Shown here: positions 1 to 64,000 of the stretch, one piece after another | Numbering within the stretch: position 1 is the stretch's first letter | Layout of the letters: every line of letters starts with the position of its first letter | DNA from: Burkholderiales bacterium | Lineage (GTDB): Bacteria > Pseudomonadota > Gammaproteobacteria > Burkholderiales > SG8-41 | Reading direction: 5' to 3' | DNA: 64,000 bases | Assembly (NCBI GenBank): GCA_019634975.1 | Contig: JAHCAI010000005.1 | Location: 1 to 64,000 of the forward strand | The notes under the pieces: generated by a model | The model's input: the letters and a program-made list of their open reading frames with translations, nothing else | Told to the model about the DNA's origin: nothing | Databases searched by the model: none | Position numbers and translations under genes: made by a program

Positions 1-10
1 ATATCATCGG

Positions 11-109
11 GTTACAGCCAGAATCGGCCCTGACTTTGTCGCGCGGCTTGCTCATATTCGCGATATGAGCTGCGCCGCGCTTCGCGGCAGAACCGATTCT
101 GGCTGTAAC
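11..109. repeat. Nested inverted repeat, about 100 bp
   Basis: A perfect 17-bp inverted repeat occupies 11-27 and 93-109 (arm GTTACAGCCAGAATCGG). Inside it are a second dyad (GCGCGGC at 41-47, GCCGCGC at 74-80) and an innermost hairpin (CTCATAT at 51-57, ATATGAG at 63-69), so the whole block can fold as one nested cruciform. It lies downstream of the transporter gene that ends at 139 on the minus strand. It could be a terminator-like structure, a REP/MITE-like element or the end of a mobile element cut by the window edge. There is no T-tract and no coding sequence. Confidence 0.7.
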
Positions 110-138
110 GCACACGTGTTTCATTCTGTTAGGCGCTC

Positions 139-993
139 TTAACCGCCGCCGGCCGCCGGCCTGCGGTAGATGACGTGGTACACCAGCGCCACCAGAACGC
201 TGCCGCCGACAATGTTGCCGGCGATCACCGGCACCAGGTTGCGGAACATGGCGTACACGGTGATCGCGTCGGCGCCCGCGGGCAGCGCGATGCCGCTGTC
301 CTTCAGCAGCAGCGCCAGCGGAAAGAAATACATGTTGGCAATCGAGTGCTCGAAGCCGGCGGCGACGAAGGCCGAGATCGGCAGCACGATGGCGACGAAC
401 TTGTCGACCACGCTGCGCCCCGCGAGCACCATCCACACCGCCATGCACACCAGCACGTTGCACAGCACGCCGCGGAAGAACAGCTCGGACAGCGGCATCG
501 TGCTCTTCGCCGCGGCGATCTTCAGGTAGGCCTGCGCGATGGCGCCGTTGTTGAGGCCGGCATGGCCGGACCAGTACACCAGCAGCGCGAGGCCTGCGGC
601 GCCGATGAAATTGGCGACGCAGACCACCGCCCAGTTGCGCAGCACCTCGCCCGTGCTGACCTTGCCGTCGGCCCAGGCCATCGCCAGCAGGTTGTTGCCG
701 GTGAACAGTTCGGCACCGGCCACCACCACCAGCAGCAGGCCCAGCGAGAAGCACACCGCGCCGAGCACCCGCGCAGTGGCAAAGGACAGGCTCGCATCGC
801 TGATCACCAGCGTGTAATAGAGGGCGCCGAGCCCGATGAAGGCGCCGGCGAGAACGCCCAGCATCGCCATCGACAGCAGCGGCAGCCGGGCCTTGACCAC
901 GCCGACGTTCTGCACTCGATCCGCGATCTGCTGCGGGGAGAAGGCATCGAAGCCGTAGACTTCTCCCGCGCGTGTGCCGATGTTATCCGCCAT
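139..993 (-). CDS. Formate/nitrite transporter family (FNT) protein
   Basis: This 284-residue inner-membrane channel of the FNT family moves small monovalent anions such as formate or nitrite. Six hydrophobic segments are visible. The family signatures FTGN (in AELFTGNN, after TM2-3) and GFEHSIANM (about two thirds along) are both present. The ATG at 993 is chosen over a farther upstream in-frame start because it is preceded by a purine-rich GGGGAAA at a normal distance and the extra N-terminus does not look like protein. The substrate cannot be told from sequence, and no formate or nitrite enzyme lies next door. Confidence 0.88.
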   Translation of the reverse strand: MADNIGTRAGEVYGFDAFSPQQIADRVQNVGVVKARLPLLSMAMLGVLAGAFIGLGALYYTLVISDASLSFATARVLGAVCFSLGLLLVVVAGAELFTGNNLLAMAWADGKVSTGEVLRNWAVVCVANFIGAAGLALLVYWSGHAGLNNGAIAQAYLKIAAAKSTMPLSELFFRGVLCNVLVCMAVWMVLAGRSVVDKFVAIVLPISAFVAAGFEHSIANMYFFPLALLLKDSGIALPAGADAITVYAMFRNLVPVIAGNIVGGSVLVALVYHVIYRRPAAGGG

Positions 994-1074
994 GTCGAGA
1001 TTTCCCCTTTGTGTGCCGGTGTAACCAACCGGTAGTGTAAGCGCGGCTGCCCGAATCGGGTAATCTTGCCTGCC

Positions 1075-1485
1075 ATGTCCGTCCGCAAATCCGCACCGCC
1101 GCTGAAGCTTGCCGACTACTACATGGGCCGGGACCGGCTGCATCGCAGGGAACTCACCCGTGAGCTGCGCGCCAACGCGCGCGAAACCCTGCGCCGCGTC
1201 AACCGCCTGCTGCGCAAGGCCGGCCTGTCGCGCCGTATCAGTTCAGGCTGGCGCCCGGCTGCGATCAATGCCGCGGTGCCCGGCGCCGCCCCGGGGAGCA
1301 AGCATCTGAGCTGTCAGGCCGTCGACCTCGAGGACCGCGACGGCCGGCTCGACGCCTGGTGCATGGCCAACCTTGCCGTGCTGGAAGAACTGCAGCTGTG
1401 GCTGGAACATCCGGATGCGACGCCGGGCTGGTGCCACCTGCAGATCCTGCCGCCGCGCTCGGGACGGCGGGTGTTTCATCCGTGA
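1075..1485 (+). CDS. Small M15-type peptidase (D-Ala-D-Ala carboxypeptidase-like)
   Basis: This 136-residue protein resembles the peptidase M15 fold of Zn-dependent peptidoglycan peptidases and phage endolysins. The visible metal-site pattern is S-K-H-L-S-C-Q-A-V-D (H-x6-D), with a later W-C-H-L-Q giving the second histidine; the usual glycine after the first His is a Cys here. An N-terminal basic helix precedes it and no signal peptide is evident, so it may act in the cytoplasm or be a domesticated phage or host factor. The ATG at 1075 is preferred to a TTG at 1066. It is convergent with the following gene. Confidence 0.62.
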   Translation: MSVRKSAPPLKLADYYMGRDRLHRRELTRELRANARETLRRVNRLLRKAGLSRRISSGWRPAAINAAVPGAAPGSKHLSCQAVDLEDRDGRLDAWCMANLAVLEELQLWLEHPDATPGWCHLQILPPRSGRRVFHP

Positions 1486-1487
1486 CG

Positions 1488-1520
1488 TTATAAGTTGTTG
1501 TTTTTAAACAGTTTTTTTAA
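1488..1520. repeat. AT-rich dispersed element (copy a)
   Basis: This is an AT-only stretch in otherwise GC-rich DNA. It starts 2 bp after the stop codon at 1485 and runs to the stop of the convergent gene at 1517. It contains TTATAAGTTGTTGTTTTTAA, related to the TAAGTATTTGATTTTATT core found at other sites in this window. Confidence 0.5.
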
Positions 1521-2740
1521 AAGCTGAGCCATTCCGGCCGGAACAGCAGCAGCATCCCGATCAGCAGCAGCAATGCCCCGCCGACCAGGTGCGACCAGCG
1601 CGCATAGTGTCCGGTCAGCCCGGTGACCTGCAGCGTCTTCATCGCGATCACAAAAATCAGCAAATCGTCGAGCATGAATACCAGGATGTAGAGCAGCAGG
1701 TACGCATGGTACTGCCACACCGGCAACGCACTGAGCGTCAGCACCTGCACATACACGGCGGGAATGCCGGCTGAACAAATGAACTCGATCAGGTTGACGG
1801 CCACCGCCAGCGCCATGATGCCGGCCAGCGCGACCCAGAAGCGGCGCTCCAGCGCAAGCTCGCGCAGCCGCTGCAGCACGCGCTGCCGCGATTCTGCGCC
1901 GGTGACCTTGCACAGGGCTTCGGGATTGACAAAAAATTCCCGCACATACCAGGCGCCGCCGGCGAACGCCAGCAGGCCGACGGCCATGCGCACCCACAGC
2001 AGCACGCCCAGAAACAGCAGCAGGTTGAGCCAGGCCGCGAGGAACAGGTAGTACACCAGCGCCGAGGTGGCGATGAAGGCGGCGCCCAGCGTCCACATGC
2101 GCATCCGGTCGCCGATACCCACGAGCAGCCCCATCAGGAACAGCAGCGTCCACATCGCGCAGGGATTGAATCCGTCAATCGCCGCGAGCAGCACGGTCAG
2201 CACCGGCAGTGACAGCGTCGCGACCTCCACTTCCCCGACCAGCGGCAGGCGCAGCGTCCGCGGCGGCAACTGCAACGGTGCAGGCGGCTCCGCGGCGGGC
2301 CGCGCTTCGCCCGCAATCAGCGCCGCCATGACGTCGTCGCAGGGCTTGGCGCGGCATGCCCGGGCGGCCGCGAGAAACTCGGCACCGGTCGTCGCGTCGC
2401 GGCCATAGCCCACCCAGTGATAGGGACCGATGATCACCAGCGGCACCGCGGGATTGGCCAGGGCGAAATGGGACACCGCCTTCATGAACCATTCCCGGTG
2501 CAGCGGGTCGCCGACTTCATATTCCAGCAGGCGCAGCCGATGCTCCTGCGCTGCGCGACCGAGGAACTCCCGCGCGTTCTCGCAATGCGGGCAGCCGATG
2601 CGCCAGAACACGTGCACATCCACCGGATCCGCCGCGGTGGCGCCGGAGCCGCCCTGCGCGGATACCGCACCGCCCCAGAGGCAGAACAGCATCAGCAGCC
2701 ACACCTGCCAGGACGCGAAGCGGCGACCCGCGGATCTCAT
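1517..2740 (-). CDS. Thioredoxin/glutaredoxin-like domain fused to CcdA-like membrane domain
   Basis: This 407-residue exported membrane protein has a signal sequence or TM at about residues 10-28 and then a thioredoxin-fold domain with C50-P-H-C53 (GCPHC). Its C-terminal half is polytopic and related to CcdA/DsbD. That half carries one cysteine each in DGFNPCAMW and EFICSAGIP, the pair that relays electrons across the membrane in the CcdA family. The likely role is passing reducing equivalents from the cytoplasm to the periplasm. The ATG at 2740 is chosen because the longer reading would run into the neighbouring nitroreductase; the gap to it is 31 bp, so they are probably cotranscribed. Confidence 0.72.
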   Translation of the reverse strand: MRSAGRRFASWQVWLLMLFCLWGGAVSAQGGSGATAADPVDVHVFWRIGCPHCENAREFLGRAAQEHRLRLLEYEVGDPLHREWFMKAVSHFALANPAVPLVIIGPYHWVGYGRDATTGAEFLAAARACRAKPCDDVMAALIAGEARPAAEPPAPLQLPPRTLRLPLVGEVEVATLSLPVLTVLLAAIDGFNPCAMWTLLFLMGLLVGIGDRMRMWTLGAAFIATSALVYYLFLAAWLNLLLFLGVLLWVRMAVGLLAFAGGAWYVREFFVNPEALCKVTGAESRQRVLQRLRELALERRFWVALAGIMALAVAVNLIEFICSAGIPAVYVQVLTLSALPVWQYHAYLLLYILVFMLDDLLIFVIAMKTLQVTGLTGHYARWSHLVGGALLLLIGMLLLFRPEWLSF

Positions 2741-2771
2741 GACGGCATGCGCGCCGCCGTGTGCGATGGCA

Positions 2772-3464
2772 TCAGTCGAGAAACACCGTATATTCGCCGA
2801 GCGCGATGCGTTCAGGCTGGAAGCCGTTGACGATGGCATCGCCGTCGGCGTAGCCCATCGCCATGCCGCAGATCACCACGCGGTCATCAGCGAGCCCGAG
2901 TTCCCGGCGCACGATGTCCGGGTAGCTGGCGATCGAAGCCTCGGCGCAGGTATGCAGGCCCTTGGCCCGGGCCGCCAGCATCAGCGTCTGCAGGAACATG
3001 CCGTAGTCGAGCCAGCTGCCCTTCTCGAGCTTGCGGTCGATGGTGAATATCAGGCCCGCCGGGGCGCCAAAGAACACGTAGTTCTGCGCGCGGAAGGCCT
3101 TCGATTTTTCGTGGTCGCCCTTGCCGATCCCCAGCGTGCCGTAGAGCCCCCAGCCGCAGGCGCGCCGCCGCGCGAGATAGGGCTCGAACACCGGGTCGGT
3201 GTAATAGTCGTAGTCGCGCCGGTGGCCGGGCTCGTCGTCGAGGAAGGCTTTCTGTATCGCATGGCCGACGCGGCGCAGCGTCGCGCCGGTCAGCACATGC
3301 ACCTGCCAGGGCTGGATGTTCGAGCCGCTGGGCGCATGGCGTCCAAGCTCGACGATCTCGCGCAGGGTTTGCGGCGGCACCGGATCGGGCCGGTAGGCGC
3401 GGATCGAGCGGCGCGAGCGCGCCGCCTCGAAGACGCCGGAAGCGGGAGCATTGATGTCTTTCAT
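2772..3464 (-). CDS. Nitroreductase family FMN-dependent oxidoreductase
   Basis: This 230-residue flavoprotein belongs to the nitroreductase superfamily, in which NAD(P)H reduces nitro compounds, quinones or related electrophiles. The N-terminal FMN-phosphate motif SRRSIRAY and the HAPSGSNIQPW motif (about residues 43-53) are both recognisable. The C-terminal segment VVICGMAMGYAD and the length are normal for the family. It is upstream of, and probably cotranscribed with, the thioredoxin/CcdA-like gene, so a redox role is plausible. The substrate is unknown. Confidence 0.85.
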   Translation of the reverse strand: MKDINAPASGVFEAARSRRSIRAYRPDPVPPQTLREIVELGRHAPSGSNIQPWQVHVLTGATLRRVGHAIQKAFLDDEPGHRRDYDYYTDPVFEPYLARRRACGWGLYGTLGIGKGDHEKSKAFRAQNYVFFGAPAGLIFTIDRKLEKGSWLDYGMFLQTLMLAARAKGLHTCAEASIASYPDIVRRELGLADDRVVICGMAMGYADGDAIVNGFQPERIALGEYTVFLD

Positions 3465-3568
3465 GGCGGGTGATGATCCTTACCGAGGTCACGGGGTTGC
3501 CGGCGCATGTTAGCAAACGCGGGCCGATTGACCGTCCGTCCCGGCTTGGTCAAACTGCGCCCGCCGCC

Positions 3569-4744
3569 ATGAATCCGCTCACGCCGCGCATCGGCGTCTA
3601 CTTCGCGCTGCTCCAGTTGCTGTTCACGCTGACGTGGACGGTGTACGTCATTTTCCTGCCGCGGCTGGCGGCGGAAGCCGGCATTCCGAAGTCGTGGATA
3701 CTCTGGATCCTCGTCGCCGACCAGCTGGTCTTCGTCATCGCCGACTGGCTTATGGGCGCCCGCGCGGACCGCATGTCGCGAGTCGTCGGCCGCCTCGGTC
3801 CGCGGCTTGCGCTGGTGACGCTGGTCTCCGCGCTCGCTTTCCTGCTGCTGCCCTTCGCCGCGCCGCTGGCCAGCCCCGTGCTGCTGCTCGCGCTGACCTT
3901 CGTCTGGACCATCACGTCCTCCGCGCTGCGCGCGCCGCCGCTGATGCTGATCGGCAAGTACGCCGCGTCCGGCGCGCGGCCGGTGATCTCGGGGCTCTGG
4001 CTGTTCGGCTTCGGCGTCGCCGGCGCAATGGCCCCTTACCTCACCATCGCGCTGCGTGACGCCGATCCCCGCCTGCCTTTCGCGCTGGCATCGGTTTCGG
4101 TGGCGATCGCCGCCTGGGCGCTGGGCTGGGCCGAACGCAGTCTCGCCGCTGCCGCGCCCGCCACGGAGGCGCCGGTACGAAAACCGCTGCCGATCCCGGG
4201 ATTCCTTGCCGTGATCGCACTCGCCGCGCTCGGCTTCCAGCTGCATTTCTCGCTGTCCTCGGCACCGCAATACCTGCGCTTCGTCACGACAGAACAGCTG
4301 GGGCAGTTGATGCCGGCGTTCTGGGTGGGCTTCAACCTCGCGATGCTGCCGCTGACCCTGCTGATCCGCCGCTACGGCGACTTCCGGATCCTGGCCGCCG
4401 GCGCGCTGGCGGGTGCGCTCGCCGTGCTTTACGCCACCCAGGCGGCGTCACTCGCCCTGTTGATCGCCGCGCAGGTCGCCGCCGGTGCAGCCTGGGCCGC
4501 GGTGATGTTCGGCGCCTTCGGCGCGGCCATGCTGCTGGGACGCACCGGGCGCGAAGGCTTTGCCACCGGTGGCCTGTTCTCCATGCTTGCCTTCGCCGCG
4601 ATGCTGCGCATCCTGCTGATCGCCACGCAGCTCAACCAGGATGCAGGACTGCAGCAGGCCCTGGCCTACCTGCCGGCCGCCTGCTGGGGCGCATCCGCCG
4701 CACTGCTGCTACTCCTGCTGCGCGCCGGCCGCGCGGCCGCCTGA
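3569..4744 (+). CDS. MFS transporter
   Basis: This 391-residue polytopic membrane protein has about 12 hydrophobic segments and an MFS-like loop 2-3 (GARADRMSR) that matches the degenerate G-x-x-x-D-R motif. The ATG at 3569 is chosen; an upstream in-frame ATG at 3470 would add a non-membrane, low-complexity stretch. The substrate is not identifiable. Its last 36 bases overlap the convergent GIY-YIG gene. Confidence 0.75.
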   Translation: MNPLTPRIGVYFALLQLLFTLTWTVYVIFLPRLAAEAGIPKSWILWILVADQLVFVIADWLMGARADRMSRVVGRLGPRLALVTLVSALAFLLLPFAAPLASPVLLLALTFVWTITSSALRAPPLMLIGKYAASGARPVISGLWLFGFGVAGAMAPYLTIALRDADPRLPFALASVSVAIAAWALGWAERSLAAAAPATEAPVRKPLPIPGFLAVIALAALGFQLHFSLSSAPQYLRFVTTEQLGQLMPAFWVGFNLAMLPLTLLIRRYGDFRILAAGALAGALAVLYATQAASLALLIAAQVAAGAAWAAVMFGAFGAAMLLGRTGREGFATGGLFSMLAFAAMLRILLIATQLNQDAGLQQALAYLPAACWGASAALLLLLLRAGRAAA

Positions 4745-4993
4745 GGCCAGGACCAGCGCCAGCTTTTCCGCCCGGCTCAGCTGCTTGATGCGGTATTCGC
4801 GCCTGCTCGCTGCCGAGCGGCTCTCTGCAGGCTCGCAGTAGACCAGCACCACCGGGCGCCGCGCCCGGGTATAGTTCGCCGCCGCGCCCCTGCCCGTGTT
4901 GTGCTCGGCGATGCGCCGCTCGACATCGCGCGCGATGCCGGTGTACAGCGTGCCGTCGGCGCAGCGCGCGATGTAGACCTGCCATGAACCCAT
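4709..4993 (-). CDS. GIY-YIG superfamily protein (YhbQ/UPF0213-like)
   Basis: This is a single-domain 94-residue GIY-YIG protein. The motif is VYIARCADGTLYTGIA, with the conserved Tyr and YTG spacing, then Arg in DVERRIAEH and E in the second half (SRREYRIKQL). Members are small nuclease-fold proteins of poorly known cellular role. The start at 4993 (MGSWQVY) puts the motif at the usual position. Its 3' end overlaps the convergent MFS gene by 36 bp. Confidence 0.82.
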   Translation of the reverse strand: MGSWQVYIARCADGTLYTGIARDVERRIAEHNTGRGAAANYTRARRPVVLVYCEPAESRSAASRREYRIKQLSRAEKLALVLASGGRAAGAQQE

Positions 4994-5032
4994 TGTCCGA
5001 ATCACTGTCTGTCTGGAGCCAAGCCCCGTATC

Positions 5033-5593
5033 ATGCCGCCAATGAAATCAGTCCGCCATCTGTTCTGCACACTGCTGCTGTGCCTGCCCGCCGCCCTTCA
5101 GGCCGCCGAATCCCGCAACGCGATTTTCGGCGTCGAGCTCGGCACGCGCTTCCAGTTTCCGGCCTGCGCCCGCAACCAGGACGCGCTGACCGGCAGTCAT
5201 TGCCATAACGCGGCGCAAAAAATTAAGACCTCCCGCGGCACCGAGGAACACCGCGTGTTTTACCCGCGCCCCAAGGTCGTGCCCTGGGCGCGCGGTGAAC
5301 TGCAGGTGGAAACACGGGACGGCATCATTGTCGCGATCCACGTCAACACCTGGGGCCTCCAGGGCCAGGACACGGCGCTGGCGGACCTGAGCGCGAAGTA
5401 CGGCCCGCCGACACGCCAGCGCAGCGAAAAAATCACCGGCCAGCGCTCGCGCTTCCCGTCCAAGTTCGCCGAGTGGGACCTGAAGGACATCTGGGTCAGT
5501 CTCGACGGCACCACCAGCACGGTCGACTGGGGCCGGGTAACCCTCGCCACACCCGAGCATCGCCGGAGAATGCAGGCCGGCGGGGGGAAATAG
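5033..5593 (+). CDS. Predicted periplasmic protein of unknown function
   Basis: This 186-residue protein starts with a clear Sec signal peptide (hydrophobic core LFCTLLLCLPAA, cleavage near ALQAA). The mature part contains two cysteines close together (ACARNQDALTGSHC) that could form a disulfide, and no family motif I recognise. It precedes the FKBP gene on the same strand with a 78-bp gap. Confidence 0.7.
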   Translation: MPPMKSVRHLFCTLLLCLPAALQAAESRNAIFGVELGTRFQFPACARNQDALTGSHCHNAAQKIKTSRGTEEHRVFYPRPKVVPWARGELQVETRDGIIVAIHVNTWGLQGQDTALADLSAKYGPPTRQRSEKITGQRSRFPSKFAEWDLKDIWVSLDGTTSTVDWGRVTLATPEHRRRMQAGGGK

Positions 5594-5671
5594 CCGACGC
5601 TGCACCGGTTTCGCGGGACGATGACCCGGGGCATAATGCGGCCTCGATTTGAAAACGACCAAGGAACAGCC

Positions 5672-6016
5672 ATGTCAGCCATCACCCTCGCAAGCGGACT
5701 GATCATCGAAGACCTCGTCACCGGCGACGGCGCCGAAGCCTCGGCCGGCCAGGAAGTCACCGTGCATTACACCGGCTGGCTCACCGACGGCAGGAAATTC
5801 GATTCGAGCAAGGACCGCAATGATCCCTTCGTGTTTCCGCTGGGCGGCGGCCGCGTGATCCGCGGCTGGGACGAGGGCGTGCAGGGCATGAAAGTCGGCG
5901 GAACCCGCAAGCTGACCATCCCGCCGGCGCTGGCTTACGGCGCGCGCGGGGCCGGCGGCGTGATTCCGCCGAATGCCACGCTGGTGTTCGAAGTCGAATT
6001 GCTGGCCACGGATTGA
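5672..6016 (+). CDS. FKBP-type peptidyl-prolyl cis-trans isomerase
   Basis: This 114-residue single-domain FKBP accelerates proline isomerisation in protein folding. Diagnostic segments are [28 protein letters not shown] and the C-terminal [16 protein letters not shown], which include the hydrophobic-pocket residues (Y, F, D, V-I, W). No signal peptide is present, so it is cytoplasmic. The ATG at 5672 follows AAGGAAC at a good distance; an upstream in-frame start at 5621 is rejected. Confidence 0.95.
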
Positions 6017-6021
6017 ACACG

Positions 6022-6720
6022 ATGGCGGGCCGCTCACTCCGCATCCGCTCCTCCGGCGGCGCCGGAGAGTTCGACTGCTATCTCGCGCTGCCCGCCGGCA
6101 GCGCGAAGACGCCCGCCGTGGTGCTTGCCTCGGCAGTGCATGGCGTCAATGACGACATCCGCGGCATCGCCGACGAATTTGCCTCCAGGGGATACATCGC
6201 GGCGGCGCCCGACCTGTTCTGGCGCACGCTGCCCGGGCCGCTGCCGCGCGAGGACGAACGCGCGGGCCAGCGTTCGCAGCCGCGCCTGCCGGTATTGAAG
6301 GCCGGAGAAACCGACATTGCCGATACGCTGGCGATGGTGCGCAGTCTGGAACAGCACAACGGCAGGGCGGCAACCATGGGCTTCTACTTCGGCGGCCCCT
6401 ATGCGGTGATCGGCCCGAAACGCCTGGGCTTCGATGCCGGCATCGGCTGCCACAGCACGCAGATGAAGGATTTCCTTGCGGAGTTCGACGGCCTCGAGAA
6501 GCCGGTCTGCCTGATCTGGGGCGACCGGGATTTCGCAGCGCCGCCGGACGTGCTCGCGGCCTATACCGAACGCGCGCAACGACAACCGAACCTCGAGGTC
6601 CACGTCTTCCCCGGCGTGCAGCACGGCTACATGATGCGCGAGAACGCCCAGGCCTGGAGCCCGCAGACCTATGAGTTCTCGATGGGCAAGGCGCTGGGCA
6701 TCCTGCAGAGCCTGCGGTGA
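6022..6720 (+). CDS. Dienelactone hydrolase-family protein with Cys-to-Tyr nucleophile position
   Basis: This 232-residue alpha/beta-hydrolase is of the dienelactone hydrolase type. The family Asp (IWGDRDF) and His (GVQHGYMM) of the triad are in place. The nucleophile elbow, normally G-x-C-x-G-G, reads GFYFGG, so the catalytic Cys position is Tyr (TAC, one base from TGC). The protein is otherwise full length. It may have lost hydrolase activity, use another residue, or carry a base-call error. A TTG at 6013 overlapping the FKBP stop is an alternative start. Confidence 0.8.
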   Translation: MAGRSLRIRSSGGAGEFDCYLALPAGSAKTPAVVLASAVHGVNDDIRGIADEFASRGYIAAAPDLFWRTLPGPLPREDERAGQRSQPRLPVLKAGETDIADTLAMVRSLEQHNGRAATMGFYFGGPYAVIGPKRLGFDAGIGCHSTQMKDFLAEFDGLEKPVCLIWGDRDFAAPPDVLAAYTERAQRQPNLEVHVFPGVQHGYMMRENAQAWSPQTYEFSMGKALGILQSLR

Positions 6721-6729
6721 TTGTTGCCA

Positions 6730-6826
6730 GTGATTGGTAATTGGTGATTCGTAATTGGCGGGGTAATGCCATCCGCCCGACAACCAGTCACCACTTACCA
6801 TTTACCAATCACCAATTACCAGTCAC
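6730..6826. repeat. Large imperfect inverted repeat between convergent genes
   Basis: A 29-bp arm at 6730-6758 pairs with 6798-6826 (26 of 29 positions match). Both arms are built from 7-8-bp units such as TGGTAAT and TGGTGATT, and more units of the same kind fill the loop. It lies exactly between the convergent ends of the hydrolase gene (6720) and the amidase gene (6823). It may act as a bidirectional transcription end or be a repeat-derived structure. Confidence 0.7.
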
Positions 6827-7608
6827 CCGCCCTCCTGCTGCCTGCCGATCAGGCACAGCAGCAGCGCGCGCTGCTCGTCGCTGAGCTCCGGCGACGAATC
6901 ATCCGGCGCCCAGCGGCGCTTGAAGGCGGCAATGGCTGCCGGCAGCCGCGTCACGTCATAGCCCAGTGCCGCCAGCAGCAGGGCGTCGTCCGCCGGCGCG
7001 ACAGGCTGCGGGTACGGCGGCTCGCACCACAGCCCGAAACCCGCCTCGGCCAGGCGCCGCCAGGGAAACAGCGCGCTGGGATCAACCTTGCGTCCCGGTG
7101 CAACGTCGCCGTGCCCGAGCACGTTCGCGGCCGGAATGCCCCAGCGCGCGGCCAGATCGCCGAGCAGCGCGATCAGGGCTTCGATCTGCGCGTCCGGGAA
7201 AGGCTCGCTGCCGTTGTTGTCGAGCTCGATGCCGATCGACGAGGAGTTCAGGTCGCGGTTGCCGCCCCAGTACGACTCTCCGGCATGCCAGGCGCGCTTC
7301 TGCTCGTCGACCAGGTAAATGATGCGGCCATCGCGCGCCACCAGGTAATGCGCGCTGACCTGCGTCAGCCGGCTGGTCAGGGTTGCCACCGCCTGCTCCG
7401 CCGTGTCGTTGGTGGTGTGGTGCAGGATCACATAGTTCGGACGCCGTTCGCTGAAATTCGGCGAAGGATGAACCGCCACCGGCAATGTCGTGCGGATCGG
7501 CAGCGGCGCACAGGCGGACAGGACCACCGGCAGCAGCCAGGCCGCCCGCCATCGCCACGGGGATCCGCCCCTCCTGATTGCCGCCGTCGCTGAGTTCCGT
7601 TGCGCCAT
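6823..7608 (-). CDS. N-acetylmuramoyl-L-alanine amidase, lipoprotein (AmiD/AmpD-like)
   Basis: This 261-residue lipoprotein cleaves the bond between MurNAc and L-Ala of peptidoglycan or released muropeptides. After a basic N-terminus comes a lipobox (VVLSAC). The amidase_2 zinc-site pattern follows: VILHHTT, AWHAGES and VLGHGDVAPGRKVDP (His, then H-x-D region). A C-terminal extension of about 70 residues (peptidoglycan-binding-like) follows, as in AmiD. The ATG at 7608 is preferred to a GTG at 7617. It is divergent from the exonuclease gene. Confidence 0.88.
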   Translation of the reverse strand: MAQRNSATAAIRRGGSPWRWRAAWLLPVVLSACAPLPIRTTLPVAVHPSPNFSERRPNYVILHHTTNDTAEQAVATLTSRLTQVSAHYLVARDGRIIYLVDEQKRAWHAGESYWGGNRDLNSSSIGIELDNNGSEPFPDAQIEALIALLGDLAARWGIPAANVLGHGDVAPGRKVDPSALFPWRRLAEAGFGLWCEPPYPQPVAPADDALLLAALGYDVTRLPAAIAAFKRRWAPDDSSPELSDEQRALLLCLIGRQQEGG

Positions 7609-7654
7609 CGCGGGCACTGTACCATGCAGGGCGGCAATCGGTTACCCTCGCGCC

Positions 7655-8284
7655 ATGAACTCGCCCGCCCCGCATACGATCACCCGCGAAGCATTGAACG
7701 AACTGCCGGTGTGCCGCTACGAAGGCCCGATCCATTTCGTCGACACACCGGCACTGCTGCATGCCGCGCGCAAGGACATACTCGGCGAGGCCGTCGTCGG
7801 CTTCGACACCGAAACCCGCCCCGCTTTCCGCAAAGGCGAGAGCTACCTGCCGAGCCTGGCACAGGTGGCCACAGCGTCCGCGGTGCATATTTTTCCGCTG
7901 CGCTATCCGGACACCCGGGGCCTGCTCGCGGAAATGCTCGCCTCGACCATGGTCAAGGCGGGGGTGTCGCTGGCCCATGACCTGCGCATGCTGCGGCAGG
8001 TGTTCCCCTTCGAGGATCACCATGTGGTCGACCTCGGCGTCATCGCCAAACGCCAGGGCTACGGCCAGACCGGCGTGCGCAACCTCGCCGGCCTGCTGCT
8101 CGGCTACCGGGTGCCCAAGGGCGCCAAGACCACCAACTGGGCGGCGCCGCGGCTGACACCGGCGCAGATCGCCTACGCCGCGACCGATGCCTGGGTATGC
8201 CGCGAGCTCTGCCTGAAGTTCGGGGCGCAGGGCCTGGTTCCCGGATTGCGATCCGTGCCCGGAACCGACAAAATCCGCGCATGA
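7655..8284 (+). CDS. DEDDy 3'-5' exonuclease domain protein (RNase D-like)
   Basis: This 209-residue protein is a stand-alone DEDDy 3'-5' exonuclease domain. The Exo motifs are FDTETRPAF (D, E), SLAHDLRML (D) and YAATDAWVC (Y and D). The protein lacks the HRDC domains of full-length RNase D. The ATG at 7655 gives the normal N-terminus; the reading frame is open upstream but without protein character. Its stop overlaps the next start by 4 bp (ATGA), so the two are translationally coupled. Confidence 0.88.
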   Translation: MNSPAPHTITREALNELPVCRYEGPIHFVDTPALLHAARKDILGEAVVGFDTETRPAFRKGESYLPSLAQVATASAVHIFPLRYPDTRGLLAEMLASTMVKAGVSLAHDLRMLRQVFPFEDHHVVDLGVIAKRQGYGQTGVRNLAGLLLGYRVPKGAKTTNWAAPRLTPAQIAYAATDAWVCRELCLKFGAQGLVPGLRSVPGTDKIRA

Positions 8285-9249
8285 ACTCATCATGCTCCTT
8301 CCGGACCGTGTCCGGACCCAGCCGCATCGCCGCCACGCTGACCGCCATCGCCCTGATGGTGCTGGTCGGCAGTTGCGCGCAATTGCCGTCCACCGAAGTC
8401 ACACCCATCGTGTTCAAGCCCGATCCGGTGACCAAGACCCTGGAAAGCGAAGCCGTGCGCACCCAGGTGGTGGAGCGCAATCTCGGCGTCGACCAGTTCA
8501 GGCTGCGCGGCCCCTTCGAGGTCAGCGTGCGCAGCGGCCAGTACATCCAGCTGTCGGCCAAGGAGCGCATTCCCGCCGACTTCTACCTCTCGGCGCTGGG
8601 CAACAACGCGCCGCTGGCGATCCTGCTGCACGGTTACAGCAACGGCAAGGCCGACCACGCCTACCAGGGCATGCATCTCGCAACCTGGGGCATCAACAGC
8701 ATTGTCCTGCAGCTGCCCAACCGCGGCTCCTGGGTAACCCATGGCCGCACGCTGGCACGCGTCGCCGACCATATCCGCAAGCGGCCCGCGCAGTTTCCCA
8801 ACATCGACACCCGCAATATCCTGCTGGTCGGCCACTCCTTCGGCGCCTCGGCCGTGTCCTATGCGATGGGCCAGGGGGCACCGGTGATCGGCGGCGTGCT
8901 GCTCGACCCCGCCTCCTTCGGCAAGGGCCTCGCCACGGCCCTGGGCCGCGTCGGCCGGCCGGTGATGATCCTGCTCGCCGACGAGTCCGTGTTCCCGGCG
9001 CGCGGCCGCGAAGTATTCCTGAACAACCTCCGCGGGAACGCCGGCGAACTGTCGGTACGCGGCGCCGGGCATGAGGATGCGCAGTTCAGCCTCAGCGATG
9101 ACGCCGACAACCAGGAACGGCTCGCCTTCCTCAGCGCGCTCACCGCGGCGGCCATCAGCATCAGCTCGACCGGCCAGCTGGACTACGCCTGGCAGAGTTA
9201 TGAGCCGGCGATTGCCGCCGGCCGCCTCTTTGACGCCCGAAAAAAATAG
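8281..9249 (+). CDS. Alpha/beta-hydrolase lipoprotein
   Basis: This 322-residue secreted hydrolase has a hydrophobic leader ending in a lipobox (VLVGSC). The fold markers are ILLHGYSNGK (oxyanion region), nucleophile elbow VGHSFGAS, an acidic residue in ILLADESVFP and a late His in GAGHED. This gives a complete Ser-Asp/Glu-His set. The substrate is unknown. The gene is coupled to the exonuclease gene (start within ATGA at 8281). Confidence 0.78.
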   Translation: MNSSCSFRTVSGPSRIAATLTAIALMVLVGSCAQLPSTEVTPIVFKPDPVTKTLESEAVRTQVVERNLGVDQFRLRGPFEVSVRSGQYIQLSAKERIPADFYLSALGNNAPLAILLHGYSNGKADHAYQGMHLATWGINSIVLQLPNRGSWVTHGRTLARVADHIRKRPAQFPNIDTRNILLVGHSFGASAVSYAMGQGAPVIGGVLLDPASFGKGLATALGRVGRPVMILLADESVFPARGREVFLNNLRGNAGELSVRGAGHEDAQFSLSDDADNQERLAFLSALTAAAISISSTGQLDYAWQSYEPAIAAGRLFDARKK

Positions 9250-9276
9250 ATTAGATAAGCACTCCAGCGGAGGATC

Positions 9277-10203
9277 ATGTTGCATCGCATCGCCATCACC
9301 CATCGCCTGCTCGCCGGGCTACTGGCCGTCGCGGGCTTCGCGCTGCCGGCTCAGGCGGCATCACCCGCATTCGATCTCGAGGCTTCCCGTCAGCAGAGCA
9401 TTTACCATAGTCGCGGCGAGACCCGTCCCGACGGCTACGTGATCGACCGCGGCCTCGCCGCCTATGTGCTGGCGCTGATGCCCGGATTCGAGTCCGCCGT
9501 CGAGAACCTCGGCCCGACCGACCGCTGGCTCGACATCGGGGCGGGCCGCGCGCAGGCGATGATTGATTACCACACCCCGGCGCGGGAAGACGGCGACGTC
9601 GACGGCGCGCCGCCGCGCCGCAAGGCAAGCACGGTGGCCATGTCGATCGAGGACCGTCGCACCGAAGCCTGGTACCGCGCCGCGGCCACGGTCGAACCCG
9701 AGCGCATGCGTTACCTGTTCAACAAGCCACTGCGCGATTTCACGAGCGGCGAGCTCGGCGGCCCCTTCCAGCTGATCAGCGACGTCATCGGCGGATTCTC
9801 CTACACCGACAACCTGACACGCTTCATGGAAAAAGTGCTGGAGCTGCTGGTGGTCAACGGCACTTTCTACACGGTGCATCAGGACGTGATGTCGGAGGCC
9901 GGCGACAACAAGCCGCACTATCCGAACGAGCCCTTCCTCACCCAGATCCGCGATGCCGACAACAAGGACATCAGCATCTGCGCCTGGCTCAGGCAGATCA
10001 GCTGCGTCGAGGTCCTCTGCCAGTCCAAGAGCGGCTGGGTGCCGCCGATACAGACCTATCGCGTGCGCAAGACCTGCAACGAGACCAGCGTGCCCGCGCT
10101 GGACCGCATCCAGTACATCTCGGGCACCCCGCCCCAGCGCGTCTTCAGGTCGCCGGCACCGGCGCGGAGCGGAGCGGCACCGGCCGTCTCTGCCGCTCAG
10201 TAG
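9277..10203 (+). CDS. Secreted protein with degenerate methyltransferase-like motif
   Basis: This 308-residue protein has a Sec signal peptide (core LLAGLLAVAGFALPA, cut near QAA). Soon after is RWLDIGAGRAQAM, which resembles SAM-binding motif I of class I methyltransferases. Further on, VLELLVVNGTFYTV resembles the post-motif-III strand. Four cysteines cluster in the C-terminal third. A methyltransferase in the periplasm has no obvious SAM source, so it may be a binding or structural descendant. Its 3' end overlaps the convergent TonB-receptor gene by 7 bp. Confidence 0.6.
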   Translation: MLHRIAITHRLLAGLLAVAGFALPAQAASPAFDLEASRQQSIYHSRGETRPDGYVIDRGLAAYVLALMPGFESAVENLGPTDRWLDIGAGRAQAMIDYHTPAREDGDVDGAPPRRKASTVAMSIEDRRTEAWYRAAATVEPERMRYLFNKPLRDFTSGELGGPFQLISDVIGGFSYTDNLTRFMEKVLELLVVNGTFYTVHQDVMSEAGDNKPHYPNEPFLTQIRDADNKDISICAWLRQISCVEVLCQSKSGWVPPIQTYRVRKTCNETSVPALDRIQYISGTPPQRVFRSPAPARSGAAPAVSAAQ

Positions 10204-12299
10204 CTGAACTCGAAGGTCGCTGCCACGGTCAGGGTGCGGCCGGGCGCCGGCTCGTAGTAGCGGCCGTTGCCGTCGGCGACGATCACCGAGCCGACATAGG
10301 CCCTGTCGGCGACGTTGTCCATGCGCAGGTACTGGTTGAACCGCCAGCCGCGGCCCTGCTGCCTGAACCCCGCGCGCAGGTTGCCGATGGTGTAGGCCGC
10401 GGCCGACTCGCTGTTGCGGTCATCGACATAAACCCTCCCCGCATGGCGCAGCTCGATCCCGGCATGGAAGCCGCTGGCTGCATCGCGCCACAGCAGTTCA
10501 CCGTAAAACTGGCGCGCCGCAACGCCCGGCAGGCGGTTGCCTGCGGCCACCGCCTGCGGCGGCGTGCCGGACACGAAAGGCTGGCGGAAGCTCGCATCGA
10601 GCAGCGTCCAGGCCAGCGCGGATTCGAATCCGCCGGCATGGCGCTGCTGCCAGGACAGCTCCAGCCCCTTGCGCCGGGTGCCGGCGGCGTTGCGGAAGTC
10701 GCTGCGCCCGCTGGCTGCGCTGTTGACGACGATTTCGTCGCGGGTATCGATGCGGAAAAGCGCGGCATTGAGCTGGCCCCGATCACCGGTCAATGCCTTG
10801 ATGCCCAGTTCGCGATGCAGGCTGGTCGAGGGCCGCAGCGCGAAATTGAGCCCTGACGCCCCGCCCGACCGATAGGCCAGTTCGGCGAAAGTCGGGGTCT
10901 CAAAGCCGCGGCCGGCGTTCGCATACAGGTTCATCTGCGGCGACACGCGGAAACTCGCGCCCAGTGCCGGCGTGGTGCGCACGAATTCCACCGTACCGCT
11001 GTCATCGCCGTTGCCGGGGACAATGAAATAATCCCGCGATTCAAAGCGCACGCGACTGTGGCGCAGGCCCGCGAGCAACGCAAGCCGCGGCGGAATCTGC
11101 CACTCGGCCTGGGCATAGACGTCAGTGTTCGCCACGCGATTGTCCTCGTCGCGCTTGAGCGCGCCGCTGACGCCCAGGTTGTTGATGAAGCCGCGCCGGC
11201 GCTCGTCCATGCGGTCATGATCGATGCCGGTACTGAACGAGGCCCGCCCGCCGGCAAGCTGTCCCTCGCGGGTCCAGCGCAGGCCCAGTCCGCCGAAACC
11301 ACGGTCGAGGTCGACAACGCCGCCCGACTGCGTCGCCGCAGCCTGCACCGCCAGCGGTATCGCCAGATACTGGGTCACCCGGCGGTCACCGATGTAGGCC
11401 CGCGCCTGCACCGCATGGCCGTTTCCGAGGTCGATGTCGTAGGTCAGACCGGCCTGGCCCTGTGCAATGCTCTTGCGTGTATTGAATGCGTAGGCAGCGG
11501 CCACGGCCTGTCGCGGATTCTGCGCAAGCTGCGCCGCGGTCAGCCCCAGCGGATCCTCGGTCTCCGGCTGGTCGAGGCTGTTGAGCACCAGCGTCAGGCG
11601 ACCTGCCCTGCCCATGTCGTAGCCGATGCGCGCATTGCCGGTGTCGCGCCGCGCTGAACCGTGGTCGCGGTAACCGTCGGTCTCGAAACGCGCCGCCTCG
11701 AGACGCAGCCCCAGCGGCCCGTGCCGTCCGCCGTACTGCAGGCCCGCGCGCGCGCTGCGATGGCTGCCCAGACTCAGGTCCACCAGCAGCGTCGGCTCCG
11801 GCGGCGCCTCCGCGGTGAAGATCTGCACCACGCCGCCCGCTGCATTGCCGTGCAAGCTTGAAAACGGTCCGCGCAGGACTTCGATGCGCTGCGCCGAGGA
11901 CAGGCTGAAATTCGCCGCCTGGCCCTGGCCGTCGGGCATGGTCGCCGGGATGCCGTCGGCGACAAGCCGGATGCCGCGCACGCCGAAAGCGGCGCGCGCG
12001 CCGAATCCGCGCGACGAAATCTGCAGGTCCTGGGCATAGTTCTGCCGGTTCTGCACCGCGATGCCGGGAACACGTCCGAGTGCTTCCGAGAGGTTCACCT
12101 GCGGGCCGGCCTCGCGGATCGTCCGCCGCTCGATGCTGTCGATGGACAGCGGCAGGTCCAGGTTGTCGCGCTCGATGCGGGTCGCGCTGACGGACACCTC
12201 GGGCAGGGTGACGGCCTGCTGCGCGCGCGCCGGCGCCAGCATGGCCAGCACGGCAAACACAGCACCCGCAGCGCTGCCGGCGGCGGCGCCCCTCCACAT
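10197..12299 (-). CDS. TonB-dependent outer-membrane receptor
   Basis: This 700-residue receptor has a signal peptide (core AVFAVLAMLAPARA), then a plug domain beginning LPEVSVSATR. The plug includes the characteristic RGFGARAAFGVRGIR and VEVLRGP-like segments (RIEVLRGPFSSLHGNAAGGV). The long beta-barrel ends in the aromatic outer-membrane terminus FEFSY. The substrate is probably a siderophore, metal chelate or other scarce ligand. It lies 17 bp downstream of the Bug-type binding protein gene, so the two are likely cotranscribed and may handle the same ligand. Confidence 0.92.
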   Translation of the reverse strand: MWRGAAAGSAAGAVFAVLAMLAPARAQQAVTLPEVSVSATRIERDNLDLPLSIDSIERRTIREAGPQVNLSEALGRVPGIAVQNRQNYAQDLQISSRGFGARAAFGVRGIRLVADGIPATMPDGQGQAANFSLSSAQRIEVLRGPFSSLHGNAAGGVVQIFTAEAPPEPTLLVDLSLGSHRSARAGLQYGGRHGPLGLRLEAARFETDGYRDHGSARRDTGNARIGYDMGRAGRLTLVLNSLDQPETEDPLGLTAAQLAQNPRQAVAAAYAFNTRKSIAQGQAGLTYDIDLGNGHAVQARAYIGDRRVTQYLAIPLAVQAAATQSGGVVDLDRGFGGLGLRWTREGQLAGGRASFSTGIDHDRMDERRRGFINNLGVSGALKRDEDNRVANTDVYAQAEWQIPPRLALLAGLRHSRVRFESRDYFIVPGNGDDSGTVEFVRTTPALGASFRVSPQMNLYANAGRGFETPTFAELAYRSGGASGLNFALRPSTSLHRELGIKALTGDRGQLNAALFRIDTRDEIVVNSAASGRSDFRNAAGTRRKGLELSWQQRHAGGFESALAWTLLDASFRQPFVSGTPPQAVAAGNRLPGVAARQFYGELLWRDAASGFHAGIELRHAGRVYVDDRNSESAAAYTIGNLRAGFRQQGRGWRFNQYLRMDNVADRAYVGSVIVADGNGRYYEPAPGRTLTVAATFEFSY

Positions 12300-12316
12300 C
12301 AGCGCGGACCCGGGGA

Positions 12317-13303
12317 CTACTCCCTGGGCAGCTTCGCCGCGGTGATGACCCTGCCCCAGGCGGCGATCTCGGCCTTGATCTGGGCGAGAAACTCGTCGGG
12401 CGAATTGCCCTCGGGTTCGATGCCGAGCGCGGCCAGCCGCTCTGAAATCTCCGGCCTGCGCACAATGGTCGACAGTTCGCGGTGCAGGCGGCTGACGATC
12501 GCCGGCGGCGTCCCCCGCGGCGCATGCAGACCGTACCAGGACAGCACTTCGTAGCCGGGCACGGTTTCGGCAATGGTCGGCAGTTCGGGCGCCGACGCCA
12601 GACGCTTGGTGCCGGTGACGCCCAGCGCCCTCAGCTTGCCCGCCTGGATGTGCGCAAAGGCCGAAGAGTAGGCGCTGATCAGCATGTGCACCTGCCCCGC
12701 CATCAGTTCGGCGAGCGCCGGGCCGGCGCCCTTGTAGGGCACATGCAAGATGTCGATTTTGGCGAGGTGCTTGAACTGCTCACCGGCCAGATGCGCGGTC
12801 GAACCGGAGCCTGCGGAGGCGAAGTTGAGCGCGCCCGGCTTCGCTTTGGCCAGCGCAATCATGTCCTTCACCGACTTCGCCTGGACCGAGGGATGCACAA
12901 CCAGCACCAGCTGGCTCGCACCGACACGGCTGATGGGCCTGATGTCCTTCGTCGGATCGTAGGGCAGCTTCAGCCGCAGATTGGGCGCGATCACGATCTC
13001 GCCGCCCGCCGACATCAGCAGCGTGTGGCCGTCGGGAGCCGCCTGGGTCAGCAGCGTCACCGCGAGTGTGCCGCCGGCGCCGCCGCGGTTGTCGATGACA
13101 ACCTGCTGGCCCAGTGCTTCGGTCAGGCGCGGCCCCACCAGGCGCGCGGTCAGGTCGCTGGGACCGCCCGGCGGATAACTCACCATCATGCGCACCGGCC
13201 GCTGCGGATAGGCCGATTCAGCCGCCTGCAGGTAACCTGCGCCGCAGGTCATCATCGTCGCCGCGGCCAGGACCGCAACTCGCCATTGCTTCGTATTCGC
13301 CAT
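12317..13303 (-). CDS. Bug/TctC-family periplasmic solute-binding protein
   Basis: This 328-residue exported receptor belongs to the tripartite tricarboxylate (Bug) family, which is greatly expanded in Burkholderiales. After a signal peptide come YPQRPVRMMVSYPPGGPSD, NRGGAGGTLA and the family segment IDILHVPYKGAGPAL. The start at 13303 has a strong Shine-Dalgarno GGAGGAAG. No TctA/TctB membrane partners are nearby. Instead it immediately precedes a TonB receptor, hinting at joint uptake. The ligand is unknown. Confidence 0.9.
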   Translation of the reverse strand: MANTKQWRVAVLAAATMMTCGAGYLQAAESAYPQRPVRMMVSYPPGGPSDLTARLVGPRLTEALGQQVVIDNRGGAGGTLAVTLLTQAAPDGHTLLMSAGGEIVIAPNLRLKLPYDPTKDIRPISRVGASQLVLVVHPSVQAKSVKDMIALAKAKPGALNFASAGSGSTAHLAGEQFKHLAKIDILHVPYKGAGPALAELMAGQVHMLISAYSSAFAHIQAGKLRALGVTGTKRLASAPELPTIAETVPGYEVLSWYGLHAPRGTPPAIVSRLHRELSTIVRRPEISERLAALGIEPEGNSPDEFLAQIKAEIAAWGRVITAAKLPRE

Positions 13304-13377
13304 CTGTGACTTCCTCCGGTTGCCGGCCTTGATGCCGCCCGGCCATATTAACGCAGCACCCGCCTGCAGGGCCACGC

Positions 13378-14058
13378 TCAGGACGGATGCTCGAGCCCGC
13401 GGATCATCTGCCGCAGCTGGCTGCCGCTGATCAACTCGATGTCGACGCGGTTCTCGTCGACGAAGCGGCGCGCCTCCTCGGTGAAGGTTCCGGAGGTCAC
13501 CACGAAAACCCCGGCTGCGCCTTCGGCTGCAGCCACGCCGCAGATTTCACGCACGACCTTCACGCCGACTCGCTGCATGCGCCAGTGCTTGCACTGCACG
13601 AGGTAGCGGTCCTCGCCGATGCTCGCCACCCAATCGACGCCGCCATCGGCTGCGTCGCCGCCGCGCTGCTCGACGCGGAAGCCCTTGCGCCTGAAGAATT
13701 CGCCGACCAGGTTCTCGAACTCGCGCCAGGACAGCAGCTCAAGCGCCGCATGTCCGCGCTCGCCCGCAACCATGGCGTAATTGCGGCGTTGCCGGAAGTT
13801 ATGCCAGGCCGAAACTGCCGCGGCAATCAGGAAAAACACCGGCACCAGGTATTGCAGCGCCCGGACCAGTTCCATCGCCGTCGCGCGGAATGCGGACCAC
13901 GGAGTGCCCGGCGCGGTTTCGAGGCCGCCAGGAATCAGGGCCGTGAGCGCCTGCAGCAGCAGGCCCGACGCCAGTGCCGCAAGCACACCGGCCCACCAGG
14001 GCCAGCGCGCCATACAGTCGACCAGCCATTCCAGCGGATTGATTCTGCCCCGCGCCAT
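13378..14058 (-). CDS. Membrane-anchored Mrr-like restriction endonuclease-fold protein
   Basis: This 226-residue protein has two N-terminal membrane segments (about residues 20-45 and 70-95) followed by an Mrr_cat domain. The PD-(D/E)xK core is visible as DGGVDWVAS and LVQCKHW (D and QxK), with EFENLVGEFFRRKGF just before. Such proteins may degrade modified or invading DNA near the membrane, but their role is not settled. The start at 14058 is fixed by AAGGAGGT upstream. Confidence 0.8.
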   Translation of the reverse strand: MARGRINPLEWLVDCMARWPWWAGVLAALASGLLLQALTALIPGGLETAPGTPWSAFRATAMELVRALQYLVPVFFLIAAAVSAWHNFRQRRNYAMVAGERGHAALELLSWREFENLVGEFFRRKGFRVEQRGGDAADGGVDWVASIGEDRYLVQCKHWRMQRVGVKVVREICGVAAAEGAAGVFVVTSGTFTEEARRFVDENRVDIELISGSQLRQMIRGLEHPS

Positions 14059-14155
14059 GCGCACCTCCTTGCGGGAGATTCTGTCGCGGCAAGCGGCAGG
14101 ACAACAATGCACTGCTGCACATGCGCAGCCCCGGACTCGCAGCCCTCACTCGGCA

Positions 14156-14196
14156 TTATATTATAAGTATTTGATTTTATTGATTATTTTAATTTT
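14156..14196. repeat. AT-rich dispersed element (copy b)
   Basis: This 41-bp almost pure A/T block contains TATAAGTATTTGATTTTATT, the best match to the family core. It overlaps the TAA of a candidate minus-strand small gene (14189). Seen from that gene it lies just downstream of the stop codon. Confidence 0.65.
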
Positions 14197-14332
14197 CCGG
14201 AATCGTCAGCACCGGCTGCTGCGGCTCCACGCCGGTTTCCGCGATCGAGGAAAATATTTTCAGGAAAGAAAACGCGCGCTTGGATGCAAGGTCACGATCG
14301 TCGATCCGGAATCCGTGGTCGTAATAACTCAT
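14189..14332 (-). CDS. Candidate small protein, 47 residues
   Basis: This is an open frame from ATG at 14332 to TAA at 14189, too short for usual calling. It begins MSYYDHGFRIDDRD and ends VLTIPEN, is mildly basic in the middle and has GC-rich third positions over its second half. It lies 49 bp downstream of the histidine kinase gene on the same strand, so it could be the last gene of that operon. No clear Shine-Dalgarno is seen and I do not recognise the family. It is the only coding candidate in the 323-bp gap 14059-14381. Confidence 0.35.
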   Translation of the reverse strand: MSYYDHGFRIDDRDLASKRAFSFLKIFSSIAETGVEPQQPVLTIPEN

Positions 14333-14381
14333 CGCCAAAGGTGGTTATCCGATCGGTGTACTTGGCTCGCAACCCGTGTCC

Positions 14382-15809
14382 TCAGTGTTCCCGCGGTAGC
14401 AGCAGCACCGCCGCCAGGCCACCCTCCGGACGGTTCTTCAAGTCGATCCGCCCGCCATGCAGTTCGGCGGCGTTCTTGGCGATCGACAGGCCGAGACCGG
14501 TGCCGCCGGTATCGCGGCTGCGCGAGCCCTCGACGCGGAAATACGGCTCGAACACGCGCTCGAGATGCTCCGCGGGGATCCCCGGTCCTTCGTCCAGGAT
14601 GCTGATGCGCAGACCGCCGGCGCCGTCGTCGACCACGACATGGGCCGTCCGGCCATACTTGACCGCATTCTCCAGCAGGTTGGCGAGGCAGCGTTTCAGC
14701 GCCTGCGGCCGCCCGGGGTAAGGACTGGCTGCACGCCCCTCAAAGGTTACGGCGCCGCCGGTCTCGCGCAGGTCCGCCTGCAGGCTCTCCAGCAGCGCAT
14801 TGATGTCCACCGGCTGCAGCGGTTCACCGTTGTCCATGCCGCGCAGGAAATCGAGCGCGGATGCGACCATCCCCTCCATCTCGCGCAGGTCGCGCTCGAA
14901 CTTGTCGCGCATTTCCTCGTCCTGCAGCAGCTCGGCGCGCAAGCGCAGCCGCGTGATCGGCGTCTTCAGGTCGTGGGACATGGCGGCCAGCACCTGGGTG
15001 CGCTCGCGCAGATAGCCGGCGAGCCGCGATTGCATGGTGTTGAAGGCGCGCGCCGCCTGCACCACTTCCGCCGGTCCGGTCTCCGCCAGCGGCGGGCGGT
15101 TGATGTTGCGGCCCAGTTCATCCGCCGCGTCGCCCAGCGTTTTCAGCGGCCGCGTCGCCCAGCGCACCGCGATCAGCGACACCGTGATCACCGCCGCCAG
15201 CAGCAGCAGGATGCTCGCCAGCAGGCGGTAGGGCCAATGTTCGGTGGTCTGCGGCGGCCGCGTGTCGAACGTGGCCAGCGTGCCGTCGCGCAGGGTGACC
15301 TGGGCGACGAATACCAGTCCGCCGCCACTGTGGCGCATCATCGGCGGTGCCGACTCGCCGCCGCCTTCGGCCCACCGCGGCGCATGCATGCCCGCGCCGC
15401 CTCCGCCCGGTCCCGGCTTGCCTGCATATCCCGGCCTGCCGACGGCCATGGCAACCGTCAGCGGCCGCTCGTTGCCGAGATAACGCCGCAGCATCGTCGC
15501 GAACAGCAGGGCACGGGCTCCGGATTCGCTGTTCGCATCGGCCGGCGGCAGAGGCGGCCGGTCCAGGCTCACTGCCAGCGGCGGCGCGGCGAGCACGCGG
15601 ACAAACTTCTGCCGCTCCGCGGGAGCCAGCGTGTCGAGGAGATTGACGATGTCGGCAATGCGCTGCGCCGACTGCATGCCGCTCGCCTGTGCCAGCAGTT
15701 CGCCGCGGTCGTGCATGTGGATCGCAAAACTCAGCAGTTGCGCGACCAGCAGCCCGCCCAGCAGCACCAGCGTCAGCCGGCTGAACAGCGAGCGCGGCAG
15801 CAGGCTCAT
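14382..15809 (-). CDS. Sensor histidine kinase (EnvZ-type)
   Basis: This 475-residue inner-membrane kinase has TM1 at about 10-30 and TM2 at about 190-212, then a HAMP domain (ATRPLKTLGDAADELG). The phospho-acceptor box is AAMSHDLKTPITRL (His near 279). The ATPase N/G boxes are LLENAVKYGR, DEGPGIP and GGTGLGLS. The periplasmic loop is unusual: a Gly/His/Met/Pro-rich patch around residues 140-170 could bind metal. It overlaps the response regulator gene by 4 bp. It is divergent from His/Met-rich periplasmic genes, which are its probable targets. Confidence 0.93.
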   Translation of the reverse strand: MSLLPRSLFSRLTLVLLGGLLVAQLLSFAIHMHDRGELLAQASGMQSAQRIADIVNLLDTLAPAERQKFVRVLAAPPLAVSLDRPPLPPADANSESGARALLFATMLRRYLGNERPLTVAMAVGRPGYAGKPGPGGGGAGMHAPRWAEGGGESAPPMMRHSGGGLVFVAQVTLRDGTLATFDTRPPQTTEHWPYRLLASILLLLAAVITVSLIAVRWATRPLKTLGDAADELGRNINRPPLAETGPAEVVQAARAFNTMQSRLAGYLRERTQVLAAMSHDLKTPITRLRLRAELLQDEEMRDKFERDLREMEGMVASALDFLRGMDNGEPLQPVDINALLESLQADLRETGGAVTFEGRAASPYPGRPQALKRCLANLLENAVKYGRTAHVVVDDGAGGLRISILDEGPGIPAEHLERVFEPYFRVEGSRSRDTGGTGLGLSIAKNAAELHGGRIDLKNRPEGGLAAVLLLPREH

Positions 15810-16531
15810 TGCGCCACGCTCTCGACATGCGCGGCGAACACATAGCCCTGCCCGCGCACGGTCTTGATGATCGCAGGCTCCCTGGCGTCCTCGCCGAGAC
15901 GCTGGCGAAGGCGGCTGACCTGGATGTCGATCGCGCGGTCGTAGGGACCGGCCTCCCTTGCCAGCATCAGGTCGACCAGCTGGTCGCGTGTCAGCACGCG
16001 GTTGGGATGGTCGACAAATATCTTCAACAGCCGGTAATCGGTGCCGGAGAGCGCCACCAGCACGCCCCGGGGCGACGTCAGGTTGCGGGTGGCCGAGTCA
16101 AGCGTCCAGCCGGCAAAGCGGAAAACACCGGTGTCGGCGTTCCTGAGGTTCTCGGGCAGCGCACGCGCGCGCCGCAGCACGCTCTTGATGCGCGCCAGCA
16201 GCTCACGCGGACTGAAGGGTTTGGCGACATAGTCGTCGGCGCCCAGCTCAAGGCCGACGATGCGGTCGGTCTCCTCGCCGCGCGCGGTAAGCATGATCAC
16301 CGGAATCTCCGATTTCGCGCGCAGCTCGCGGCACAGCGCCAGGCCGTCCTCGCCGGGCAGCATCAGGTCGAGGATCACCAGGTCGGGATGGACCTGGGCC
16401 ATCGCCGCACGCATGCCCCTGCCGTCGGCAGCGGCGCTGACGCGGAAGCCCTGCTGTTGCAGGTATTCGCTCAGCAGGCTGCGGATTTCCCGGTCGTCGT
16501 CCACCACCAGGATGTGGTCCGGCGTGTTCAT
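15806..16531 (-). CDS. OmpR-family response regulator
   Basis: This 241-residue regulator has a receiver domain with acidic pocket VVDDDRE, phospho-accepting D55 (VILDLMLPG) and conserved K (ADDYVAKPFSP). It is followed by an OmpR winged helix with DYRLLKIFVDHPNRVLTR and the C-terminal TVRGQGYVF. It is the first gene of the operon with the kinase (ATGA overlap). The divergent promoter region holds two sets of short direct repeats (16576-16591, 16656-16671) suited to tandem binding by this class. Confidence 0.94.
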   Translation of the reverse strand: MNTPDHILVVDDDREIRSLLSEYLQQQGFRVSAAADGRGMRAAMAQVHPDLVILDLMLPGEDGLALCRELRAKSEIPVIMLTARGEETDRIVGLELGADDYVAKPFSPRELLARIKSVLRRARALPENLRNADTGVFRFAGWTLDSATRNLTSPRGVLVALSGTDYRLLKIFVDHPNRVLTRDQLVDLMLAREAGPYDRAIDIQVSRLRQRLGEDAREPAIIKTVRGQGYVFAAHVESVAQ

Positions 16532-16575
16532 GGTTTGCGTTTATACCGGAGGGCCGCGCAGGCTGCCCGGAAAAT

Positions 16576-16671
16576 TGTATCGCAGTGTATCAACACCCCT
16601 TCAACCGCAAATCTGCGATACCAAAGTCCCCTTGCCGGCAACAGTTGGCTTACAGGTTAATGCGTTAATGC
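16576..16671. promoter_or_regulatory. Direct repeats in divergent regulator/His-rich gene promoter
   Basis: Two repeat pairs lie between the divergent genes. TGTATC-N4-TGTATC at 16576-16591 has a 10-bp period, and an exact 8-bp tandem of GTTAATGC is at 16656-16671. OmpR-family regulators bind direct repeats about one helical turn apart, so either pair is a candidate operator for the adjacent regulator. Confidence 0.4.
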
Positions 16672-16744
16672 AGACGTCGGGAACGTCGGAACAACGGCAA
16701 ACGGACCCGGACAAACCTCCATAACCCACGCAAAGGAAGAGACC

Positions 16745-17209
16745 ATGAACAAGCTGAACAAGATCGCTGCCGCAGTCGCCCTTTCCCTCGGCCTCGCCGC
16801 CACCGCCTCCGCCCATCCGATGGGCGGCAACATGGGCCACGGCGCACAGCAGGGCGGACATCAGCACCAGGGCATGCAGGGCCATGGCGGCCAGAACCGC
16901 ATGGAAGGCATGAAACACGGACGCATGCAGGGCATGAAGCACGGCGAATCGCAGGCCGGACACGGCAAGGCCGAAGGCCACGGCCCGCGCGGCACGCAGG
17001 GCGGGCAGTCCCTGATGAGCCCGGAAGAGCGCACCGCCTTCCGCGACAAGATGCGCAACGCCAGCACGCCGGAAGAGCGTCAGCAGTTGGCCCAGGCCAA
17101 CCGTGCCGAGATGGAAAAGCGCGCTGCTGAAAAAGGCATCACCCTGCCCCAGCACCGCGGCCCGCGCGGCCAGGGCACCGGCCCGGCAGCCGGCGAACAC
17201 AAGCACTGA
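16745..17209 (+). CDS. His/Met-rich periplasmic protein
   Basis: This 154-residue exported protein has a Sec signal peptide (core AAAVALSLGLAATASA) followed by a His/Met/Gly-rich stretch (about residues 24-80) suited to binding Cu or Ni. A helical segment with SPEERTAFRDKMRNA and TPEERQQLAQ then recalls LTxxQ/Spy-type periplasmic stress proteins. The start follows GGAAGAG. It is probably controlled by the divergent OmpR/EnvZ-type pair. Confidence 0.75.
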   Translation: MNKLNKIAAAVALSLGLAATASAHPMGGNMGHGAQQGGHQHQGMQGHGGQNRMEGMKHGRMQGMKHGESQAGHGKAEGHGPRGTQGGQSLMSPEERTAFRDKMRNASTPEERQQLAQANRAEMEKRAAEKGITLPQHRGPRGQGTGPAAGEHKH

Positions 17210-17226
17210 GCCTGGCGGCAACAGTG

Positions 17227-17254
17227 GGAGGGGCGCGGTCCGGCCCCTCCATTT
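17227..17254 (+). terminator. Terminator or attenuator hairpin
   Basis: GGAGGGGC (17227-17234) pairs with GCCCCTCC (17243-17250) over an 8-nt loop and is followed by ATTTT. It sits between two periplasmic-protein genes and would end or reduce readthrough. Confidence 0.6.
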
Positions 17255-17276
17255 TCACACCTCGAGGAGATTTCGG

Positions 17277-17963
17277 ATGAGAACCAGCAGCCAGTTCATC
17301 ATCGCAGCGGCCGCCGCCGCGGTCTTTGCAGCCAGCGCTGCCATGGCGCAACAATCCAGCCCTCGTGGAGCGGGCGCCGACATGCACAACCACGGCAGCG
17401 CCGGCCACGAATCCATGATGCGCCAGGGCATGGGCCCCGGCATGGGGCGCGGCCCGGTCGGCATGCTGACCACGCAGGATGCCAACTCAGCCACCGACAT
17501 GGGCATAACCATGAACCTGGTGCACGAGAACACCAGGATCAAGCGCACGGTCACCCGTCTCCCCGACGGCATCAAAACCGTTACTGAATCCGACGACCCC
17601 AAAATCGCGCAGGACATCAAGGCGCATGTCGCCAGCATGTCGGGCCGGCTCGCCGAGGGCAAGGAATTCAACATTTTCAGCACCACCTTGCCGGTGATCT
17701 TCGACAACGCGAAGAACATCAAGTCCACCGTCGAATACACGGCCAGGGGCGCCATCGTCACCCGCACTGCCCAAGACCCCAAGGTGGTCGCCGCGCTGCA
17801 GGCGCATGCCGACGAAGTCACGGAACTGGTCAAGGAAGGGCCGGTGGCCTTCCACCGCGGCATCGACTCGCGCGTGGCGATGGGGCCCGGCGGACCACGC
17901 GGCGCAAGCGCCGGCACTGCCAATCCGGCGGGACAGGGCCGGCAACTGCAACACGCGCATTAA
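17277..17963 (+). CDS. Periplasmic protein with His/Met-rich N-terminus
   Basis: This 228-residue protein has a Sec signal peptide (core FIIAAAAAAVFAASAAMA), then a short Met/His segment (HNHGSAGHESMMRQGMG). A longer domain beginning near residue 70 is predicted to be alpha/beta and contains RTVTRLPDGIKTVTES and a repeated HxxS/HADE pattern. I do not recognise the domain. GAGGAGA precedes the ATG. It lies in the same gene set as the His-rich protein upstream and the methyltransferase-like gene downstream. Confidence 0.7.
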   Translation: MRTSSQFIIAAAAAAVFAASAAMAQQSSPRGAGADMHNHGSAGHESMMRQGMGPGMGRGPVGMLTTQDANSATDMGITMNLVHENTRIKRTVTRLPDGIKTVTESDDPKIAQDIKAHVASMSGRLAEGKEFNIFSTTLPVIFDNAKNIKSTVEYTARGAIVTRTAQDPKVVAALQAHADEVTELVKEGPVAFHRGIDSRVAMGPGGPRGASAGTANPAGQGRQLQHAH

Positions 17964-17996
17964 AATCCAAAGAAAGCAAAACAGGGAAACCCCGGC

Positions 17997-18653
17997 ATGA
18001 ACCGATTCACGCTGCTCATCACATTGCTCTGCTCGCTGTCTGTACTGCCGGCAGCCGCACAAACCCCGCACCGGCATGACCACAGCTTCAGCGGCGCCGA
18101 ACACTGGGCAAAGATATTTGACGACCCGCAGCGCGACGCCTGGCAGAAACCGCACGAGGTGATCCAGGCGCTGCAATTGAAGCCGGACGCGGTCATCGCC
18201 GACATCGGCGCCGGCACCGGCTATTTCGCCGTGCGCTTCGCGCACATGGTGCCCAAGGGCAGGGTTTACGCGGCAGACGCCGAACCGGACATGGTCAAGT
18301 ACCTTGCCGAACGCGCGAAACGTTCAGGCCTCGGCAATCTCACCGCAGTGCAGGCGCAGCCCGGCGATCCGAAGCTGCCGGGGCCGGTGGACCTCGCCAT
18401 CCTGGTCGATGTGTATCACCACATCGACCAGCGCGAACAGTACTTCCGCAGGCTGCAGGATTCCCTGAAGCCGGGTGGCCGGCTGGCAATCATCGATTTC
18501 AGGCTGGATTCGCCGGTGGGACCGCCGCGGGCAGCGCGCATCGCAGCGGAGCAGGTCAAGGCGGAATTGCAGGGCGCGGGTTATGTGCTCGCCGAAGAAC
18601 ACGGCTTCCTGCCAAACCAATACTTCCTGGTTTTCCGGCCTGCGGGGGGATGA
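17997..18653 (+). CDS. Secreted class I SAM-methyltransferase-like protein
   Basis: This 218-residue protein begins with a Sec-type signal peptide (core LLITLLCSLSVLPAAAQ) and a short His-rich mature start (HRHDHSF). It then has a well-preserved class I methyltransferase fold: motif I ADIGAGTGYFAVRFA, acidic end of beta2 (YAADAEPDM), LVDVYHHI and LKPGGRLAIIDF. An intact SAM site in an apparently exported protein is unusual, since SAM is not known in the periplasm. The signal could instead be a membrane anchor. It is last in the His/Met-rich gene set. Confidence 0.75.
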   Translation: MNRFTLLITLLCSLSVLPAAAQTPHRHDHSFSGAEHWAKIFDDPQRDAWQKPHEVIQALQLKPDAVIADIGAGTGYFAVRFAHMVPKGRVYAADAEPDMVKYLAERAKRSGLGNLTAVQAQPGDPKLPGPVDLAILVDVYHHIDQREQYFRRLQDSLKPGGRLAIIDFRLDSPVGPPRAARIAAEQVKAELQGAGYVLAEEHGFLPNQYFLVFRPAGG

Positions 18654-18692
18654 TTAAAATATCTTTTAAAAACATATATTTATAAACAATAT
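18653..18692. repeat. AT-rich dispersed element (copy c)
   Basis: This 40-bp A/T-rich block begins at the stop codon of the methyltransferase-like gene. Its reverse complement carries TATAAATATATGTTTTTAAA, related to the family core. Confidence 0.5.
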
Positions 18693-18747
18693 GGTCCTGT
18701 TTCTTGGATACGGCGCGAAGCAGAAACTCTCAAGGTCGATATGCAAT

Positions 18748-18837
18748 GCATCACTCCGGAAAACCGGATACTCCTGATGCACTTAAAAGCCATGCCAGCG
18801 GGAAGTCGTTGCGCATCAGGTGTATTGGTCTGATGCG
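18748..18837. promoter_or_regulatory. Two GCATCA/TGATGC dyads upstream of the cus leader gene
   Basis: The first dyad is GCATCA (18748-18753) with TGATGC (18775-18780), enclosing TCCGG-AAAA-CCGGA. The second is CGCATCAG (18812-18819) with CTGATGCG (18830-18837). Two structures with the same half-site just before the metal-efflux module are candidate operators or 5' RNA hairpins. Confidence 0.4.
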
Positions 18838-18875
18838 ATTTGCCTTCACCTGATCACCCGACTAACATCGCGGCC

Positions 18876-19256
18876 ATGCGCCGCTCCCGTACACCGCGTC
18901 AGCTGATCGTCGGCATTGCCATCACCCTGATGGTGTTCTGCCAGGGCGCGGCCCTTGCATCAGCCTGTGCACCGGCGCCGTCCGCTGGAAGTAACGTGGC
19001 CGCACCACCCTGCCACGACGAATACGCTCCCGAACAAAGCAACGCCGACAAAGACGGTTGCACGTCACAATGCCAGGCATCGCTGACTTCGCCCGAGCCG
19101 TCAAAGTTCGACAGCGGCATGGCCATCACGCTTCCGCTGCAGTCGGCTTACACCGTCACTGCCGCCGGCGTTTACTGCGCCGCACGCTACGAGCCGCCGC
19201 TGCAGCACGCCACAGCCCCTCCACTGCCGATAGTTCTCTGCCGTCTGCTGAATTAG
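18876..19256 (+). CDS. Small secreted Cys-rich leader protein of the cus operon
   Basis: This 126-residue protein has a signal peptide (core LIVGIAITLMVFCQGAALA) and a Cys-rich mature part (PPCHDEY, DGCTSQCQ, later YCAAR and a terminal LCRLLN). It occupies the place where CzcI- or CopL-like small proteins precede metal-efflux operons. No enzymatic motif is seen. It probably binds metal in the periplasm or affects sensing. The ATG at 18876 is chosen over an upstream TTG at 18840. Confidence 0.6.
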   Translation: MRRSRTPRQLIVGIAITLMVFCQGAALASACAPAPSAGSNVAAPPCHDEYAPEQSNADKDGCTSQCQASLTSPEPSKFDSGMAITLPLQSAYTVTAAGVYCAARYEPPLQHATAPPLPIVLCRLLN

Positions 19257-19272
19257 CCTCCGCCAGGCCCTG

Positions 19273-19292
19273 CCACCGGTATTCACCGGTGG
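19273..19292 (+). terminator. Hairpin between leader gene and cusC
   Basis: CCACCGGT (19273-19280), loop ATTC, ACCGGTGG (19285-19292) form a perfect 8-bp stem 28 bp before cusC. It has no long T-tract, so it is better read as a processing or attenuation structure than a strong terminator. Confidence 0.45.
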
Positions 19293-19319
19293 GTTTCCAT
19301 CGGAACTTGCGGAGGTTAC

Positions 19320-20618
19320 ATGCGCTCATCATCAGCACCGGCGGCCTCGCGGCCGCATGACTCATCGTTTGCATCCCGCGCGGCACTGCTGCTCGCATTC
19401 GCCCTGTTTGCGTTTCCCGCCGCGCAAGCCGCGGAAAGGGCGCTCACACTGGCCGAGGCACTGGCCATTGCCGAGAGGGAATCGCCTGCGCTGGCTGCGC
19501 AGCGCTCGTCGGTGGCGGCCGCGGCGGAAATGACCTCGTCAGCACGCGAACTGCCGGACCCGAAACTGCGGCTCGGCATCGACAACCTGCCGGTGGATGG
19601 CGCGGATCGCTACAGCCTGACGCGTGACTTCATGACAATGCGCAAGATCGGCGTGGCGCAGGAGTTCGTCCGTGACGAGAAGCGCGAAATCAAGGGCAGG
19701 CGCGCCGAGAATGAGCTGCACCGTGAGCAGGCCATGCTCGGCGACGCGCGGGCCGCTCTGCGGCGTGATGTCGCACAGGCCTGGGTCGAACGCCATTTTG
19801 CCGAGCGCATGGCAGATGTCGTTGACGAGCAATACGCGGAAACGGATCTGCAACGCGAGTCCCTGCAGGCCGGGCTGCGCGCGGGAAAGGCGCAGGCCGC
19901 GGACCTGCTCGCGGTGCAGGTCAATCTGCAATCGCTGCTCGACCGCCGCGCCGAATACCGGCGACAGGCGGCACGCGCCACCGCCCTGCTGTCGCGCTGG
20001 CTGAAAAATGAAAGCGCCCGGCCGCTGGCCGCGCTGCCCGCCCGCCTGCTTCCGGCGCGGCACCACGATGTCGCAACACATGCAGAAAACCATCCGCATC
20101 TGCAGACGCTCGAGCGCCAGATCGAGGTCGCGCGCAACGATGCCGCGCTCGCCCGGGCGGCGAACAAACCGGACTGGGGCCTCGAAGTGGCTTATGCGCA
20201 GCGCGGGCCGCAGTACTCCAACATGCTGTCGGTGCAGGTCTCGATCGACCTGCCGCTGTTCCAGGCGAACCGGCAGGACCGCAGCGTCGCCGCAAAAATG
20301 GCGCAAGTGGAACAGGCACGCGCCTTGAAGGAAGATGCGCTGCGCCAGCATCTGGCGGAAGCGCGGGCCACGTGGGCGGACTGGGAGGCGGCCACCGCGC
20401 GATTGCAGCGTTTTGATGAGGCCCTGCTGCCTCTCTCCCGCGAGCGCTCGCAACTGGCGCTCGCCGCCTACCGCGGCGGACAGGGACCACTCGCTGCCGC
20501 GCTTGAAGCGCGCCGCGTTGAAATCGAACTTCGTTTGCAGCAATTGCAGCTCGCCGCCGAACAGGGGCGCGCTTATGCGCAATTGCTCTACTTTCTGCCG
20601 CAGGAGAATCAGCCATGA
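19320..20618 (+). CDS. cusC: Outer-membrane efflux protein of the Cu/Ag RND system
   Basis: This 432-residue TolC-family outer-membrane channel forms the exit duct for the CusCBA complex. It has a signal peptide (core LLLAFALFAFPAAQA) and two long coiled-coil repeats typical of OEP domains (LTLAEALAIAERESPAL near the N-terminus, LPLFQANRQDRSVAAK in the second half). It has no lipobox. Its stop overlaps the cusB start by 4 bp. Confidence 0.88.
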   Translation: MRSSSAPAASRPHDSSFASRAALLLAFALFAFPAAQAAERALTLAEALAIAERESPALAAQRSSVAAAAEMTSSARELPDPKLRLGIDNLPVDGADRYSLTRDFMTMRKIGVAQEFVRDEKREIKGRRAENELHREQAMLGDARAALRRDVAQAWVERHFAERMADVVDEQYAETDLQRESLQAGLRAGKAQAADLLAVQVNLQSLLDRRAEYRRQAARATALLSRWLKNESARPLAALPARLLPARHHDVATHAENHPHLQTLERQIEVARNDAALARAANKPDWGLEVAYAQRGPQYSNMLSVQVSIDLPLFQANRQDRSVAAKMAQVEQARALKEDALRQHLAEARATWADWEAATARLQRFDEALLPLSRERSQLALAAYRGGQGPLAAALEARRVEIELRLQQLQLAAEQGRAYAQLLYFLPQENQP

Positions 20619-22150
20619 AACTCAAGACCTCACTATTGATCGCGGGCACGCTCGCCCTTGCCGGCGCCGGCATCGGCGGCGGTTACTGGTACGCCATGCA
20701 GCGCATGGGCAGCATGACGGCTCCGCAACCCCCAGCTGCCGCAGATGCAGCAGGCGGCGCACCGGCGGACGCCGAACGCAAACCGCTGTACTGGCATGAC
20801 CCGATGGTGCCTGGCCCCAAGTTCGACAAGCCGGGCCCGTCGCCTTTCATGGACATGCAACTGGTGCCGGTGTATGCCGATGCCGGCGCCGATCAGGGCA
20901 GTGTCACCATCAGTCCTCGCACAACACAGAACCTCGGCATCCGCACCGTCGAAGTGATAACGGGGCGCATGAACAACGGCCTTACGACCGTCGGTGCAGT
21001 CAGTATCGACGAACGCACGATGGTGACGGTGCAATCGCGGGTTAGCGGGTACATAGAAAAACTCCATGTACGCGCCCAGTACGACGGCGTCGTGCGCGGC
21101 CAGCCGCTGGCGGAAATCTACGCACCGGAATGGCTGGCGGCGCAGGAAGAATATCTCGCGCTCAAACGCAGTCCGCAAACAGGCGCAAGCGATCTGGCAC
21201 AAGCAGCACGCCAGCGGCTGTCGCTGCTCGGCATCGACGAGGCGCAGATCAAACGCATCGAACAAAGCCGTAAAGCCGATGCACGCGTCACGCTGTCCGC
21301 ACCCGTCGGCGGCCTGGTCTGGGAACTCGGCGCCCGCGACGGTATGGCGGTCAGCCCTGGGGTGACGCTGTTCCGGCTGGTGAGCCTCGATTCGGTGTGG
21401 ATCAACGCCGAAATCCCGGAAACCGATGCCGCGCTGGTCAAACCCGGCGCAGCGGTCACCGCGCGCACGGCGGCGTTCCCGGAACAAGGTTTTAACGGCA
21501 AAGTCGCGATGCTGCTGCCCGACGTCAATGCCACCACGCGCACCATCAAGGCGCGTATCGTGCTCGCAAACCCCGGTGGCCGTTTGAAACCGGGCATGTA
21601 CGCCACGCTGAATTTTGCCAGCACGGACAAACCCGCGCTGATGGTGCCGTCGGAAGCAGTGATCCACACCGGCACGCGTGCCGTCGCCATCGTCGCCGAA
21701 GGCAAGGGCAAGTTCCGCCCGGTCGACATCGAGACCGGACGCGACAGCGGCGGCATGACCGAAATCCGCAAAGGCCTGACTGCGGGACAACGCGTTGTTG
21801 CCTCGGGGCAATTCCTGATCGATTCCGAAGCCAGCCTGAAAAGCACCCTGTCCCGCCTGGAAAGCGCCGTGGAAGCCCCGGCCAACGATCCGCCCGGTGG
21901 CGGTCATGTCGGCGCCGCGCGGGTGAACAGCATAGATGCCGCCGCTGGAAAACTCGACATCACCCACGGACCGATCCCGTCGCTGCAATGGCCGGAGATG
22001 ACCATGGGTTTCCGCGTCGAAGACAAAACGTTGCTGCAGGGACTCAAAGCCGGCGACCGGATCACTTTTGAAATGCGCGGCGAACCGGACAAGGACGGCG
22101 ATTACATCATCACCCGCATCCAGCCTGATTCCGGCGGGGACAAGAAATGA
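20615..22150 (+). CDS. cusB: RND periplasmic adaptor with C-terminal CusF domain
   Basis: This 511-residue membrane-fusion protein links inner-membrane CusA to the outer-membrane channel. An N-terminal TM/signal (about 6-26) is followed by a heavy-metal-binding segment with YWHDPMVPG and [10 protein letters not shown]. The adaptor core (barrel-sandwich, about 120-420) includes [12 protein letters not shown] and [11 protein letters not shown]. The last 80 residues form a CusF-type domain with His, Trp and two Met ligands ([15 protein letters not shown]), so the metallochaperone is fused here rather than separate. ATGA overlaps couple it to both neighbours. Confidence 0.93.
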
Positions 22151-25100
22151 TCGCGCGCCTGATCCGCTGGTCGATCGTCAACCGCTTCCTGGTGCTGCTG
22201 GCTACCCTGATAGTCGCCGCCTGGGGGATATGGGCGATGCTGAAGACGCCGCTGGATGCGATCCCCGACCTGTCCGACGTGCAGGTCATCATCCGCACCA
22301 CCTATCCCGGACAGGCGCCGCAGATCGTCGAGGATCAGGTCACTTATCCGCTGACCACCACCATGCTGTCGGTGCCGGGTGCTAAAACGGTGCGCGGTTA
22401 TTCCTTTTTCGGCGATTCCTTCGTCTATGTCCTGTTCGAGGACGGCACCGATCTCTACTGGGCACGCTCGCGGGTGCTTGAATACCTCAACCAGGTGCAG
22501 GGCCGGTTGCCGGCGCAGGCCAAACCCGCCCTGGGCCCGGACGCCACGGGTGTGGGCTGGATTTATGAATACGCCGTGGTCGACCGCAGCGGACGCAACG
22601 ACATCGCGCAACTGCGCGCGCTGCAGGACTGGTTCCTCAAGTACGAATTGAAATCGGTGCCCAACGTCGCCGAAGTGGCCTCGGTGGGCGGCATGGTGCG
22701 CCAGTACCAGATCGTCCCCGACCCCGACCGCCTGCGCGCCTACAACATTCCGCTGTCGCGGGTGATTGCGGCGGTGCGTGCCGCCAACCGCGAGGCCGGC
22801 GGCGCGGTGCTCGAACTCGGTGAAGCCGAATACATGGTGCGCGCGCGTGGTTATCTGAAAACGCTCGATGACTTTCGCGCGATACCCATATCGACCAGCG
22901 ATGGCGGCACCCCCGTGCTGCTGAAGGACGTGGCACGAATCCAGGTCGGCCCCGAGCTGCGCCGCGGCATCGCCGAACTCGACGGCGAGGGAGAAACCGT
23001 CGGCGGCATCATCGTCATGCGCCAGGGCAAAAACGCGCTGGAAACGATCGAAGCGGTAAAAGCCAAAATCGAAGCATTAAAACCCGGGCTGCCGCCGGGT
23101 GTCGAAATCGTGCCAACCTATGACCGCTCGGGCCTGATCGAGCGCGCCGTCAGCCACCTCCGGGACAAACTGGTTGAGGAATTCATCGTGGTGGCGCTGG
23201 TGTGTTTCGTTTTCCTGTTTCACCTGCGCTCCAGCCTGGTTGCCATCATCACGCTGCCGCTCGGCATCCTGATCGCCTTCATCGTCATGCGTTACCAGGG
23301 CGTCAACGCCAACATCATGTCGCTGGGCGGCATCGCCATCGCCATCGGCGCGATGGTCGATGCCGCGGTGGTGATGATCGAAAACGCGCACAAACATCTG
23401 GAGACCTGGCGGCATGCGCATCCCGGCGCAAAGCTGCAGGAACAGGAACGCTGGCGTTTGATCGGTGATGCCGCGGCGGAAGTCGGTCCGGCACTGTTCT
23501 TCTGCCTGCTGATCATCACGCTGTCATTCATCCCGGTGTTTGCGCTCGAAGCGCAGGAAGGACGCCTGTTTTCACCCCTCGCGTTCACCAAGACCTACGC
23601 CATGGCGGCGGCGGCCGGCTTGTCGGTGACACTGGTGCCGGTGCTGATGGGGTACTGGATACGCGGCCGGATACCCGACGAAAATAGAAATATAATCAAC
23701 AGGTTACTGATATCCCTCTATCGGCCGCTACTGGCTGCGGTGTTACGTTCCCCGCGCAGCACACTGGTTGCCTCAGTCGTGGTGCTGGCGATCAGCATTA
23801 TTCCCGCGACACGCCTCGGCGGGGAATTCATGCCACCGCTGGACGAGGGCGACGTGTTGTACATGCCCACCGCCCTGCCCGGGCTGTCTGCCGGCAAGGC
23901 CGCGGAAATCCTGCAGCTGACCGACCGCCTGATCAAGAGCGTGCCGGAAGTCGCTCGCGTGTTCGGCAAGATCGGCCGCGCCGAAACCGCCACCGATCCG
24001 GCACCGCTGGAAATGGTCGAAACCACCATCCAGTTCAAACCGCAAAACGAATGGCGTCCGGGCATGACCCGGGACAAACTGATCGAGGAACTTGACCGCA
24101 CCGTGCAAGTGCCCGGCCTCAGCAATATATGGGTGCCGCCGATCCGCAACCGCATCGACATGCTCGCCACCGGCATCAAGAGCCCGCTGGGCATCAAGGT
24201 CTCCGGTCCGGACCTGGCGCAGATCGAACGTGTGACGCAGGACATCGAGCGCGTCGTGAAGGATGTGCCCGGCGTCACATCGGCGCTGGCGGAACGGCTG
24301 ACCGGCGGACGCTACATAGACGTCACCATCGACCGCCTGACCGCGGCGCGTTACGGCATGAACATTACCGACGTGCAGGACATTGTGTCGGCTGCAGTCG
24401 GCGGCGAAAACATCGCCGAAACCGTCGAAGGCCTGCAGCGCTTCCCGATCAGCGTGCGATATCCGCGTGAACTGCGCGATTCCGTCGAAAAACTGCGCAG
24501 CCTGCCCATCGTCACGGAACGCGGCGCGCAGATCACGCTCGGCACGCTCGCCGGTATCGCCATCGTTGACGGCCCGCCGATGCTGAGGAGCGAAAACGCG
24601 CGGCTCTCGGGCTGGGTCTATGTCGACCTGCGCGGTCGCGACCTGCAGTCGGTGGTCAACGATGCGCAGCGTGCGGTGCGCGAACAGGTCAAGCTGCCCG
24701 CCGGTTATTCGGTGGCGTGGTCTGGCCAGTTTGAATATCTGGAACGCGCCAAAAAACGCCTCGCACTGGTGATCCCCTTCACGCTGGTGATCATTTTTGT
24801 GCTGCTCTACCTGACGTTCCGCCGTATCGGTGAAGCGCTGCTGATCATGGCAACGGTGCCGTTCGCGCTCTGCGGCGGACTGTGGCTGATGTGGCTGCTC
24901 GGCTACAACATGTCGGTGGCCTCGGCAATCGGTTTCATCGCGCTGGCGGGCGTGGCGGCTGAATTCGGCGTGATCATGCTGCTCTACCTGCGGCAGGCGC
25001 TCGACCGGCGCATCGCCGCCGGCGCAACACCGGATCTGCAACTGGTCATGGCAGCCATCACCGAAGGCGCGGTGCTGCGGGTGCGGCCGAAAGCGATGAC

Positions 25101-25293
25101 CGTTGCAGTCATCGTCGCCGGCCTGCTGCCGATCATGTGGTCCAGCGGCACCGGCGCCGAAGTGATGCAGCGCATTGCTGCACCGATGATCGGCGGCATG
25201 ATCACCGCCCCGCTTCTATCGATGCTGGTGATTCCGGCGGCGTGGTTCCTGATGCGGCGGCGCCAGGCGATGCTCCCATCCACGGCGGCATGA
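22147..25293 (+). CDS. cusA: Cu(I)/Ag(I) RND efflux pump
   Basis: This 1048-residue inner-membrane proton-driven pump belongs to the heavy-metal RND family. Twelve TM segments and two large periplasmic loops are present. TM4 carries [19 protein letters not shown], the pattern of the monovalent-cation (CusA/SilA) branch. The N-terminus ([13 protein letters not shown]) and [14 protein letters not shown] are typical. It forms a complex with CusB and CusC encoded upstream. A short AT-rich coding patch near 23685-23705 is a local base-composition oddity. Confidence 0.95.
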
Positions 25294-25327
25294 ATTTATT
25301 AATAAAAACAATTACTTAAAATAAATT
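25294..25327. repeat. AT-rich dispersed element (copy d)
   Basis: This A/T block starts directly after the cusA stop codon. Its reverse strand reads TTAAGTAATTGTTTTTATTA, close to the family core. It separates the cus operon from the mer promoter. Confidence 0.6.
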
Positions 25328-25349
25328 CGAGCAGGGAACACCATCGTTG

Positions 25350-25380
25350 TTGACCCTGCACCCGGGTTCAGGGTTTAAAT
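25350..25380 (+). promoter_or_regulatory. MerR-type promoter/operator
   Basis: The -35 TTGACC (25350-25355) and -10 TTAAAT (25375-25380) are separated by 19 bp, the overlong spacer that MerR-family activators correct. A dyad ACCCTG (25353-25358) / CAGGGT (25369-25374) lies in the spacer. It drives the merR-like gene and the two genes behind it. Confidence 0.78.
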
Positions 25381-25405
25381 TGCGTTCGACGATCAGGAGA
25401 ATTTC

Positions 25406-25825
25406 ATGAGCGCACCCGAACGATTGACCCGCGGCAAACTGGCCGGACGCGGCGGCGTCAACATCGCGACCATCCGCTATTACGAAAACCGCGGGCTGCT
25501 GCCGCAGGCGCCACGCACCCGGTCCGGCTACCGGGTTTACGACGGCGACGCGCTGCGCCGTCTGCAATTCATCCGGCAGGCGCAGGCTCTCGGTTTCACG
25601 CTGGAGGAAATCGGAGAGCTGCTGTCGCTGCGCATGCAACCGGGAATCACCTGCGCCGACATCCAGATGCGCGCGAGAGAAAAAATCGCTGCCATCGAGA
25701 ACCGAATCCGGGATCTGCAGCAGATCAGGAACGCGCTGAGCGGGCTGGCTGCCGCTTGCCACGGCGATGGGCCGACCAGCGAATGCCCGATACTCGAAGC
25801 ACTGGAGATGGAGCGCCAGCAATGA
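25406..25825 (+). CDS. merR: MerR-family Hg(II)-type regulator
   Basis: This 139-residue MerR-type activator has an N-terminal winged helix (NIATIRYYENRGLL), a long dimerisation helix, and metal-site cysteines C83, C118 and C127. The 35- and 9-residue spacings equal those of the classic Hg(II) sensor MerR (C82, C117, C126), and C-H-x7-C-P is also conserved. It should sense Hg(II) and act on its own upstream 19-bp-spacer promoter. Unlike in most mer operons it is the first gene of the transcript rather than divergent. Confidence 0.88.
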   Translation: MSAPERLTRGKLAGRGGVNIATIRYYENRGLLPQAPRTRSGYRVYDGDALRRLQFIRQAQALGFTLEEIGELLSLRMQPGITCADIQMRAREKIAAIENRIRDLQQIRNALSGLAAACHGDGPTSECPILEALEMERQQ

Positions 25826-26571
25826 AAGTCGAATTGATCTACGACGCCGATTGCCCCAATGTCACGCAGGCCCGTCGCCTGCTGATCAAGGCATTTGCCC
25901 GCACTGGCGTTTCAGCACGATGGCTGGAATGGGATCGCGCCTCACCCGAAAGCCCCGGCTACGTGCGGGCCTTCGGCTCGCCGACCATACTCGTTGACGG
26001 TAAGGATGTTGCCGAAACCGGTGCCGTGTCGGGAGCAGGCGCTTGCCGCGTCTACAGCGACAGCACGGGCCGGCTGAGCGGCATCCCACCGCTGGACACG
26101 GTTTCCTCGGCACTGCTGGCAAAAGCCGTCCCCTTGACGCCATCAACCCCGGGACGTTGGCGGGCACTGGCCGCCGCTTCCCCGGCACTCGGCGTGGCGT
26201 TACTGCCCAAACTGGTCTGCCCGCTGTGTTTCCCCGCGTACGCCGCGATACTGAGTGCGCTGGGCATTGAGTTCATTGATTACACGCCCTACCTGCTGCC
26301 ACTGACGACATTTTTTCTTGCCGTAGCGCTGGGCGTGCTGGCGCTGCAGGCGCGGCGCACGGGTAATGTCACCGCGCTGCTGCTCGGCCTGGCCGCGGCA
26401 ATGATCGTGCTTCTCGGAAAATTTCATTTCGAACACGACTGGCTGACGACCGGCGGTGTCATCCTGCTGATCGTGGCCATACTTCTCGGCAACCGCAACC
26501 GAACAAGCACCACGCCAGCCTGCCCGGCCTGCGTCTCCGGCGGCAACGATCAACCAATCAGGACGCATTGA
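25822..26571 (+). CDS. Fusion of thioredoxin-like domain and MerC-type membrane transporter domain
   Basis: This 249-residue protein has an N-terminal domain (about 1-80) that is thioredoxin-like with a single front cysteine (YDADCPNVTQARRLL) and a C in SGAGACRVY. The C-terminal part (about 115-230) has four membrane segments with LVCPLCFPAYAAIL, matching the paired cysteines of MerC-type mercury importers. A tail with PACPAC follows. It likely takes Hg(II) across the inner membrane and hands it between thiols. The start overlaps the merR stop (ATGA). No MerA reductase is visible nearby. Confidence 0.75.
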   Translation: MKVELIYDADCPNVTQARRLLIKAFARTGVSARWLEWDRASPESPGYVRAFGSPTILVDGKDVAETGAVSGAGACRVYSDSTGRLSGIPPLDTVSSALLAKAVPLTPSTPGRWRALAAASPALGVALLPKLVCPLCFPAYAAILSALGIEFIDYTPYLLPLTTFFLAVALGVLALQARRTGNVTALLLGLAAAMIVLLGKFHFEHDWLTTGGVILLIVAILLGNRNRTSTTPACPACVSGGNDQPIRTH

Positions 26572-26581
26572 GGAGAACATC

Positions 26582-26848
26582 ATGGCGGCAACCCGAAAAA
26601 TCGAAGTATTCAGCGCCGGATGCAGCGTGTGCGATGACACCGTCGCATTGATCAACCGCATCGCATGCCCGTCCTGCGAGGTGCTGATCCTCGACATGCA
26701 CGAACCCGTGAATGCAAAAAAAGCCAGGCAATACGGTATTCGAAGTGTTCCCGCCGTTGTTGTCGACGGAAAACTCTCGGATTGCTGTGCCGGGAGCGGC
26801 CCGGATGAACAGACTTTGCGGGCACTGGGTGTCGGCAGGCCACTGTAG
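26582..26848 (+). CDS. Small thioredoxin-like protein (CSVC)
   Basis: This 88-residue cytoplasmic thioredoxin/glutaredoxin-fold protein has a C-S-V-C redox or metal-binding motif near residue 14, a cis-Pro (SVPAVVVDG) and an extra cysteine pair (DCCAG). It is third in the merR operon, 10 bp after the fusion gene and with GAGGAG upstream. It may buffer or pass on Hg(II) as a thiol carrier. Confidence 0.78.
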   Translation: MAATRKIEVFSAGCSVCDDTVALINRIACPSCEVLILDMHEPVNAKKARQYGIRSVPAVVVDGKLSDCCAGSGPDEQTLRALGVGRPL

Positions 26849-26974
26849 CCTGTTCAGGTGTCAGTGCTTTGATCGTTGAGAGGGCTTTACTGAAACTCCA
26901 GGCATGATTTTCATGCTTGAAGACCGTCCTCGAGCTCACACGATTATCACGTTGACGAAATGATCATAAATTTT

Positions 26975-27319
26975 TCAGACTACACGCTGAGGTTGTAGCA
27001 CGATAATCGCCATGCCTGCCAAAGCTACAGCAGCTCCAGCCATATCCCACGGCGTTGGCTCTATACGATCGATCAGCCAGAGCCAGATGATCGCCACCAG
27101 GATGTAAACTCCACCATAAGCGGCATAAGTGCGTCCCGCAGAAAACGGGTGCAACGTTAGCAGCCATGCAAAAGCTGCCAGGGCGAAAATGGCCGGCACG
27201 AGCAGCCATATCGATTTTCCCTGCTTGAACCAAAGATACGGCAAGTAACAACCGATGATCTCGGCCAATGCCGTGACTACAAATAAACCGAATGTGCGTA
27301 GCAAATCATTCATGATCAT
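26975..27319 (-). CDS. ynfA: YnfA/UPF0060 family membrane protein
   Basis: This 114-residue protein has four TM segments and clear UPF0060 signatures: [14 protein letters not shown] near the N-terminus and [12 protein letters not shown] in the middle. The family is related to small multidrug-resistance exporters. The chosen ATG at 27319 overlaps the pbrR stop (ATGA), and an ATG at 27313 is nearly equivalent. It is cotranscribed with the metal regulator, so it may export a metal or toxic compound, but this is inference. Confidence 0.85.
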
Positions 27320-27765
27320 GGTTTTATGGGGGTAATTGGAAACTCGCCGTGACAAATGCAGGCCTCACCGTGCGCCGCTGCAACCAGTTCATGCAGGATG
27401 CCGCATTCGGTCATGGCGTGGCGGGAATCACAGCGCTTGCGTAACTCGGTGAGTTGTTGTTCAAGCGCTCGCATGGATTGCAGCCGCGCCCGAACCCGCA
27501 CCAGCTGCGCATGAATCAGGCGGTCAATGTCACCGCAATCGCCGTCCGGTTGGTCCAGGAAATTGATCAACTGGCGAATATCGGCGAGCGGGATGTCAAG
27601 GGCACGGCAATGGCGTATGAATGCCAGCCGTTCAAGCTGCTGCTTCCCGTAATCTCGATAGCCGTTCGCCTGCCGTTGTGGCGGCGCCAATAACGCTTCC
27701 CGCTCGTAATAACGGATGGTTTCCGGTTCCACGCCGGTTGCAGCAGCCAATTCCCCAATGCGCAT
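27316..27765 (-). CDS. pbrR: MerR-family Pb/Cd-responsive regulator (PbrR/CadR-like)
   Basis: This 149-residue regulator has an N-terminal DNA-binding domain ([21 protein letters not shown]). The metal-site cysteines are C77, C112 and C121, with a C-I-C-H tail near residue 135, as in the CadR/PbrR group. It is divergent from the P1B-2 ATPase across a promoter with a 19-bp spacer and a dyad, the standard arrangement for activation by Pb(II), Cd(II) or Zn(II). It is coupled to ynfA downstream. Confidence 0.88.
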
Positions 27766-27794
27766 GGGAGTCTCCTTGTCGATTCATTCTACCC

Positions 27795-27825
27795 TTGACC
27801 CTATAGTGACTATAAGGTTTTAAAT
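27795..27825 (+). promoter_or_regulatory. PbrR/CadR-type promoter and operator
   Basis: The -35 TTGACC (27795-27800) and -10 TTAAAT (27820-27825) have a 19-bp spacer. The spacer carries ACCCTATAG (27798-27806), TGA, CTATAAGGT (27810-27818), a near-perfect dyad like those recognised by CadR/PbrR/ZntR. It drives the ATPase operon. Confidence 0.87.
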
Positions 27826-27857
27826 ACGCAATGCGAAGATCAAAAAGGAGTATTGGC

Positions 27858-30230
27858 ATGGACAAATGTGGAGCAGAAGGTTGCACAGGCGCCTCGGAAA
27901 GCACGGCACAGCACGCAACTTACCGCATTGAAAACATGGACTGCCCGACCGAAGAGGCACTCATTCGCGACAGGCTCGGGAAGCTTGCCGGCGTTACCGG
28001 ATTGGACTTCAATTTGATGCAAAGGACGTTGGCGGTAAGTCACAACTTGCCTTCGCTGCAGCCAGTGGAAGCCGCCCTGGCAGACATCGGCATGAAGGCG
28101 CGGCGTGAGGACGCGGGCGAAAACCGAACCAGCGTGTTGCACATTGCGAAGATGGATTGCCCGACCGAGGAAGGCCTTATCCGCGGCAAGCTGGCTGGCA
28201 TGGCGGGCATTGCCGACATGCAGTTTAATCTGATTCAGCGCACCCTGATTTTGCAGCACGCTCCGCAGGCACTTCCGACTGCATTGGCTGCACTCAAGTC
28301 TCTTGGTTTCGACGCTGTATTGGAAAATCCGGAAACCGAGCGCCTTGATGAAGTCGCGCCCTCGGCTACAACCAACTGGTGGCCAATGGCTATCTCCGGT
28401 GCAGCCGCATTGTCAGCCGAAATCGTCGAATGGACCGGCGGCACCCAATGGCTGGTTGTCGCACTGGCCTTGGGAGCGATTCTCACAGGTGGGCTGCCAA
28501 CCTACAAGAAGGGACTGATTGCGGTCAAAAACCTCAATTTGAACATTAACGCGCTGATGTCGATCGCAGTAACCGGTGCAATGGTGATCGGCCACTGGCC
28601 CGAAGCTGCGATGGTCATGTTCCTGTTTGCACTGGCGGAAGTAATCGAAGCGAAGTCACTCGACAGGGCGCGAAACGCGATTCGTGGCTTGATGGATTTG
28701 GCGCCCGAGACTGCCACAGTGCGCCAGCAGGACGGCAACTGGATCGAGGTACCTGCTAAGTCGGTGGCCATGGAAGACATCGTGCGGGTGAAACCCGGTG
28801 AGCGCATCGCACTCGATGGAGTGATTGTCTCCGGACAATCGGCGATTAACCAAGCGCCAATCACTGGAGAAAGCCTGCCAGTGGAAAAAGCCATGGGCGA
28901 TCAGGTCTTCGCCGGCACCATCAACGAATCGGGCTCGTTTGAATACCGGGTTACGGCCCGCGCAAGCGATTCCACGTTGGCCCGTATCATTCATGCTGTC
29001 GAATCAGCGCAAGGTGCCCGCGCGCCGACGCAGCGCTTCGTCGACCAATTCTCCCGAGTGTACACACCGGCGGTCTTCGCGATCGCGGTGCTGGTGGCGG
29101 TTGTGCCGCCGCTGGCCTTTGGCGTAGCTTGGATGGATTCGATCTACAAGGCGTTGGTACTGCTGGTGATTGCCTGTCCCTGCGCGTTGGTTATCTCGAC
29201 CCCCGTCACCATCGTCAGCGGTTTGGCCGCCGCCGCTCGCAAAGGGATCCTCATCAAGGGCGGGGTCTATCTTGAAGGAGGCCGCAAGCTGACCACGTTA
29301 GCGCTGGATAAAACCGGCACCATCACGCACGGCAAACCCGCACAAACCGACTTCAAATTATTAACCGGCGATGAAGCAACAGTCCGGGAGCTGACCGCCA
29401 GCCTCGCTTCCCGCTCTGATCATCCGGTCTCGCAGGCGATTGCCCGCGCTGCGCAGGAGGCTGGTATCGCACTACGCAACGTGCTCGAATTCGCGGCCAT
29501 TCCAGGCCGTGGCGTGCGCGGACAGATAGACGGCCAGCTATTCCACCTTGGGAATTATCGGCTTCTGACGGAACTTGGCCTGAGCACTCCGGAATTGGAA
29601 AGCTCACTGGGACAACTCGAACGTCAAGGCAAGACCGTGGTGTTGCTTACCGGCACCGAAGGGGTGCTCGGCATGTTTGCGGTCGCCGACACCGTGAAGG
29701 AAACCAGCCGGCAGGCCATTGCTGACCTTCACGCGCTTGGCGTGCGCACCCTAATGCTTACGGGTGACAATCCGCATACCGCCGAGGCTATTGCGAAGCA
29801 AGTCGGCATTGACGAGGCACGCGGCAACCAATTGCCTGAAGACAAGCTGAAGGTAGTCGAATCACTCATTGGCACGGACAAACAGATCGGCATGGTGGGA
29901 GACGGGATTAACGACGCGCCGGCGTTGGCTCGTGCCGATATCGGTTTTGCGATGGGTGCGGCCGGCACCGATACCGCGATCGAAACGGCCGACGTGGCGC
30001 TGATGGATGATGACCTGCGCAAGATTCCAGCATTCATACGGCTGTCACGAGCGACTTCGCGCATTCTGACGCAAAACATTGTGCTGGCGCTCGGCATCAA
30101 GGCGGTGTTCCTCGTGCTCACCTTCACTGGCCACGCAACCATGTGGATGGCTGTGTTTGCCGATATGGGGGCGAGCCTGCTTGTAGTTTTTAATGGCTTG
30201 CGCCTGCTGCGCCTCAATAAAAATGTTTGA
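27858..30230 (+). CDS. pbrA: P1B-2 type Pb/Cd/Zn-exporting ATPase
   Basis: This 790-residue ATP-driven inner-membrane pump removes soft divalent cations from the cytoplasm. A short Cys-containing start (MDKCGAEGC) precedes two HMA-like domains (about 20-85 and 90-160), each with MDCPTEE, the variant common in Pb/Cd/Zn pumps. The membrane site is CPC (VIACPCALVIS), with K in TM7 (LGIKAVFLVL) and D-x-G in TM8 (FADMGASLLV), which define P1B-2. The catalytic DKTGTIT and [10 protein letters not shown] are intact. AAAAGGAG precedes the ATG at 27858. Confidence 0.93.
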   Translation: MDKCGAEGCTGASESTAQHATYRIENMDCPTEEALIRDRLGKLAGVTGLDFNLMQRTLAVSHNLPSLQPVEAALADIGMKARREDAGENRTSVLHIAKMDCPTEEGLIRGKLAGMAGIADMQFNLIQRTLILQHAPQALPTALAALKSLGFDAVLENPETERLDEVAPSATTNWWPMAISGAAALSAEIVEWTGGTQWLVVALALGAILTGGLPTYKKGLIAVKNLNLNINALMSIAVTGAMVIGHWPEAAMVMFLFALAEVIEAKSLDRARNAIRGLMDLAPETATVRQQDGNWIEVPAKSVAMEDIVRVKPGERIALDGVIVSGQSAINQAPITGESLPVEKAMGDQVFAGTINESGSFEYRVTARASDSTLARIIHAVESAQGARAPTQRFVDQFSRVYTPAVFAIAVLVAVVPPLAFGVAWMDSIYKALVLLVIACPCALVISTPVTIVSGLAAAARKGILIKGGVYLEGGRKLTTLALDKTGTITHGKPAQTDFKLLTGDEATVRELTASLASRSDHPVSQAIARAAQEAGIALRNVLEFAAIPGRGVRGQIDGQLFHLGNYRLLTELGLSTPELESSLGQLERQGKTVVLLTGTEGVLGMFAVADTVKETSRQAIADLHALGVRTLMLTGDNPHTAEAIAKQVGIDEARGNQLPEDKLKVVESLIGTDKQIGMVGDGINDAPALARADIGFAMGAAGTDTAIETADVALMDDDLRKIPAFIRLSRATSRILTQNIVLALGIKAVFLVLTFTGHATMWMAVFADMGASLLVVFNGLRLLRLNKNV

Positions 30231-30241
30231 ATCGCGATTGC

Positions 30242-31348
30242 ATGGAACTGAGCTGGAAAGTCTTTCTGTACGACTGGAACGGCGCCAACAAGGCGCTTTT
30301 TATAGCCGTCAATCAAGGACTGCCGTACATGCTTACGCGCCTCGCATGGCTGGGCAGCACGCTGGGAAGCTACTGGGGGGCGCCGTTGGCATTGACCACC
30401 CTTGCATGGCGCGCGCAACGTGCGAGCCGGCCGGGCGCGTCGCAAGCGATCACCTTGCAATTAATGCGATTCGCCATGGCCTGCTTATTGGCATTCGTCT
30501 TGACCGTCATGCTGAAATTAGGACTGAATTTCCCGCGCCCTCCGGCCGTGTTGGGGACGACCATACATGTCTTCGGCGAAATGGAATTACATCGCAGTTT
30601 CCCGAGCGGCCATTCAGTGTATGCCGCACTCTTGGTCGGCACGCTGTGGCGCATGGTGCCCGCGCCTTTGCGCAGCCTACTGATCGGCTACCTGTTTTGG
30701 GTCGGCTGGTCACGAATCGCGGTTGGCGCACATTTCCCGGCGGATGTGTTGGCGGGCTGGTTACTCGGTTTCGGCTGTGTTTGGGCCGCTCAACGCCTTG
30801 TCAACTCAACCCGTCTGCATCAGGAAAATGACATGCAAACGGAACCCTCGTCTAACCCGCCCCAAACGTGGTTATCCAGAGGCGCTGGCTGGTGGAGTCT
30901 CGCTTTACTGCTGGCCAGCGCCGATCAGGCCATTAAGTACGCGGTCCATTCCGGAATGCCATACGGAGCGTCGATTCCGCTCACCGATTTTTTTAATTTT
31001 GTCCATCGCTGGAATACCGGAGCGGCGTTCAGCTTTTTGGCTGAAGCCGGGGGCTGGCAACGTTATTTGTTTACGGTCATCGCGATCGTCGTGTCGGCTG
31101 TGCTCATCTGGATGCTTACCAAGCCGCAACCAAAAAAAGAGGCGTTAGGCTACAGCCTCATTCTCGGCGGCGCCCTTGGTAATGTCGTTGATCGCATCAA
31201 CCGCGGCTACGTCGTTGATTTTCTCGATTTCCACTGGCAAAGCTGGCACTGGCCGGCCTTTAACCTCGCGGATATTGGAATCTGCGTCGGGGCAGCGCTG
31301 CTAATCGTTAATTCCTTCCGCTTAGGCCCAAAACATCATCCATCATAG
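30242..31348 (+). CDS. pbrB: PbrBC: PAP2 phosphatase fused to signal peptidase II
   Basis: This 368-residue two-domain membrane protein has a type 2 phosphatidic-acid (undecaprenyl-PP) phosphatase at residues 1-195, with NFPRPP, FPSGHSVY and SRIAVGAHFPADVLAG. A lipoprotein signal peptidase fills 220-368, with NTGAAFSFLAEA, GNVVDRINRG and FNLADIG (the two catalytic Asp). In lead operons PbrB provides periplasmic phosphate that precipitates exported Pb(II), and PbrC processes its partner. Here both are one chain. A TTG at 30227 overlapping the pbrA stop is another possible start; the ATG at 30242 lacks a good SD. Confidence 0.88.
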   Translation: MELSWKVFLYDWNGANKALFIAVNQGLPYMLTRLAWLGSTLGSYWGAPLALTTLAWRAQRASRPGASQAITLQLMRFAMACLLAFVLTVMLKLGLNFPRPPAVLGTTIHVFGEMELHRSFPSGHSVYAALLVGTLWRMVPAPLRSLLIGYLFWVGWSRIAVGAHFPADVLAGWLLGFGCVWAAQRLVNSTRLHQENDMQTEPSSNPPQTWLSRGAGWWSLALLLASADQAIKYAVHSGMPYGASIPLTDFFNFVHRWNTGAAFSFLAEAGGWQRYLFTVIAIVVSAVLIWMLTKPQPKKEALGYSLILGGALGNVVDRINRGYVVDFLDFHWQSWHWPAFNLADIGICVGAALLIVNSFRLGPKHHPS

Positions 31349-31360
31349 GAGTGACTAACG

Positions 31361-31840
31361 ATGTTGCACCACAAAACCCATCGCCACTGGTCGATACTTG
31401 TACTGTTTGCTGCGGCCATCGGGATTGCCACCACCGGTGCGCAGTCAAGCAGCTTTATGGAGAAATTAACCGGCAAGACGAACGAGCCGGTTGATCCGGA
31501 ACTGGCCTTCAGCGTTAGGGCCCGCACCATCGGCCCGCAGCAAATGGCACTTGAGTTTTCCATCCGGCCGGACTATTACCTGTATCGCGAACGTATCAGC
31601 GTAGTCCTGAAAGACTCACCGGGGTGGAGGATCAAGAGCAGTGTATTCCCGCCCACGACCATAAAGGAGGACAGAATATTCGGTCGATCGCCGGTCTACA
31701 CCAAATCCTTTTCAGTGCCCGTCCAACTGGAAGGCAAGTCCGGATCACCGGCATCGCTACTGGTGCAGTATCAAGGCTGCTTTGAGCCGCTGGGCGTGTG
31801 TTACCCGCCTGCGACAGCGATAATAAAAGTCACGCAGTAA
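31361..31840 (+). CDS. Stand-alone DsbD N-terminal-domain protein
   Basis: This 159-residue exported protein has a signal peptide (core ILVLFAAAIGIATTGA) and then an immunoglobulin-like DsbD-alpha domain. Its functional cysteine pair appears as QGCFEPLGVCYPP, as in nDsbD. The membrane and thioredoxin domains of DsbD are absent. It lies 12 bp after pbrBC, so it likely serves the lead operon, either as a periplasmic thiol carrier or as a metal-binding protein. Confidence 0.82.
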   Translation: MLHHKTHRHWSILVLFAAAIGIATTGAQSSSFMEKLTGKTNEPVDPELAFSVRARTIGPQQMALEFSIRPDYYLYRERISVVLKDSPGWRIKSSVFPPTTIKEDRIFGRSPVYTKSFSVPVQLEGKSGSPASLLVQYQGCFEPLGVCYPPATAIIKVTQ

Positions 31841-31887
31841 CCATCATTAGTTAGTGACCTTTCCAGCTCAACCTGAGGAATAGTGCG

Positions 31888-32064
31888 GTGGATGGCTTAC
31901 CGCCACGCCAATCGAACGACAGTCATCAAGCAGTCGATGATCGAACTCAAGCACGACCCAATAAAATCTTAATATTCCCCGGTGAACTTAAAAACATAAT
32001 CCTCGTCCAATCTGACCTGGACATCAGCCGTTTAAGGGTAATAACTACAACCGGACGGCTTTGA
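31888..32064 (+). CDS. Candidate small protein, 58 residues
   Basis: This open frame runs from GTG at 31888 to TGA at 32064 within the 262-bp gap between the pbr and czc-like modules. GAGGAA at 31875-31880 is a good Shine-Dalgarno at 7 bp. The product starts VDGLPPRQSND and ends ITTTGRL, with no signal peptide or known motif. Codon use is AT-richer than its neighbours. It may be spurious. Confidence 0.28.
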   Translation: MDGLPPRQSNDSHQAVDDRTQARPNKILIFPGELKNIILVQSDLDISRLRVITTTGRL

Positions 32065-32102
32065 TCTTCGACAAAATAAATTTTCACTGGTAAGATTCGC
32101 GC

Positions 32103-32456
32103 ATGAAAAAGTTGCTGGCCATCCTTCTGCTGGTTCTGCTACCCGGGCAAATTGCCTGGTCGGCCGTCGGCAGCTTGTGCCAGCATGAAAACGGTACTGC
32201 CGCCAATCATCTTGGACATCACAACCATCAGCACAAGCTGGATCCCGTTGGAGACGCTTCTTCCGACAAAGCCAAATTCGGCGACAAGGATTCGGATTGC
32301 GCCGTATGTCACGCCGGCTGCGCTACCGTAATCCCGGAATTTTCAGCTTTTGTTGCCGATATCACCGCGGTTCACAGACCCGCGGCGAGTCCCGGGCAGT
32401 TGATGCCCCCCCTTCCCGAACGTCCCGAACGCCCACAGTGGCGACACCTCGCCTGA
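32103..32456 (+). CDS. CzcI-like small periplasmic leader protein
   Basis: This 117-residue exported protein begins with a signal peptide (core LLAILLLVLLPGQIAWS). The mature part is His/Cys rich: LCQHENG, LGHHNHQH and a DCAVCHAGC cluster, as in CzcI proteins that precede czcCBA operons. A Pro/Arg-rich end (LPERPERP) resembles the tails of other leader proteins in this window. It probably binds metal in the periplasm and modulates the following efflux operon. Confidence 0.75.
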   Translation: MKKLLAILLLVLLPGQIAWSAVGSLCQHENGTAANHLGHHNHQHKLDPVGDASSDKAKFGDKDSDCAVCHAGCATVIPEFSAFVADITAVHRPAASPGQLMPPLPERPERPQWRHLA

Positions 32457-32601
32457 TCGGCGGGGTGCAACCCTGATTTTCAGTCGCTGCTTCTGACGCT
32501 CCCCGCTTGCGGAGAGCGCAGACTGTTTGCCTGTTGCCGGCGATCCCGTGGATTGCCGCCCGCCGATTCCCCCTGTCGTTTCAAGATCAACGGAGAATCG
32601 G

Positions 32602-33912
32602 ATGCACCGAAGGAATTCATTACTGTCGCGGCACAGGCCGCACGCTGTTTTTGCCATCACATGCATGGCCGTCATCTTCGGCCTGCCCGGCCAACCGGCG
32701 ACCGCGCAGACCATGGCGCAGCAGCATCAATCGTTCAGCCTCAAGGAGGCTTTTGATTCGGCCTGGTCAAGGCAGCCCGAAGCCCGATCCCTGTCCGCAC
32801 GTGAAGAAGCCGGGACCGCCCGCCGTGAAGCCGCATCCAGCCTGACCGCGGAGCCTGTCGCGCTGGAAATTCTGAGCAAAACCGATCGCCTCAACCGCAA
32901 TCAGGGCAGCCGCGAGTACGAAGTCGGAATTGCACTGCCTCTGTGGCTGCCCGGAGAAAGATCCCGCTCCATTGCGCTGGCGGAAGCGGAAATACAAACA
33001 CTCTCCGCCAAAGTAGCCGCAGCCCGGCTGCGTACTGCAGCATCAGTACGCGAGGCGTACTGGTCATGGCAGCGCGCTATTATCGAACTCGCACTGGCGC
33101 GTGATCGTCTGGACTCGGCACGCGCACTTGCAACCGACGTAGCCAGACGGGTTCATGCCGGCGATCTCTCGCGCGCTGACCAGCATCAGGCGGATGGCAA
33201 TCTCGCCGCAGCGGAAAGTGCATTTGCGGAAAGCCAGGCCCTGCTCGCCGCGACACAACAGCAAATGCGGCAAATCACCGGAATTCCGCTTCAACCTAAT
33301 CCAGACGCGATCGTCGCCGATGCAAGCCTGCGCGCGGAAACCTTGCCACGCATCAAGACACCAGCCGGCAGTCCCGAAAACACACACCCTGACATCGTCG
33401 ACCCAGCCGCGCAGGCCGAAGCCGCCCGCCGCGCTGCTGATCTGGCCCGTGTGCAGACCCGCGCCAACCCGGAACTCACGCTGAGCACGAGTCGTGAACG
33501 AGGCGATTTTGCGGATCGATACCAGCAAACCATTACCGTAGGTTTGCGTATTCCTTTCGGATCGGGCGCGCGTCATCGCTCCAAAAATGCACAGGCCCTG
33601 GCCGAAGCGCTGGAGGCAGATACACAGCTGCTTCTTGCCGAGGAACGCGTCGCCGCCGAATCCGAAGCCGCGCGACAGCGCGTCGAATCAGCACGCCTGG
33701 TGGCAGATGCGGCAAACAAGCGGGCAAGGCTGGCGAGGGAAACCCGGGGATTTTTCGAGAAATCCTTTCGCGCGGGTGAAACCGATCTGCCGACGCGCCT
33801 GCGCATCGAACTCGAAGCCATCGAAGCCGAGCGTCAGGCGCAACGTACGCAGATCGATTACGCCGCATCCATCTCCGCCCTGCGGCAGGCCATGGGCCTG
33901 CTCCCCGAATAA
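32602..33912 (+). CDS. Outer-membrane channel of heavy-metal RND system (CzcC-like)
   Basis: This 436-residue TolC-family protein has a signal peptide (core HAVFAITCMAVIFGLPG) and two OEP coiled-coil repeats (FSLKEAFDSAWSRQPEARS at the start; YQQTITVGLRIPFGSGARH in the second half). It is the likely outer-membrane part of the RND system encoded by the next genes. The ATG at 32602 follows CGGAGAA; an upstream in-frame start at 32527 is unlikely. Confidence 0.85.
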   Translation: MHRRNSLLSRHRPHAVFAITCMAVIFGLPGQPATAQTMAQQHQSFSLKEAFDSAWSRQPEARSLSAREEAGTARREAASSLTAEPVALEILSKTDRLNRNQGSREYEVGIALPLWLPGERSRSIALAEAEIQTLSAKVAAARLRTAASVREAYWSWQRAIIELALARDRLDSARALATDVARRVHAGDLSRADQHQADGNLAAAESAFAESQALLAATQQQMRQITGIPLQPNPDAIVADASLRAETLPRIKTPAGSPENTHPDIVDPAAQAEAARRAADLARVQTRANPELTLSTSRERGDFADRYQQTITVGLRIPFGSGARHRSKNAQALAEALEADTQLLLAEERVAAESEAARQRVESARLVADAANKRARLARETRGFFEKSFRAGETDLPTRLRIELEAIEAERQAQRTQIDYAASISALRQAMGLLPE

Positions 33913-33942
33913 TACATAACTAATTGATTTTAAACATATTTA
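33913..33942. repeat. AT-rich dispersed element (copy e)
   Basis: This A/T block fills the 29-bp space between the stop of the outer-membrane channel gene and the ATG of the next gene. It contains TAATTGATTTTAAACATATT, related to the family core, and displaces any recognisable Shine-Dalgarno sequence. Confidence 0.45.
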
Positions 33943-34580
33943 TGAAACCACTCCTGATACCTCGAAACAAACCGGACGCCTCGTCCGGCCGGAGCATTGC
34001 TGATACCGCGCCCCCCCAGTCGCGCATGTTCCTCATGTTGCTGCTGGTCACCGCGCTACTGTGGTTCGGTAACGCCATTGCCGGCCCCGGACACGATCAT
34101 GGCGACGAAGCTCCGGCATCCTCTGGCGGAGTCGCGCTGCCACGATTTGCAGCGACTTCGGAACTGTTCGAACTTGTGGGCGTGCTGAACGGCACCCGCC
34201 TGACGCTGTACCTGGACCATGCCGACACGAACGCCCCGGTCAAGGACGCTCAACTCGAACTCGAGTTCGCCGGCAGCAAACTGAAGGTCGAACCGCATGG
34301 CGAGGGCGAATTCGAAACCACGCTGCCCGCCGCACCCAAACCCGGTGTGATCGCGATTGCAGCCGTCGTCGTTGCAGGTCAGCAAACCGACCTGCTGGCA
34401 GGTGAACTCGATCTGCATGAAGACAAGACAGAAACGGCAGCTTCGGAAGTTATCAACTGGCGGCAGGTGCTGCCCTGGGCTGGCGGATTGATCACACTGG
34501 CTGGCCTGATCGCATTCCTCATCCGACGCAAACGGCAGCGCAGCAGTGTCCTCAACGGTCGCCGTGGAGGTACCGCGTGA
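33942..34580 (+). CDS. Periplasmic protein with HxHxxE motif and C-terminal anchor
   Basis: This 212-residue protein has an N-terminal membrane segment or signal (about 28-48), then AGPGHDHGDE, the same metal-binding-looking segment found at the mature start of the adaptor protein encoded next. An Ig-like domain (about 75-155) and a C-terminal TM (about 172-192) with a basic tail follow. It may be a membrane-tethered metal-binding accessory of the RND system. Its stop overlaps the adaptor's GTG start (GTGA). An upstream TTG at 33924 is possible. Confidence 0.65.
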   Translation: MKPLLIPRNKPDASSGRSIADTAPPQSRMFLMLLLVTALLWFGNAIAGPGHDHGDEAPASSGGVALPRFAATSELFELVGVLNGTRLTLYLDHADTNAPVKDAQLELEFAGSKLKVEPHGEGEFETTLPAAPKPGVIAIAAVVVAGQQTDLLAGELDLHEDKTETAASEVINWRQVLPWAGGLITLAGLIAFLIRRKRQRSSVLNGRRGGTA

Positions 34581-35731
34581 ACAACTTCAGAAAGATACGA
34601 ACGATGAATAACATTCGCGGACTGTGGCTATGTGGTGTCCTGTTGTTGGGATTGAACTCTCCGGCCTTGATGACCCAAGCCTGGGCCGGCCCCGGCCACG
34701 ATCACGGCGACGAGTCACAGCCGGCAGCGGCGGGCAACGGTCCAAGTCGCCTGCCTGATGGCAGCGTTTTCCTGCCGAAACCGGCGCAGCGCCAGATCGG
34801 GGTACGCACAGCTTTGGTTGCCGCCGCCGATCTGCCCCGCGCATTTGAACTCGCGGGCAAGGTTGTCATGGACCCTAACGCCGGCGGCCTGGTGCAAGCC
34901 ACCCAGTCCGGCCGCATCGAAGCCGGGCCACGAGGGCTGCCCACGGCCGGTCAGACAGTACGCAAGGGCGATATTCTTGCCTACGTGCTGCCGTCTGTCG
35001 GTGCCATCGAGCGCTCCGGCCAGGCCGCGCAACTCGCAGAGCTGCGCTCGGCCAGATTGCTGGCCGAAAAACGCCTGGCACGGCTCAGGAATCTCGCGGA
35101 TACCGTGCCGCGCAAGGAAATCGAAACAGCGGAAGCCGAACTGGCGAGCCTTTCAGACCGTGTTTCCGCGATCAGCGGCGGTCTGTCAACAAGGGAAGCC
35201 CTGATCGCCCCGGTGTCCGGGGTCATTGCCTCGGCCAAGGCTGTTGCCGGCCAGGTTGTCGATGCCCGCGAAATCGTGTTCGAGGTAGTCAATCCTGCAC
35301 GTCTGCACATCGAAGCGCTGGCCTACGATATCGAAGCAGCCACGTCCATCGCATCCGCCACGCTGGCTTTAGGCGGAGAACGGGTGGCGCTGAAGTATGT
35401 CGGTTCTGCGCGCAGCCTGCGCGAGCAGGCACTGCCGGTCATGTTCAGGGCCGAAGGTGCCGCGCTTGGCAAACTCGCTGTCGGACAGGCGGTGCGGGTG
35501 TTTGCACAGGGCACCAGCAAGGTACGCGGTCATCGTGTCCCTGCCACGGCACTGGTCAAGAACCCGGCCAACCAGACCACGGTATGGGTCAAAACCGCGC
35601 CGGAACGTTTCGAATCGCGCGCAGTCACGCTTGCGCCGCTCGACGGCACGGCAGTGGCCGTCACTTCCGGGCTGAAGGACGGTGAGCGCGTGGTGACCGA
35701 AGCAGCCTCACTCGTCAACCAGATCCGGTAG
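34577..35731 (+). CDS. RND periplasmic adaptor (CzcB-like)
   Basis: This 384-residue membrane-fusion protein has a signal peptide followed by AGPGHDHGDE, a potential divalent-metal site. The adaptor core has the lipoyl halves (QATQSGRIEAGPRG and LIAPVSGVIAS), a helical hairpin (about 150-195) and a beta-barrel (about 215-300). The GTG at 34577 is preferred because GGAGG lies 6 bp upstream; an internal ATG at 34604 is the alternative. It connects the RND pump with the TolC-like channel. Confidence 0.87.
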   Translation: MNNFRKIRTMNNIRGLWLCGVLLLGLNSPALMTQAWAGPGHDHGDESQPAAAGNGPSRLPDGSVFLPKPAQRQIGVRTALVAAADLPRAFELAGKVVMDPNAGGLVQATQSGRIEAGPRGLPTAGQTVRKGDILAYVLPSVGAIERSGQAAQLAELRSARLLAEKRLARLRNLADTVPRKEIETAEAELASLSDRVSAISGGLSTREALIAPVSGVIASAKAVAGQVVDAREIVFEVVNPARLHIEALAYDIEAATSIASATLALGGERVALKYVGSARSLREQALPVMFRAEGAALGKLAVGQAVRVFAQGTSKVRGHRVPATALVKNPANQTTVWVKTAPERFESRAVTLAPLDGTAVAVTSGLKDGERVVTEAASLVNQIR

Positions 35732-35744
35732 AGGACCACTCATC

Positions 35745-38700
35745 ATGTTCAAGTGGTTACTCGAAAACAGCCTCGGCAACCGCCTGCTGGTGATCATCGG
35801 CAGCGTGGTGCTGATGGCCTACGGCGCGTTTACGCTCTCGCGCACACCGGTTGACGTATTTCCGGACCTCAACAAGCCAACGGTCACCATCATGACCGAG
35901 GCCGGCGGTATGGCCGCCGAGGAAGTGGAACAGCTCATCACCTTCCCTCTGGAAACCACGATGAACGGTCTGCCCGGCGTGGAATCCGTGCGCTCGGTGT
36001 CCAGCGCCGGCCTGTCCTTCATCTACGTCACCTTCGACTGGTCCACGGAAATATTCCGTGCCCGGCAGATGGTGTCGGAGCGGTTGTCGTCGATGGAAGA
36101 AGGCCTGCCGGCAGGTGTCACGCCGCGGATGGGGCCGATCAGCTCGATCATGGGCGAAATCATGCAGATCGCCATACCTGTGGATGTCGCCAAAATTTCG
36201 CCGATGCAGGTGCGCGAATACGCGGACTGGGTGCTGCGGCCGCGGCTGATGGCAATCCCGGGGGTCGCGCAAGTGATTCCCATCGGCGGCGAAGTTCGCC
36301 AGTTCCAGGTGCAGCCCGATACCGTGCGCATGTCCGAACTGGGAATCACGCATGATCAACTGGAAGCAGCACTCAAGGGCTATTCGTCGAATACTTCAGG
36401 CGGTTTTCTTGAACTCAACGGCCGCGAGTACCTGATCCGCAACCTCGGACGAACCTCGCAGCTGGACGATCTGCAGAACGTGGCTCTGAGTGCGAGAAAC
36501 GGGCAACCAATCCTGCTGCGGCAAATTGCCAACGTGATGTTTGCGCCCGCCATCAAGCGTGGCGATGCCGGTTTCGAAGGCAAACCCGCAGTCATTCTCG
36601 GCATCCAGAAGCAGCCCACCGCCGACACCATCACGCTGACCCGCAGCATCGAAACGGCTCTGTCGGAAATGCAGAAAAGTCTGCCCGCCGGCATGGAATC
36701 ACCCAGAGTCACCTTCAGACAGGCCAGTTTCATCGAGGCTTCAATCACCACGTTGCAAGGCAAGCTGATCGGCGCATCGATTTTCGTGGCTGTAATCCTC
36801 TACCTGTTCCTTGGCACATTGCGACCGACGCTGATCGCACTCACCGCGATTCCGGTATCGATTTTCATCACCGCGCTGGTATTCAAGTACTTCGGCCTGT
36901 CGATCAACACGATGACGCTGGGCGGCCTCGCCATTGCCATCGGCGGATTGGTCGATGACGCAGTTGTGGGTGTGGAGAACGTGATACGGCGCCTGAAGGT
37001 GGACCGTGCAAAACATCCGGAACATCGGCTGAACCCGCTGGAATTGGTCTCACGCGCGACCATGGAAGTGCGCTCGGCAATTCTTTACGCCACGGTCATC
37101 ATCGTGCTGGTGTTTCTGCCGTTGTTTGCCTTGCCGGGCATGGAGGGCCGCCTGTTCGTTCCTCTGGGTATTGCCTTCATCGTGTCCACAGCCGCCTCAC
37201 TGGTGGTTTCGGTCACTGTGACGCCCGTCTTGGCTTACTACCTGCTGCCGCCGATGAAATCACTGCATCACGGCGATACCCGGATGCTGGCTTGGCTGAA
37301 GACCCGTTACCGGAAAAGTCTTGAAACTGTACTGCAGCGCCCGAAGGCCGCGATCGTCAGCGGCGGACTCGCAGTCATTCTGGCCGCAGTGGCGGTTCCG
37401 TTTTTCCCGACCTCGTTTTTGCCACCGTTCAACGAGGGCACGCTGCTTGTCGGCATGCGGCTTAATCCTGGGGTAACGCTGGCGGAATCCTCAAAGCTGG
37501 CGCAACAGGCAGAGGTGCTGATCCGCCAGGTGCCGGAAGTCACGCATGTCGGCCGCCGCAGCGGCCGCGCCGAACTCGACGAGCACGCAGAAGGTGTTCA
37601 CGTCAGCGAATTGGATGTGGGACTTAAACCGGCGGGAGAACTCGAGCGCTCGATGACCGAAATTCAGGCTGATATACGCTCGCGGCTGATCAACCTGCCA
37701 GCCGCCGTTGCAATCGGCCAGCCGATTTCACACCGCATCGACCACATGCTCTCCGGCGTGCGCTCGCAGATCGCCATCAAGGTGTTCGGAGAAGACCTCG
37801 ACACGCTGCGCGGACAGGCCGAGGTGCTGAGGGGCAAACTCGCCGGGATCAACGGCCTGACCGATCTCGAAGTAGAGAAACAGGTCCTGGCGCCCCAGAT
37901 CAAGGTACGCGTTGACTACGCCAAAGCCGCCCAGTACGGCGCTTCACCATCGCAGATACTTTCGGTGCTGCAAAGTATGGTCGAAGGAGAAAAGGTCGCG
38001 CAAATTGTCGAAAACGGCAGGCGTTTCGCGCTGGTGGTACGTCTGCCAGAGTCCGCCCGTTCGGTCGAAGGATTGGCGCAGATCCTGATCGATACGCCGA
38101 CTGGACGCGTGCCACTATCAAAAGTGGCGACGATTGAAGACGGCGACGGCCCTAACCAGATCAGCCGCGACGACGGCAAGCGGCGCATCGTGCTGTCGGG
38201 CAATGCCCAGGGGCGGCCGCTGTCGGATGTAGTCGCCGATATCCGGACCGTGGTGGCGGAAACGCGGCTACCCGAGGGCTACTTCATCACCCTCGGCGGC
38301 CAGTTCCAAGCGCAGGAGGAAGCGTCAAAGCTGGTGGGACTGTTGTCCATCGTCTCGCTGGTGCTGATGTTCGTGGTGCTCTACAGCCGTTACAAATCGG
38401 CCACGCTGTCAGCGCTGATCATGGTCAATATCCCGCTTGCGCTTGTCGGCGCCGTGATAGGGCTGTGGCTGTCGGGACAGCCGCTGTCCATCGCCGCACT
38501 GATCGGCTTCATTACTCTAGCCGGCATATCGGTGCGTAACGGCATTCTCAAGGTCAGCCATTACATCAACCTGATGCGCATCGAAGGCGAAGACTTTGAC
38601 CACAAGATGATCTTGCGCGGGTCTCTGGAACGTCTGTCTCCGGTGCTGATGACGGCACTCGTAACCGCGTTCGCCTTAGCGCCACTGCTGTTCGAGGCCG

Positions 38701-38864
38701 AGCGTCCGGGAACGGAAATCCTCCACCCGGTAGCCGTAGTGATCTTCTCGGGACTGGTCAGCTCCACGCTGCTCGACACTTACCTGACGCCGGTGCTGTT
38801 CTGGCTATTCGGTCGAAAAGACACTGAAAAACTGATGGACGAGCGTAAACAGGAAGCGTTTTGA
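35745..38864 (+). CDS. Heavy-metal RND efflux pump (CzcA-like, substrate uncertain)
   Basis: This 1039-residue, 12-TM proton/metal antiporter belongs to the HME-RND family. TM4 contains AIGGLVDDAVVGVENVIRR with two adjacent Asp. This differs from the Cu/Ag pattern of the cusA product upstream and from the classic CzcA pattern, so the substrate branch cannot be fixed. TPVDVFPDLNKPTV and the C-terminal TYLTPVLFWLFG are standard. Its neighbours (CzcI-like leader, HxH accessory proteins, pbr operon) favour divalent cations. Confidence 0.9.
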   Translation: MFKWLLENSLGNRLLVIIGSVVLMAYGAFTLSRTPVDVFPDLNKPTVTIMTEAGGMAAEEVEQLITFPLETTMNGLPGVESVRSVSSAGLSFIYVTFDWSTEIFRARQMVSERLSSMEEGLPAGVTPRMGPISSIMGEIMQIAIPVDVAKISPMQVREYADWVLRPRLMAIPGVAQVIPIGGEVRQFQVQPDTVRMSELGITHDQLEAALKGYSSNTSGGFLELNGREYLIRNLGRTSQLDDLQNVALSARNGQPILLRQIANVMFAPAIKRGDAGFEGKPAVILGIQKQPTADTITLTRSIETALSEMQKSLPAGMESPRVTFRQASFIEASITTLQGKLIGASIFVAVILYLFLGTLRPTLIALTAIPVSIFITALVFKYFGLSINTMTLGGLAIAIGGLVDDAVVGVENVIRRLKVDRAKHPEHRLNPLELVSRATMEVRSAILYATVIIVLVFLPLFALPGMEGRLFVPLGIAFIVSTAASLVVSVTVTPVLAYYLLPPMKSLHHGDTRMLAWLKTRYRKSLETVLQRPKAAIVSGGLAVILAAVAVPFFPTSFLPPFNEGTLLVGMRLNPGVTLAESSKLAQQAEVLIRQVPEVTHVGRRSGRAELDEHAEGVHVSELDVGLKPAGELERSMTEIQADIRSRLINLPAAVAIGQPISHRIDHMLSGVRSQIAIKVFGEDLDTLRGQAEVLRGKLAGINGLTDLEVEKQVLAPQIKVRVDYAKAAQYGASPSQILSVLQSMVEGEKVAQIVENGRRFALVVRLPESARSVEGLAQILIDTPTGRVPLSKVATIEDGDGPNQISRDDGKRRIVLSGNAQGRPLSDVVADIRTVVAETRLPEGYFITLGGQFQAQEEASKLVGLLSIVSLVLMFVVLYSRYKSATLSALIMVNIPLALVGAVIGLWLSGQPLSIAALIGFITLAGISVRNGILKVSHYINLMRIEGEDFDHKMILRGSLERLSPVLMTALVTAFALAPLLFEAERPGTEILHPVAVVIFSGLVSSTLLDTYLTPVLFWLFGRKDTEKLMDERKQEAF

Positions 38865-38922
38865 TGATCTCCAAATCGTTTAAGCACAATTTTGTAATCT
38901 TTAACCGTCAAAGGAGCATTAC

Positions 38923-39306
38923 ATGAAATTTTCGACAATCATTCTGGTCACTTCCCTTATCGCGAGCGGAAACACGCTTGCAGCCGAAAAACACATCCAC
39001 AACGATGATCACAAACCCATGCATGGAGGCATTGTTGTCGAAAGCAAGGATATCGATTTTGAACTGGTGGCAAAACCGGATCTGCTGCAGCTCTATCTCC
39101 GTGATCACGGCAAGCCTATGGATATCAGCAAAGTCGCGGCAAAAATTACGTTGCTTGCAGGCACCGAAAAGCAGGATGTCGAACTCAAGCCTGCGGGAAA
39201 CAGACTTGAAGCCAAGGGCCAGTTCAAGGTATCTGCCGGAACCAAAGCCGTGGCGCAGGTAAGCATCGCTGGCAAATCGTCGAGCGCACGATTCGTACTG
39301 AAATAA
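38923..39306 (+). CDS. Small periplasmic protein with His-rich N-terminus
   Basis: This 127-residue exported protein has a signal peptide (core IILVTSLIASGNTLA), then HIHNDDHKPMHGG. A beta-rich domain with DIDFELVAKPDLLQLYLRDH follows and is about the size of an Ig-like domain. It resembles the Ig part of the accessory protein at 33942. It probably buffers metal for the RND system. AAAGGAG precedes the ATG. Confidence 0.72.
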   Translation: MKFSTIILVTSLIASGNTLAAEKHIHNDDHKPMHGGIVVESKDIDFELVAKPDLLQLYLRDHGKPMDISKVAAKITLLAGTEKQDVELKPAGNRLEAKGQFKVSAGTKAVAQVSIAGKSSSARFVLK

Positions 39307-39349
39307 ACATGTGGCAACGGGGCGAGATCGACACTTGTGGGGGGGCATC

Positions 39350-39430
39350 ATGATTCCCTTAGTGTCGCTCCTCGTTTTCACCCTTAACATCGGCTGCCTG
39401 CCAGGCATCAAAAAGGACACTAAAAAATGA
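39350..39430 (+). CDS. Candidate 26-residue leader peptide
   Basis: This open frame from ATG at 39350 ends in a TGA that overlaps the ATG of the DsbA-like gene (ATGA). The product is hydrophobic, then polar (LVSLLVFTLNIGC, then KKDTKK), like a tiny lipoprotein or a translation-coupling leader. The only ribosome-site candidate is a G run. Support is the overlap and the composition. Confidence 0.3.
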   Translation: MIPLVSLLVFTLNIGCLPGIKKDTKK

Positions 39431-40089
39431 AAATACTGTCCCTGTTCGTAGTAGCCATCCTGGCGATGACTGCCGTCTTCCTGTTTGCAACCAAATCCTA
39501 CAAAGACAAACAGGTCGAAACCGTGCAGCAGATCGCACAATCCGCCGACTCACCGCTTAAACGCAGTAACGTCCCGACAATCGGCACGATCATGGCCAAG
39601 GTCGAGATCGTCGAGTTCTTCGATCCTGCCTGCGAAGGCTGCAGGGCATTTCATCCTTACGTGAAATCGGTGCTGAACAACCATGGCCCGCAAGTCAGAC
39701 TGGTGCTGCGTTATGCCGCCTTCCACTCCGGATCCGACCGGGTCGTGATGCTTCTCGAGGCGGCACGCATGCAGGGCATGGACATCTATGTCAGGGTGCT
39801 GGAAAAGGTTCTCGAAACGCAGCCTCAGTGGGCAGATCATGCCAATCCCAGTCCGGACAAGGTCTGGCAACTGGTCAAGGATACGGGACTCGACATCGAC
39901 CGCGCCCGCAAGGACGCGGATGATCCTTCGATCAGGGCGCGCCTAAAACAGGACGCCGAAGACATCGTAAAGCTTGATATCGGAAAAACACCGACCTTTT
40001 TTATCAACGGCAAGCCCCTGAGAGAATTCAGTCCCGCGGGCTTCGCCGCGCAGGTCGCGGAAGAAATCCGTGTGAACTACGGACAGTGA
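39427..40089 (+). CDS. DsbA-like thioredoxin-fold protein (CEGC)
   Basis: This 220-residue protein is anchored or exported by an N-terminal TM (about 4-22). It has a thioredoxin fold with an inserted helical domain, as in DsbA/DsbG relatives. The active site is C69-E-G-C72 (FFDPACEGCRAF) and the cis-Pro loop is GKTPTFFING. The role is probably thiol oxidation, disulfide reduction or metal-thiol exchange in the periplasm. It is the last gene before a strong terminator at 40173. Confidence 0.88.
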   Translation: MKILSLFVVAILAMTAVFLFATKSYKDKQVETVQQIAQSADSPLKRSNVPTIGTIMAKVEIVEFFDPACEGCRAFHPYVKSVLNNHGPQVRLVLRYAAFHSGSDRVVMLLEAARMQGMDIYVRVLEKVLETQPQWADHANPSPDKVWQLVKDTGLDIDRARKDADDPSIRARLKQDAEDIVKLDIGKTPTFFINGKPLREFSPAGFAAQVAEEIRVNYGQ

Positions 40090-40172
40090 GGCGCCTGTAG
40101 AAACCTAGCGGCTACGCCGCCGACCCGGGCCTACCAACCCAGAGTCATTACTGACGCAGTTGATACTCCTTT

Positions 40173-40197
40173 AAACGGGCGCCAAGGCGCCCGTTTT
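40173..40197. terminator. Rho-independent terminator
   Basis: A perfect 11-bp stem AAACGGGCGCC / GGCGCCCGTTT with a 2-nt loop is followed by T residues. It closes the RND accessory transcript, and the A-run on the other side would let it act in both directions. Confidence 0.9.
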
Positions 40198-40222
40198 GAT
40201 TGCAGAAACGCTCTTCCTGGCT

Positions 40223-40239
40223 CTTCAGAAATCCTTCAG
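40223..40239 (+). promoter_or_regulatory. CTTCAG-N5-CTTCAG direct repeat, candidate QseB/PmrA-type box
   Basis: Two exact hexamers CTTCAG at 40223-40228 and 40234-40239 are spaced 11 bp start to start. This is the geometry used by PmrA/QseB-type OmpR-family regulators. It lies 76 bp before the start of the repeat-protein gene and upstream of such a regulator. Confidence 0.55.
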
Positions 40240-40314
40240 CTTGGGTATCGATAATGATTTCGTGGCCTCGATGAACGATGCCTCTGTTAATCAAACCCTG
40301 AAAGGAATAACACC

Positions 40315-40710
40315 ATGAAAACAACTTCCCTGAAAATGCTTGTCGCAGTTGCGCTGGGCATCAGCGCCGTTTCCGCAGTAAATGCCGCTCCGGCGGTCTT
40401 CAAGTTCCCCTCGACAATTGCCTATGATCAAGGTGGTAATGACCCCTTCCCGACCTCCGCACCCGAAGCGGGTAGCAGCGGCGTGACGGTCATCGCCTAT
40501 CACGAGGGAGGGACGGATCCCTTCCCGATTTCGTCTCCCGACGCTCGCGATGAAGGGACGACAACCATCGCTTACCATGAAGGTGGTACGGATCCGTTCC
40601 CGACCTCGGCTCCGGAAGTTCGCGATAGCGACGCAAAAATCCTCGCCTACCACGAAGGCGGCACCGACCCGTTTCCTCCGTCGGCGCCCGAAGCCGGTGT
40701 CATCGCTTGA
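40315..40710 (+). CDS. Secreted protein made of four 25-residue repeats
   Basis: This 131-residue protein has a signal peptide (about 1-24) followed by four head-to-tail repeats at 35-59, 60-84, 85-109 and 110-131. The core is IAYHEGGTDPFPTSAPE; repeat 1 has D-Q-G-G-N where the others have H-E-G-G-T. Conserved Tyr, His, Glu and Asp could bind a metal ion. AAAGGAAT precedes the ATG, and a CTTCAG direct repeat lies upstream. It is immediately followed by the two-component genes that may control it. I do not recognise this family. Confidence 0.72.
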   Translation: MKTTSLKMLVAVALGISAVSAVNAAPAVFKFPSTIAYDQGGNDPFPTSAPEAGSSGVTVIAYHEGGTDPFPISSPDARDEGTTTIAYHEGGTDPFPTSAPEVRDSDAKILAYHEGGTDPFPPSAPEAGVIA

Positions 40711-40819
40711 TTTTCGGCCGGGTTCGCTCAATCATCCGCCTTGCTCCGCATCCCGGGGCATCGCGGATGATTATTTTCAACGCCTATTAAATGTAACAAT
40801 TCCCCCAAGAATCACGACG

Positions 40820-41479
40820 ATGCGACTGCTGTTGGTTGAAGATGATGAGATGATCGGTAAGAGCATCCGTGAGGGCTTGCGTCGAGAAAGCTATGGTGTT
40901 GACTGGGTACGTGACGGCTGGGCCGCTGAACAGTCCCTGATCGCCACTGATTACGATCTGCTAATCTTGGACTTGGGATTGCCGCGTGTGCATGGTCTTC
41001 AGGTCTTAAAGAATGTCCGCCAAAAAGGCAAAAAGGTGCCCGTGTTGATCATCACCGCACGTGACGGTGTAGAAGACAGGGTCAACGGTCTTGATGCAGG
41101 TGCCGACGATTATCTGGTCAAGCCTTTCAGCATGTCCGAACTCGGCGCCAGAGTGCGCGCCTTACTCAGGCGCAGCGCTGGCCAGGCCGATCCGGTGTTC
41201 CGGAATGGCGGAGTGGAGCTTAACCCGCTTACCCGGGTAGTGCTCTTAAACGGAAAAGAGATTACCTTGTCCCAAAGAGAATTTGCGATTCTGGAAAGCC
41301 TGATACGGCATCCCGGCACGGTGATATCCAGAGCCAGCCTCGAACAGAGCGTCTACGCTTGGGGACAAGAGGTGGAAAGCAATGCTGTCGAGGTGCACAT
41401 ATCCAATCTGCGCAAAAAGCTGACCCCGAAACTGATCAAGACCGTCCGTGGTGTCGGCTACAAACTTTCTGAACTATGA
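40820..41479 (+). CDS. OmpR-family response regulator (QseB/PmrA-like)
   Basis: This 219-residue regulator has a receiver with LVEDDEM, phospho-acceptor D51 (LLILDLGLPR) and K in DDYLVKPFSM. The winged-helix domain begins near 125 (GGVELNPLTRVV) and ends in TVRGVGYKL. The start at 40820 gives the usual receiver N-terminus. It is coupled by ATGA to the kinase gene. Likely targets are the repeat protein upstream and the flanking metal operons. Confidence 0.94.
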   Translation: MRLLLVEDDEMIGKSIREGLRRESYGVDWVRDGWAAEQSLIATDYDLLILDLGLPRVHGLQVLKNVRQKGKKVPVLIITARDGVEDRVNGLDAGADDYLVKPFSMSELGARVRALLRRSAGQADPVFRNGGVELNPLTRVVLLNGKEITLSQREFAILESLIRHPGTVISRASLEQSVYAWGQEVESNAVEVHISNLRKKLTPKLIKTVRGVGYKLSEL

Positions 41480-42804
41480 GTTTTTCCATCAGAAAACGCT
41501 TGCTGTGGACCATGCTGTCCACATTGCTGGTTCTCGCTGTCGGCGCCAGCAGCGTGACCTATATGCGTGCCAGATCGGATATCAACAAGCTGTTCGATTA
41601 CGAAATGGAGCAAATGGTCTACGCACTGGCGATGCACATTGCGTCACACCCGGAGTTGACCGAAGAGCCTCTGCTCCGCATCGAACATGACTTCGTGACG
41701 CAGGTATGGAGCAAAACCGGAAAATTACTGTTCTCCTCCAAGCCAGGCACAGGACCTGTCGCCGTATTGGAGAATGGTTTTTCGGATTACGGCGGATCGA
41801 CCGGCTGGCGTACGTTCACGACCGGGGGCGGCAACTACGTCTTGCAGGCCGCGCATCCGCAAACACTGCGTCGCAAGCTGGCCACCGACATAGCCCTCAA
41901 TGCCATGCTGCCCATCTTGGCCATCGTTCCGATCGGCGGAGCCCTTGTCTGGCTGCTGCTAGGGTACGGGCTCGCGCCGCTGCGCTTGATTGCACGGGAG
42001 GTGGAGTCCAGGGATCCAAAGGTGCTGCTTCCGCTGAGCCTGTCCGGCCGCCCTTCAGAGATCATGCCCCTGGTCTATTCACTGAACGACCTTCTGGGCA
42101 GACTGGATCGGGCACTCAAGGTCGAACGCGAATTCATTGCTGATGCCTCCCATGAATTGCGCTCACCAGTGACTGCACTGCAATTGCAACTGGAACTGCT
42201 GGAATCCACCCGTGAAGAGTCCGGGCGGGCAGAGCTGATTGCCGACATCCGGCAGGGCGTGAGCCGCATCAGCCGGCTGATCGAACAAATCCTTACCCTC
42301 GCCCGGCTGGACCCGGATTACGGGGCGCAAACCGAAACGATCCGGCTTCAGGAATTCGTCACGGGAATATACGAGGATCTGCAGCCACAGGCAGCGGCCA
42401 AATCAATCAGATTCAGCTTGAATGCCGATTCCCCGGCATCCATCAGTGGAGATGCGACCAGCTTGCGTGCATTGCTGCGTAATCTGGTCGATAACGCGAT
42501 CCGGTATACCCCTGTAAATGGTGCGATAACCATCGAACTGAGCACATCGGACAAGGGTGCGGAAATTACAATCACAGATACCGGCCCCGGGATGTCCGGG
42601 GACTTGCGCCGTAAAGCCTTTGCCCGTTTTTACAGGGGCGACAACGTCCCAGAAACCACTGGGACCGGTCTGGGACTTGCCATTGCCCGCCGCGCCGCTG
42701 ACCGTCTGGGCGCCAGACTGACCCTGGAAGATGGCCGGACCGGATCTGGATTGACCGCCGTGGTGGGTTTTCCCGAAGCCGTTATCGAGAAAAAACCGAT
42801 GTAA
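41476..42804 (+). CDS. Sensor histidine kinase (QseC/PmrB-like)
   Basis: This 442-residue inner-membrane kinase has TM1 at about 12-32 and TM2 at about 143-165, with a 2CSK_N-like periplasmic loop and HAMP-like linker between TM2 and the H-box. The H-box is IADASHELRSPVTAL (His226). The catalytic boxes are LRNLVDNAIRYTP, DTGPGMS and GTGLGLAI. It is cotranscribed with its regulator. Confidence 0.93.
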   Translation: MSFSIRKRLLWTMLSTLLVLAVGASSVTYMRARSDINKLFDYEMEQMVYALAMHIASHPELTEEPLLRIEHDFVTQVWSKTGKLLFSSKPGTGPVAVLENGFSDYGGSTGWRTFTTGGGNYVLQAAHPQTLRRKLATDIALNAMLPILAIVPIGGALVWLLLGYGLAPLRLIAREVESRDPKVLLPLSLSGRPSEIMPLVYSLNDLLGRLDRALKVEREFIADASHELRSPVTALQLQLELLESTREESGRAELIADIRQGVSRISRLIEQILTLARLDPDYGAQTETIRLQEFVTGIYEDLQPQAAAKSIRFSLNADSPASISGDATSLRALLRNLVDNAIRYTPVNGAITIELSTSDKGAEITITDTGPGMSGDLRRKAFARFYRGDNVPETTGTGLGLAIARRAADRLGARLTLEDGRTGSGLTAVVGFPEAVIEKKPM

Positions 42805-42896
42805 AGCCTATTTTCATCAGAAAAGAATTTGCACTTTTAGTCAAACTGACAGTCTTAATTGCCGTTTCCGGGTGTTTTCTTATAAACTTGCGCCAT

Positions 42897-43253
42897 ATGC
42901 ACAATCGACTCAAACATATCGTGTTTGCTGTGCTGCTGCTGATCCTGCCCCTGCAGGGTCTGGCTGCGGCACTGACGCCGATCCTGTGCCACTCCGACGA
43001 ACAGCAGCAAACCGTTGTTTCCGTGCAAGCGCACGGATCGGATTCCTCGTCTCACGAAGAGCCGACATCAAATCACGATGGCAAGGGGGGAACCGGCTAT
43101 TCCGGCCATCTCTGTTGCCATCACCCGGTCGGCGCGATGCCGGCCACTTTTGCAGCTTTCGCCGATTCCGATCCTTCTACTTACGTTTCGCTCCCTCAAG
43201 TCTTACCCTCACTGTTCTCCCCCGAACAGCAACTGCGCCCCCCGCGCGGCTGA
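42897..43253 (+). CDS. Small secreted Cys/His leader protein of copper operon A
   Basis: This 118-residue exported protein has a signal peptide (core VFAVLLLILPLQGLAA), a variable His/Ser-rich middle, a conserved CCHHP patch and a Pro/Arg tail (LRPPRG). It is the counterpart of the protein at 55112, which shares LPLQGLAA, CCHH and RPPR. It probably binds copper in the periplasm, in the manner of CopL/DUF2946-like leaders. The ATG at 42897 is preferred to a TTG at 42888. A TTGCCG/TATAAA pair (42859-42886) just upstream may be the promoter. Confidence 0.65.
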   Translation: MHNRLKHIVFAVLLLILPLQGLAAALTPILCHSDEQQQTVVSVQAHGSDSSSHEEPTSNHDGKGGTGYSGHLCCHHPVGAMPATFAAFADSDPSTYVSLPQVLPSLFSPEQQLRPPRG

Positions 43254-43347
43254 TCCCGTTCTGACCCGGTAGTCAAGGCTTGTGCCTGTCATTGGCACGA
43301 GAGTTTGGTAATGCGCGTCTACGACGCGCTACGGAACGAGGACACTC

Positions 43348-43704
43348 ATGTTTTCCCTTTTTGCAGCATTGCTGTTTGCCGCAGCCATGGCCCCGCTGTC
43401 GGTTCTGGCCGCGCAGCCCAGCCCGGCGTCAAATCCGGCTTCCCCGGAGGCGCCCGTACGCCAGTCAACTTATGAATCCGTATTCGCCGGTTATCAATCT
43501 TACAAAGACGAAAAGCCTGCGTCATGGCGTGAAGTCAACGATGAAGTCGGCCGCATCGGCGGACAGGCCGGAATCTTCGGCGGCGCCGGCCATGCAGGTC
43601 ACGGCTCGGCCAAACCTTCCACCAATTCACCCCCTGCCGCCTCTAAGCCGCAACAGGCTCCGCAACCGATGCACGGCAAGGGACATCAAGGAATGATGAA
43701 ATGA
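43348..43704 (+). CDS. Small secreted protein of copper operon A
   Basis: This 118-residue protein has a signal peptide (core LFAALLFAAAMAPLSVLA), a conserved segment FAGYQSYKDEKPASWREVNDEVGRIGG (about residues 47-73) and a His/Met-containing tail. Its paralogue is at 55567 (FSGYQPLGSEKPGPWRELND). The conserved W-R-E-x-N-D-E-V core suggests a small helical partner of the outer-membrane lipoprotein, whose gene it overlaps by 4 bp. Confidence 0.65.
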   Translation: MFSLFAALLFAAAMAPLSVLAAQPSPASNPASPEAPVRQSTYESVFAGYQSYKDEKPASWREVNDEVGRIGGQAGIFGGAGHAGHGSAKPSTNSPPAASKPQQAPQPMHGKGHQGMMK

Positions 43705-45134
43705 AAGCGACCATTCAACGCACACGAGGACGCCCGCAGCGTGTCTTTGCCGCTCTGCTGACGCTGGCCTTTCTTGGCGGCTGCGCGACATTCTCGACCG
43801 ACGGCGGCCTGGAAAGTGTTCAGACCGCGGGCAAGGAACGCGGCCTTGCCCAGAACGTGGCATGGCTGAAAACCGACAAGGACGCCGAGACTGCCCGCGC
43901 CTCGGTAAAAAAGCTGCTGGCCGCCCCGTTGACTGCGGACAACGCCGTGCAGATCGCGCTGCTGAACAACCGCGGCTTACAGGCCACCTATGCAGAGCTT
44001 GGCATCGCTGAAGCCGACGTGGTTCAGGCCGGCCGATTGCGCAATCCCGGATTTTCGTTCGGCAGGCTCACGCGTGCTGATGAAGTGGAGATCGAGCGCA
44101 CCTTCCTGTTCGACGTGCTGGGCCTCATCACGATGCCGATACGCACGGATCTTGAAAAACGACGCTTCGAACTCACCAAAGGCCGGGTAGCGATGGAAAC
44201 CCTCCAGGTTGCAGCGGATACCCGGCGTGCTTTCTTCAGCGCCGTGGCTGCACAGGAATCGGTGAAATACATGGAGCAGGTCAAACAAAGCGCCGAAACC
44301 AGCGCCGAACTGGCGCGCCGCATGGCGTCAGTCGGCAACTTCAGCAAGCTCGACCGCGCCCGTGAACAGGCGTTCTATGCCGAAACGACCGCACAATTTG
44401 CGCGCGTCAAGCAGCAGGCAATGGCCGAGCGGGAACGTCTGACACGGTTGATGGGACTCTGGGGCGATGATACCGGTTTCAGGCTGCCGGAACGCCTGCC
44501 CGACCTCCCGAAATCGCCGCGCGACATCGCCGATCTCGAAGCCACCGCCCTCAAGAAACGCCTCGATGTACAGGGTGCGATGCAGGAAGCTGAAAACATC
44601 GCTTCCGCTCTTGGACTCACCAAAGCCACCGGCTTTCTCAGCGTTCTCGAGGTCGGTTATATGCGAAACAGTGAGTCAGGGCTGCCGCGGCAGACCGGTT
44701 ATGAGATCGAATTGAGGCTGCCAATATTTGACTGGGGCAACGCCCGGGTCGCCCGCGCCGAATACACCTATATGCAGGCCGTCAATCGGGCAGCAGACAC
44801 CGCGGTCAAGGCACGCTCCGAAGTGCGCGAGGCCTATTCAGCCTACCGCACCACTTACGATTTGGCGAAACATTACCGCGACGAAATCGTGCCGCTGAGA
44901 AAACGCATCTCCGAGGAGAACCTGCTCCGCTACAACGGAATGCTGATCAGCGTGTTCGAGTTGCTCGCTGATGCGCGCCAGCAGGTGTCCGGCGTCAATG
45001 CCTACATCGAGGCCCTGCGCGACTACTGGCTGAGCGAAACCAGTTTGAATCTCGCGCTTACCGGCAAATCACCCGGCACCATGAGCGTCGGAAACGGTGC
45101 GCAGGCTGCTGCTGGCGACGCCCCCGGCCATTAA
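43701..45134 (+). CDS. TolC-family outer-membrane lipoprotein, copper operon A
   Basis: This 477-residue protein has a lipobox (AFLGGCATF, lipidated Cys near 29) and two OEP-type coiled-coil repeats (VQIALLNNRGLQATYAELGI; YEIELRLPIFDWGNARVARAEY). No RND or adaptor genes accompany it. It may therefore pair with an exporter encoded elsewhere, or serve the multicopper oxidase pathway by moving copper through the outer membrane. It is paralogous to the protein at 55869 and starts inside the preceding stop codon. Confidence 0.85.
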   Translation: MKATIQRTRGRPQRVFAALLTLAFLGGCATFSTDGGLESVQTAGKERGLAQNVAWLKTDKDAETARASVKKLLAAPLTADNAVQIALLNNRGLQATYAELGIAEADVVQAGRLRNPGFSFGRLTRADEVEIERTFLFDVLGLITMPIRTDLEKRRFELTKGRVAMETLQVAADTRRAFFSAVAAQESVKYMEQVKQSAETSAELARRMASVGNFSKLDRAREQAFYAETTAQFARVKQQAMAERERLTRLMGLWGDDTGFRLPERLPDLPKSPRDIADLEATALKKRLDVQGAMQEAENIASALGLTKATGFLSVLEVGYMRNSESGLPRQTGYEIELRLPIFDWGNARVARAEYTYMQAVNRAADTAVKARSEVREAYSAYRTTYDLAKHYRDEIVPLRKRISEENLLRYNGMLISVFELLADARQQVSGVNAYIEALRDYWLSETSLNLALTGKSPGTMSVGNGAQAAAGDAPGH

Positions 45135-45152
45135 CCATTTTCTGGAGAGATC

Positions 45153-46547
45153 ATGACATCACGCCGCAATTTTCTGCGCACCGCCGGAGGCGCCCTGCTG
45201 GGTGCCGCCACAGTCAGCAAGGCTGCGCAGGGCGCCGTACCGGAAGCACCGATTCAGACAAAACCCGACATGCAACCGCCGCTGTCTCCGCCCAACGGCC
45301 GCCCCTACAACCCGGTCGCCACACTGAACGGCTGGACCCTGCCCTGGCGCATGAACAAGGGCTGGAAAGAGTTCCACCTGATTGCCGAACCGGTACGCAG
45401 GCAGCTCGCGCCCGGCATGACTGCCAACCTTTGGGGCTACAACGGTCAGTCGCCAGGCCCGACCATTGAATGCGTCGAAGGCGACAAGCTGCGCATTTTC
45501 GTCACCAACAAGCTGCCGGAACACACCACCATCCACTGGCACGGCATCCTGCTGCCCAACGGCATGGACGGCGTCGGCGGCCTGAACCAGCCGCAGATCC
45601 CGGTCGGCAAAACCTTCGTCTACGAATTCGAGATGAAAAAGTCCGGCACCTTCATGTACCACCCGCACGCCGACGAAATGGTGCAGATGGCGATGGGCAT
45701 GATGGGATTTTTCGTGGTGCACCCAAAAAACCCGAACTTCATGAAGGTCGATCGGGACTTCGTGTTTCTGATCAACGCCTACGACATCGAGCCCGGTGCC
45801 GCCACACCGAAAATTGCCACGATGACGGACTTCAACCTTTGGTCCTGGAACAGTCGGGTGTTTCCCGGCATCGACCCTTTCGTCGTCAGAAAAGGTGACC
45901 GGGTGCGCATCCGCTTTGGCAACCTGACTATGACCAACCATCCGATCCACATGCACGGCTACGACTTCGAAGTCACCTGCACCGACGGCGGCTGGGTACC
46001 CAAAGGCGCACGCTGGCCGGAAGTCACGGTCGATGTAGCGGTGGGCCAGATGCGGGCCTTCGAGTTCGTCGCAGATGCCCCGGGCGACTGGGCGATCCAC
46101 TGCCACAAGTCGCACCACACCATGAACGCCATGGGCCATGACGTGCCAACGATGATCGGCGTTGACCATCGCGGCATCGCGCAGAAAATCATCAACCTGG
46201 TGCCCGACTACATGGTGATGGGCGAACGCGGCATGGCCGACATGGGCGAGATGGAAATGCAGATCCCTGACAACACGTTGCCGATGATGACCGGCACCGG
46301 ACCGTTCGGCCCGATCGAGATGGGTGGCATGTTCAGCGTGGTCAAGGTGCGCGAAGGCTTGGCGAAAAATGACTACAAAGATCCAGGTTGGTACAAACAT
46401 CCGCCCGGAACAGTTTCCTACGAATGGACGGGAGCTCCACTGGTCGCGGAGCGCCCCAAATCCACGCCGCAGTCCGCCGCCAAAACAGCAGCCCCCGAAC
46501 GTGAACTACGTGTACGCAAACCTTCCGGTGGCCACTCAGGCCATTAA
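45153..46547 (+). CDS. Tat-exported multicopper oxidase, copper operon A
   Basis: This 464-residue periplasmic multicopper oxidase probably oxidises Cu(I) to the less toxic Cu(II). The Tat signal SRRNFLRTAGGALLGAA is at the N-terminus. All copper-ligand motifs are present: HWHG, YHPHADE, HPIHMHG and HCHKSHHTMNAM, which supplies the type 1 Cys and axial Met (H-C-H-x3-H-x4-M). Met/His-rich loops in the last third (GERGMADMGEMEMQ) may be an extra copper site. It is nearly identical in architecture to the enzyme at 57298. Confidence 0.92.
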   Translation: MTSRRNFLRTAGGALLGAATVSKAAQGAVPEAPIQTKPDMQPPLSPPNGRPYNPVATLNGWTLPWRMNKGWKEFHLIAEPVRRQLAPGMTANLWGYNGQSPGPTIECVEGDKLRIFVTNKLPEHTTIHWHGILLPNGMDGVGGLNQPQIPVGKTFVYEFEMKKSGTFMYHPHADEMVQMAMGMMGFFVVHPKNPNFMKVDRDFVFLINAYDIEPGAATPKIATMTDFNLWSWNSRVFPGIDPFVVRKGDRVRIRFGNLTMTNHPIHMHGYDFEVTCTDGGWVPKGARWPEVTVDVAVGQMRAFEFVADAPGDWAIHCHKSHHTMNAMGHDVPTMIGVDHRGIAQKIINLVPDYMVMGERGMADMGEMEMQIPDNTLPMMTGTGPFGPIEMGGMFSVVKVREGLAKNDYKDPGWYKHPPGTVSYEWTGAPLVAERPKSTPQSAAKTAAPERELRVRKPSGGHSGH

Positions 46548-46566
46548 TTATTATTTAAAATCAAGG
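46544..46566. repeat. AT-rich dispersed element (copy f, weak)
   Basis: This short A/T block spans the multicopper oxidase stop codon (TTAATTATTATTTAAAATCA). It occupies the same place as the stronger copy after the paralogous oxidase at 58672. Confidence 0.35.
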
Positions 46567-46574
46567 AGATATAA

Positions 46575-47063
46575 ATGAAATACCTTTCCGCCGTTGTTGC
46601 CACCCTGATCATTACCGTAGCCCCTGCCGCTTGGGCGCATGGCGATGCAAAAAAACCGCACGCTGCAAAAAAAGCCATCTCCACCGAAGAAAAAACTTTC
46701 GGTCGCGAAGGCGACCCAGGTAAAGCAACGCGCACTGTCAATGTCGACATGAGCGACAAGATGCGTTTCACCCCGGACTCCCTCACGCTTAAACAAGGAG
46801 AAACCGTCAAATTTGTCGTGAAAAACTCGGGGAAAATCATGCATGAGTTCGTGCTCGGCACCATGAGCGAGCTGAAGGAGCACTCGGCGCTCATGAAGAA
46901 GTTTCCGGGCATGGAACATTCCGAACCCTACATGGCGCATGTCGCACCGGGAAAGACAGAAACCATCGCTTGGCAATTCACCAAAGCGGGCAATTTCAAT
47001 TTCGGCTGCCTGATCCCCGGGCATTTTGAAGCCGGCATGGTCGGCAATGTGGCCGTCAAATGA
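46575..47063 (+). CDS. Cupredoxin-like periplasmic copper protein, operon A
   Basis: This 162-residue exported blue-copper-fold protein has a signal peptide (core VVATLIITVAPAAWA). The type 1 ligands are His in IMHEFV and the Cys-His-Met set in FGCLIPGHFEAGM. A Lys/Ala-rich linker with HGDAKKPH precedes the fold. It is likely an electron or copper carrier for the adjacent oxidase. AAGGAGATATAA precedes the ATG. Confidence 0.92.
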   Translation: MKYLSAVVATLIITVAPAAWAHGDAKKPHAAKKAISTEEKTFGREGDPGKATRTVNVDMSDKMRFTPDSLTLKQGETVKFVVKNSGKIMHEFVLGTMSELKEHSALMKKFPGMEHSEPYMAHVAPGKTETIAWQFTKAGNFNFGCLIPGHFEAGMVGNVAVK

Positions 47064-47085
47064 ACCTGCGTTCCTGAAACCCGAT

Positions 47086-47117
47086 CCGCTGCGCGAACTT
47101 AATGGATTGCGCAGCGG
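47086..47117 (+). promoter_or_regulatory. Intercistronic hairpin
   Basis: CCGCTGCGC (47086-47094) and GCGCAGCGG (47109-47117) form a perfect 9-bp stem over a 14-nt loop between the cupredoxin and CusF-like genes. There is no T-tract, so an RNA-stability or processing role is more likely than termination. Confidence 0.5.
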
Positions 47118-47172
47118 TCAACACTTACATCGCAAAAAACTATCCGCTGCCCAACTCACAAAGGCTTACATC

Positions 47173-47520
47173 ATGAACCGCATCGCTCTCATTCTCGCTT
47201 CAACTATTTTTTCCCTTACCGCCCTGCCGCTGGGCGCACAGACCACCGATCACAGCGCACACCATCCTGAACCCGCTAAAGTGGCACAGGCTGCTTCTCC
47301 GATGGCTGACGGTGAAGTACGCAAAGTGGATATGGAGACCAAAAAAATAACCATTCGCCACGGCACCATCGAGAATCTCGGCATGCCGCCGATGACCATG
47401 GTATTCCAGGTCAAGGATCCGGCTCTGCTCGACCAAGTCAAAGCCGGGGACAAAATCCGGTTTAATGCTGAAAAATCCGGCGGTGCTTTTACGGTCACTC
47501 GGATCGAATCCGCTCAATAA
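47173..47520 (+). CDS. CusF-like periplasmic copper-binding protein, operon A
   Basis: This 115-residue exported protein has a signal peptide (core LILASTIFSLTALPLGA), a short His segment (DHSAHHP) and a CusF beta-barrel with RHGTIENLGMPPMTM. The His and both M-x-M ligands of CusF are kept. The Trp that caps Cu(I) in E. coli CusF is replaced by Met (G-M-P-P-M). It probably ferries Cu(I) to the oxidase or exporter. It is paralogous to the protein at 59699. Confidence 0.88.
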   Translation: MNRIALILASTIFSLTALPLGAQTTDHSAHHPEPAKVAQAASPMADGEVRKVDMETKKITIRHGTIENLGMPPMTMVFQVKDPALLDQVKAGDKIRFNAEKSGGAFTVTRIESAQ

Positions 47521-47524
47521 TCTC

Positions 47525-48214
47525 ATGACCGTGAGATCAGGGTTCGATGCCCATCCGAACCGATATCGTTCGGTCTCGGATTACCGTGATCTTGCATCAA
47601 CGTATGACGCCAGTTGCCGACGAATTGGTTATATCCGTAGTGCCGCGGTGAATGCCCTGGTGTTGCAGCCAGGGCAAACCGTCTTTGACGTTGCCTGCGG
47701 CACCGGCGCTACACTCCTTGAGCTGGCCTGCCGCGTCGGCCCTCGCGGGAGAGTCATTGGCATCGATCACAGCCCTGAAATGGCTGCCATTGCCCGGCAG
47801 CGCATTGCCGCATCCGATGCCCGGAATATTGAACTGGTTGTTGGACCGGTCGATGCGGTACGTATCACCGATCATGCCGATGCGCTGTTGTTCTGCTTTG
47901 CACACGACGTACTGCAATCAGCCGCATCGCTCAAGAACATTTTCTCGATGGTACGTCACGATGCGCGTGTGATCACGGTCGGCGCAAAATTGATAGACCG
48001 GTGGTGGGCCTTTCCTCTTAACAACTGGATCCGATGGCGAGGACAGCGTTACCGCACCACAGACCGCGGCCTTGCACGCCCTTGGGAACCATTGCGGGAC
48101 TATTGCCCGGGCATTCGGGTAATTGAAACCTTTCATCTGGGCACCAGCTATCTCGCGGAAGGAGTCTTTTCCGGAAACATCTCTGCCCACTCAAGAATGC
48201 CGCACATTACGTGA
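47525..48214 (+). CDS. Class I SAM-dependent methyltransferase
   Basis: This 229-residue protein has no signal peptide and is presumably cytoplasmic. Motif I is FDVACGTGATLLELA, followed by IGIDHSPEM (acidic end of beta2) and ALLFCFAHDVLQ (motif for beta4). The C-terminal part is Trp/Arg-rich (KLIDRWWAFPLNNWIRW). It begins 4 bp after the CusF-like stop and overlaps the cytochrome gene by 4 bp, so it is part of operon A. The substrate is unknown. Confidence 0.82.
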   Translation: MTVRSGFDAHPNRYRSVSDYRDLASTYDASCRRIGYIRSAAVNALVLQPGQTVFDVACGTGATLLELACRVGPRGRVIGIDHSPEMAAIARQRIAASDARNIELVVGPVDAVRITDHADALLFCFAHDVLQSAASLKNIFSMVRHDARVITVGAKLIDRWWAFPLNNWIRWRGQRYRTTDRGLARPWEPLRDYCPGIRVIETFHLGTSYLAEGVFSGNISAHSRMPHIT

Positions 48215-48690
48215 AGTCCAGCACCAAAAGAAAGATCAGCATCGTGGCAGCCATGGTCACTCTGCTGCTTCTCGTCGGGGTGATCATATCCATGAAAATG
48301 GACGGCCGTCCATCGCGCGCTGATCCCGACAACCTGTCCCAGGTATCTGTCGGCAAGCGCATATACAACATTCACTGTGCAGCCTGTCACGGTGTACGAC
48401 TTGAAGGTCAGCCGGACTGGCGCAAAAAACTGCCGAGTGGCCGCATGCCTGCTCCTCCTCATGACGCTACCGGACACACCTGGCATCACACGGATTCCAT
48501 GCTGTTCGGCATCACGAAGTACGGACTGCTACCGGGCAAATACGCACCACCAGATTACCGCAGTGACATGCCAGCTTTCATGGGTGCTTTGTCCGACGAA
48601 GAAATCTGGGCCGTTCTGGCCTACATCAAATCCTTCTGGCCGCAGGAACTCCGCCAGGCGCAACGCGACCTGACCTTGCACAGACAGTGA
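48211..48690 (+). CDS. Membrane-anchored c-type cytochrome
   Basis: This 159-residue protein has an N-terminal TM (about 9-28), then one c-type heme site CAACH and a distal Met in YRSDMPAF, as in class I cytochromes c. It starts at GTG 48211 within the methyltransferase stop (GTGA). It may accept electrons from the multicopper oxidase/cupredoxin system or donate them to a terminal oxidase. It is absent from operon B. Confidence 0.9.
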   Translation: MKSSTKRKISIVAAMVTLLLLVGVIISMKMDGRPSRADPDNLSQVSVGKRIYNIHCAACHGVRLEGQPDWRKKLPSGRMPAPPHDATGHTWHHTDSMLFGITKYGLLPGKYAPPDYRSDMPAFMGALSDEEIWAVLAYIKSFWPQELRQAQRDLTLHRQ

Positions 48691-48799
48691 TCAGATCGTG
48701 CGCCGGAACGCCACGGGAAATAACCACAATTCCATCATGTTTTACCGGAGTTTGATGTACATCAATAAGAAAGTCTGGAGGTGCGCTAGCATTCTTCTC

Positions 48800-49204
48800 A
48801 TGCTCAAAGCTTATACAAAAGGGGTTGATCTGGTTCGAATGATCGTACTTGCGGCGACTCTGCTGCTGGCCCCTTATGCAGCTTTCGCAGGCGGTCTCGA
48901 GCATCATGCCTCCAAGCCTGACAATCATTCTGCAGCCAGCCATCAGGCCGATGCTGTAATTGATTCTGCTTCGGGAAACCACAACACTCCCGCAGGGGCT
49001 CCACTGCACTGCCACGAAAAATCACCGACCCCGCAGGCAACTGCGCTGACCCTTGAGCCGATTTCTCCAGATCTGCCACTACTGATCATTGAGGGAACCC
49101 CTCCACTCTTCAGACCAGCCTCCACCTCGCTGAATAGTGCCACAGCCCGGATTCTCATTGCCGGGCCGCCCCGCTTCATTCTTTTCAGCAATTTCCGCAG
49201 TTAG
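48800..49204 (+). CDS. Small secreted His-rich leader protein
   Basis: This protein of about 134 residues has a hydrophobic leader (MIVLAATLLLAPYAAFA) preceded by a short basic start, a mature part with LEHHASKPDNH and LHCHEKS, and a Pro-rich end. ATG codons at 48800 and 48839 are both possible starts, neither with a convincing SD. It precedes Met-rich, YHS and Cu-ATPase genes, as CzcI/CopL-like leaders precede other modules here. Confidence 0.5.
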   Translation: MLKAYTKGVDLVRMIVLAATLLLAPYAAFAGGLEHHASKPDNHSAASHQADAVIDSASGNHNTPAGAPLHCHEKSPTPQATALTLEPISPDLPLLIIEGTPPLFRPASTSLNSATARILIAGPPRFILFSNFRS

Positions 49205-49309
49205 TTCCGCTGCCGGCGTCTCCCGTCGGTCCAATCCCTGTTGTACCCAGGAAGTCCCGCGCCGGATCATTTCCGGAGCAAATTTCTTTCATATACCCAA
49301 GGAGAAACC

Positions 49310-49765
49310 ATGAAATCCGCCATTTCCGCAGCAATGCTGGCCGTACTGACCCTTTCCGCCCCTGTCGCGCTGTCCGCTGAAACACCCGCCAAGCCGATGG
49401 CAGGAAAACCGATGTCCATGATGGACGACAAGCACATGGCGCAGATGCAGGAAAACATGAATCGCATGCAGCAGCAGATGGACAAGATCCGCCAGACCAA
49501 GGATCCGAAGGATCGTCAGAAATTAATGCAGGAGCACATGCAGACCATGCAAGCCAACATGCAAATGATGCGTGGCATGGGAGGTTCCATGATGGGTGCT
49601 CAAGGCAACATGGGCATGAGTTCCGGCGCAGGGGGCAGTCAAATGTCCGGCATGGACCCGAAACAGCGCCAGGACATGATGGAAAAGCGCATGGACATGA
49701 TGCAGATGATGATGGAGCAGATGATGCAGCACGACCAGATGATGCAAGGCATGCCCGCCAAGTGA
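49310..49765 (+). CDS. Met-rich periplasmic protein
   Basis: This 151-residue exported protein has a signal peptide (core ISAAMLAVLTLSAPVALSA). The mature chain is extremely Met-rich, with many M-x-M and M-M-x-x-M clusters in two predicted helices joined by a Gly/Met loop. Such a composition suits Cu(I) or Ag(I) binding. AAGGAGA precedes the ATG. It sits between the leader and the YHS/Cu-ATPase genes, so it is probably a periplasmic copper sponge or chaperone. Confidence 0.8.
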   Translation: MKSAISAAMLAVLTLSAPVALSAETPAKPMAGKPMSMMDDKHMAQMQENMNRMQQQMDKIRQTKDPKDRQKLMQEHMQTMQANMQMMRGMGGSMMGAQGNMGMSSGAGGSQMSGMDPKQRQDMMEKRMDMMQMMMEQMMQHDQMMQGMPAK

Positions 49766-49819
49766 GTAGACGGAAGCGTCTTGCCTCGCGGGAGGCCTCC
49801 TTCAAGAGAGGGAATATCC

Positions 49820-50125
49820 ATGGATACAGAAAGCCTAAAAAACCTCGGCTGGCTTCTCGTCTGGGGCGCCCTGTTTTTCGTGATGATGCGATACGGCTGC
49901 GGGGCGCACATGATGGGCAGACACAGCAAGCGCCAGAAACATCACAACTCCGCATCGAACGGAGAAACCAAAGACCCGGTCTGCGGGATGAGCCTCAGCC
50001 CGGCAAAAGCCGCAGCAGCATCCGCTCTGAAGGGAAACACCTACTACTTCTGCTCCACGTCATGCCGCGACAAGTTCGAGAAGGCGCCGGGCGCCTACAT
50101 TACCGTCGCGCATGAGACGCATTGA
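49820..50125 (+). CDS. YHS-domain membrane protein
   Basis: This 101-residue protein has an N-terminal TM (about 8-22), then a His/Lys segment and a YHS metal-binding domain with KDPVCGMSLSP and YYFCSTSCRDKF (Cys ligands). Such domains often accompany copper ATPases and may deliver metal to them. GAGAGGGA precedes the ATG at 49820. Confidence 0.87.
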   Translation: MDTESLKNLGWLLVWGALFFVMMRYGCGAHMMGRHSKRQKHHNSASNGETKDPVCGMSLSPAKAAAASALKGNTYYFCSTSCRDKFEKAPGAYITVAHETH

Positions 50126-50245
50126 CACACGGTCCAATCGAAAGAGCAGCAGCGCACAGAAACTCCCGCATTCACGGCTTAGCTTTAAAGTGTCAAATGT
50201 CGTAATGTTTATCCGTCAGCCCTGCGGCGATCAAGGAGACCGGCA

Positions 50246-52450
50246 ATGAAAACAGACGTAAAACATACCCACCATGATCATAACCACGATCAGGATCACA
50301 AAAGATACATGCCGCACGAACCCGCTGACTCGGCAGGCACTGCGCAATGGACCTGCCCGATGCATCCGGAGATTCTGCGCAATGCTGCCGGTGACTGTCC
50401 GATCTGCGGCATGGCCCTGGTGCCCGTTGCCGGAACCGCGGAAGTCGATGACAGTGAACTTCGCGACCTGACACGCCGCCTGTGGATCGGCATCGTGTTG
50501 TCGATCCCGCTTGTGGTGCTCGCGATGTCACCCATGGTAGGCATAAGTGAACCCTTCGGACTGGCGCCAAAACAACGCGGCTGGTGGGAGTTTGTGCTGG
50601 GCACACCGGTAGTGCTGTGGGTAGGCTGGCCGATCCTGCGCAAGTTCTGGCTGTCGCTTGCACACCGTGCGCTCAACATGTATTCGCTGATCGGCTTGGG
50701 CGTGGGACTGGCCTACCTGTTCAGCCTCGCCGCAGTGTTTCTCCCCAGCCTGTTTCCACCAGAGTTCCGCGAACATGACGGCGCAGTCGGCACCTATTTC
50801 GAAGCTGCCGCAGTCATAGTGACGCTGGTCATTCTCGGCGACGTGCTTCAGGCACGCGCCATGGGGCAGACCAGTCAGGCAATTCGGGAACTGCTGCAAC
50901 TCGCGCCCAACCTCGCCTGGCGCCTGCGCGAGGATGGCATCGAGGAGCAGGTGGCGCTCGACTCGGTCATGGTCGGCGACCGCCTGCGCGTAAAGCCTGG
51001 GGAGAAGATACCAGTAGACGGCAACGTGATCGATGGTGCAAGCCGCGTGGATGAATCGATGATCACCGGGGAACCTGTGCCTGTCGCCAAGGCGGCCGGT
51101 GACCGGGTGACTGGTGCGACCATCAACGGCAGCGGCTCACTGGTGATGCGCGCCGAACGCGTGGGATCAGACACATTGCTCGCCAAAATCGTGCATATGG
51201 TAGGTGAAGCGCAGCGCACACGAGCGCCAATCCAAAGGCTCGCTGACATCATTGCCGCGTATTTCGTTCAAGTCGTTGTCGTGATCGCAGTCGTGACTGC
51301 GCTGGTCTGGTGGATTTCCGGGCCAGAGCCTCGTCTTGCGTACGCACTGCTGAACGCCATCGCCGTGCTGATCATCGCCTGCCCCTGTGCCGTCGGACTG
51401 GCCACACCGATTTCAATGACAGTCGCCATGGGTGAAGGCGCGCGCTCGGGTATCCTGTTCCGCAGTGCCGAAGCGATCGAGCGCATGCGCGATATCGATA
51501 CCCTGGTCATCGACAAGACAGGCACCCTGACAAAGGGCAAACCTGCACTTACCGATTTTGCAGCGGCCGGCATGCCTGAAGACGAGGCACTCGCGCTGAT
51601 GGCCGCAGTCGAACAACTGTCCGAGCACCCCATAGCGCATGCCGTGGTCGAAGGCGCCAAAGCCCGCAATCTCGTGCTACAGACGGTTGAAAAATTCGAA
51701 GCCGCCAACGGCTTGGGCGTACAAGCGGAAATTGCGGCCCACAAGATCCTGGTCGGTAACCGGGATTTCCTGAAAAAATACGATATTGATACACGGCAAT
51801 GGGAAACGCAGGCGGAGACCCTGCGCGACCAGGCCAAAACCGTGGTGTTTCTGGGAGTGGACGGGGCTGCCATCGCCATCGCAGCCGTCGCCGATCCGAT
51901 CAAGGACAGCACACCCGAAGCGATTGCGGAGCTCAAGCGCACCGGTGTACGCATCGTTATGCTGACCGGTGATTCGCGCCGCACCGCCGAGGCTGTTGCA
52001 CAGCAACTCGGCATCGACGAAGCACTGGCCGAAGTGCTGCCGGAAGACAAGGCTGGCCATGTCAGGCGCCTGCAATCAGAGGGACACAAGGTCGCAATGG
52101 CAGGAGATGGCATCAACGACGCTCCTGCCCTTGCCCAGGCTGACGTCGGCATCGCCATGGGTACCGGCACCGACGTTGCCATGGAAAGCGCTGGCGTAAC
52201 CTTGATCAAGGGCGATCTGCGTGGCATTGCCCGTGCCGCCAAGCTGTCCCGTGCAACGATGCGCAACATCCGCCAGAACCTGGTATTCGCCTTCGGCTAC
52301 AACGCGCTCGGGATTCCGATTGCAGCAGGCGCGTTGTATCCTGCTTTCGGGATTTTGCTGTCGCCCATCTTTGCGGGCGCAGCGATGGCATTGAGCTCAG
52401 TCTCGGTCGTCACGAACGCACTGCGTCTTCGTCGTCAGTCCGCGAGATGA
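50246..52450 (+). CDS. P1B-1 type Cu(I)/Ag(I)-exporting ATPase
   Basis: This 734-residue inner-membrane pump has a His-rich N-terminus ([14 protein letters not shown]), followed by a heavy-metal-binding zinc-ribbon-like segment with CPMHPEIL and [10 protein letters not shown] in place of HMA domains. Membrane ligands are CPC ([13 protein letters not shown]), Y-N in [11 protein letters not shown] and M-x-x-S-S in [11 protein letters not shown], which define the Cu(I) class. [11 protein letters not shown] and [12 protein letters not shown] are intact. It resembles SilP/CopB-type pumps. Confidence 0.93.
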
Positions 52451-52530
52451 ATCAGGCAACGAAGGGCAGTGACTGTCGGAGGAACGTATCCGCGGCCAAC
52501 CCCGAAACTCCTGACTGTTCATTTTGCGAT

Positions 52531-52562
52531 GACAAAATTACGTTTATAAACATATACTTAAC
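52531..52562. repeat. AT-rich dispersed element (copy g)
   Basis: This A/T-rich block lies in the 133-bp gap between the Cu-ATPase gene and the convergent cydB end. Its reverse strand reads TTAAGTATATGTTTATAAAC, close to the family core. The rest of the gap shows no gene. Confidence 0.55.
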
Positions 52563-52583
52563 CGATGCCCCCGATTATGCTGC

Positions 52584-53561
52584 TCATTTGTACAAAGCCT
52601 CGCGCACCTTGCCGCGGAACACCCGGTAGGCAAACACCGTGTAGCCGGCAATGAAGGGCAGCACGATGGCCGCGCCCCAGAACATGAACCACAGCGCGCT
52701 ATCATGCGAAGCCGCATCCCAGATGGTCATGCGGTCGACAACGACATAGGGAAAGATGCTGTAGGCGAGTCCGAGGAAAGCCAGCACGTAGATCGCCACC
52801 GCACCGGCAAAGGGTTTCCAGTCGGCAACACCGGCGCGCAGGCTGTGCCACAGCCAGAGGCCGGCAGCCAGGCTCGCCGCAGGCAGCAGCATCAGGCCCA
52901 GCGTGCGCGGAAAATCGAACCACTTGTCACGCACTGTTTCGCTGGCCAGCGGCGTTGCAATCGATACCAGCGCGACGCCCAGCGCCACCCATAACAGTCC
53001 CCATTTCGCCCAGGCCCGTGCCTTGCGCTGCAGCTCGCCCTCGGTGCGCAGCACCAGCCAGGTCGCGCCGAGCAGCACGTAACCGCCGCAGACGCTGCCG
53101 CCGACCAGCAGCGCAAACAGCCAGTAGGCGAAACCCGGCTCGAAACCGGTGATGTAGCGGCCGAGCATGAAACCCTGGGCGAGGCTGGCGAGGAAGGAGC
53201 CGAACCAGAACAGCCAGTTCCACAGTTCCGCGTGCCAGCCCAGCGCCTTCATCCGGAATTCGAAGGCCACGCCGCGGAACATCAGGCCGATCAGCATCAC
53301 CGTCACCGGCAGATAGAGCTCGCCCAGCACCACGCCATGCGCTTTCGGAAACGCCACCAGCAGCAGGCCGATGCCCAGTACCAGCCAGGTTTCGTTGGCA
53401 TCCCAGAACGGGCCGATCGAGGCCACCATCAGGTCCTGCTCCGAAGCACTGGCCGCCGGCATCAGCATGCCGACGCCGAGGTCGTAACCGTCGAGCACGA
53501 CATAGGCAAGGATCGATACCCCCATCAGCACCGCAAACACCACCGGCAGGTCGATATTCAT
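52584..53561 (-). CDS. cydB: Cytochrome bd-type ubiquinol oxidase subunit II
   Basis: This 325-residue membrane subunit partners CydA in a bd-type quinol oxidase. The N-terminus VFAVLMGVSILAYVVLDGYDLGVGML and the following WDANETWLVL are hallmarks of subunit II. The start at 53561 overlaps the cydA stop (ATGA). The frame stays open far upstream, but only as a shadow of cydA. Confidence 0.95.
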   Translation of the reverse strand: MNIDLPVVFAVLMGVSILAYVVLDGYDLGVGMLMPAASASEQDLMVASIGPFWDANETWLVLGIGLLLVAFPKAHGVVLGELYLPVTVMLIGLMFRGVAFEFRMKALGWHAELWNWLFWFGSFLASLAQGFMLGRYITGFEPGFAYWLFALLVGGSVCGGYVLLGATWLVLRTEGELQRKARAWAKWGLLWVALGVALVSIATPLASETVRDKWFDFPRTLGLMLLPAASLAAGLWLWHSLRAGVADWKPFAGAVAIYVLAFLGLAYSIFPYVVVDRMTIWDAASHDSALWFMFWGAAIVLPFIAGYTVFAYRVFRGKVREALYK

Positions 53562-54880
53562 TTCCGCATCTCCTGCTGTTCTGCCCCCTTGCCGGCCATG
53601 TGCGTGATCACCACAAAATACGCCAGCAGCATCAGGCTGTAGGCCAGCACGTAACCGGTGAGGCTGGCGCCGAGCTCGGCACCCGAGACATGGCCGACGG
53701 CATCCCGGGTGCGCAGGATTCCAGTCACCAGCCAGGGCTGGCGGCCGATCTCGGTGACGATCCAGCCCGCGAGCGTGGCAATCCAGCCCGAGAAAGTGAA
53801 CGCGGCAAAAGTCCACAGCAGTGCGCGCGGCAATGTCCCGCCGCGGCGCAGCCGCCAGACGCCGAACCAGGCCAGCGCCAGCATGCCGACGCCGATGCCG
53901 ACCATCAGGCGAAAAGCGTAGAACACCGGCGCCACCGGCGGCCGGTCCGGCTCAAACTCGTCGAGGCCCTTCAATTCGCCATCGGGATCATGCTTCAGGA
54001 CCAGCGCAGCGCCCTTGGGGATTTCAATGGCGTAATCGTTGCGTCGTTCCTGTTCGTTGGGCACCGCGAACAGCACCAGCGGCGCACCCTTTTCCGTTTT
54101 CCAGATGCCTTCGATCGCGGCAATCTTCGCCGGCTGGTGTTCCAGCGTGTTGAGTCCGTGCAGGTCCCCGACAAAAATCTGCGTCGGCGCCAGCACCGCG
54201 GCCACCAGCACCCCGGCGCGCAGCGTCTTCAGCGCCGACGCGTCATCGGGCGCCTTCAGCAGCCGCCACGCCGACAATCCGGCAATCACGAAAGATGCAG
54301 TCAGCCCGGAAGCCAGCATCATGTGCGTGAAGCGGTACGGGAACGAGGGATTGAAAATCACCTGCAACCAGTCACCGGCGATCAGCTGGCCGTCGGCGAT
54401 CACGTGGCCAACGGGGGTATGCATCCAGGAATTGAGCGCGAGGATCCAGAACGCCGACAGCGAAGTGCCGATGGCGACGATCACCGTCGACAGGATATGC
54501 AGCCAGGACGGCACGCGGTTCATGCCGAAAAGCATGATGCCGAGGAAGGTGGCCTCGAGAAAAAATGCCGTCAGCACCTCGTAGGCGAGCAGCGGGCCGG
54601 CGATATTGCCGACCGTGTTCATGAAACCCGGCCAGTTGGTGCCGAACTGGAAACTCATGACGATGCCGGACACCACGCCCATCGCGAAACTGAGCGCGAA
54701 GACCTTGATCCACAGCCGGTAGATCGCCAGCCACGCAGGATCGCGGCTGCGCTCGTAACGCACGCGGAAATACACCAGGAACCAGGCCAGCGCGATGGTC
54801 AGGCTGGGGAAAAGAATGTGGAAGGCAATGTTCAGCCCGAACTGGGTGCGGGCCAGCAACAGGGCTTGTGCAGCGTCCAT
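53558..54880 (-). CDS. cydA: Cytochrome bd-type ubiquinol oxidase subunit I (short, CIO-like)
   Basis: This 440-residue heme-bearing subunit carries ARTQFGLNIAFHILFPSLTI at the start (His ligand of heme b595), FMNTVGNIAGP and GWIVTEIGRQPW. The protein is much shorter than E. coli CydA (about 520), consistent with the short Q-loop cyanide-insensitive (CioA) branch. Such copper-free oxidases keep respiration running when heme-copper oxidases are inhibited. GGAGCGCACG precedes the ATG. It is divergent from copper operon B across a 231-bp spacer with no other gene. Confidence 0.93.
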   Translation of the reverse strand: MDAAQALLLARTQFGLNIAFHILFPSLTIALAWFLVYFRVRYERSRDPAWLAIYRLWIKVFALSFAMGVVSGIVMSFQFGTNWPGFMNTVGNIAGPLLAYEVLTAFFLEATFLGIMLFGMNRVPSWLHILSTVIVAIGTSLSAFWILALNSWMHTPVGHVIADGQLIAGDWLQVIFNPSFPYRFTHMMLASGLTASFVIAGLSAWRLLKAPDDASALKTLRAGVLVAAVLAPTQIFVGDLHGLNTLEHQPAKIAAIEGIWKTEKGAPLVLFAVPNEQERRNDYAIEIPKGAALVLKHDPDGELKGLDEFEPDRPPVAPVFYAFRLMVGIGVGMLALAWFGVWRLRRGGTLPRALLWTFAAFTFSGWIATLAGWIVTEIGRQPWLVTGILRTRDAVGHVSGAELGASLTGYVLAYSLMLLAYFVVITHMAGKGAEQQEMRK

Positions 54881-55111
54881 CGTGCGCTCCTTCCCGGATA
54901 GGGCCCGCCGGGGTGGCGGGAAGTTCCCCTTCGAGGCGGGACTGTCATGGTACATCAGCCCACTCGCCAAGCCCCGCCATTACACCTGATGTGACTTGCC
55001 CGGGCCTGCGGTTTACGTCCCCCCTCCTTTGACTCACTCACTCTGAACTTCCGCGTCCTCCAGCAGTCCATCCGTTGCGGTTGCCTGTAAAGCCCCTTAA
55101 ACTGCGCCCAC

Positions 55112-55477
55112 ATGAAACCGGTTCGACACCTTGCCGTCTGGCTGTTGCTGCTGGCCCTGCCGCTGCAGGGTCTGGCCGCATTCAAGCCCTCGGCGCACTG
55201 CAGCGATGCGCCGTCCAGCCAGGTCGTACAGGACAGCCACCACGGCCATCACGCCACCGCCCCGCAGGCGGATGAGCACCAGCATCACCCGCAGCCGGAC
55301 ACCGGTCAATCCTCCGAACAGGCCGGCGGCCACTCCTGCTGCCATCATGTGTTTTCCGGAGTACCCGCCGCCGCAGTGCCGGGCCTGCCTGCCCCTCCCG
55401 GCAGCGTGACGCCCCGTGTTGCGCTGCTTGCCACTCTGCACATCCCCGAACTGCCCCAGCGCCCGCCCCGGGCCTGA
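55112..55477 (+). CDS. Small secreted Cys/His leader protein of copper operon B
   Basis: This 121-residue exported protein has a signal peptide (core LAVWLLLLALPLQGLAA), a His-rich middle (HHGHHATAP, EHQHHPQ), a CCHHV patch and the tail LPQRPPRA. It is paralogous to the protein at 42897, with the same ends and a divergent middle. It is a likely periplasmic copper-binding or regulatory leader protein for operon B. Confidence 0.66.
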   Translation: MKPVRHLAVWLLLLALPLQGLAAFKPSAHCSDAPSSQVVQDSHHGHHATAPQADEHQHHPQPDTGQSSEQAGGHSCCHHVFSGVPAAAVPGLPAPPGSVTPRVALLATLHIPELPQRPPRA

Positions 55478-55566
55478 TTCCCGTCTGAACTGCAACGATG
55501 CCTGCGCCCTGTGCGCCGGCGTCATGTCGGGCAGTCACCCGCCCGCAATCTGCATCGGGGAATCAC

Positions 55567-55872
55567 ATGCAAGCGAAACTCGCAGCACTGTGCTGTGCGA
55601 TTGCTGCCGCCTGGCTGTCGCCGGCGGCGGCGCAGCAAACCGAGCGCAAACACCCGGCCGATCCCTCGGCGGCGGTGCCGGCGCCGGTCCATTCATCGGC
55701 CTTCAGCGGCTACCAGCCGCTCGGCTCCGAAAAACCCGGACCCTGGCGCGAACTGAATGACGAGGTGGCCCGCATCGGGGGACACATCGGCATCCTCCGC
55801 GGCACGGCCCCGGGCGCGACATCCGGCAAGGCCGGCGGACATGCCGGACATCATCCCGGGGGAAAGAAATGA
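55567..55872 (+). CDS. Small secreted protein of copper operon B
   Basis: This 101-residue protein has a signal peptide (core LAALCCAIAAAWLSPAAA), the conserved segment FSGYQPLGSEKPGPWRELND with ARIGGHIG after it, and a Gly/His tail (AGGHAGHHPGGKK). It is the counterpart of the protein at 43348 and overlaps the lipoprotein gene by 4 bp, as in operon A. Its function is unknown. Confidence 0.68.
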   Translation: MQAKLAALCCAIAAAWLSPAAAQQTERKHPADPSAAVPAPVHSSAFSGYQPLGSEKPGPWRELNDEVARIGGHIGILRGTAPGATSGKAGGHAGHHPGGKK

Positions 55873-57281
55873 ACGCCCTGCGCAAGTTCATGATTGCCGC
55901 AGTTGCACTGCTGCTCGGCGGCTGCGCGACGTTTTCGGAAGACGGCGGCACCGGCAAGGTCAGTGAAGCTCTCTCGGCACGCGGACTCACCCAGCAGGCG
56001 CCGTGGATCAAATCCGAAGCGGATGCGGACCGCGCAGCCGACCAGGTGCGCAAGCTGCTGGCACAGCCGCTGAGCGCCGATGCCGCGGTGCAGATCGCGC
56101 TGCTCAACAACCGCGGCCTGCAGGCGCAGTACGCCGAACTGGGCATCGCCGAGGCCGATCTGGTGCAGGCCGGCCGCCTGCGCAATCCCGGCTTCTCCTT
56201 CGGCCGCAGCCATCGCGGCGACGAAGTCGAATACGAGCGCGCCTTCATCTTCGACCTGCTGGGCCTGCTGACGATGCCGGTGCGCACACGCATCGAGACG
56301 GAACGGTTCCAGCTCGCGCAGAACCGGCTCACCGCGGAAATTCTGCAGGTGGCTGCCGACACCCGGCGCGCCTGGATCCACGCGGTCGCCGCGCAGCAGT
56401 CGGCCGCCTATGGCGAACAGGTCCGGGACGCGGCGGAAGCCGCGGCGGAACTGTCCCGGCGCATGGTCCGCGCCGGCAACTTCAGCAAGCTCGACCAGGC
56501 GCGGGAACAGGCCTTCTACGCCGATGCCGCGACGCAACTCGCGCGGTCGCGCCAGGCCGCGCTGTCCTCGCGCGAGCAGCTCACCCGGCTGATGGGCCTG
56601 TGGGGCCAGGAGATCGCCTACCGGCTGCCGGAACGGCTGCCGGAACTGCCGCCGGCGCTGCGCGACATCGCGGATATCGAGCAGCAGGCCATGCGCCAGC
56701 GCCTCGACGTGCAGGGCGCGATGCAGGAAGCCGCGAACATCGCCAGCACCCTGGGCCTGACCCGGACCACCGGCTGGTTCAGCGTGCTCGAAGCCAAATA
56801 CATGCGCAACAGCGAGAGCGGAGAACCGCGGCAGACCGGCTGGGAAATCGAGCTGCGGCTGCCGATCTTCGACTTCGGCACCGCGCGCAATGCCCGCGCC
56901 GAGCACATCTACATGCAGGCCGCCAATCGCGCCGCGGACCTTGCAGTGCGTGCGCGCTCCGAAGTGCGCGAGGCCTGGGGCGCCTGGCGCACGGCCTATG
57001 ACCTCGCCCGGCACTACCGCGACGAGGTCGTGCCGCTGCGCGCGCGCATCGCCGAAGAAACCCTGCTGCGCTACAACGGCATGCTGATGAGCGTGTTCGA
57101 GCTGCTTGCCGAGTCCCGGCAGCAGGTCGGCGCCGTGATCGCCGCGATCGAGGCGCAACGCGACTTCTGGATCGCCGACACCACGCTGCAGTTCTCCATC
57201 AACGGCAAGTCCCCGGGCGCCATCGCCGCGCCCGGCGGCGGCCTGCGCGCAACGGCCGCAGCGGCCGAAGCCGGACACTGA
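55869..57281 (+). CDS. TolC-family outer-membrane lipoprotein, copper operon B
   Basis: This 470-residue protein has a lipobox (LLLGGCATF, Cys near 19) and two OEP coiled-coil repeats (VQIALLNNRGLQAQYAELGI; WEIELRLPIFDFGTARNARAEH). It is closely similar to the operon A protein at 43701, with higher-GC codons. It is probably an outer-membrane exit or anchor for the multicopper oxidase pathway. It starts inside the stop codon of the preceding gene. Confidence 0.86.
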   Translation: MNALRKFMIAAVALLLGGCATFSEDGGTGKVSEALSARGLTQQAPWIKSEADADRAADQVRKLLAQPLSADAAVQIALLNNRGLQAQYAELGIAEADLVQAGRLRNPGFSFGRSHRGDEVEYERAFIFDLLGLLTMPVRTRIETERFQLAQNRLTAEILQVAADTRRAWIHAVAAQQSAAYGEQVRDAAEAAAELSRRMVRAGNFSKLDQAREQAFYADAATQLARSRQAALSSREQLTRLMGLWGQEIAYRLPERLPELPPALRDIADIEQQAMRQRLDVQGAMQEAANIASTLGLTRTTGWFSVLEAKYMRNSESGEPRQTGWEIELRLPIFDFGTARNARAEHIYMQAANRAADLAVRARSEVREAWGAWRTAYDLARHYRDEVVPLRARIAEETLLRYNGMLMSVFELLAESRQQVGAVIAAIEAQRDFWIADTTLQFSINGKSPGAIAAPGGGLRATAAAAEAGH

Positions 57282-57297
57282 GATCAAGGAACCAATC

Positions 57298-58674
57298 ATG
57301 AACAACCGCAGAAACTTCCTGCGCGCCTCCGGCGCCGCCCTGCTCGGCGCAGCCACGGTCAGCCGTGCCGCGCAAGGCGCCGTGCCCGAGGCGCCGATGC
57401 AGTCGAAACCCGACACCCAGCCGCCGCTGATGCCGGCGAACGGCCGACCCTACAACCCCGTGGTCACGCTCAACGGCTGGACCCTGCCTTGGCGCATGAA
57501 CCGCGGCTGGAAGGAATTCCACCTCGTCGCCGAACCGGTGCGCCGCCAGATCGCTCCCGGCATGACCGCCAACCTCTGGGGCTACAACGGCCAGTCGCCG
57601 GGCCCGACCATCGAATGCGTCGAGGGCGACAAGGTGCGCATCTTCGTCACCAACAGGCTGCCGGAACACACGACCATCCACTGGCACGGCATCCTGCTGC
57701 CCAGCGGCATGGACGGCGTCGGCGGCCTGACCCAGCCGCAGATACCGGCCGGCAAGACCTTCGTCTACGAATTCGAGATGAAAAAATCCGGCACCTTCAT
57801 GTATCACCCCCACGCCGACGAGATGGTGCAGATGGCAATGGGCATGATGGGCTTCCTGGTGGTGCACCCGAAGAATCCGAACTTCATGAAGGTCGACCGC
57901 GATTTCGTGTTCCTGCTGAACGCCTTCGACATCGAACCCGGTGCCGCCACACCGAAGGTCAACACCATGCTCGACTTCAACCTGTGGTGCTGGAACTCGC
58001 GCGCCTTTCCCGGCATCGACCCCTTCGTCGTGCGCACCGGCGACCGCGTGCGCATCCGCTTCGGCAACCTGACGATGACCAACCATCCGGTGCACATGCA
58101 CGGCTACGACTTCGAGGTCACCTGCACCGACGGCGGCTGGGTGCCGAAATCGGCGCGCTGGCCGGAAGTCACGGTGGACGTCGCGGTCGGCCAGATGCGC
58201 GCCTTCGAGTTCACCGCGGACGTGCCCGGCGACTGGGCCATCCACTGCCACAAGTCGCACCACGTGATGAACGCGATGGGCCACGGCGTGCCGACAATGA
58301 TCGGCGTCGACCACCGCGGCGTCGCGCAGAAGATCATGAAGTTGGTGCCCGACTACATGGTGATGGGCGAGCGCGGCATGGCCGACATGGGCGAGATGGA
58401 AATGCCGCTGCCCGACAACACGCTGCCGATGATGACCGGCCACGGCCCCTTCGGCCCGCTGGAAATGGGCGGCATGTTCACGGTGGTCAAGGTGCGCGAC
58501 GGACTCGCGCGCAATGACTACAAGGACCCGGGCTGGTACAAACATCCGCCGGGCACGGTGTCCTACGAGTGGACCGGCGAGGCGCCGGCTCCGGTCAAGG
58601 CTGCGCCGGCAACAGCAGCGACGCCGGGGCGCGAATTCCGCGCACGCAAGCCGGCTTCCGGACACAATCACTAA
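57298..58674 (+). CDS. Tat-exported multicopper oxidase, copper operon B
   Basis: This 458-residue paralogue of the oxidase at 45153 has a Tat signal (NRRNFLRASGAALLGAA) and ligand motifs HWHG, YHPHADE, HPVHMHG and HCHKSHHVMNAM. These give a full set of type 1, 2 and 3 copper sites. Most of the mature chain is the same as the operon A enzyme; differences cluster in the signal and C-terminal tail. The predicted role is periplasmic Cu(I) oxidation. AAGGA precedes the ATG. Confidence 0.93.
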   Translation: MNNRRNFLRASGAALLGAATVSRAAQGAVPEAPMQSKPDTQPPLMPANGRPYNPVVTLNGWTLPWRMNRGWKEFHLVAEPVRRQIAPGMTANLWGYNGQSPGPTIECVEGDKVRIFVTNRLPEHTTIHWHGILLPSGMDGVGGLTQPQIPAGKTFVYEFEMKKSGTFMYHPHADEMVQMAMGMMGFLVVHPKNPNFMKVDRDFVFLLNAFDIEPGAATPKVNTMLDFNLWCWNSRAFPGIDPFVVRTGDRVRIRFGNLTMTNHPVHMHGYDFEVTCTDGGWVPKSARWPEVTVDVAVGQMRAFEFTADVPGDWAIHCHKSHHVMNAMGHGVPTMIGVDHRGVAQKIMKLVPDYMVMGERGMADMGEMEMPLPDNTLPMMTGHGPFGPLEMGGMFTVVKVRDGLARNDYKDPGWYKHPPGTVSYEWTGEAPAPVKAAPATAATPGREFRARKPASGHNH

Positions 58675-58703
58675 GTATTTGATTTTATTATTATTTTTAT
58701 TAA
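58672..58703. repeat. AT-rich dispersed element (copy h)
   Basis: TAAGTATTTGATTTTATTAT begins at the stop codon of the multicopper oxidase gene, followed by more A/T up to the Shine-Dalgarno of the cupredoxin gene. Its core is identical to copy b at 14163-14180. Confidence 0.65.
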
Positions 58704-58712
58704 GGACGCTCG

Positions 58713-59216
58713 ATGAACATCCGTTACCCGCTGGTAGCCGCACTGATGCTTGCCGCTTTCTCGACAGCACCCGCCTGGGCACATGGTGAAGCCCATGGCA
58801 AAAAAAGCGGCAAACCGGCCGCGATCAATCCGGAGGAAAAAGCCTTCGGCAAGCAGGGCGACCCGAAACGAATCGACCGCACCATCCATGTCGACATGAA
58901 CGACAAGATGCGTTTCACGCCGTCTGCGCTGACCGTGAAACAGGGCGAAACCATCCGCTTCATCGTCAAGAACTCGGGCAAGGTCATGCACGAGTTCGTG
59001 CTCGGCAACATGGCAGAGTTGAAGGAACACGCCGAGCTGATGAAAAAATTCCCGGACATGGAGCACGACGAGCCGTACATGGCCCATGTTTCGCCCGGCA
59101 AGACGGAAACCATCGTCTGGCAGTTCACCAGGGCCGGCGAGTTCCATTTCGGCTGCCTGTTGCCCGGACATTTCGAGGCCGGTATGGTCGGCAAGGTCAA
59201 CGTAACCCGGAGGTGA
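58713..59216 (+). CDS. Cupredoxin-like periplasmic copper protein, operon B
   Basis: This 167-residue exported protein is paralogous to that at 46575. It has a signal peptide (core VAALMLAAFSTAPAWA), a His/Lys linker, and copper ligands in VMHEFV and FGCLLPGHFEAGM. It probably exchanges copper or electrons with the oxidase encoded just upstream. The gene ends 3 bp before the DUF411 start. Confidence 0.93.
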   Translation: MNIRYPLVAALMLAAFSTAPAWAHGEAHGKKSGKPAAINPEEKAFGKQGDPKRIDRTIHVDMNDKMRFTPSALTVKQGETIRFIVKNSGKVMHEFVLGNMAELKEHAELMKKFPDMEHDEPYMAHVSPGKTETIVWQFTRAGEFHFGCLLPGHFEAGMVGKVNVTRR

Positions 59217-59219
59217 TCC

Positions 59220-59663
59220 ATGAAAATCCAGAGACGCCAATTCATGCTCGCACTGGCTGCAGCCGCAGTGACCGGCGCGGCCCACGCCAATGAACCGCCG
59301 CTGGTCACGGTTTATCTGAATCCCAGTTGAGGCTGCTGCGGCGCGTGGATGGATCATCTGCGCGCCAACGGCTTCCGTGTGAAGTCCGTCGCAATCGAAG
59401 ACACCGCCGTCGAGCGCAAACGCCGCGGCATTCCCGAATCCCTTGGCGGCTGCCACACCGGCGTCGTCGACGGTTACGCCATCGAGGGCCACGTGCCGGC
59501 GCGTGAGATCAAGCGCCTGCTCGCTGAGCGCCCCGCCGCAGTCGGACTCGCCGTGCCCGGCATGCCGCAGGGCTCGCCCGGCATGGAATCGCCGACGCCG
59601 CAGCGCTACAACGTGCTGCTGGTCAACAAGGACGGCCGCCATACCGTTTATGCCCGTTACTGA
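59220..59663 (+). CDS. DUF411 protein with in-frame TGA at the first motif cysteine: probable selenoprotein
   Basis: The gene encodes 147 residues if TGA at 59328-59330 is read as selenocysteine (residue 37). A strong GGAGGTGA precedes the ATG. The N-terminus QRRQFMLALAAAA looks like a Tat signal. The sequence NPS-U-GCCGAWMDHLRANG aligns with the DUF411 thioredoxin-fold motif PTCGCCGKW, so TGA replaces exactly the first Cys. The rest of the family is intact (GGCHTGVVDGY, GHVPAREIKRLL, VGLAVPGMPQGSPGME) with no frameshift to the stop at 59661. A SECIS-like stem-loop lies at 59340-59366. DUF411 proteins are thought to bind copper. Operon A has no copy. The alternative is a Cys-to-stop nonsense mutation. 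Simple gene calling would report only a truncated protein from 59349. Confidence 0.8.
59340..59366 (+). promoter_or_regulatory. SECIS-like stem-loop downstream of in-frame TGA
   Basis: Positions 59340-59350 pair with 59356-59366 in an uninterrupted 11-bp RNA stem (six G-C pairs, two G-U wobbles, then G-C, A-U, U-A), closed by the 5-nt loop GGAUC at 59351-59355. The apical loop starts 21 nt after the UGA and has G in its first two positions. Both properties fit the known bacterial SECIS consensus (loop G, short upper stem, about 16-37 nt from UGA). It lies inside coding sequence, as bacterial SECIS elements do. Confidence 0.72.
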
Positions 59664-59698
59664 TTGATCCGACAACAAACCACGCCTGGAGAAACACC

Positions 59699-60037
59699 AT
59701 GAGAAACACCCTGCTGCTTGCCGCGATGCTCGCGACCGCGCCCGTTTTCGCCCAGCAATCGGGCACCGATCATGCTGCCCACCATCCGGCGCCCGCCGCT
59801 TCCGCTGCAAAAAGCGCGCTGTCTGACGCCGAGGTGCGCAAGGTCGACCTCGACGCCAAAAAAATCACCCTGCGCCACGGCCCCATCCCCAATCTCGACA
59901 TGCCGCCGATGACCATGGTGTTCCAGGTCAGGGATCCGGCCCTGCTGCAAGGTCTCAAGACCGGCGACAAGGTCCGCTTCAGCGCGGAAAAAATCGGCAG
60001 CGCCTATACCGTGACTGGCATCGAAGCCGCAAAGTGA
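59699..60037 (+). CDS. CusF-like periplasmic copper-binding protein, operon B
   Basis: This 112-residue exported protein has a signal peptide (core LLLAAMLATAPVFA), a His segment (DHAAHHP) and a CusF barrel with RHGPIPNLDMPPMTM. His and both M-x-M ligands are kept, and Trp is replaced by Met as in the operon A copy. It is the last gene of operon B. GGAGAAACACC precedes the ATG. Confidence 0.88.
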   Translation: MRNTLLLAAMLATAPVFAQQSGTDHAAHHPAPAASAAKSALSDAEVRKVDLDAKKITLRHGPIPNLDMPPMTMVFQVRDPALLQGLKTGDKVRFSAEKIGSAYTVTGIEAAK

Positions 60038-60108
60038 CACTTTGATTGGGGTTTTTTGCATGATTTGCGACCCTTAAGAGGCACCCTCGCGGAGAATGGC
60101 GAAGCCGG

Positions 60109-60159
60109 ATTCCGGTTAGCGGCGGAGAAACGCCGGTATTTCGCCCTGCAAACCGGAAT
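60109..60159. repeat. Nested inverted repeat after operon B
   Basis: ATTCCGGTT (60109-60117) pairs with AACCGGAAT (60151-60159), enclosing a smaller hairpin CGGCG / CGCCG (60120-60124, 60131-60135). It lies in the 189-bp gap between operon B and the sensor kinase gene. It has no T-tract, so it could be an operator or RNA structure. Nothing else is recognisable in the gap. Confidence 0.45.
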
Positions 60160-60226
60160 TTCCATTATTCTCGCGGTCAAGTCTGTCAGTTAGCGGTGTC
60201 AACAATAAACCGCCGTAAAGGGCTGC

Positions 60227-63025
60227 TTGATAAAACTGCAGAGACCATTGTCAGCAGGCGCTGGCATTACCCTGGCCATTGTGGCGTTCAACGCCCTGCT
60301 GCTTGGCGTCTTGTGGCTTTCCATTCTGGAAATCGTCGATACGGACCGCCGGGAGACCATCCAGGCTGCCATCGATAGAAACGACAATCTGGCCATCGCC
60401 CTGGAGGAATACGCTGAACACATACTCGAGAACGCCGACCAGTTCCTGAAACTGCTGGTGCGCAGTCACGCGCGCAACCGTGGAAACATTGATCTCGAGC
60501 AGTTTGTCGCCGATCACACGATCGACAGCATGACTCATGCCGACATCGCGATTGCCGACGAAAACGGCAACGTATCGGCGACCGTCCATCACTGGCGCGG
60601 CGGCGGGAAGGTCAGCGTGGCGGACCGCGAACATTTCCGCGTCCATCGCGACACCGATACCAAGGCGATGTTCATCGGCAAACCGGTCACCGACCGCTTC
60701 AGCGGCAAAACGGTGGTCCCCCTGACCCGCCGCCTCAACAGGCCTGACGGAAGTTTTGCCGGCGTGGCGATGTTGCTGATCGAGCATCCCCGCTTCACCA
60801 TTGTCCTGCAGGACGCGAAAACGCGCCCGCTCGACGTCCTCTCCCTCGTGGGACTCGACGGCATCACGAGGGCGAGATTGCGCGGCAACACGCCGACCGC
60901 GGGCGAAGACATCAGCAAAAGTCCGCTGTTTGCTGCCCAGGCCCGGCGCGCCACTGGAAACTATGCCGCGCAGGGCCAAGTCGACGGCGTAAAACGGCTG
61001 TTCAGCTACCGGACGCTGCCGGAGTATCGCCTGATTGCCACCGTCGGCACTGCGGAAGCCGACGTGCTTGCCCCACACCTTCGCCGGCGGACGCAGTATT
61101 TCTGGGGCGCCGGCATCGCCGGCGTCCTGATCGCCGGCTTCACGGTGATGCTGACCGGCGCGCTGACCAGCCAGCGCCGCGCAATGTCGGAACTGGCGCG
61201 TAGCCAGGCCCGCCACCTCGCCACTTTCAACCAGGCTGCTGTGGGCATCGCCCATTCCGATCTCGACGGCCGCTGCTTGGAGGTGAACCAGAAACTCTGT
61301 GACATCACCGGCTATGCGCGGGAGGAACTCATCGGCCGGCGATTCACCGACATCACCCATCCCGAGGATGTCGCGGCGAGCATCGAGTTCCGCAAGCGGG
61401 TGGCGGCAGAGCATGATCCGGTCCTGTCGGAGCAGCGGGAGAAACGCTACGTACGCAAGGACGGCTCCATCGTCTGGTGCCTGCTGACCTCTTCTGCAGT
61501 CCGCAACGAGTCCGGTGGCATCGACTATCTGGCGGCCGTGATCCAGGACATCAGCGACCGCAAGGCGGCGGAACAGGCACTGGGCGCCCTCGAACAGGAA
61601 CAGCGCCGGCTGGCCGAACTGGCCGAAACGGAACGCGCCCGCCTTGCCGAGGCCCAGTCGGTCGCCAGGATCGGCAGCTGGGAGACCCGTTTTCCGGAGC
61701 TCGCCGTCGACTGGTCAGCAGAAACCTTCCGCATCTTCGGAACCCATCCGGGCAGCTTCCAGCCGACGCATGAGCGCTTCCTCGACTTCGTCCATCCCGA
61801 TGACCGGGAGGCCGTGCATTCAGCGTTCACCGCATCGATCGGCACGCCCTCCCCCCAGATGATCCAGCACCGCATCGTGCTGGCCGACGGCAGCATCAAG
61901 TTCGTGGAAGAACGCTGGCGCACCTTTCTCGACAACAAGGGGGAGCCCGTGCGTGCCGTGGGCACCTGCCAGGACATCACCGACCAGAAAAAAACCGAAA
62001 CGGAACGCGCCCAGCTTGCGGCCATTGTCGAATCGAGCAATGACGCCATCATCAGCCGCACCTTGGACAGGATCATCCTGTCCTGGAATCCGGCCGCGGA
62101 ACGCATGTTTGGCTGGACCGCCGCGGAAGCCATCGGCAAATCAGTGAGCCTCATCACACCTCCGGAATACGACAGAACGCTGGGGCTGCTGGTGGAACGG
62201 CTGCTGCTTGGCGAAACAGTGCCTCCGGTCGAAACCTGGCGCATGCGCAAGGACGGCACCCGCTTTGAAGTACAGATCTCGTTTTCAGCCGTCCGGGATG
62301 ACCGCGGGAATGTCACCGCCATCGCCACCATCTTCCGGGACATCACCGAGAGCAGGCGCGCAGAAGCCGCACTGCGCGCATTGACCCGCCGCCTGAGCGA
62401 AGTCGAGGAAACCGAACGCCGCAACATACACCGTGAACTGCATGACCAGATCGGTGCCAGCCTGTCCGCGCTCAAGCTCGATCTCGGCCTCATTGGCGGA
62501 ATGCTCGATACCGAAACCCGGAAAACCGCCGGCATCCGCCTGCAAAAAGCCGAGGAGCTGACCGGGGACATCATCGCCCGCATCCGCGACGTGATGGGGA
62601 ACCTGAGGCCGCCGGCGCTGGACGATTACGGGCTGCTTGCGGCGCTGCGCGCCCATGCCCAGTCGTTCTCGGCACGGATGGACATCCCGGCGCAGGTCAT
62701 CGGCAAGGCCATCGAACCGCGACTGACCATTGCCGTCGAGACCGCGCTGTTCCGCATCGCCCAGGAAGCGCTGACCAATATCTCCAAGCATGCGCAGGCC
62801 CGCCGGGTGATGGTGACGCTGGACAGCACCCCCGCCCGGATCACGATGGTGATCGCCGACGACGGCTGCGGCTTCGACGCCAGCGAGAAAAATCCCCGTG
62901 GTGAGGGCTGGGGATTGCGCACCATGGCCGAACGCGCGCAGGCTGTGGGCGCCGAGCTGCGCATCGAGTCCTCGCCCGGCGGCGGCACGCGTGTGATCGT
63001 CGAACTGGCGCGGGAGGCCGCATGA
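60227..63025 (+). CDS. PAS-domain sensor histidine kinase (NarX/LuxR-type partner)
   Basis: This 932-residue membrane kinase has TM1 at about 12-34, a large periplasmic sensor of PDC/dCache type up to TM2 at about 290-314, then three PAS/PAC segments (about 335-450, 465-585, 595-710). The HisKA_3 dimerisation domain contains RRNIHRELHDQIGASLSAL (His near 738) and ends in an HATPase with DDGCGFD and GWGLRTMAERA. The only plausible start is TTG at 60227; later starts would remove TM1. It overlaps the regulator gene by 4 bp. The signal is unknown, and copper control is only suggested by position. Confidence 0.9.
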   Translation: MIKLQRPLSAGAGITLAIVAFNALLLGVLWLSILEIVDTDRRETIQAAIDRNDNLAIALEEYAEHILENADQFLKLLVRSHARNRGNIDLEQFVADHTIDSMTHADIAIADENGNVSATVHHWRGGGKVSVADREHFRVHRDTDTKAMFIGKPVTDRFSGKTVVPLTRRLNRPDGSFAGVAMLLIEHPRFTIVLQDAKTRPLDVLSLVGLDGITRARLRGNTPTAGEDISKSPLFAAQARRATGNYAAQGQVDGVKRLFSYRTLPEYRLIATVGTAEADVLAPHLRRRTQYFWGAGIAGVLIAGFTVMLTGALTSQRRAMSELARSQARHLATFNQAAVGIAHSDLDGRCLEVNQKLCDITGYAREELIGRRFTDITHPEDVAASIEFRKRVAAEHDPVLSEQREKRYVRKDGSIVWCLLTSSAVRNESGGIDYLAAVIQDISDRKAAEQALGALEQEQRRLAELAETERARLAEAQSVARIGSWETRFPELAVDWSAETFRIFGTHPGSFQPTHERFLDFVHPDDREAVHSAFTASIGTPSPQMIQHRIVLADGSIKFVEERWRTFLDNKGEPVRAVGTCQDITDQKKTETERAQLAAIVESSNDAIISRTLDRIILSWNPAAERMFGWTAAEAIGKSVSLITPPEYDRTLGLLVERLLLGETVPPVETWRMRKDGTRFEVQISFSAVRDDRGNVTAIATIFRDITESRRAEAALRALTRRLSEVEETERRNIHRELHDQIGASLSALKLDLGLIGGMLDTETRKTAGIRLQKAEELTGDIIARIRDVMGNLRPPALDDYGLLAALRAHAQSFSARMDIPAQVIGKAIEPRLTIAVETALFRIAQEALTNISKHAQARRVMVTLDSTPARITMVIADDGCGFDASEKNPRGEGWGLRTMAERAQAVGAELRIESSPGGGTRVIVELAREAA

Positions 63026-63660
63026 GCATCCGCGTGCTGCTGGCCGACGACCACGCCATGATGCGTGACGGGCTGGAAGCGCTGCTCGGGGCGGCAGGCG
63101 ACATCGAGGTGGCGGGATCAGCGGGCACCGGGCGCGAAGCGCTGCGCATGGCCGGCGAACTGTCGCCCGACGTTGTGGTGATGGATATCACCATGCCCGA
63201 CATGAACGGCATCGAAGCGCTGGGCCTGCTGCGAGCGAGGCATCCGCATATCCGCGTGGTCATGTTGTCCATGCATTCCAGCTCCGAACACGTCTACCGG
63301 GCGCTCAATGCCGGCGCGGCCGGTTACCTGCTGAAGGACTCCGCAGGCGGGGAAATCGTCGCGGCCATACGCAGGGTTCATGCCGGACGCCCCTACATGA
63401 GCCGCGGGCTGGCTGCCCTGGAACGCCGTGCCGAACGGCGCGTCGCCAGCGGACCGCTGGCGAGCCTCAGCCCGCGCGAACGCCAGGTGCTGCAACTGGT
63501 GGTCGAGGGCCGCACCAGCAGCGAGATCGCGGCGCTGGTGCACCTTTCCCCGAAGAGCGTGGACACCTATCGCAGCCGGCTGATGAAAAAACTCGGCATC
63601 GGCGACCTGCCCGCGCTCGTCAAGTTCGCCGTCCGCCACGGACTCACGCCGCCGGGCTGA
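63022..63660 (+). CDS. NarL/LuxR-family response regulator
   Basis: This 212-residue regulator has a receiver with LLADDHAMMRDG, phospho-acceptor Asp near 54 (VVMDITMPDMNG) and K in YLLKDSAGG. It is followed by a LuxR helix-turn-helix (LSPRERQVLQLVVEGRTSSE, about 150-200). It is the partner of the upstream HisKA_3 kinase (ATGA overlap). Confidence 0.94.
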   Translation: MSIRVLLADDHAMMRDGLEALLGAAGDIEVAGSAGTGREALRMAGELSPDVVVMDITMPDMNGIEALGLLRARHPHIRVVMLSMHSSSEHVYRALNAGAAGYLLKDSAGGEIVAAIRRVHAGRPYMSRGLAALERRAERRVASGPLASLSPRERQVLQLVVEGRTSSEIAALVHLSPKSVDTYRSRLMKKLGIGDLPALVKFAVRHGLTPPG

Positions 63661-63717
63661 ACCCCGCCACGGACACGCGGCCGACTCCCCCGAGCCGGGT
63701 TCCCGGCCATCGGCACA

Positions 63718-63754
63718 ATAAAATAATAAGTATATGATTTTATTGATATTTTAT
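63718..63754. repeat. AT-rich dispersed element (copy i)
   Basis: This 37-bp A/T block carries AATAAGTATATGATTTTATT, one base off the family core, 57 bp after the regulator stop. The rest of the 224-bp gap 63661-63884 shows no gene. Confidence 0.6.
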
Positions 63755-63884
63755 CGGGGACTGCAGCCCAGCTGTCCAACTCTCCCGACAGACCGCGACG
63801 CCACGGCTGCGTAAAGTCCGGCCCGCAACAAGGCACGGTGTAATCGCCGGATATCCCCAAACAACCTCGCAACGGAACAAAAAA

Positions 63885-64000
63885 ATGCTCATCGTGGAAG
63901 ACCAGGACTACATGCGGCAGATGCTGCGCGAATTCCTGCAGGGCGCGTTCCCGGGAAAAAACATCCTCGAAGCCTGCGATGGCCACAGCGCCCTCGCCCT
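63885..64000 (+). CDS. Receiver-domain response regulator, partial (runs off the window)
   Basis: The first 38 residues of a CheY-like receiver are visible: MLIVEDQDYMRQMLREFL, then a stretch resembling helix 1 to beta 2 (ILEACDGHSAL). The acidic pair E-D is in place; the phospho-acceptor would lie beyond the edge. The ATG at 63885 is the first start after an A-rich tract and would give a slightly short N-terminus. The output domain is unknown. Confidence 0.8.
   Translation, partial: MLIVEDQDYMRQMLREFLQGAFPGKNILEACDGHSALA

What the first reader, a model, noticed from the sequence alone, without database searches (positions are those of the whole stretch)
59220..59663. Probable selenocysteine-containing DUF411 copper-operon protein with its own SECIS element
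Seen: an otherwise intact DUF411 gene has one in-frame TGA (59328-59330), exactly at the first Cys of the family C-G-C-C motif. An 11-bp stem with a GGAUC loop begins 9 nt after the TGA, and its loop lies 21 nt after it. Known: bacterial SECIS elements sit right behind the UGA with a G in the first loop positions, and Sec usually replaces a redox Cys. Inference: this is a Tat-exported selenoprotein in a copper operon. I do not know of a described DUF411 selenoprotein family. A Sec ligand could tune Cu(I) binding or redox.
Basis: partly seen in the sequence, partly recalled or inferred. Interest (0 to 1): 0.95.

Follow-up and report, generated by a model that had tools for sequence, protein, structure and literature searches.

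The report
Selenocysteine version of copper protein CopG
In one family of environmental betaproteobacteria, a gene for a copper-handling protein (CopG/DUF411) carries a UGA codon exactly where its relatives have a copper-binding cysteine, and the protein is predicted to carry selenocysteine there, which would likely put selenium at a copper site.

Summary
Observation confirmed, interpretation largely supported. The gene at 59220-59663 is DUF411, the family of the copper protein CopG (PDB 6WIS/6WJE). Its one in-frame TGA replaces the first Cys of CxCC; a perfect 12-bp hairpin starts 9 nt downstream. The genome holds selA, selB, selD and tRNA-Sec. It is no local defect: in the window's taxonomic family (74 genomes), 45 of 51 DUF411 matches (43 genomes) have exactly one TGA, none TAA or TAG. 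Of 100 matching genomes in a 369-genome class sample, only the window's own has it. The hairpin marks TGA members: all six inner pairs hold in 39 of 45 distinct TGA but 3 of 82 distinct Cys sequences, with compensatory changes. SelB passes cut-off in 20 of 20 TGA and 4 of 24 Cys genomes. Many database entries start after the TGA. A 2026 review of 119 prokaryotic selenoprotein families/subfamilies lists no DUF411. I conclude a so far unlisted selenoprotein family: a Sec form of CopG (U-x-C-C), probably with selenium as ligand or redox partner of the copper cluster. Sec insertion and the copper role are inferred; Tat export is only suggested.

The parts
59220..59663 (+). DUF411/CopG-like gene, 147 codons with one in-frame TGA, terminal stop TGA
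   Evidence: CopG 6WIS/6WJE by sequence and by fold of the predicted model
59328..59330 (+). in-frame TGA = predicted selenocysteine codon (residue 37), first position of the CxCC motif
   Evidence: exactly one TGA in 45 of 51 family matches; TGA at this codon in 45 distinct sequences read from DNA
59340..59366 (+). predicted SECIS hairpin: 5' arm 59340-59351, loop 59352-59354 (GGAUC 59351-59355 if drawn with a 5-nt loop), 3' arm 59355-59366
59334..59339 (+). remaining two cysteines (C39, C40) of the U-x-C-C motif
   Evidence: invariant in the 31-row alignment
59451..59453 (+). third invariant cysteine C78 of the CHT motif
59562..59585 (+). M115-x6-M122, the two invariant methionines that match M120-x6-M127 of R. 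capsulatus CutG
   Evidence: motif described in PMC8456105 (passages)
59220..59291 (+). N-terminal signal-like segment with RRQF (possible Tat signal, residues 5-8)
   Evidence: sequence; NCBIfam Tat model below cut-off, E 0.21
55869..57281 (+). outer membrane efflux protein (OEP) gene of the copper cluster
57298..58674 (+). multicopper oxidase gene
58713..59216 (+). cupredoxin (plastocyanin/azurin-like) gene directly upstream
59699..60037 (+). CusF-like periplasmic copper-binding protein gene directly downstream
50246..52450 (+). heavy-metal P-type ATPase (HMBD domain), same region

Best explanation
The gene at 59220-59663 encodes a CopG/DUF411-type copper protein whose in-frame UGA (59328-59330), at the first Cys of the CxCC motif, is predicted to be read as selenocysteine by the genome's own SelA, SelB, tRNA-Sec and SelD, directed by a predicted SECIS hairpin at 59340-59366. 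Shown here: the codon, its conservation across the window's taxonomic family, the conserved and covarying hairpin, the presence of all four Sec genes, and the homology to CopG. Inferred: that SelB binds this hairpin and Sec is inserted. Inferred from the CopG literature: the mature protein is periplasmic, and U37, C39 and C40 (with M115 and M122) bind the copper cluster that in P. aeruginosa CopG is held by CxCC and two Met. The selenolate would then be a copper ligand and redox-active group that speeds or tunes Cu(I)/Cu(II) oxidation and copper hand-over to the neighbouring multicopper oxidase, cupredoxin and CusF.
Against: No selenium has been measured. For the window sequence alone, synonymous resampling gives P 0.03 only; 23 of 45 TGA sequences reach P<0.05 and none P<0.001. 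The number of pairs with changes on both sides (6) is reached by 11 of 500 shuffles and by two slid registers, and related rows can exceed shuffles without structure. RNAalifold on the 34 rows gives a weak consensus, -2.21 kcal/mol, with only four inner pairs of this stem. On the tree the col 22/30 covariation rests on 2 to 4 independent pairs (b going the same way in 1.7 of 2 on average, never the other way), too few for significance. A G in the first two positions of the 5-nt loop is present in 37 of 45, any G in 43 of 45, so the loop G is not universal. The outer stem decays in L169-L171 and in the second TGA group L172-L178. Two TGA genomes (G428 and G449, 79 and 80% complete) had no tRNA-Sec match; G021 had none either and by its DUF411 sequence is probably G428 again. 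Seven of 74 family genomes lack a tRNA-Sec match. In R. capsulatus CutG, mutating CxCC or the Met pair did not significantly affect CutO activity (PMC8456105 passages), so the functional weight of the site is uncertain.
Confidence: 0.95

Rival explanations
1. The TGA is an ordinary nonsense mutation or sequencing error in a decaying DUF411 gene.
For: Decayed remnants exist in G413 and G414 (L179, L180), so the gene can decay in this family.
Against: TGA at the same codon in 45 distinct sequences; frames open on both sides and never TAA or TAG; hairpin and Sec machinery co-occur.
Confidence: 0.01
2. The real product is the 104-residue frame that databases call, started at the Met after the TGA (59349).
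For: 54 of the 120 listed database homologues (of 7043 found) are 104-109 aa (counted by hand); the five of them that I fetched start at that Met or two codons before.
Against: That codon is ATG or GTG in only 19 of 45 TGA sequences (17 ATG, 2 GTG); the product would lose the signal segment, the first strand and the CxCC motif, yet the upstream part stays open and conserved.
Confidence: 0.02
3. UGA is read as another amino acid (Cys, Trp) by a reassigned code or a suppressor tRNA, not as Sec.
For: One metagenome entry shows Trp at the site (P0008), an apparent code-4 translation that also runs on into CusF.
Against: The same gene ends with TGA; each TGA-bearing DUF411 match has just one internal TGA, at the motif in the 45 sequences read; tRNA-Sec with TCA anticodon, SelB and a UGA-containing SelD are present; the Cys homologues have TGC or TGT there, none Trp.
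Confidence: 0.02
4. It is a selenoprotein, but Sec acts in thiol-disulfide chemistry (glutaredoxin-like) and not as a copper ligand.
Against: CopG binds a tetranuclear copper cluster through CxCC (PMC7558416 passage), and the copper gene neighbourhood is kept around many Sec members.
Confidence: 0.35

Closest known systems
CopG of Pseudomonas aeruginosa (PDB 6WIS, 6WJE) and CutG of Rhodobacter capsulatus
   Different: First Cys of CxCC is encoded by UGA followed by a SECIS-like hairpin; 46-47% identity to CopG
Known bacterial selenoproteins with U-x-x-C or U-x-C motifs in Trx-fold proteins (e.g. Grx, Trx, Sec.2 thioredoxin-like; PMC13188914 Table 1)
   Same: Sec in place of a Cys in a thioredoxin-like fold, with Cys homologues elsewhere
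   Different: Different domain family; motif U-x-C-C; no DUF411 entry among 119 listed families/subfamilies
Metal-linked selenoproteins in the same table: CopZ-like 2Fe-2S protein (GxUC, CU), cation P-type ATPase (UxxC), putative mercuric transport protein, YHS protein (GxU), SO_0444 Cu/Zn efflux transporter (UxC)
   Same: Sec in a predicted metal-handling protein
   Different: None is CopG/DUF411; that none of them carries a cysteine-bridged copper cluster is from general knowledge, not a call

Membership tests
bacterial selenoprotein gene | in-frame UGA aligned with a conserved Cys of homologues | tested here: met
   45 distinct TGA and 82 distinct TGC/TGT sequences at the same column
bacterial selenoprotein gene | UGA kept in other species with both flanks open | tested here: met
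   45 of 51 matches, 43 genomes, exactly one TGA
bacterial selenoprotein gene | hairpin directly downstream of UGA (bacterial SECIS) | tested here: met
   all six inner pairs in 39 of 45 TGA and 3 of 82 Cys sequences; weak by RNAalifold
bacterial selenoprotein gene | G in the first positions of the apical loop (consensus recalled; conserved loop guanosines also named in a PMC2398784 figure legend) | tested here: inconclusive
   G in positions 1-2 of the 5-nt loop in 37 of 45, any G in 43 of 45; window GGAUC fits
bacterial selenoprotein gene | Sec machinery (selA, selB, selC, selD) in the genome | tested here: met
bacterial selenoprotein gene | selenium in the protein | not testable with these tools
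   needs 75Se label or mass spectrometry
CopG / DUF411 | DUF411 domain and CopG fold | tested here: met
CopG / DUF411 | C-x-C-C and M-x6-M copper-binding motifs | tested here: met
   U37-x-C39-C40 and M115-x6-M122; met with Sec for the first Cys
CopG / DUF411 | tetranuclear copper cluster and Cu oxidoreductase activity | not testable with these tools
   known for P. aeruginosa CopG only from passages of PMC7558416 and PMC8456105
CopG / DUF411 | export to the periplasm | tested here: inconclusive
   signal-like N-terminus with RRQF; NCBIfam Tat model E 0.21, under cut-off

The most novel reading that the evidence does not exclude
A genetically encoded selenocysteine is a ligand of a multinuclear copper cluster: a seleno-CopG with a (Se,S)-bridged copper core, widespread across one bacterial family, changed to Cys at least once with its SECIS still in place, and present in a second paralogous group. 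I know of no other protein like it.
Probability: 0.55. Interest if true: 0.88.

Novelty: new variant of a known kind. Interest (0 to 1): 0.8.

Why it matters
It would add a selenoprotein family to a list that a 2026 review puts at 119 families/subfamilies, and one tied to copper. CopG's mechanism is open; a natural Se-for-S swap at one cluster ligand gives a direct probe (Se K-edge, redox potential, Sec against Cys variant) of what that ligand does. It also explains many database entries that begin after the Sec codon, and the TGC relative with an intact hairpin is a fresh case of likely Sec-to-Cys conversion.

Tried and rejected
Rfam at gathering cut-off and relaxed: nothing relevant. NCBIfam for a named DUF411 selenoprotein model: none above cut-off; six weak hits at E 0.01 to 0.21, among them a glutaredoxin-like and the Uxx-star (seleno)protein model. 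Literature: DUF411 with selenoprotein 0 papers, with selenocysteine 0; selenoprotein/CopG/copper/SECIS, 3 of 4 terms, 125 papers, of which the 20 listed show no copg occurrence; PF04214/COG3019/DUF411 with Sec terms, 159 papers, zero occurrences of the first three in the 20 listed; selenocysteine with CopG: no paper holds both among the 4 found. PMC13188914: section 7 parts 1-2 of 3 read and text searched for DUF411, PF04214, COG3019, CopG and UGCC, 0 each. PMC12013277, PMC9312934 and PMC2398784: passages only. Not seen: Deng et al. 2026 Cell Rep (groundwater MAGs; one search did not find it), supplementary files, the CopG structure paper itself. So 'not in print' is limited to these searches.

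Plasmids: 3452 records hold a relative, none 60% identical or more; I did not read their codons. The twin-arginine comparison is crude and was not used as support. The synonymous-codon null and RNAalifold gave weaker support than the TGA/Cys contrast and are reported as such. The genome's SelD UGA as positive control has a weak fold (z -1.33), but its loop lies at nearly the same distance from the UGA. No SECIS predictor was run.

Full report

The gene lies in a copper cluster: OEP, multicopper oxidase and cupredoxin upstream, CusF-like downstream, and a heavy-metal P-type ATPase further upstream. Among 17 Sec loci longer than 4 kb from genome contigs, the multicopper oxidase is found in 12, cupredoxin in 13 and CusF in 13; among 48 Cys loci in 9, 20 and 9 (tblastn with the window's proteins on flanks of up to 3 kb, so biased to near relatives). 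Several more distant Sec loci (L028, L033, L034) show none of them.

The Sec machinery is complete in the window's genome (3.37 Mb, 95.9% complete): selB C12:411132-413015 (429 bits), selA next to it (534 bits), tRNA-Sec C12:405435-405525 (75.9 bits; ARAGORN tRNA-SeC, TCA), selD C3:53081-54010 (420 bits), itself with an in-frame TGA. In 44 genomes of loci L018-L061 (of 80 loci), selB passes cut-off in 24: all 20 TGA genomes and 4 of 24 Cys genomes (Fisher P 6e-9). tRNA-Sec passes in 26 of 44: 19 of 20 TGA and 7 of 24 Cys, two of those seven weak at 49-50 bits.

Conservation. With a profile of 31 DUF411 proteins (A1), the window's taxonomic family gives 51 matches in 46 of 74 genomes: 45 matches (43 genomes, two of them with two TGA copies) contain exactly one TGA, six none, and no TAA or TAG occurs. 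The six are G433 (TGC), G470 (Cys, CxCG), a second copy in G466 (TGC), and partial matches in G413 (one) and G414 (two), of which the two fetched are decayed. In the class sample 100 of 369 genomes match and only the window's own has a stop inside; in the order sample 142 of 399 match and the listed TGA rows all belong to the window's family (list cut). Of the 43 TGA genomes, 41 have tRNA-Sec; the two that lack it are 79-80% complete. The family set and the 44-genome set overlap, so they are not independent. As far as sampled, the trait is confined to one family. All 20 TGA records named are metagenome-assembled.

The hairpin. From the 163 loci L018-L180 (four of them not DUF411), 45 distinct TGA and 82 distinct Cys sequences were read (identical stretches collapsed, loci without the recognisable motif fell out). 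Of twelve pairs at fixed positions, the six inner ones are all kept in 39 of 45 TGA and 3 of 82 Cys sequences; the mean fold energy is -17.0 against -8.1 kcal/mol (P 2e-13). One of the three Cys exceptions is L021, with all 12 pairs. On 34 distinct 45-nt TGA rows the pairs are formed in 83.6% of cells; percentage paired and covariation exceed all 500 shuffles and every slid register, while the count of pairs with two-sided changes (6) is reached by 11 of 500 shuffles and two slid registers. Col 22 (first base of codon 7, mostly Met/Ile or Val) and col 30 (third base of codon 9, mostly His) go together in TGA members (30, 2, 1, 12; P 4e-8; His codons only 28, 2, 1, 6, P 8e-5) and not in Cys members (11, 6, 28, 34; P 0.18). 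Leu codon 10 is CTG in 41 of 44 Leu against 16 of 37. Weaker results: the window alone is P 0.03 under synonymous resampling, mean z 1.77 for TGA and -0.17 for Cys; RNAalifold finds only four of the inner pairs; the tree gives two to four independent pairs; the loop G is not universal.

History. A quick tree of 127 rows (120 columns, few starred forks) needs three changes of state: a main Sec clade of 39 with one Cys row (L021) nested in it, and a second Sec group (L172-L175, L177, perhaps L178) elsewhere, whose separate origin is not proven. L021 has TGC but keeps the 12-bp stem, and its genome keeps tRNA-Sec; no selB over cut-off was found in that genome (G004, 2.5 Mb; the same gene in G433, listed as 74% complete).

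Why missed. Gene callers start after the TGA: 54 of 120 listed homologues are 104-109 aa (hand count), and the five that I fetched begin at that Met or two codons earlier. That codon is ATG or GTG in only 19 of 45 TGA sequences, so it is not a conserved start.

Known or new. A 2026 review lists 119 prokaryotic selenoprotein families/subfamilies; I read its table and searched its text: no DUF411, PF04214, COG3019 or CopG. NCBIfam of June 2026 has no model that this protein reaches above cut-off. Searches showed no paper joining the two in what they listed. One groundwater study with unvalidated candidates, cited in the review, was not held. I therefore rate it a new variant of a known kind: an unlisted selenoprotein family that is the Sec form of CopG.

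Mechanism. Shown: codon, hairpin, machinery, homology. Inferred: SelB-directed Sec insertion; export; Sec as copper ligand and redox group. Selenolate is softer and more acidic than thiolate (general chemistry, not tested here) and would favour Cu(I) and fast electron exchange, consistent with the oxidoreductase role proposed for CopG (passages). The chief remaining rival is a thiol-disulfide role without Se-Cu bonding.

Noticed in passing
L021 1414-1854 (same gene as L133): Close relative with TGC in place of TGA, nested in the TGA clade, that still carries the 12-bp hairpin: looks like a recent Sec-to-Cys change with a relic SECIS.
   Followed up: partly
L172-L175, L177, L178: A second, divergent TGA-containing DUF411 group (TGAGGGTGCTG..., shorter inner stem) in the same taxonomic family; G418 and G419 carry both groups.
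   Followed up: partly
L099 1501-2430 (G000:C3:53081-54010): SelD of the window's genome has an in-frame TGA (GGGUGCK), so it is itself a predicted selenoprotein.
   Followed up: yes
L169 689-733: In this relative the lower stem re-pairs around an unpaired U in the 3' arm, a different SECIS shape in the same gene.
   Followed up: no
window 59349-59663 and database entries such as P0002, P0044: Many database entries for this family look like truncated gene calls that begin after the Sec codon; P0008 appears translated with TGA as Trp.
   Followed up: partly
L039 (CAMAYE010000013.1): Record titled as a Bordetella parapertussis MAG but encoding a member of this environmental betaproteobacterial clade; the title looks like a mislabel.
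   Followed up: no
L179, L180: Decayed DUF411 remnants in G413 and G414.
   Followed up: no
window 49781-50125: Small YHS-like Cys-rich frame just before the HMBD P-type ATPase; the name is from memory of the motif, no call was made.
   Followed up: no
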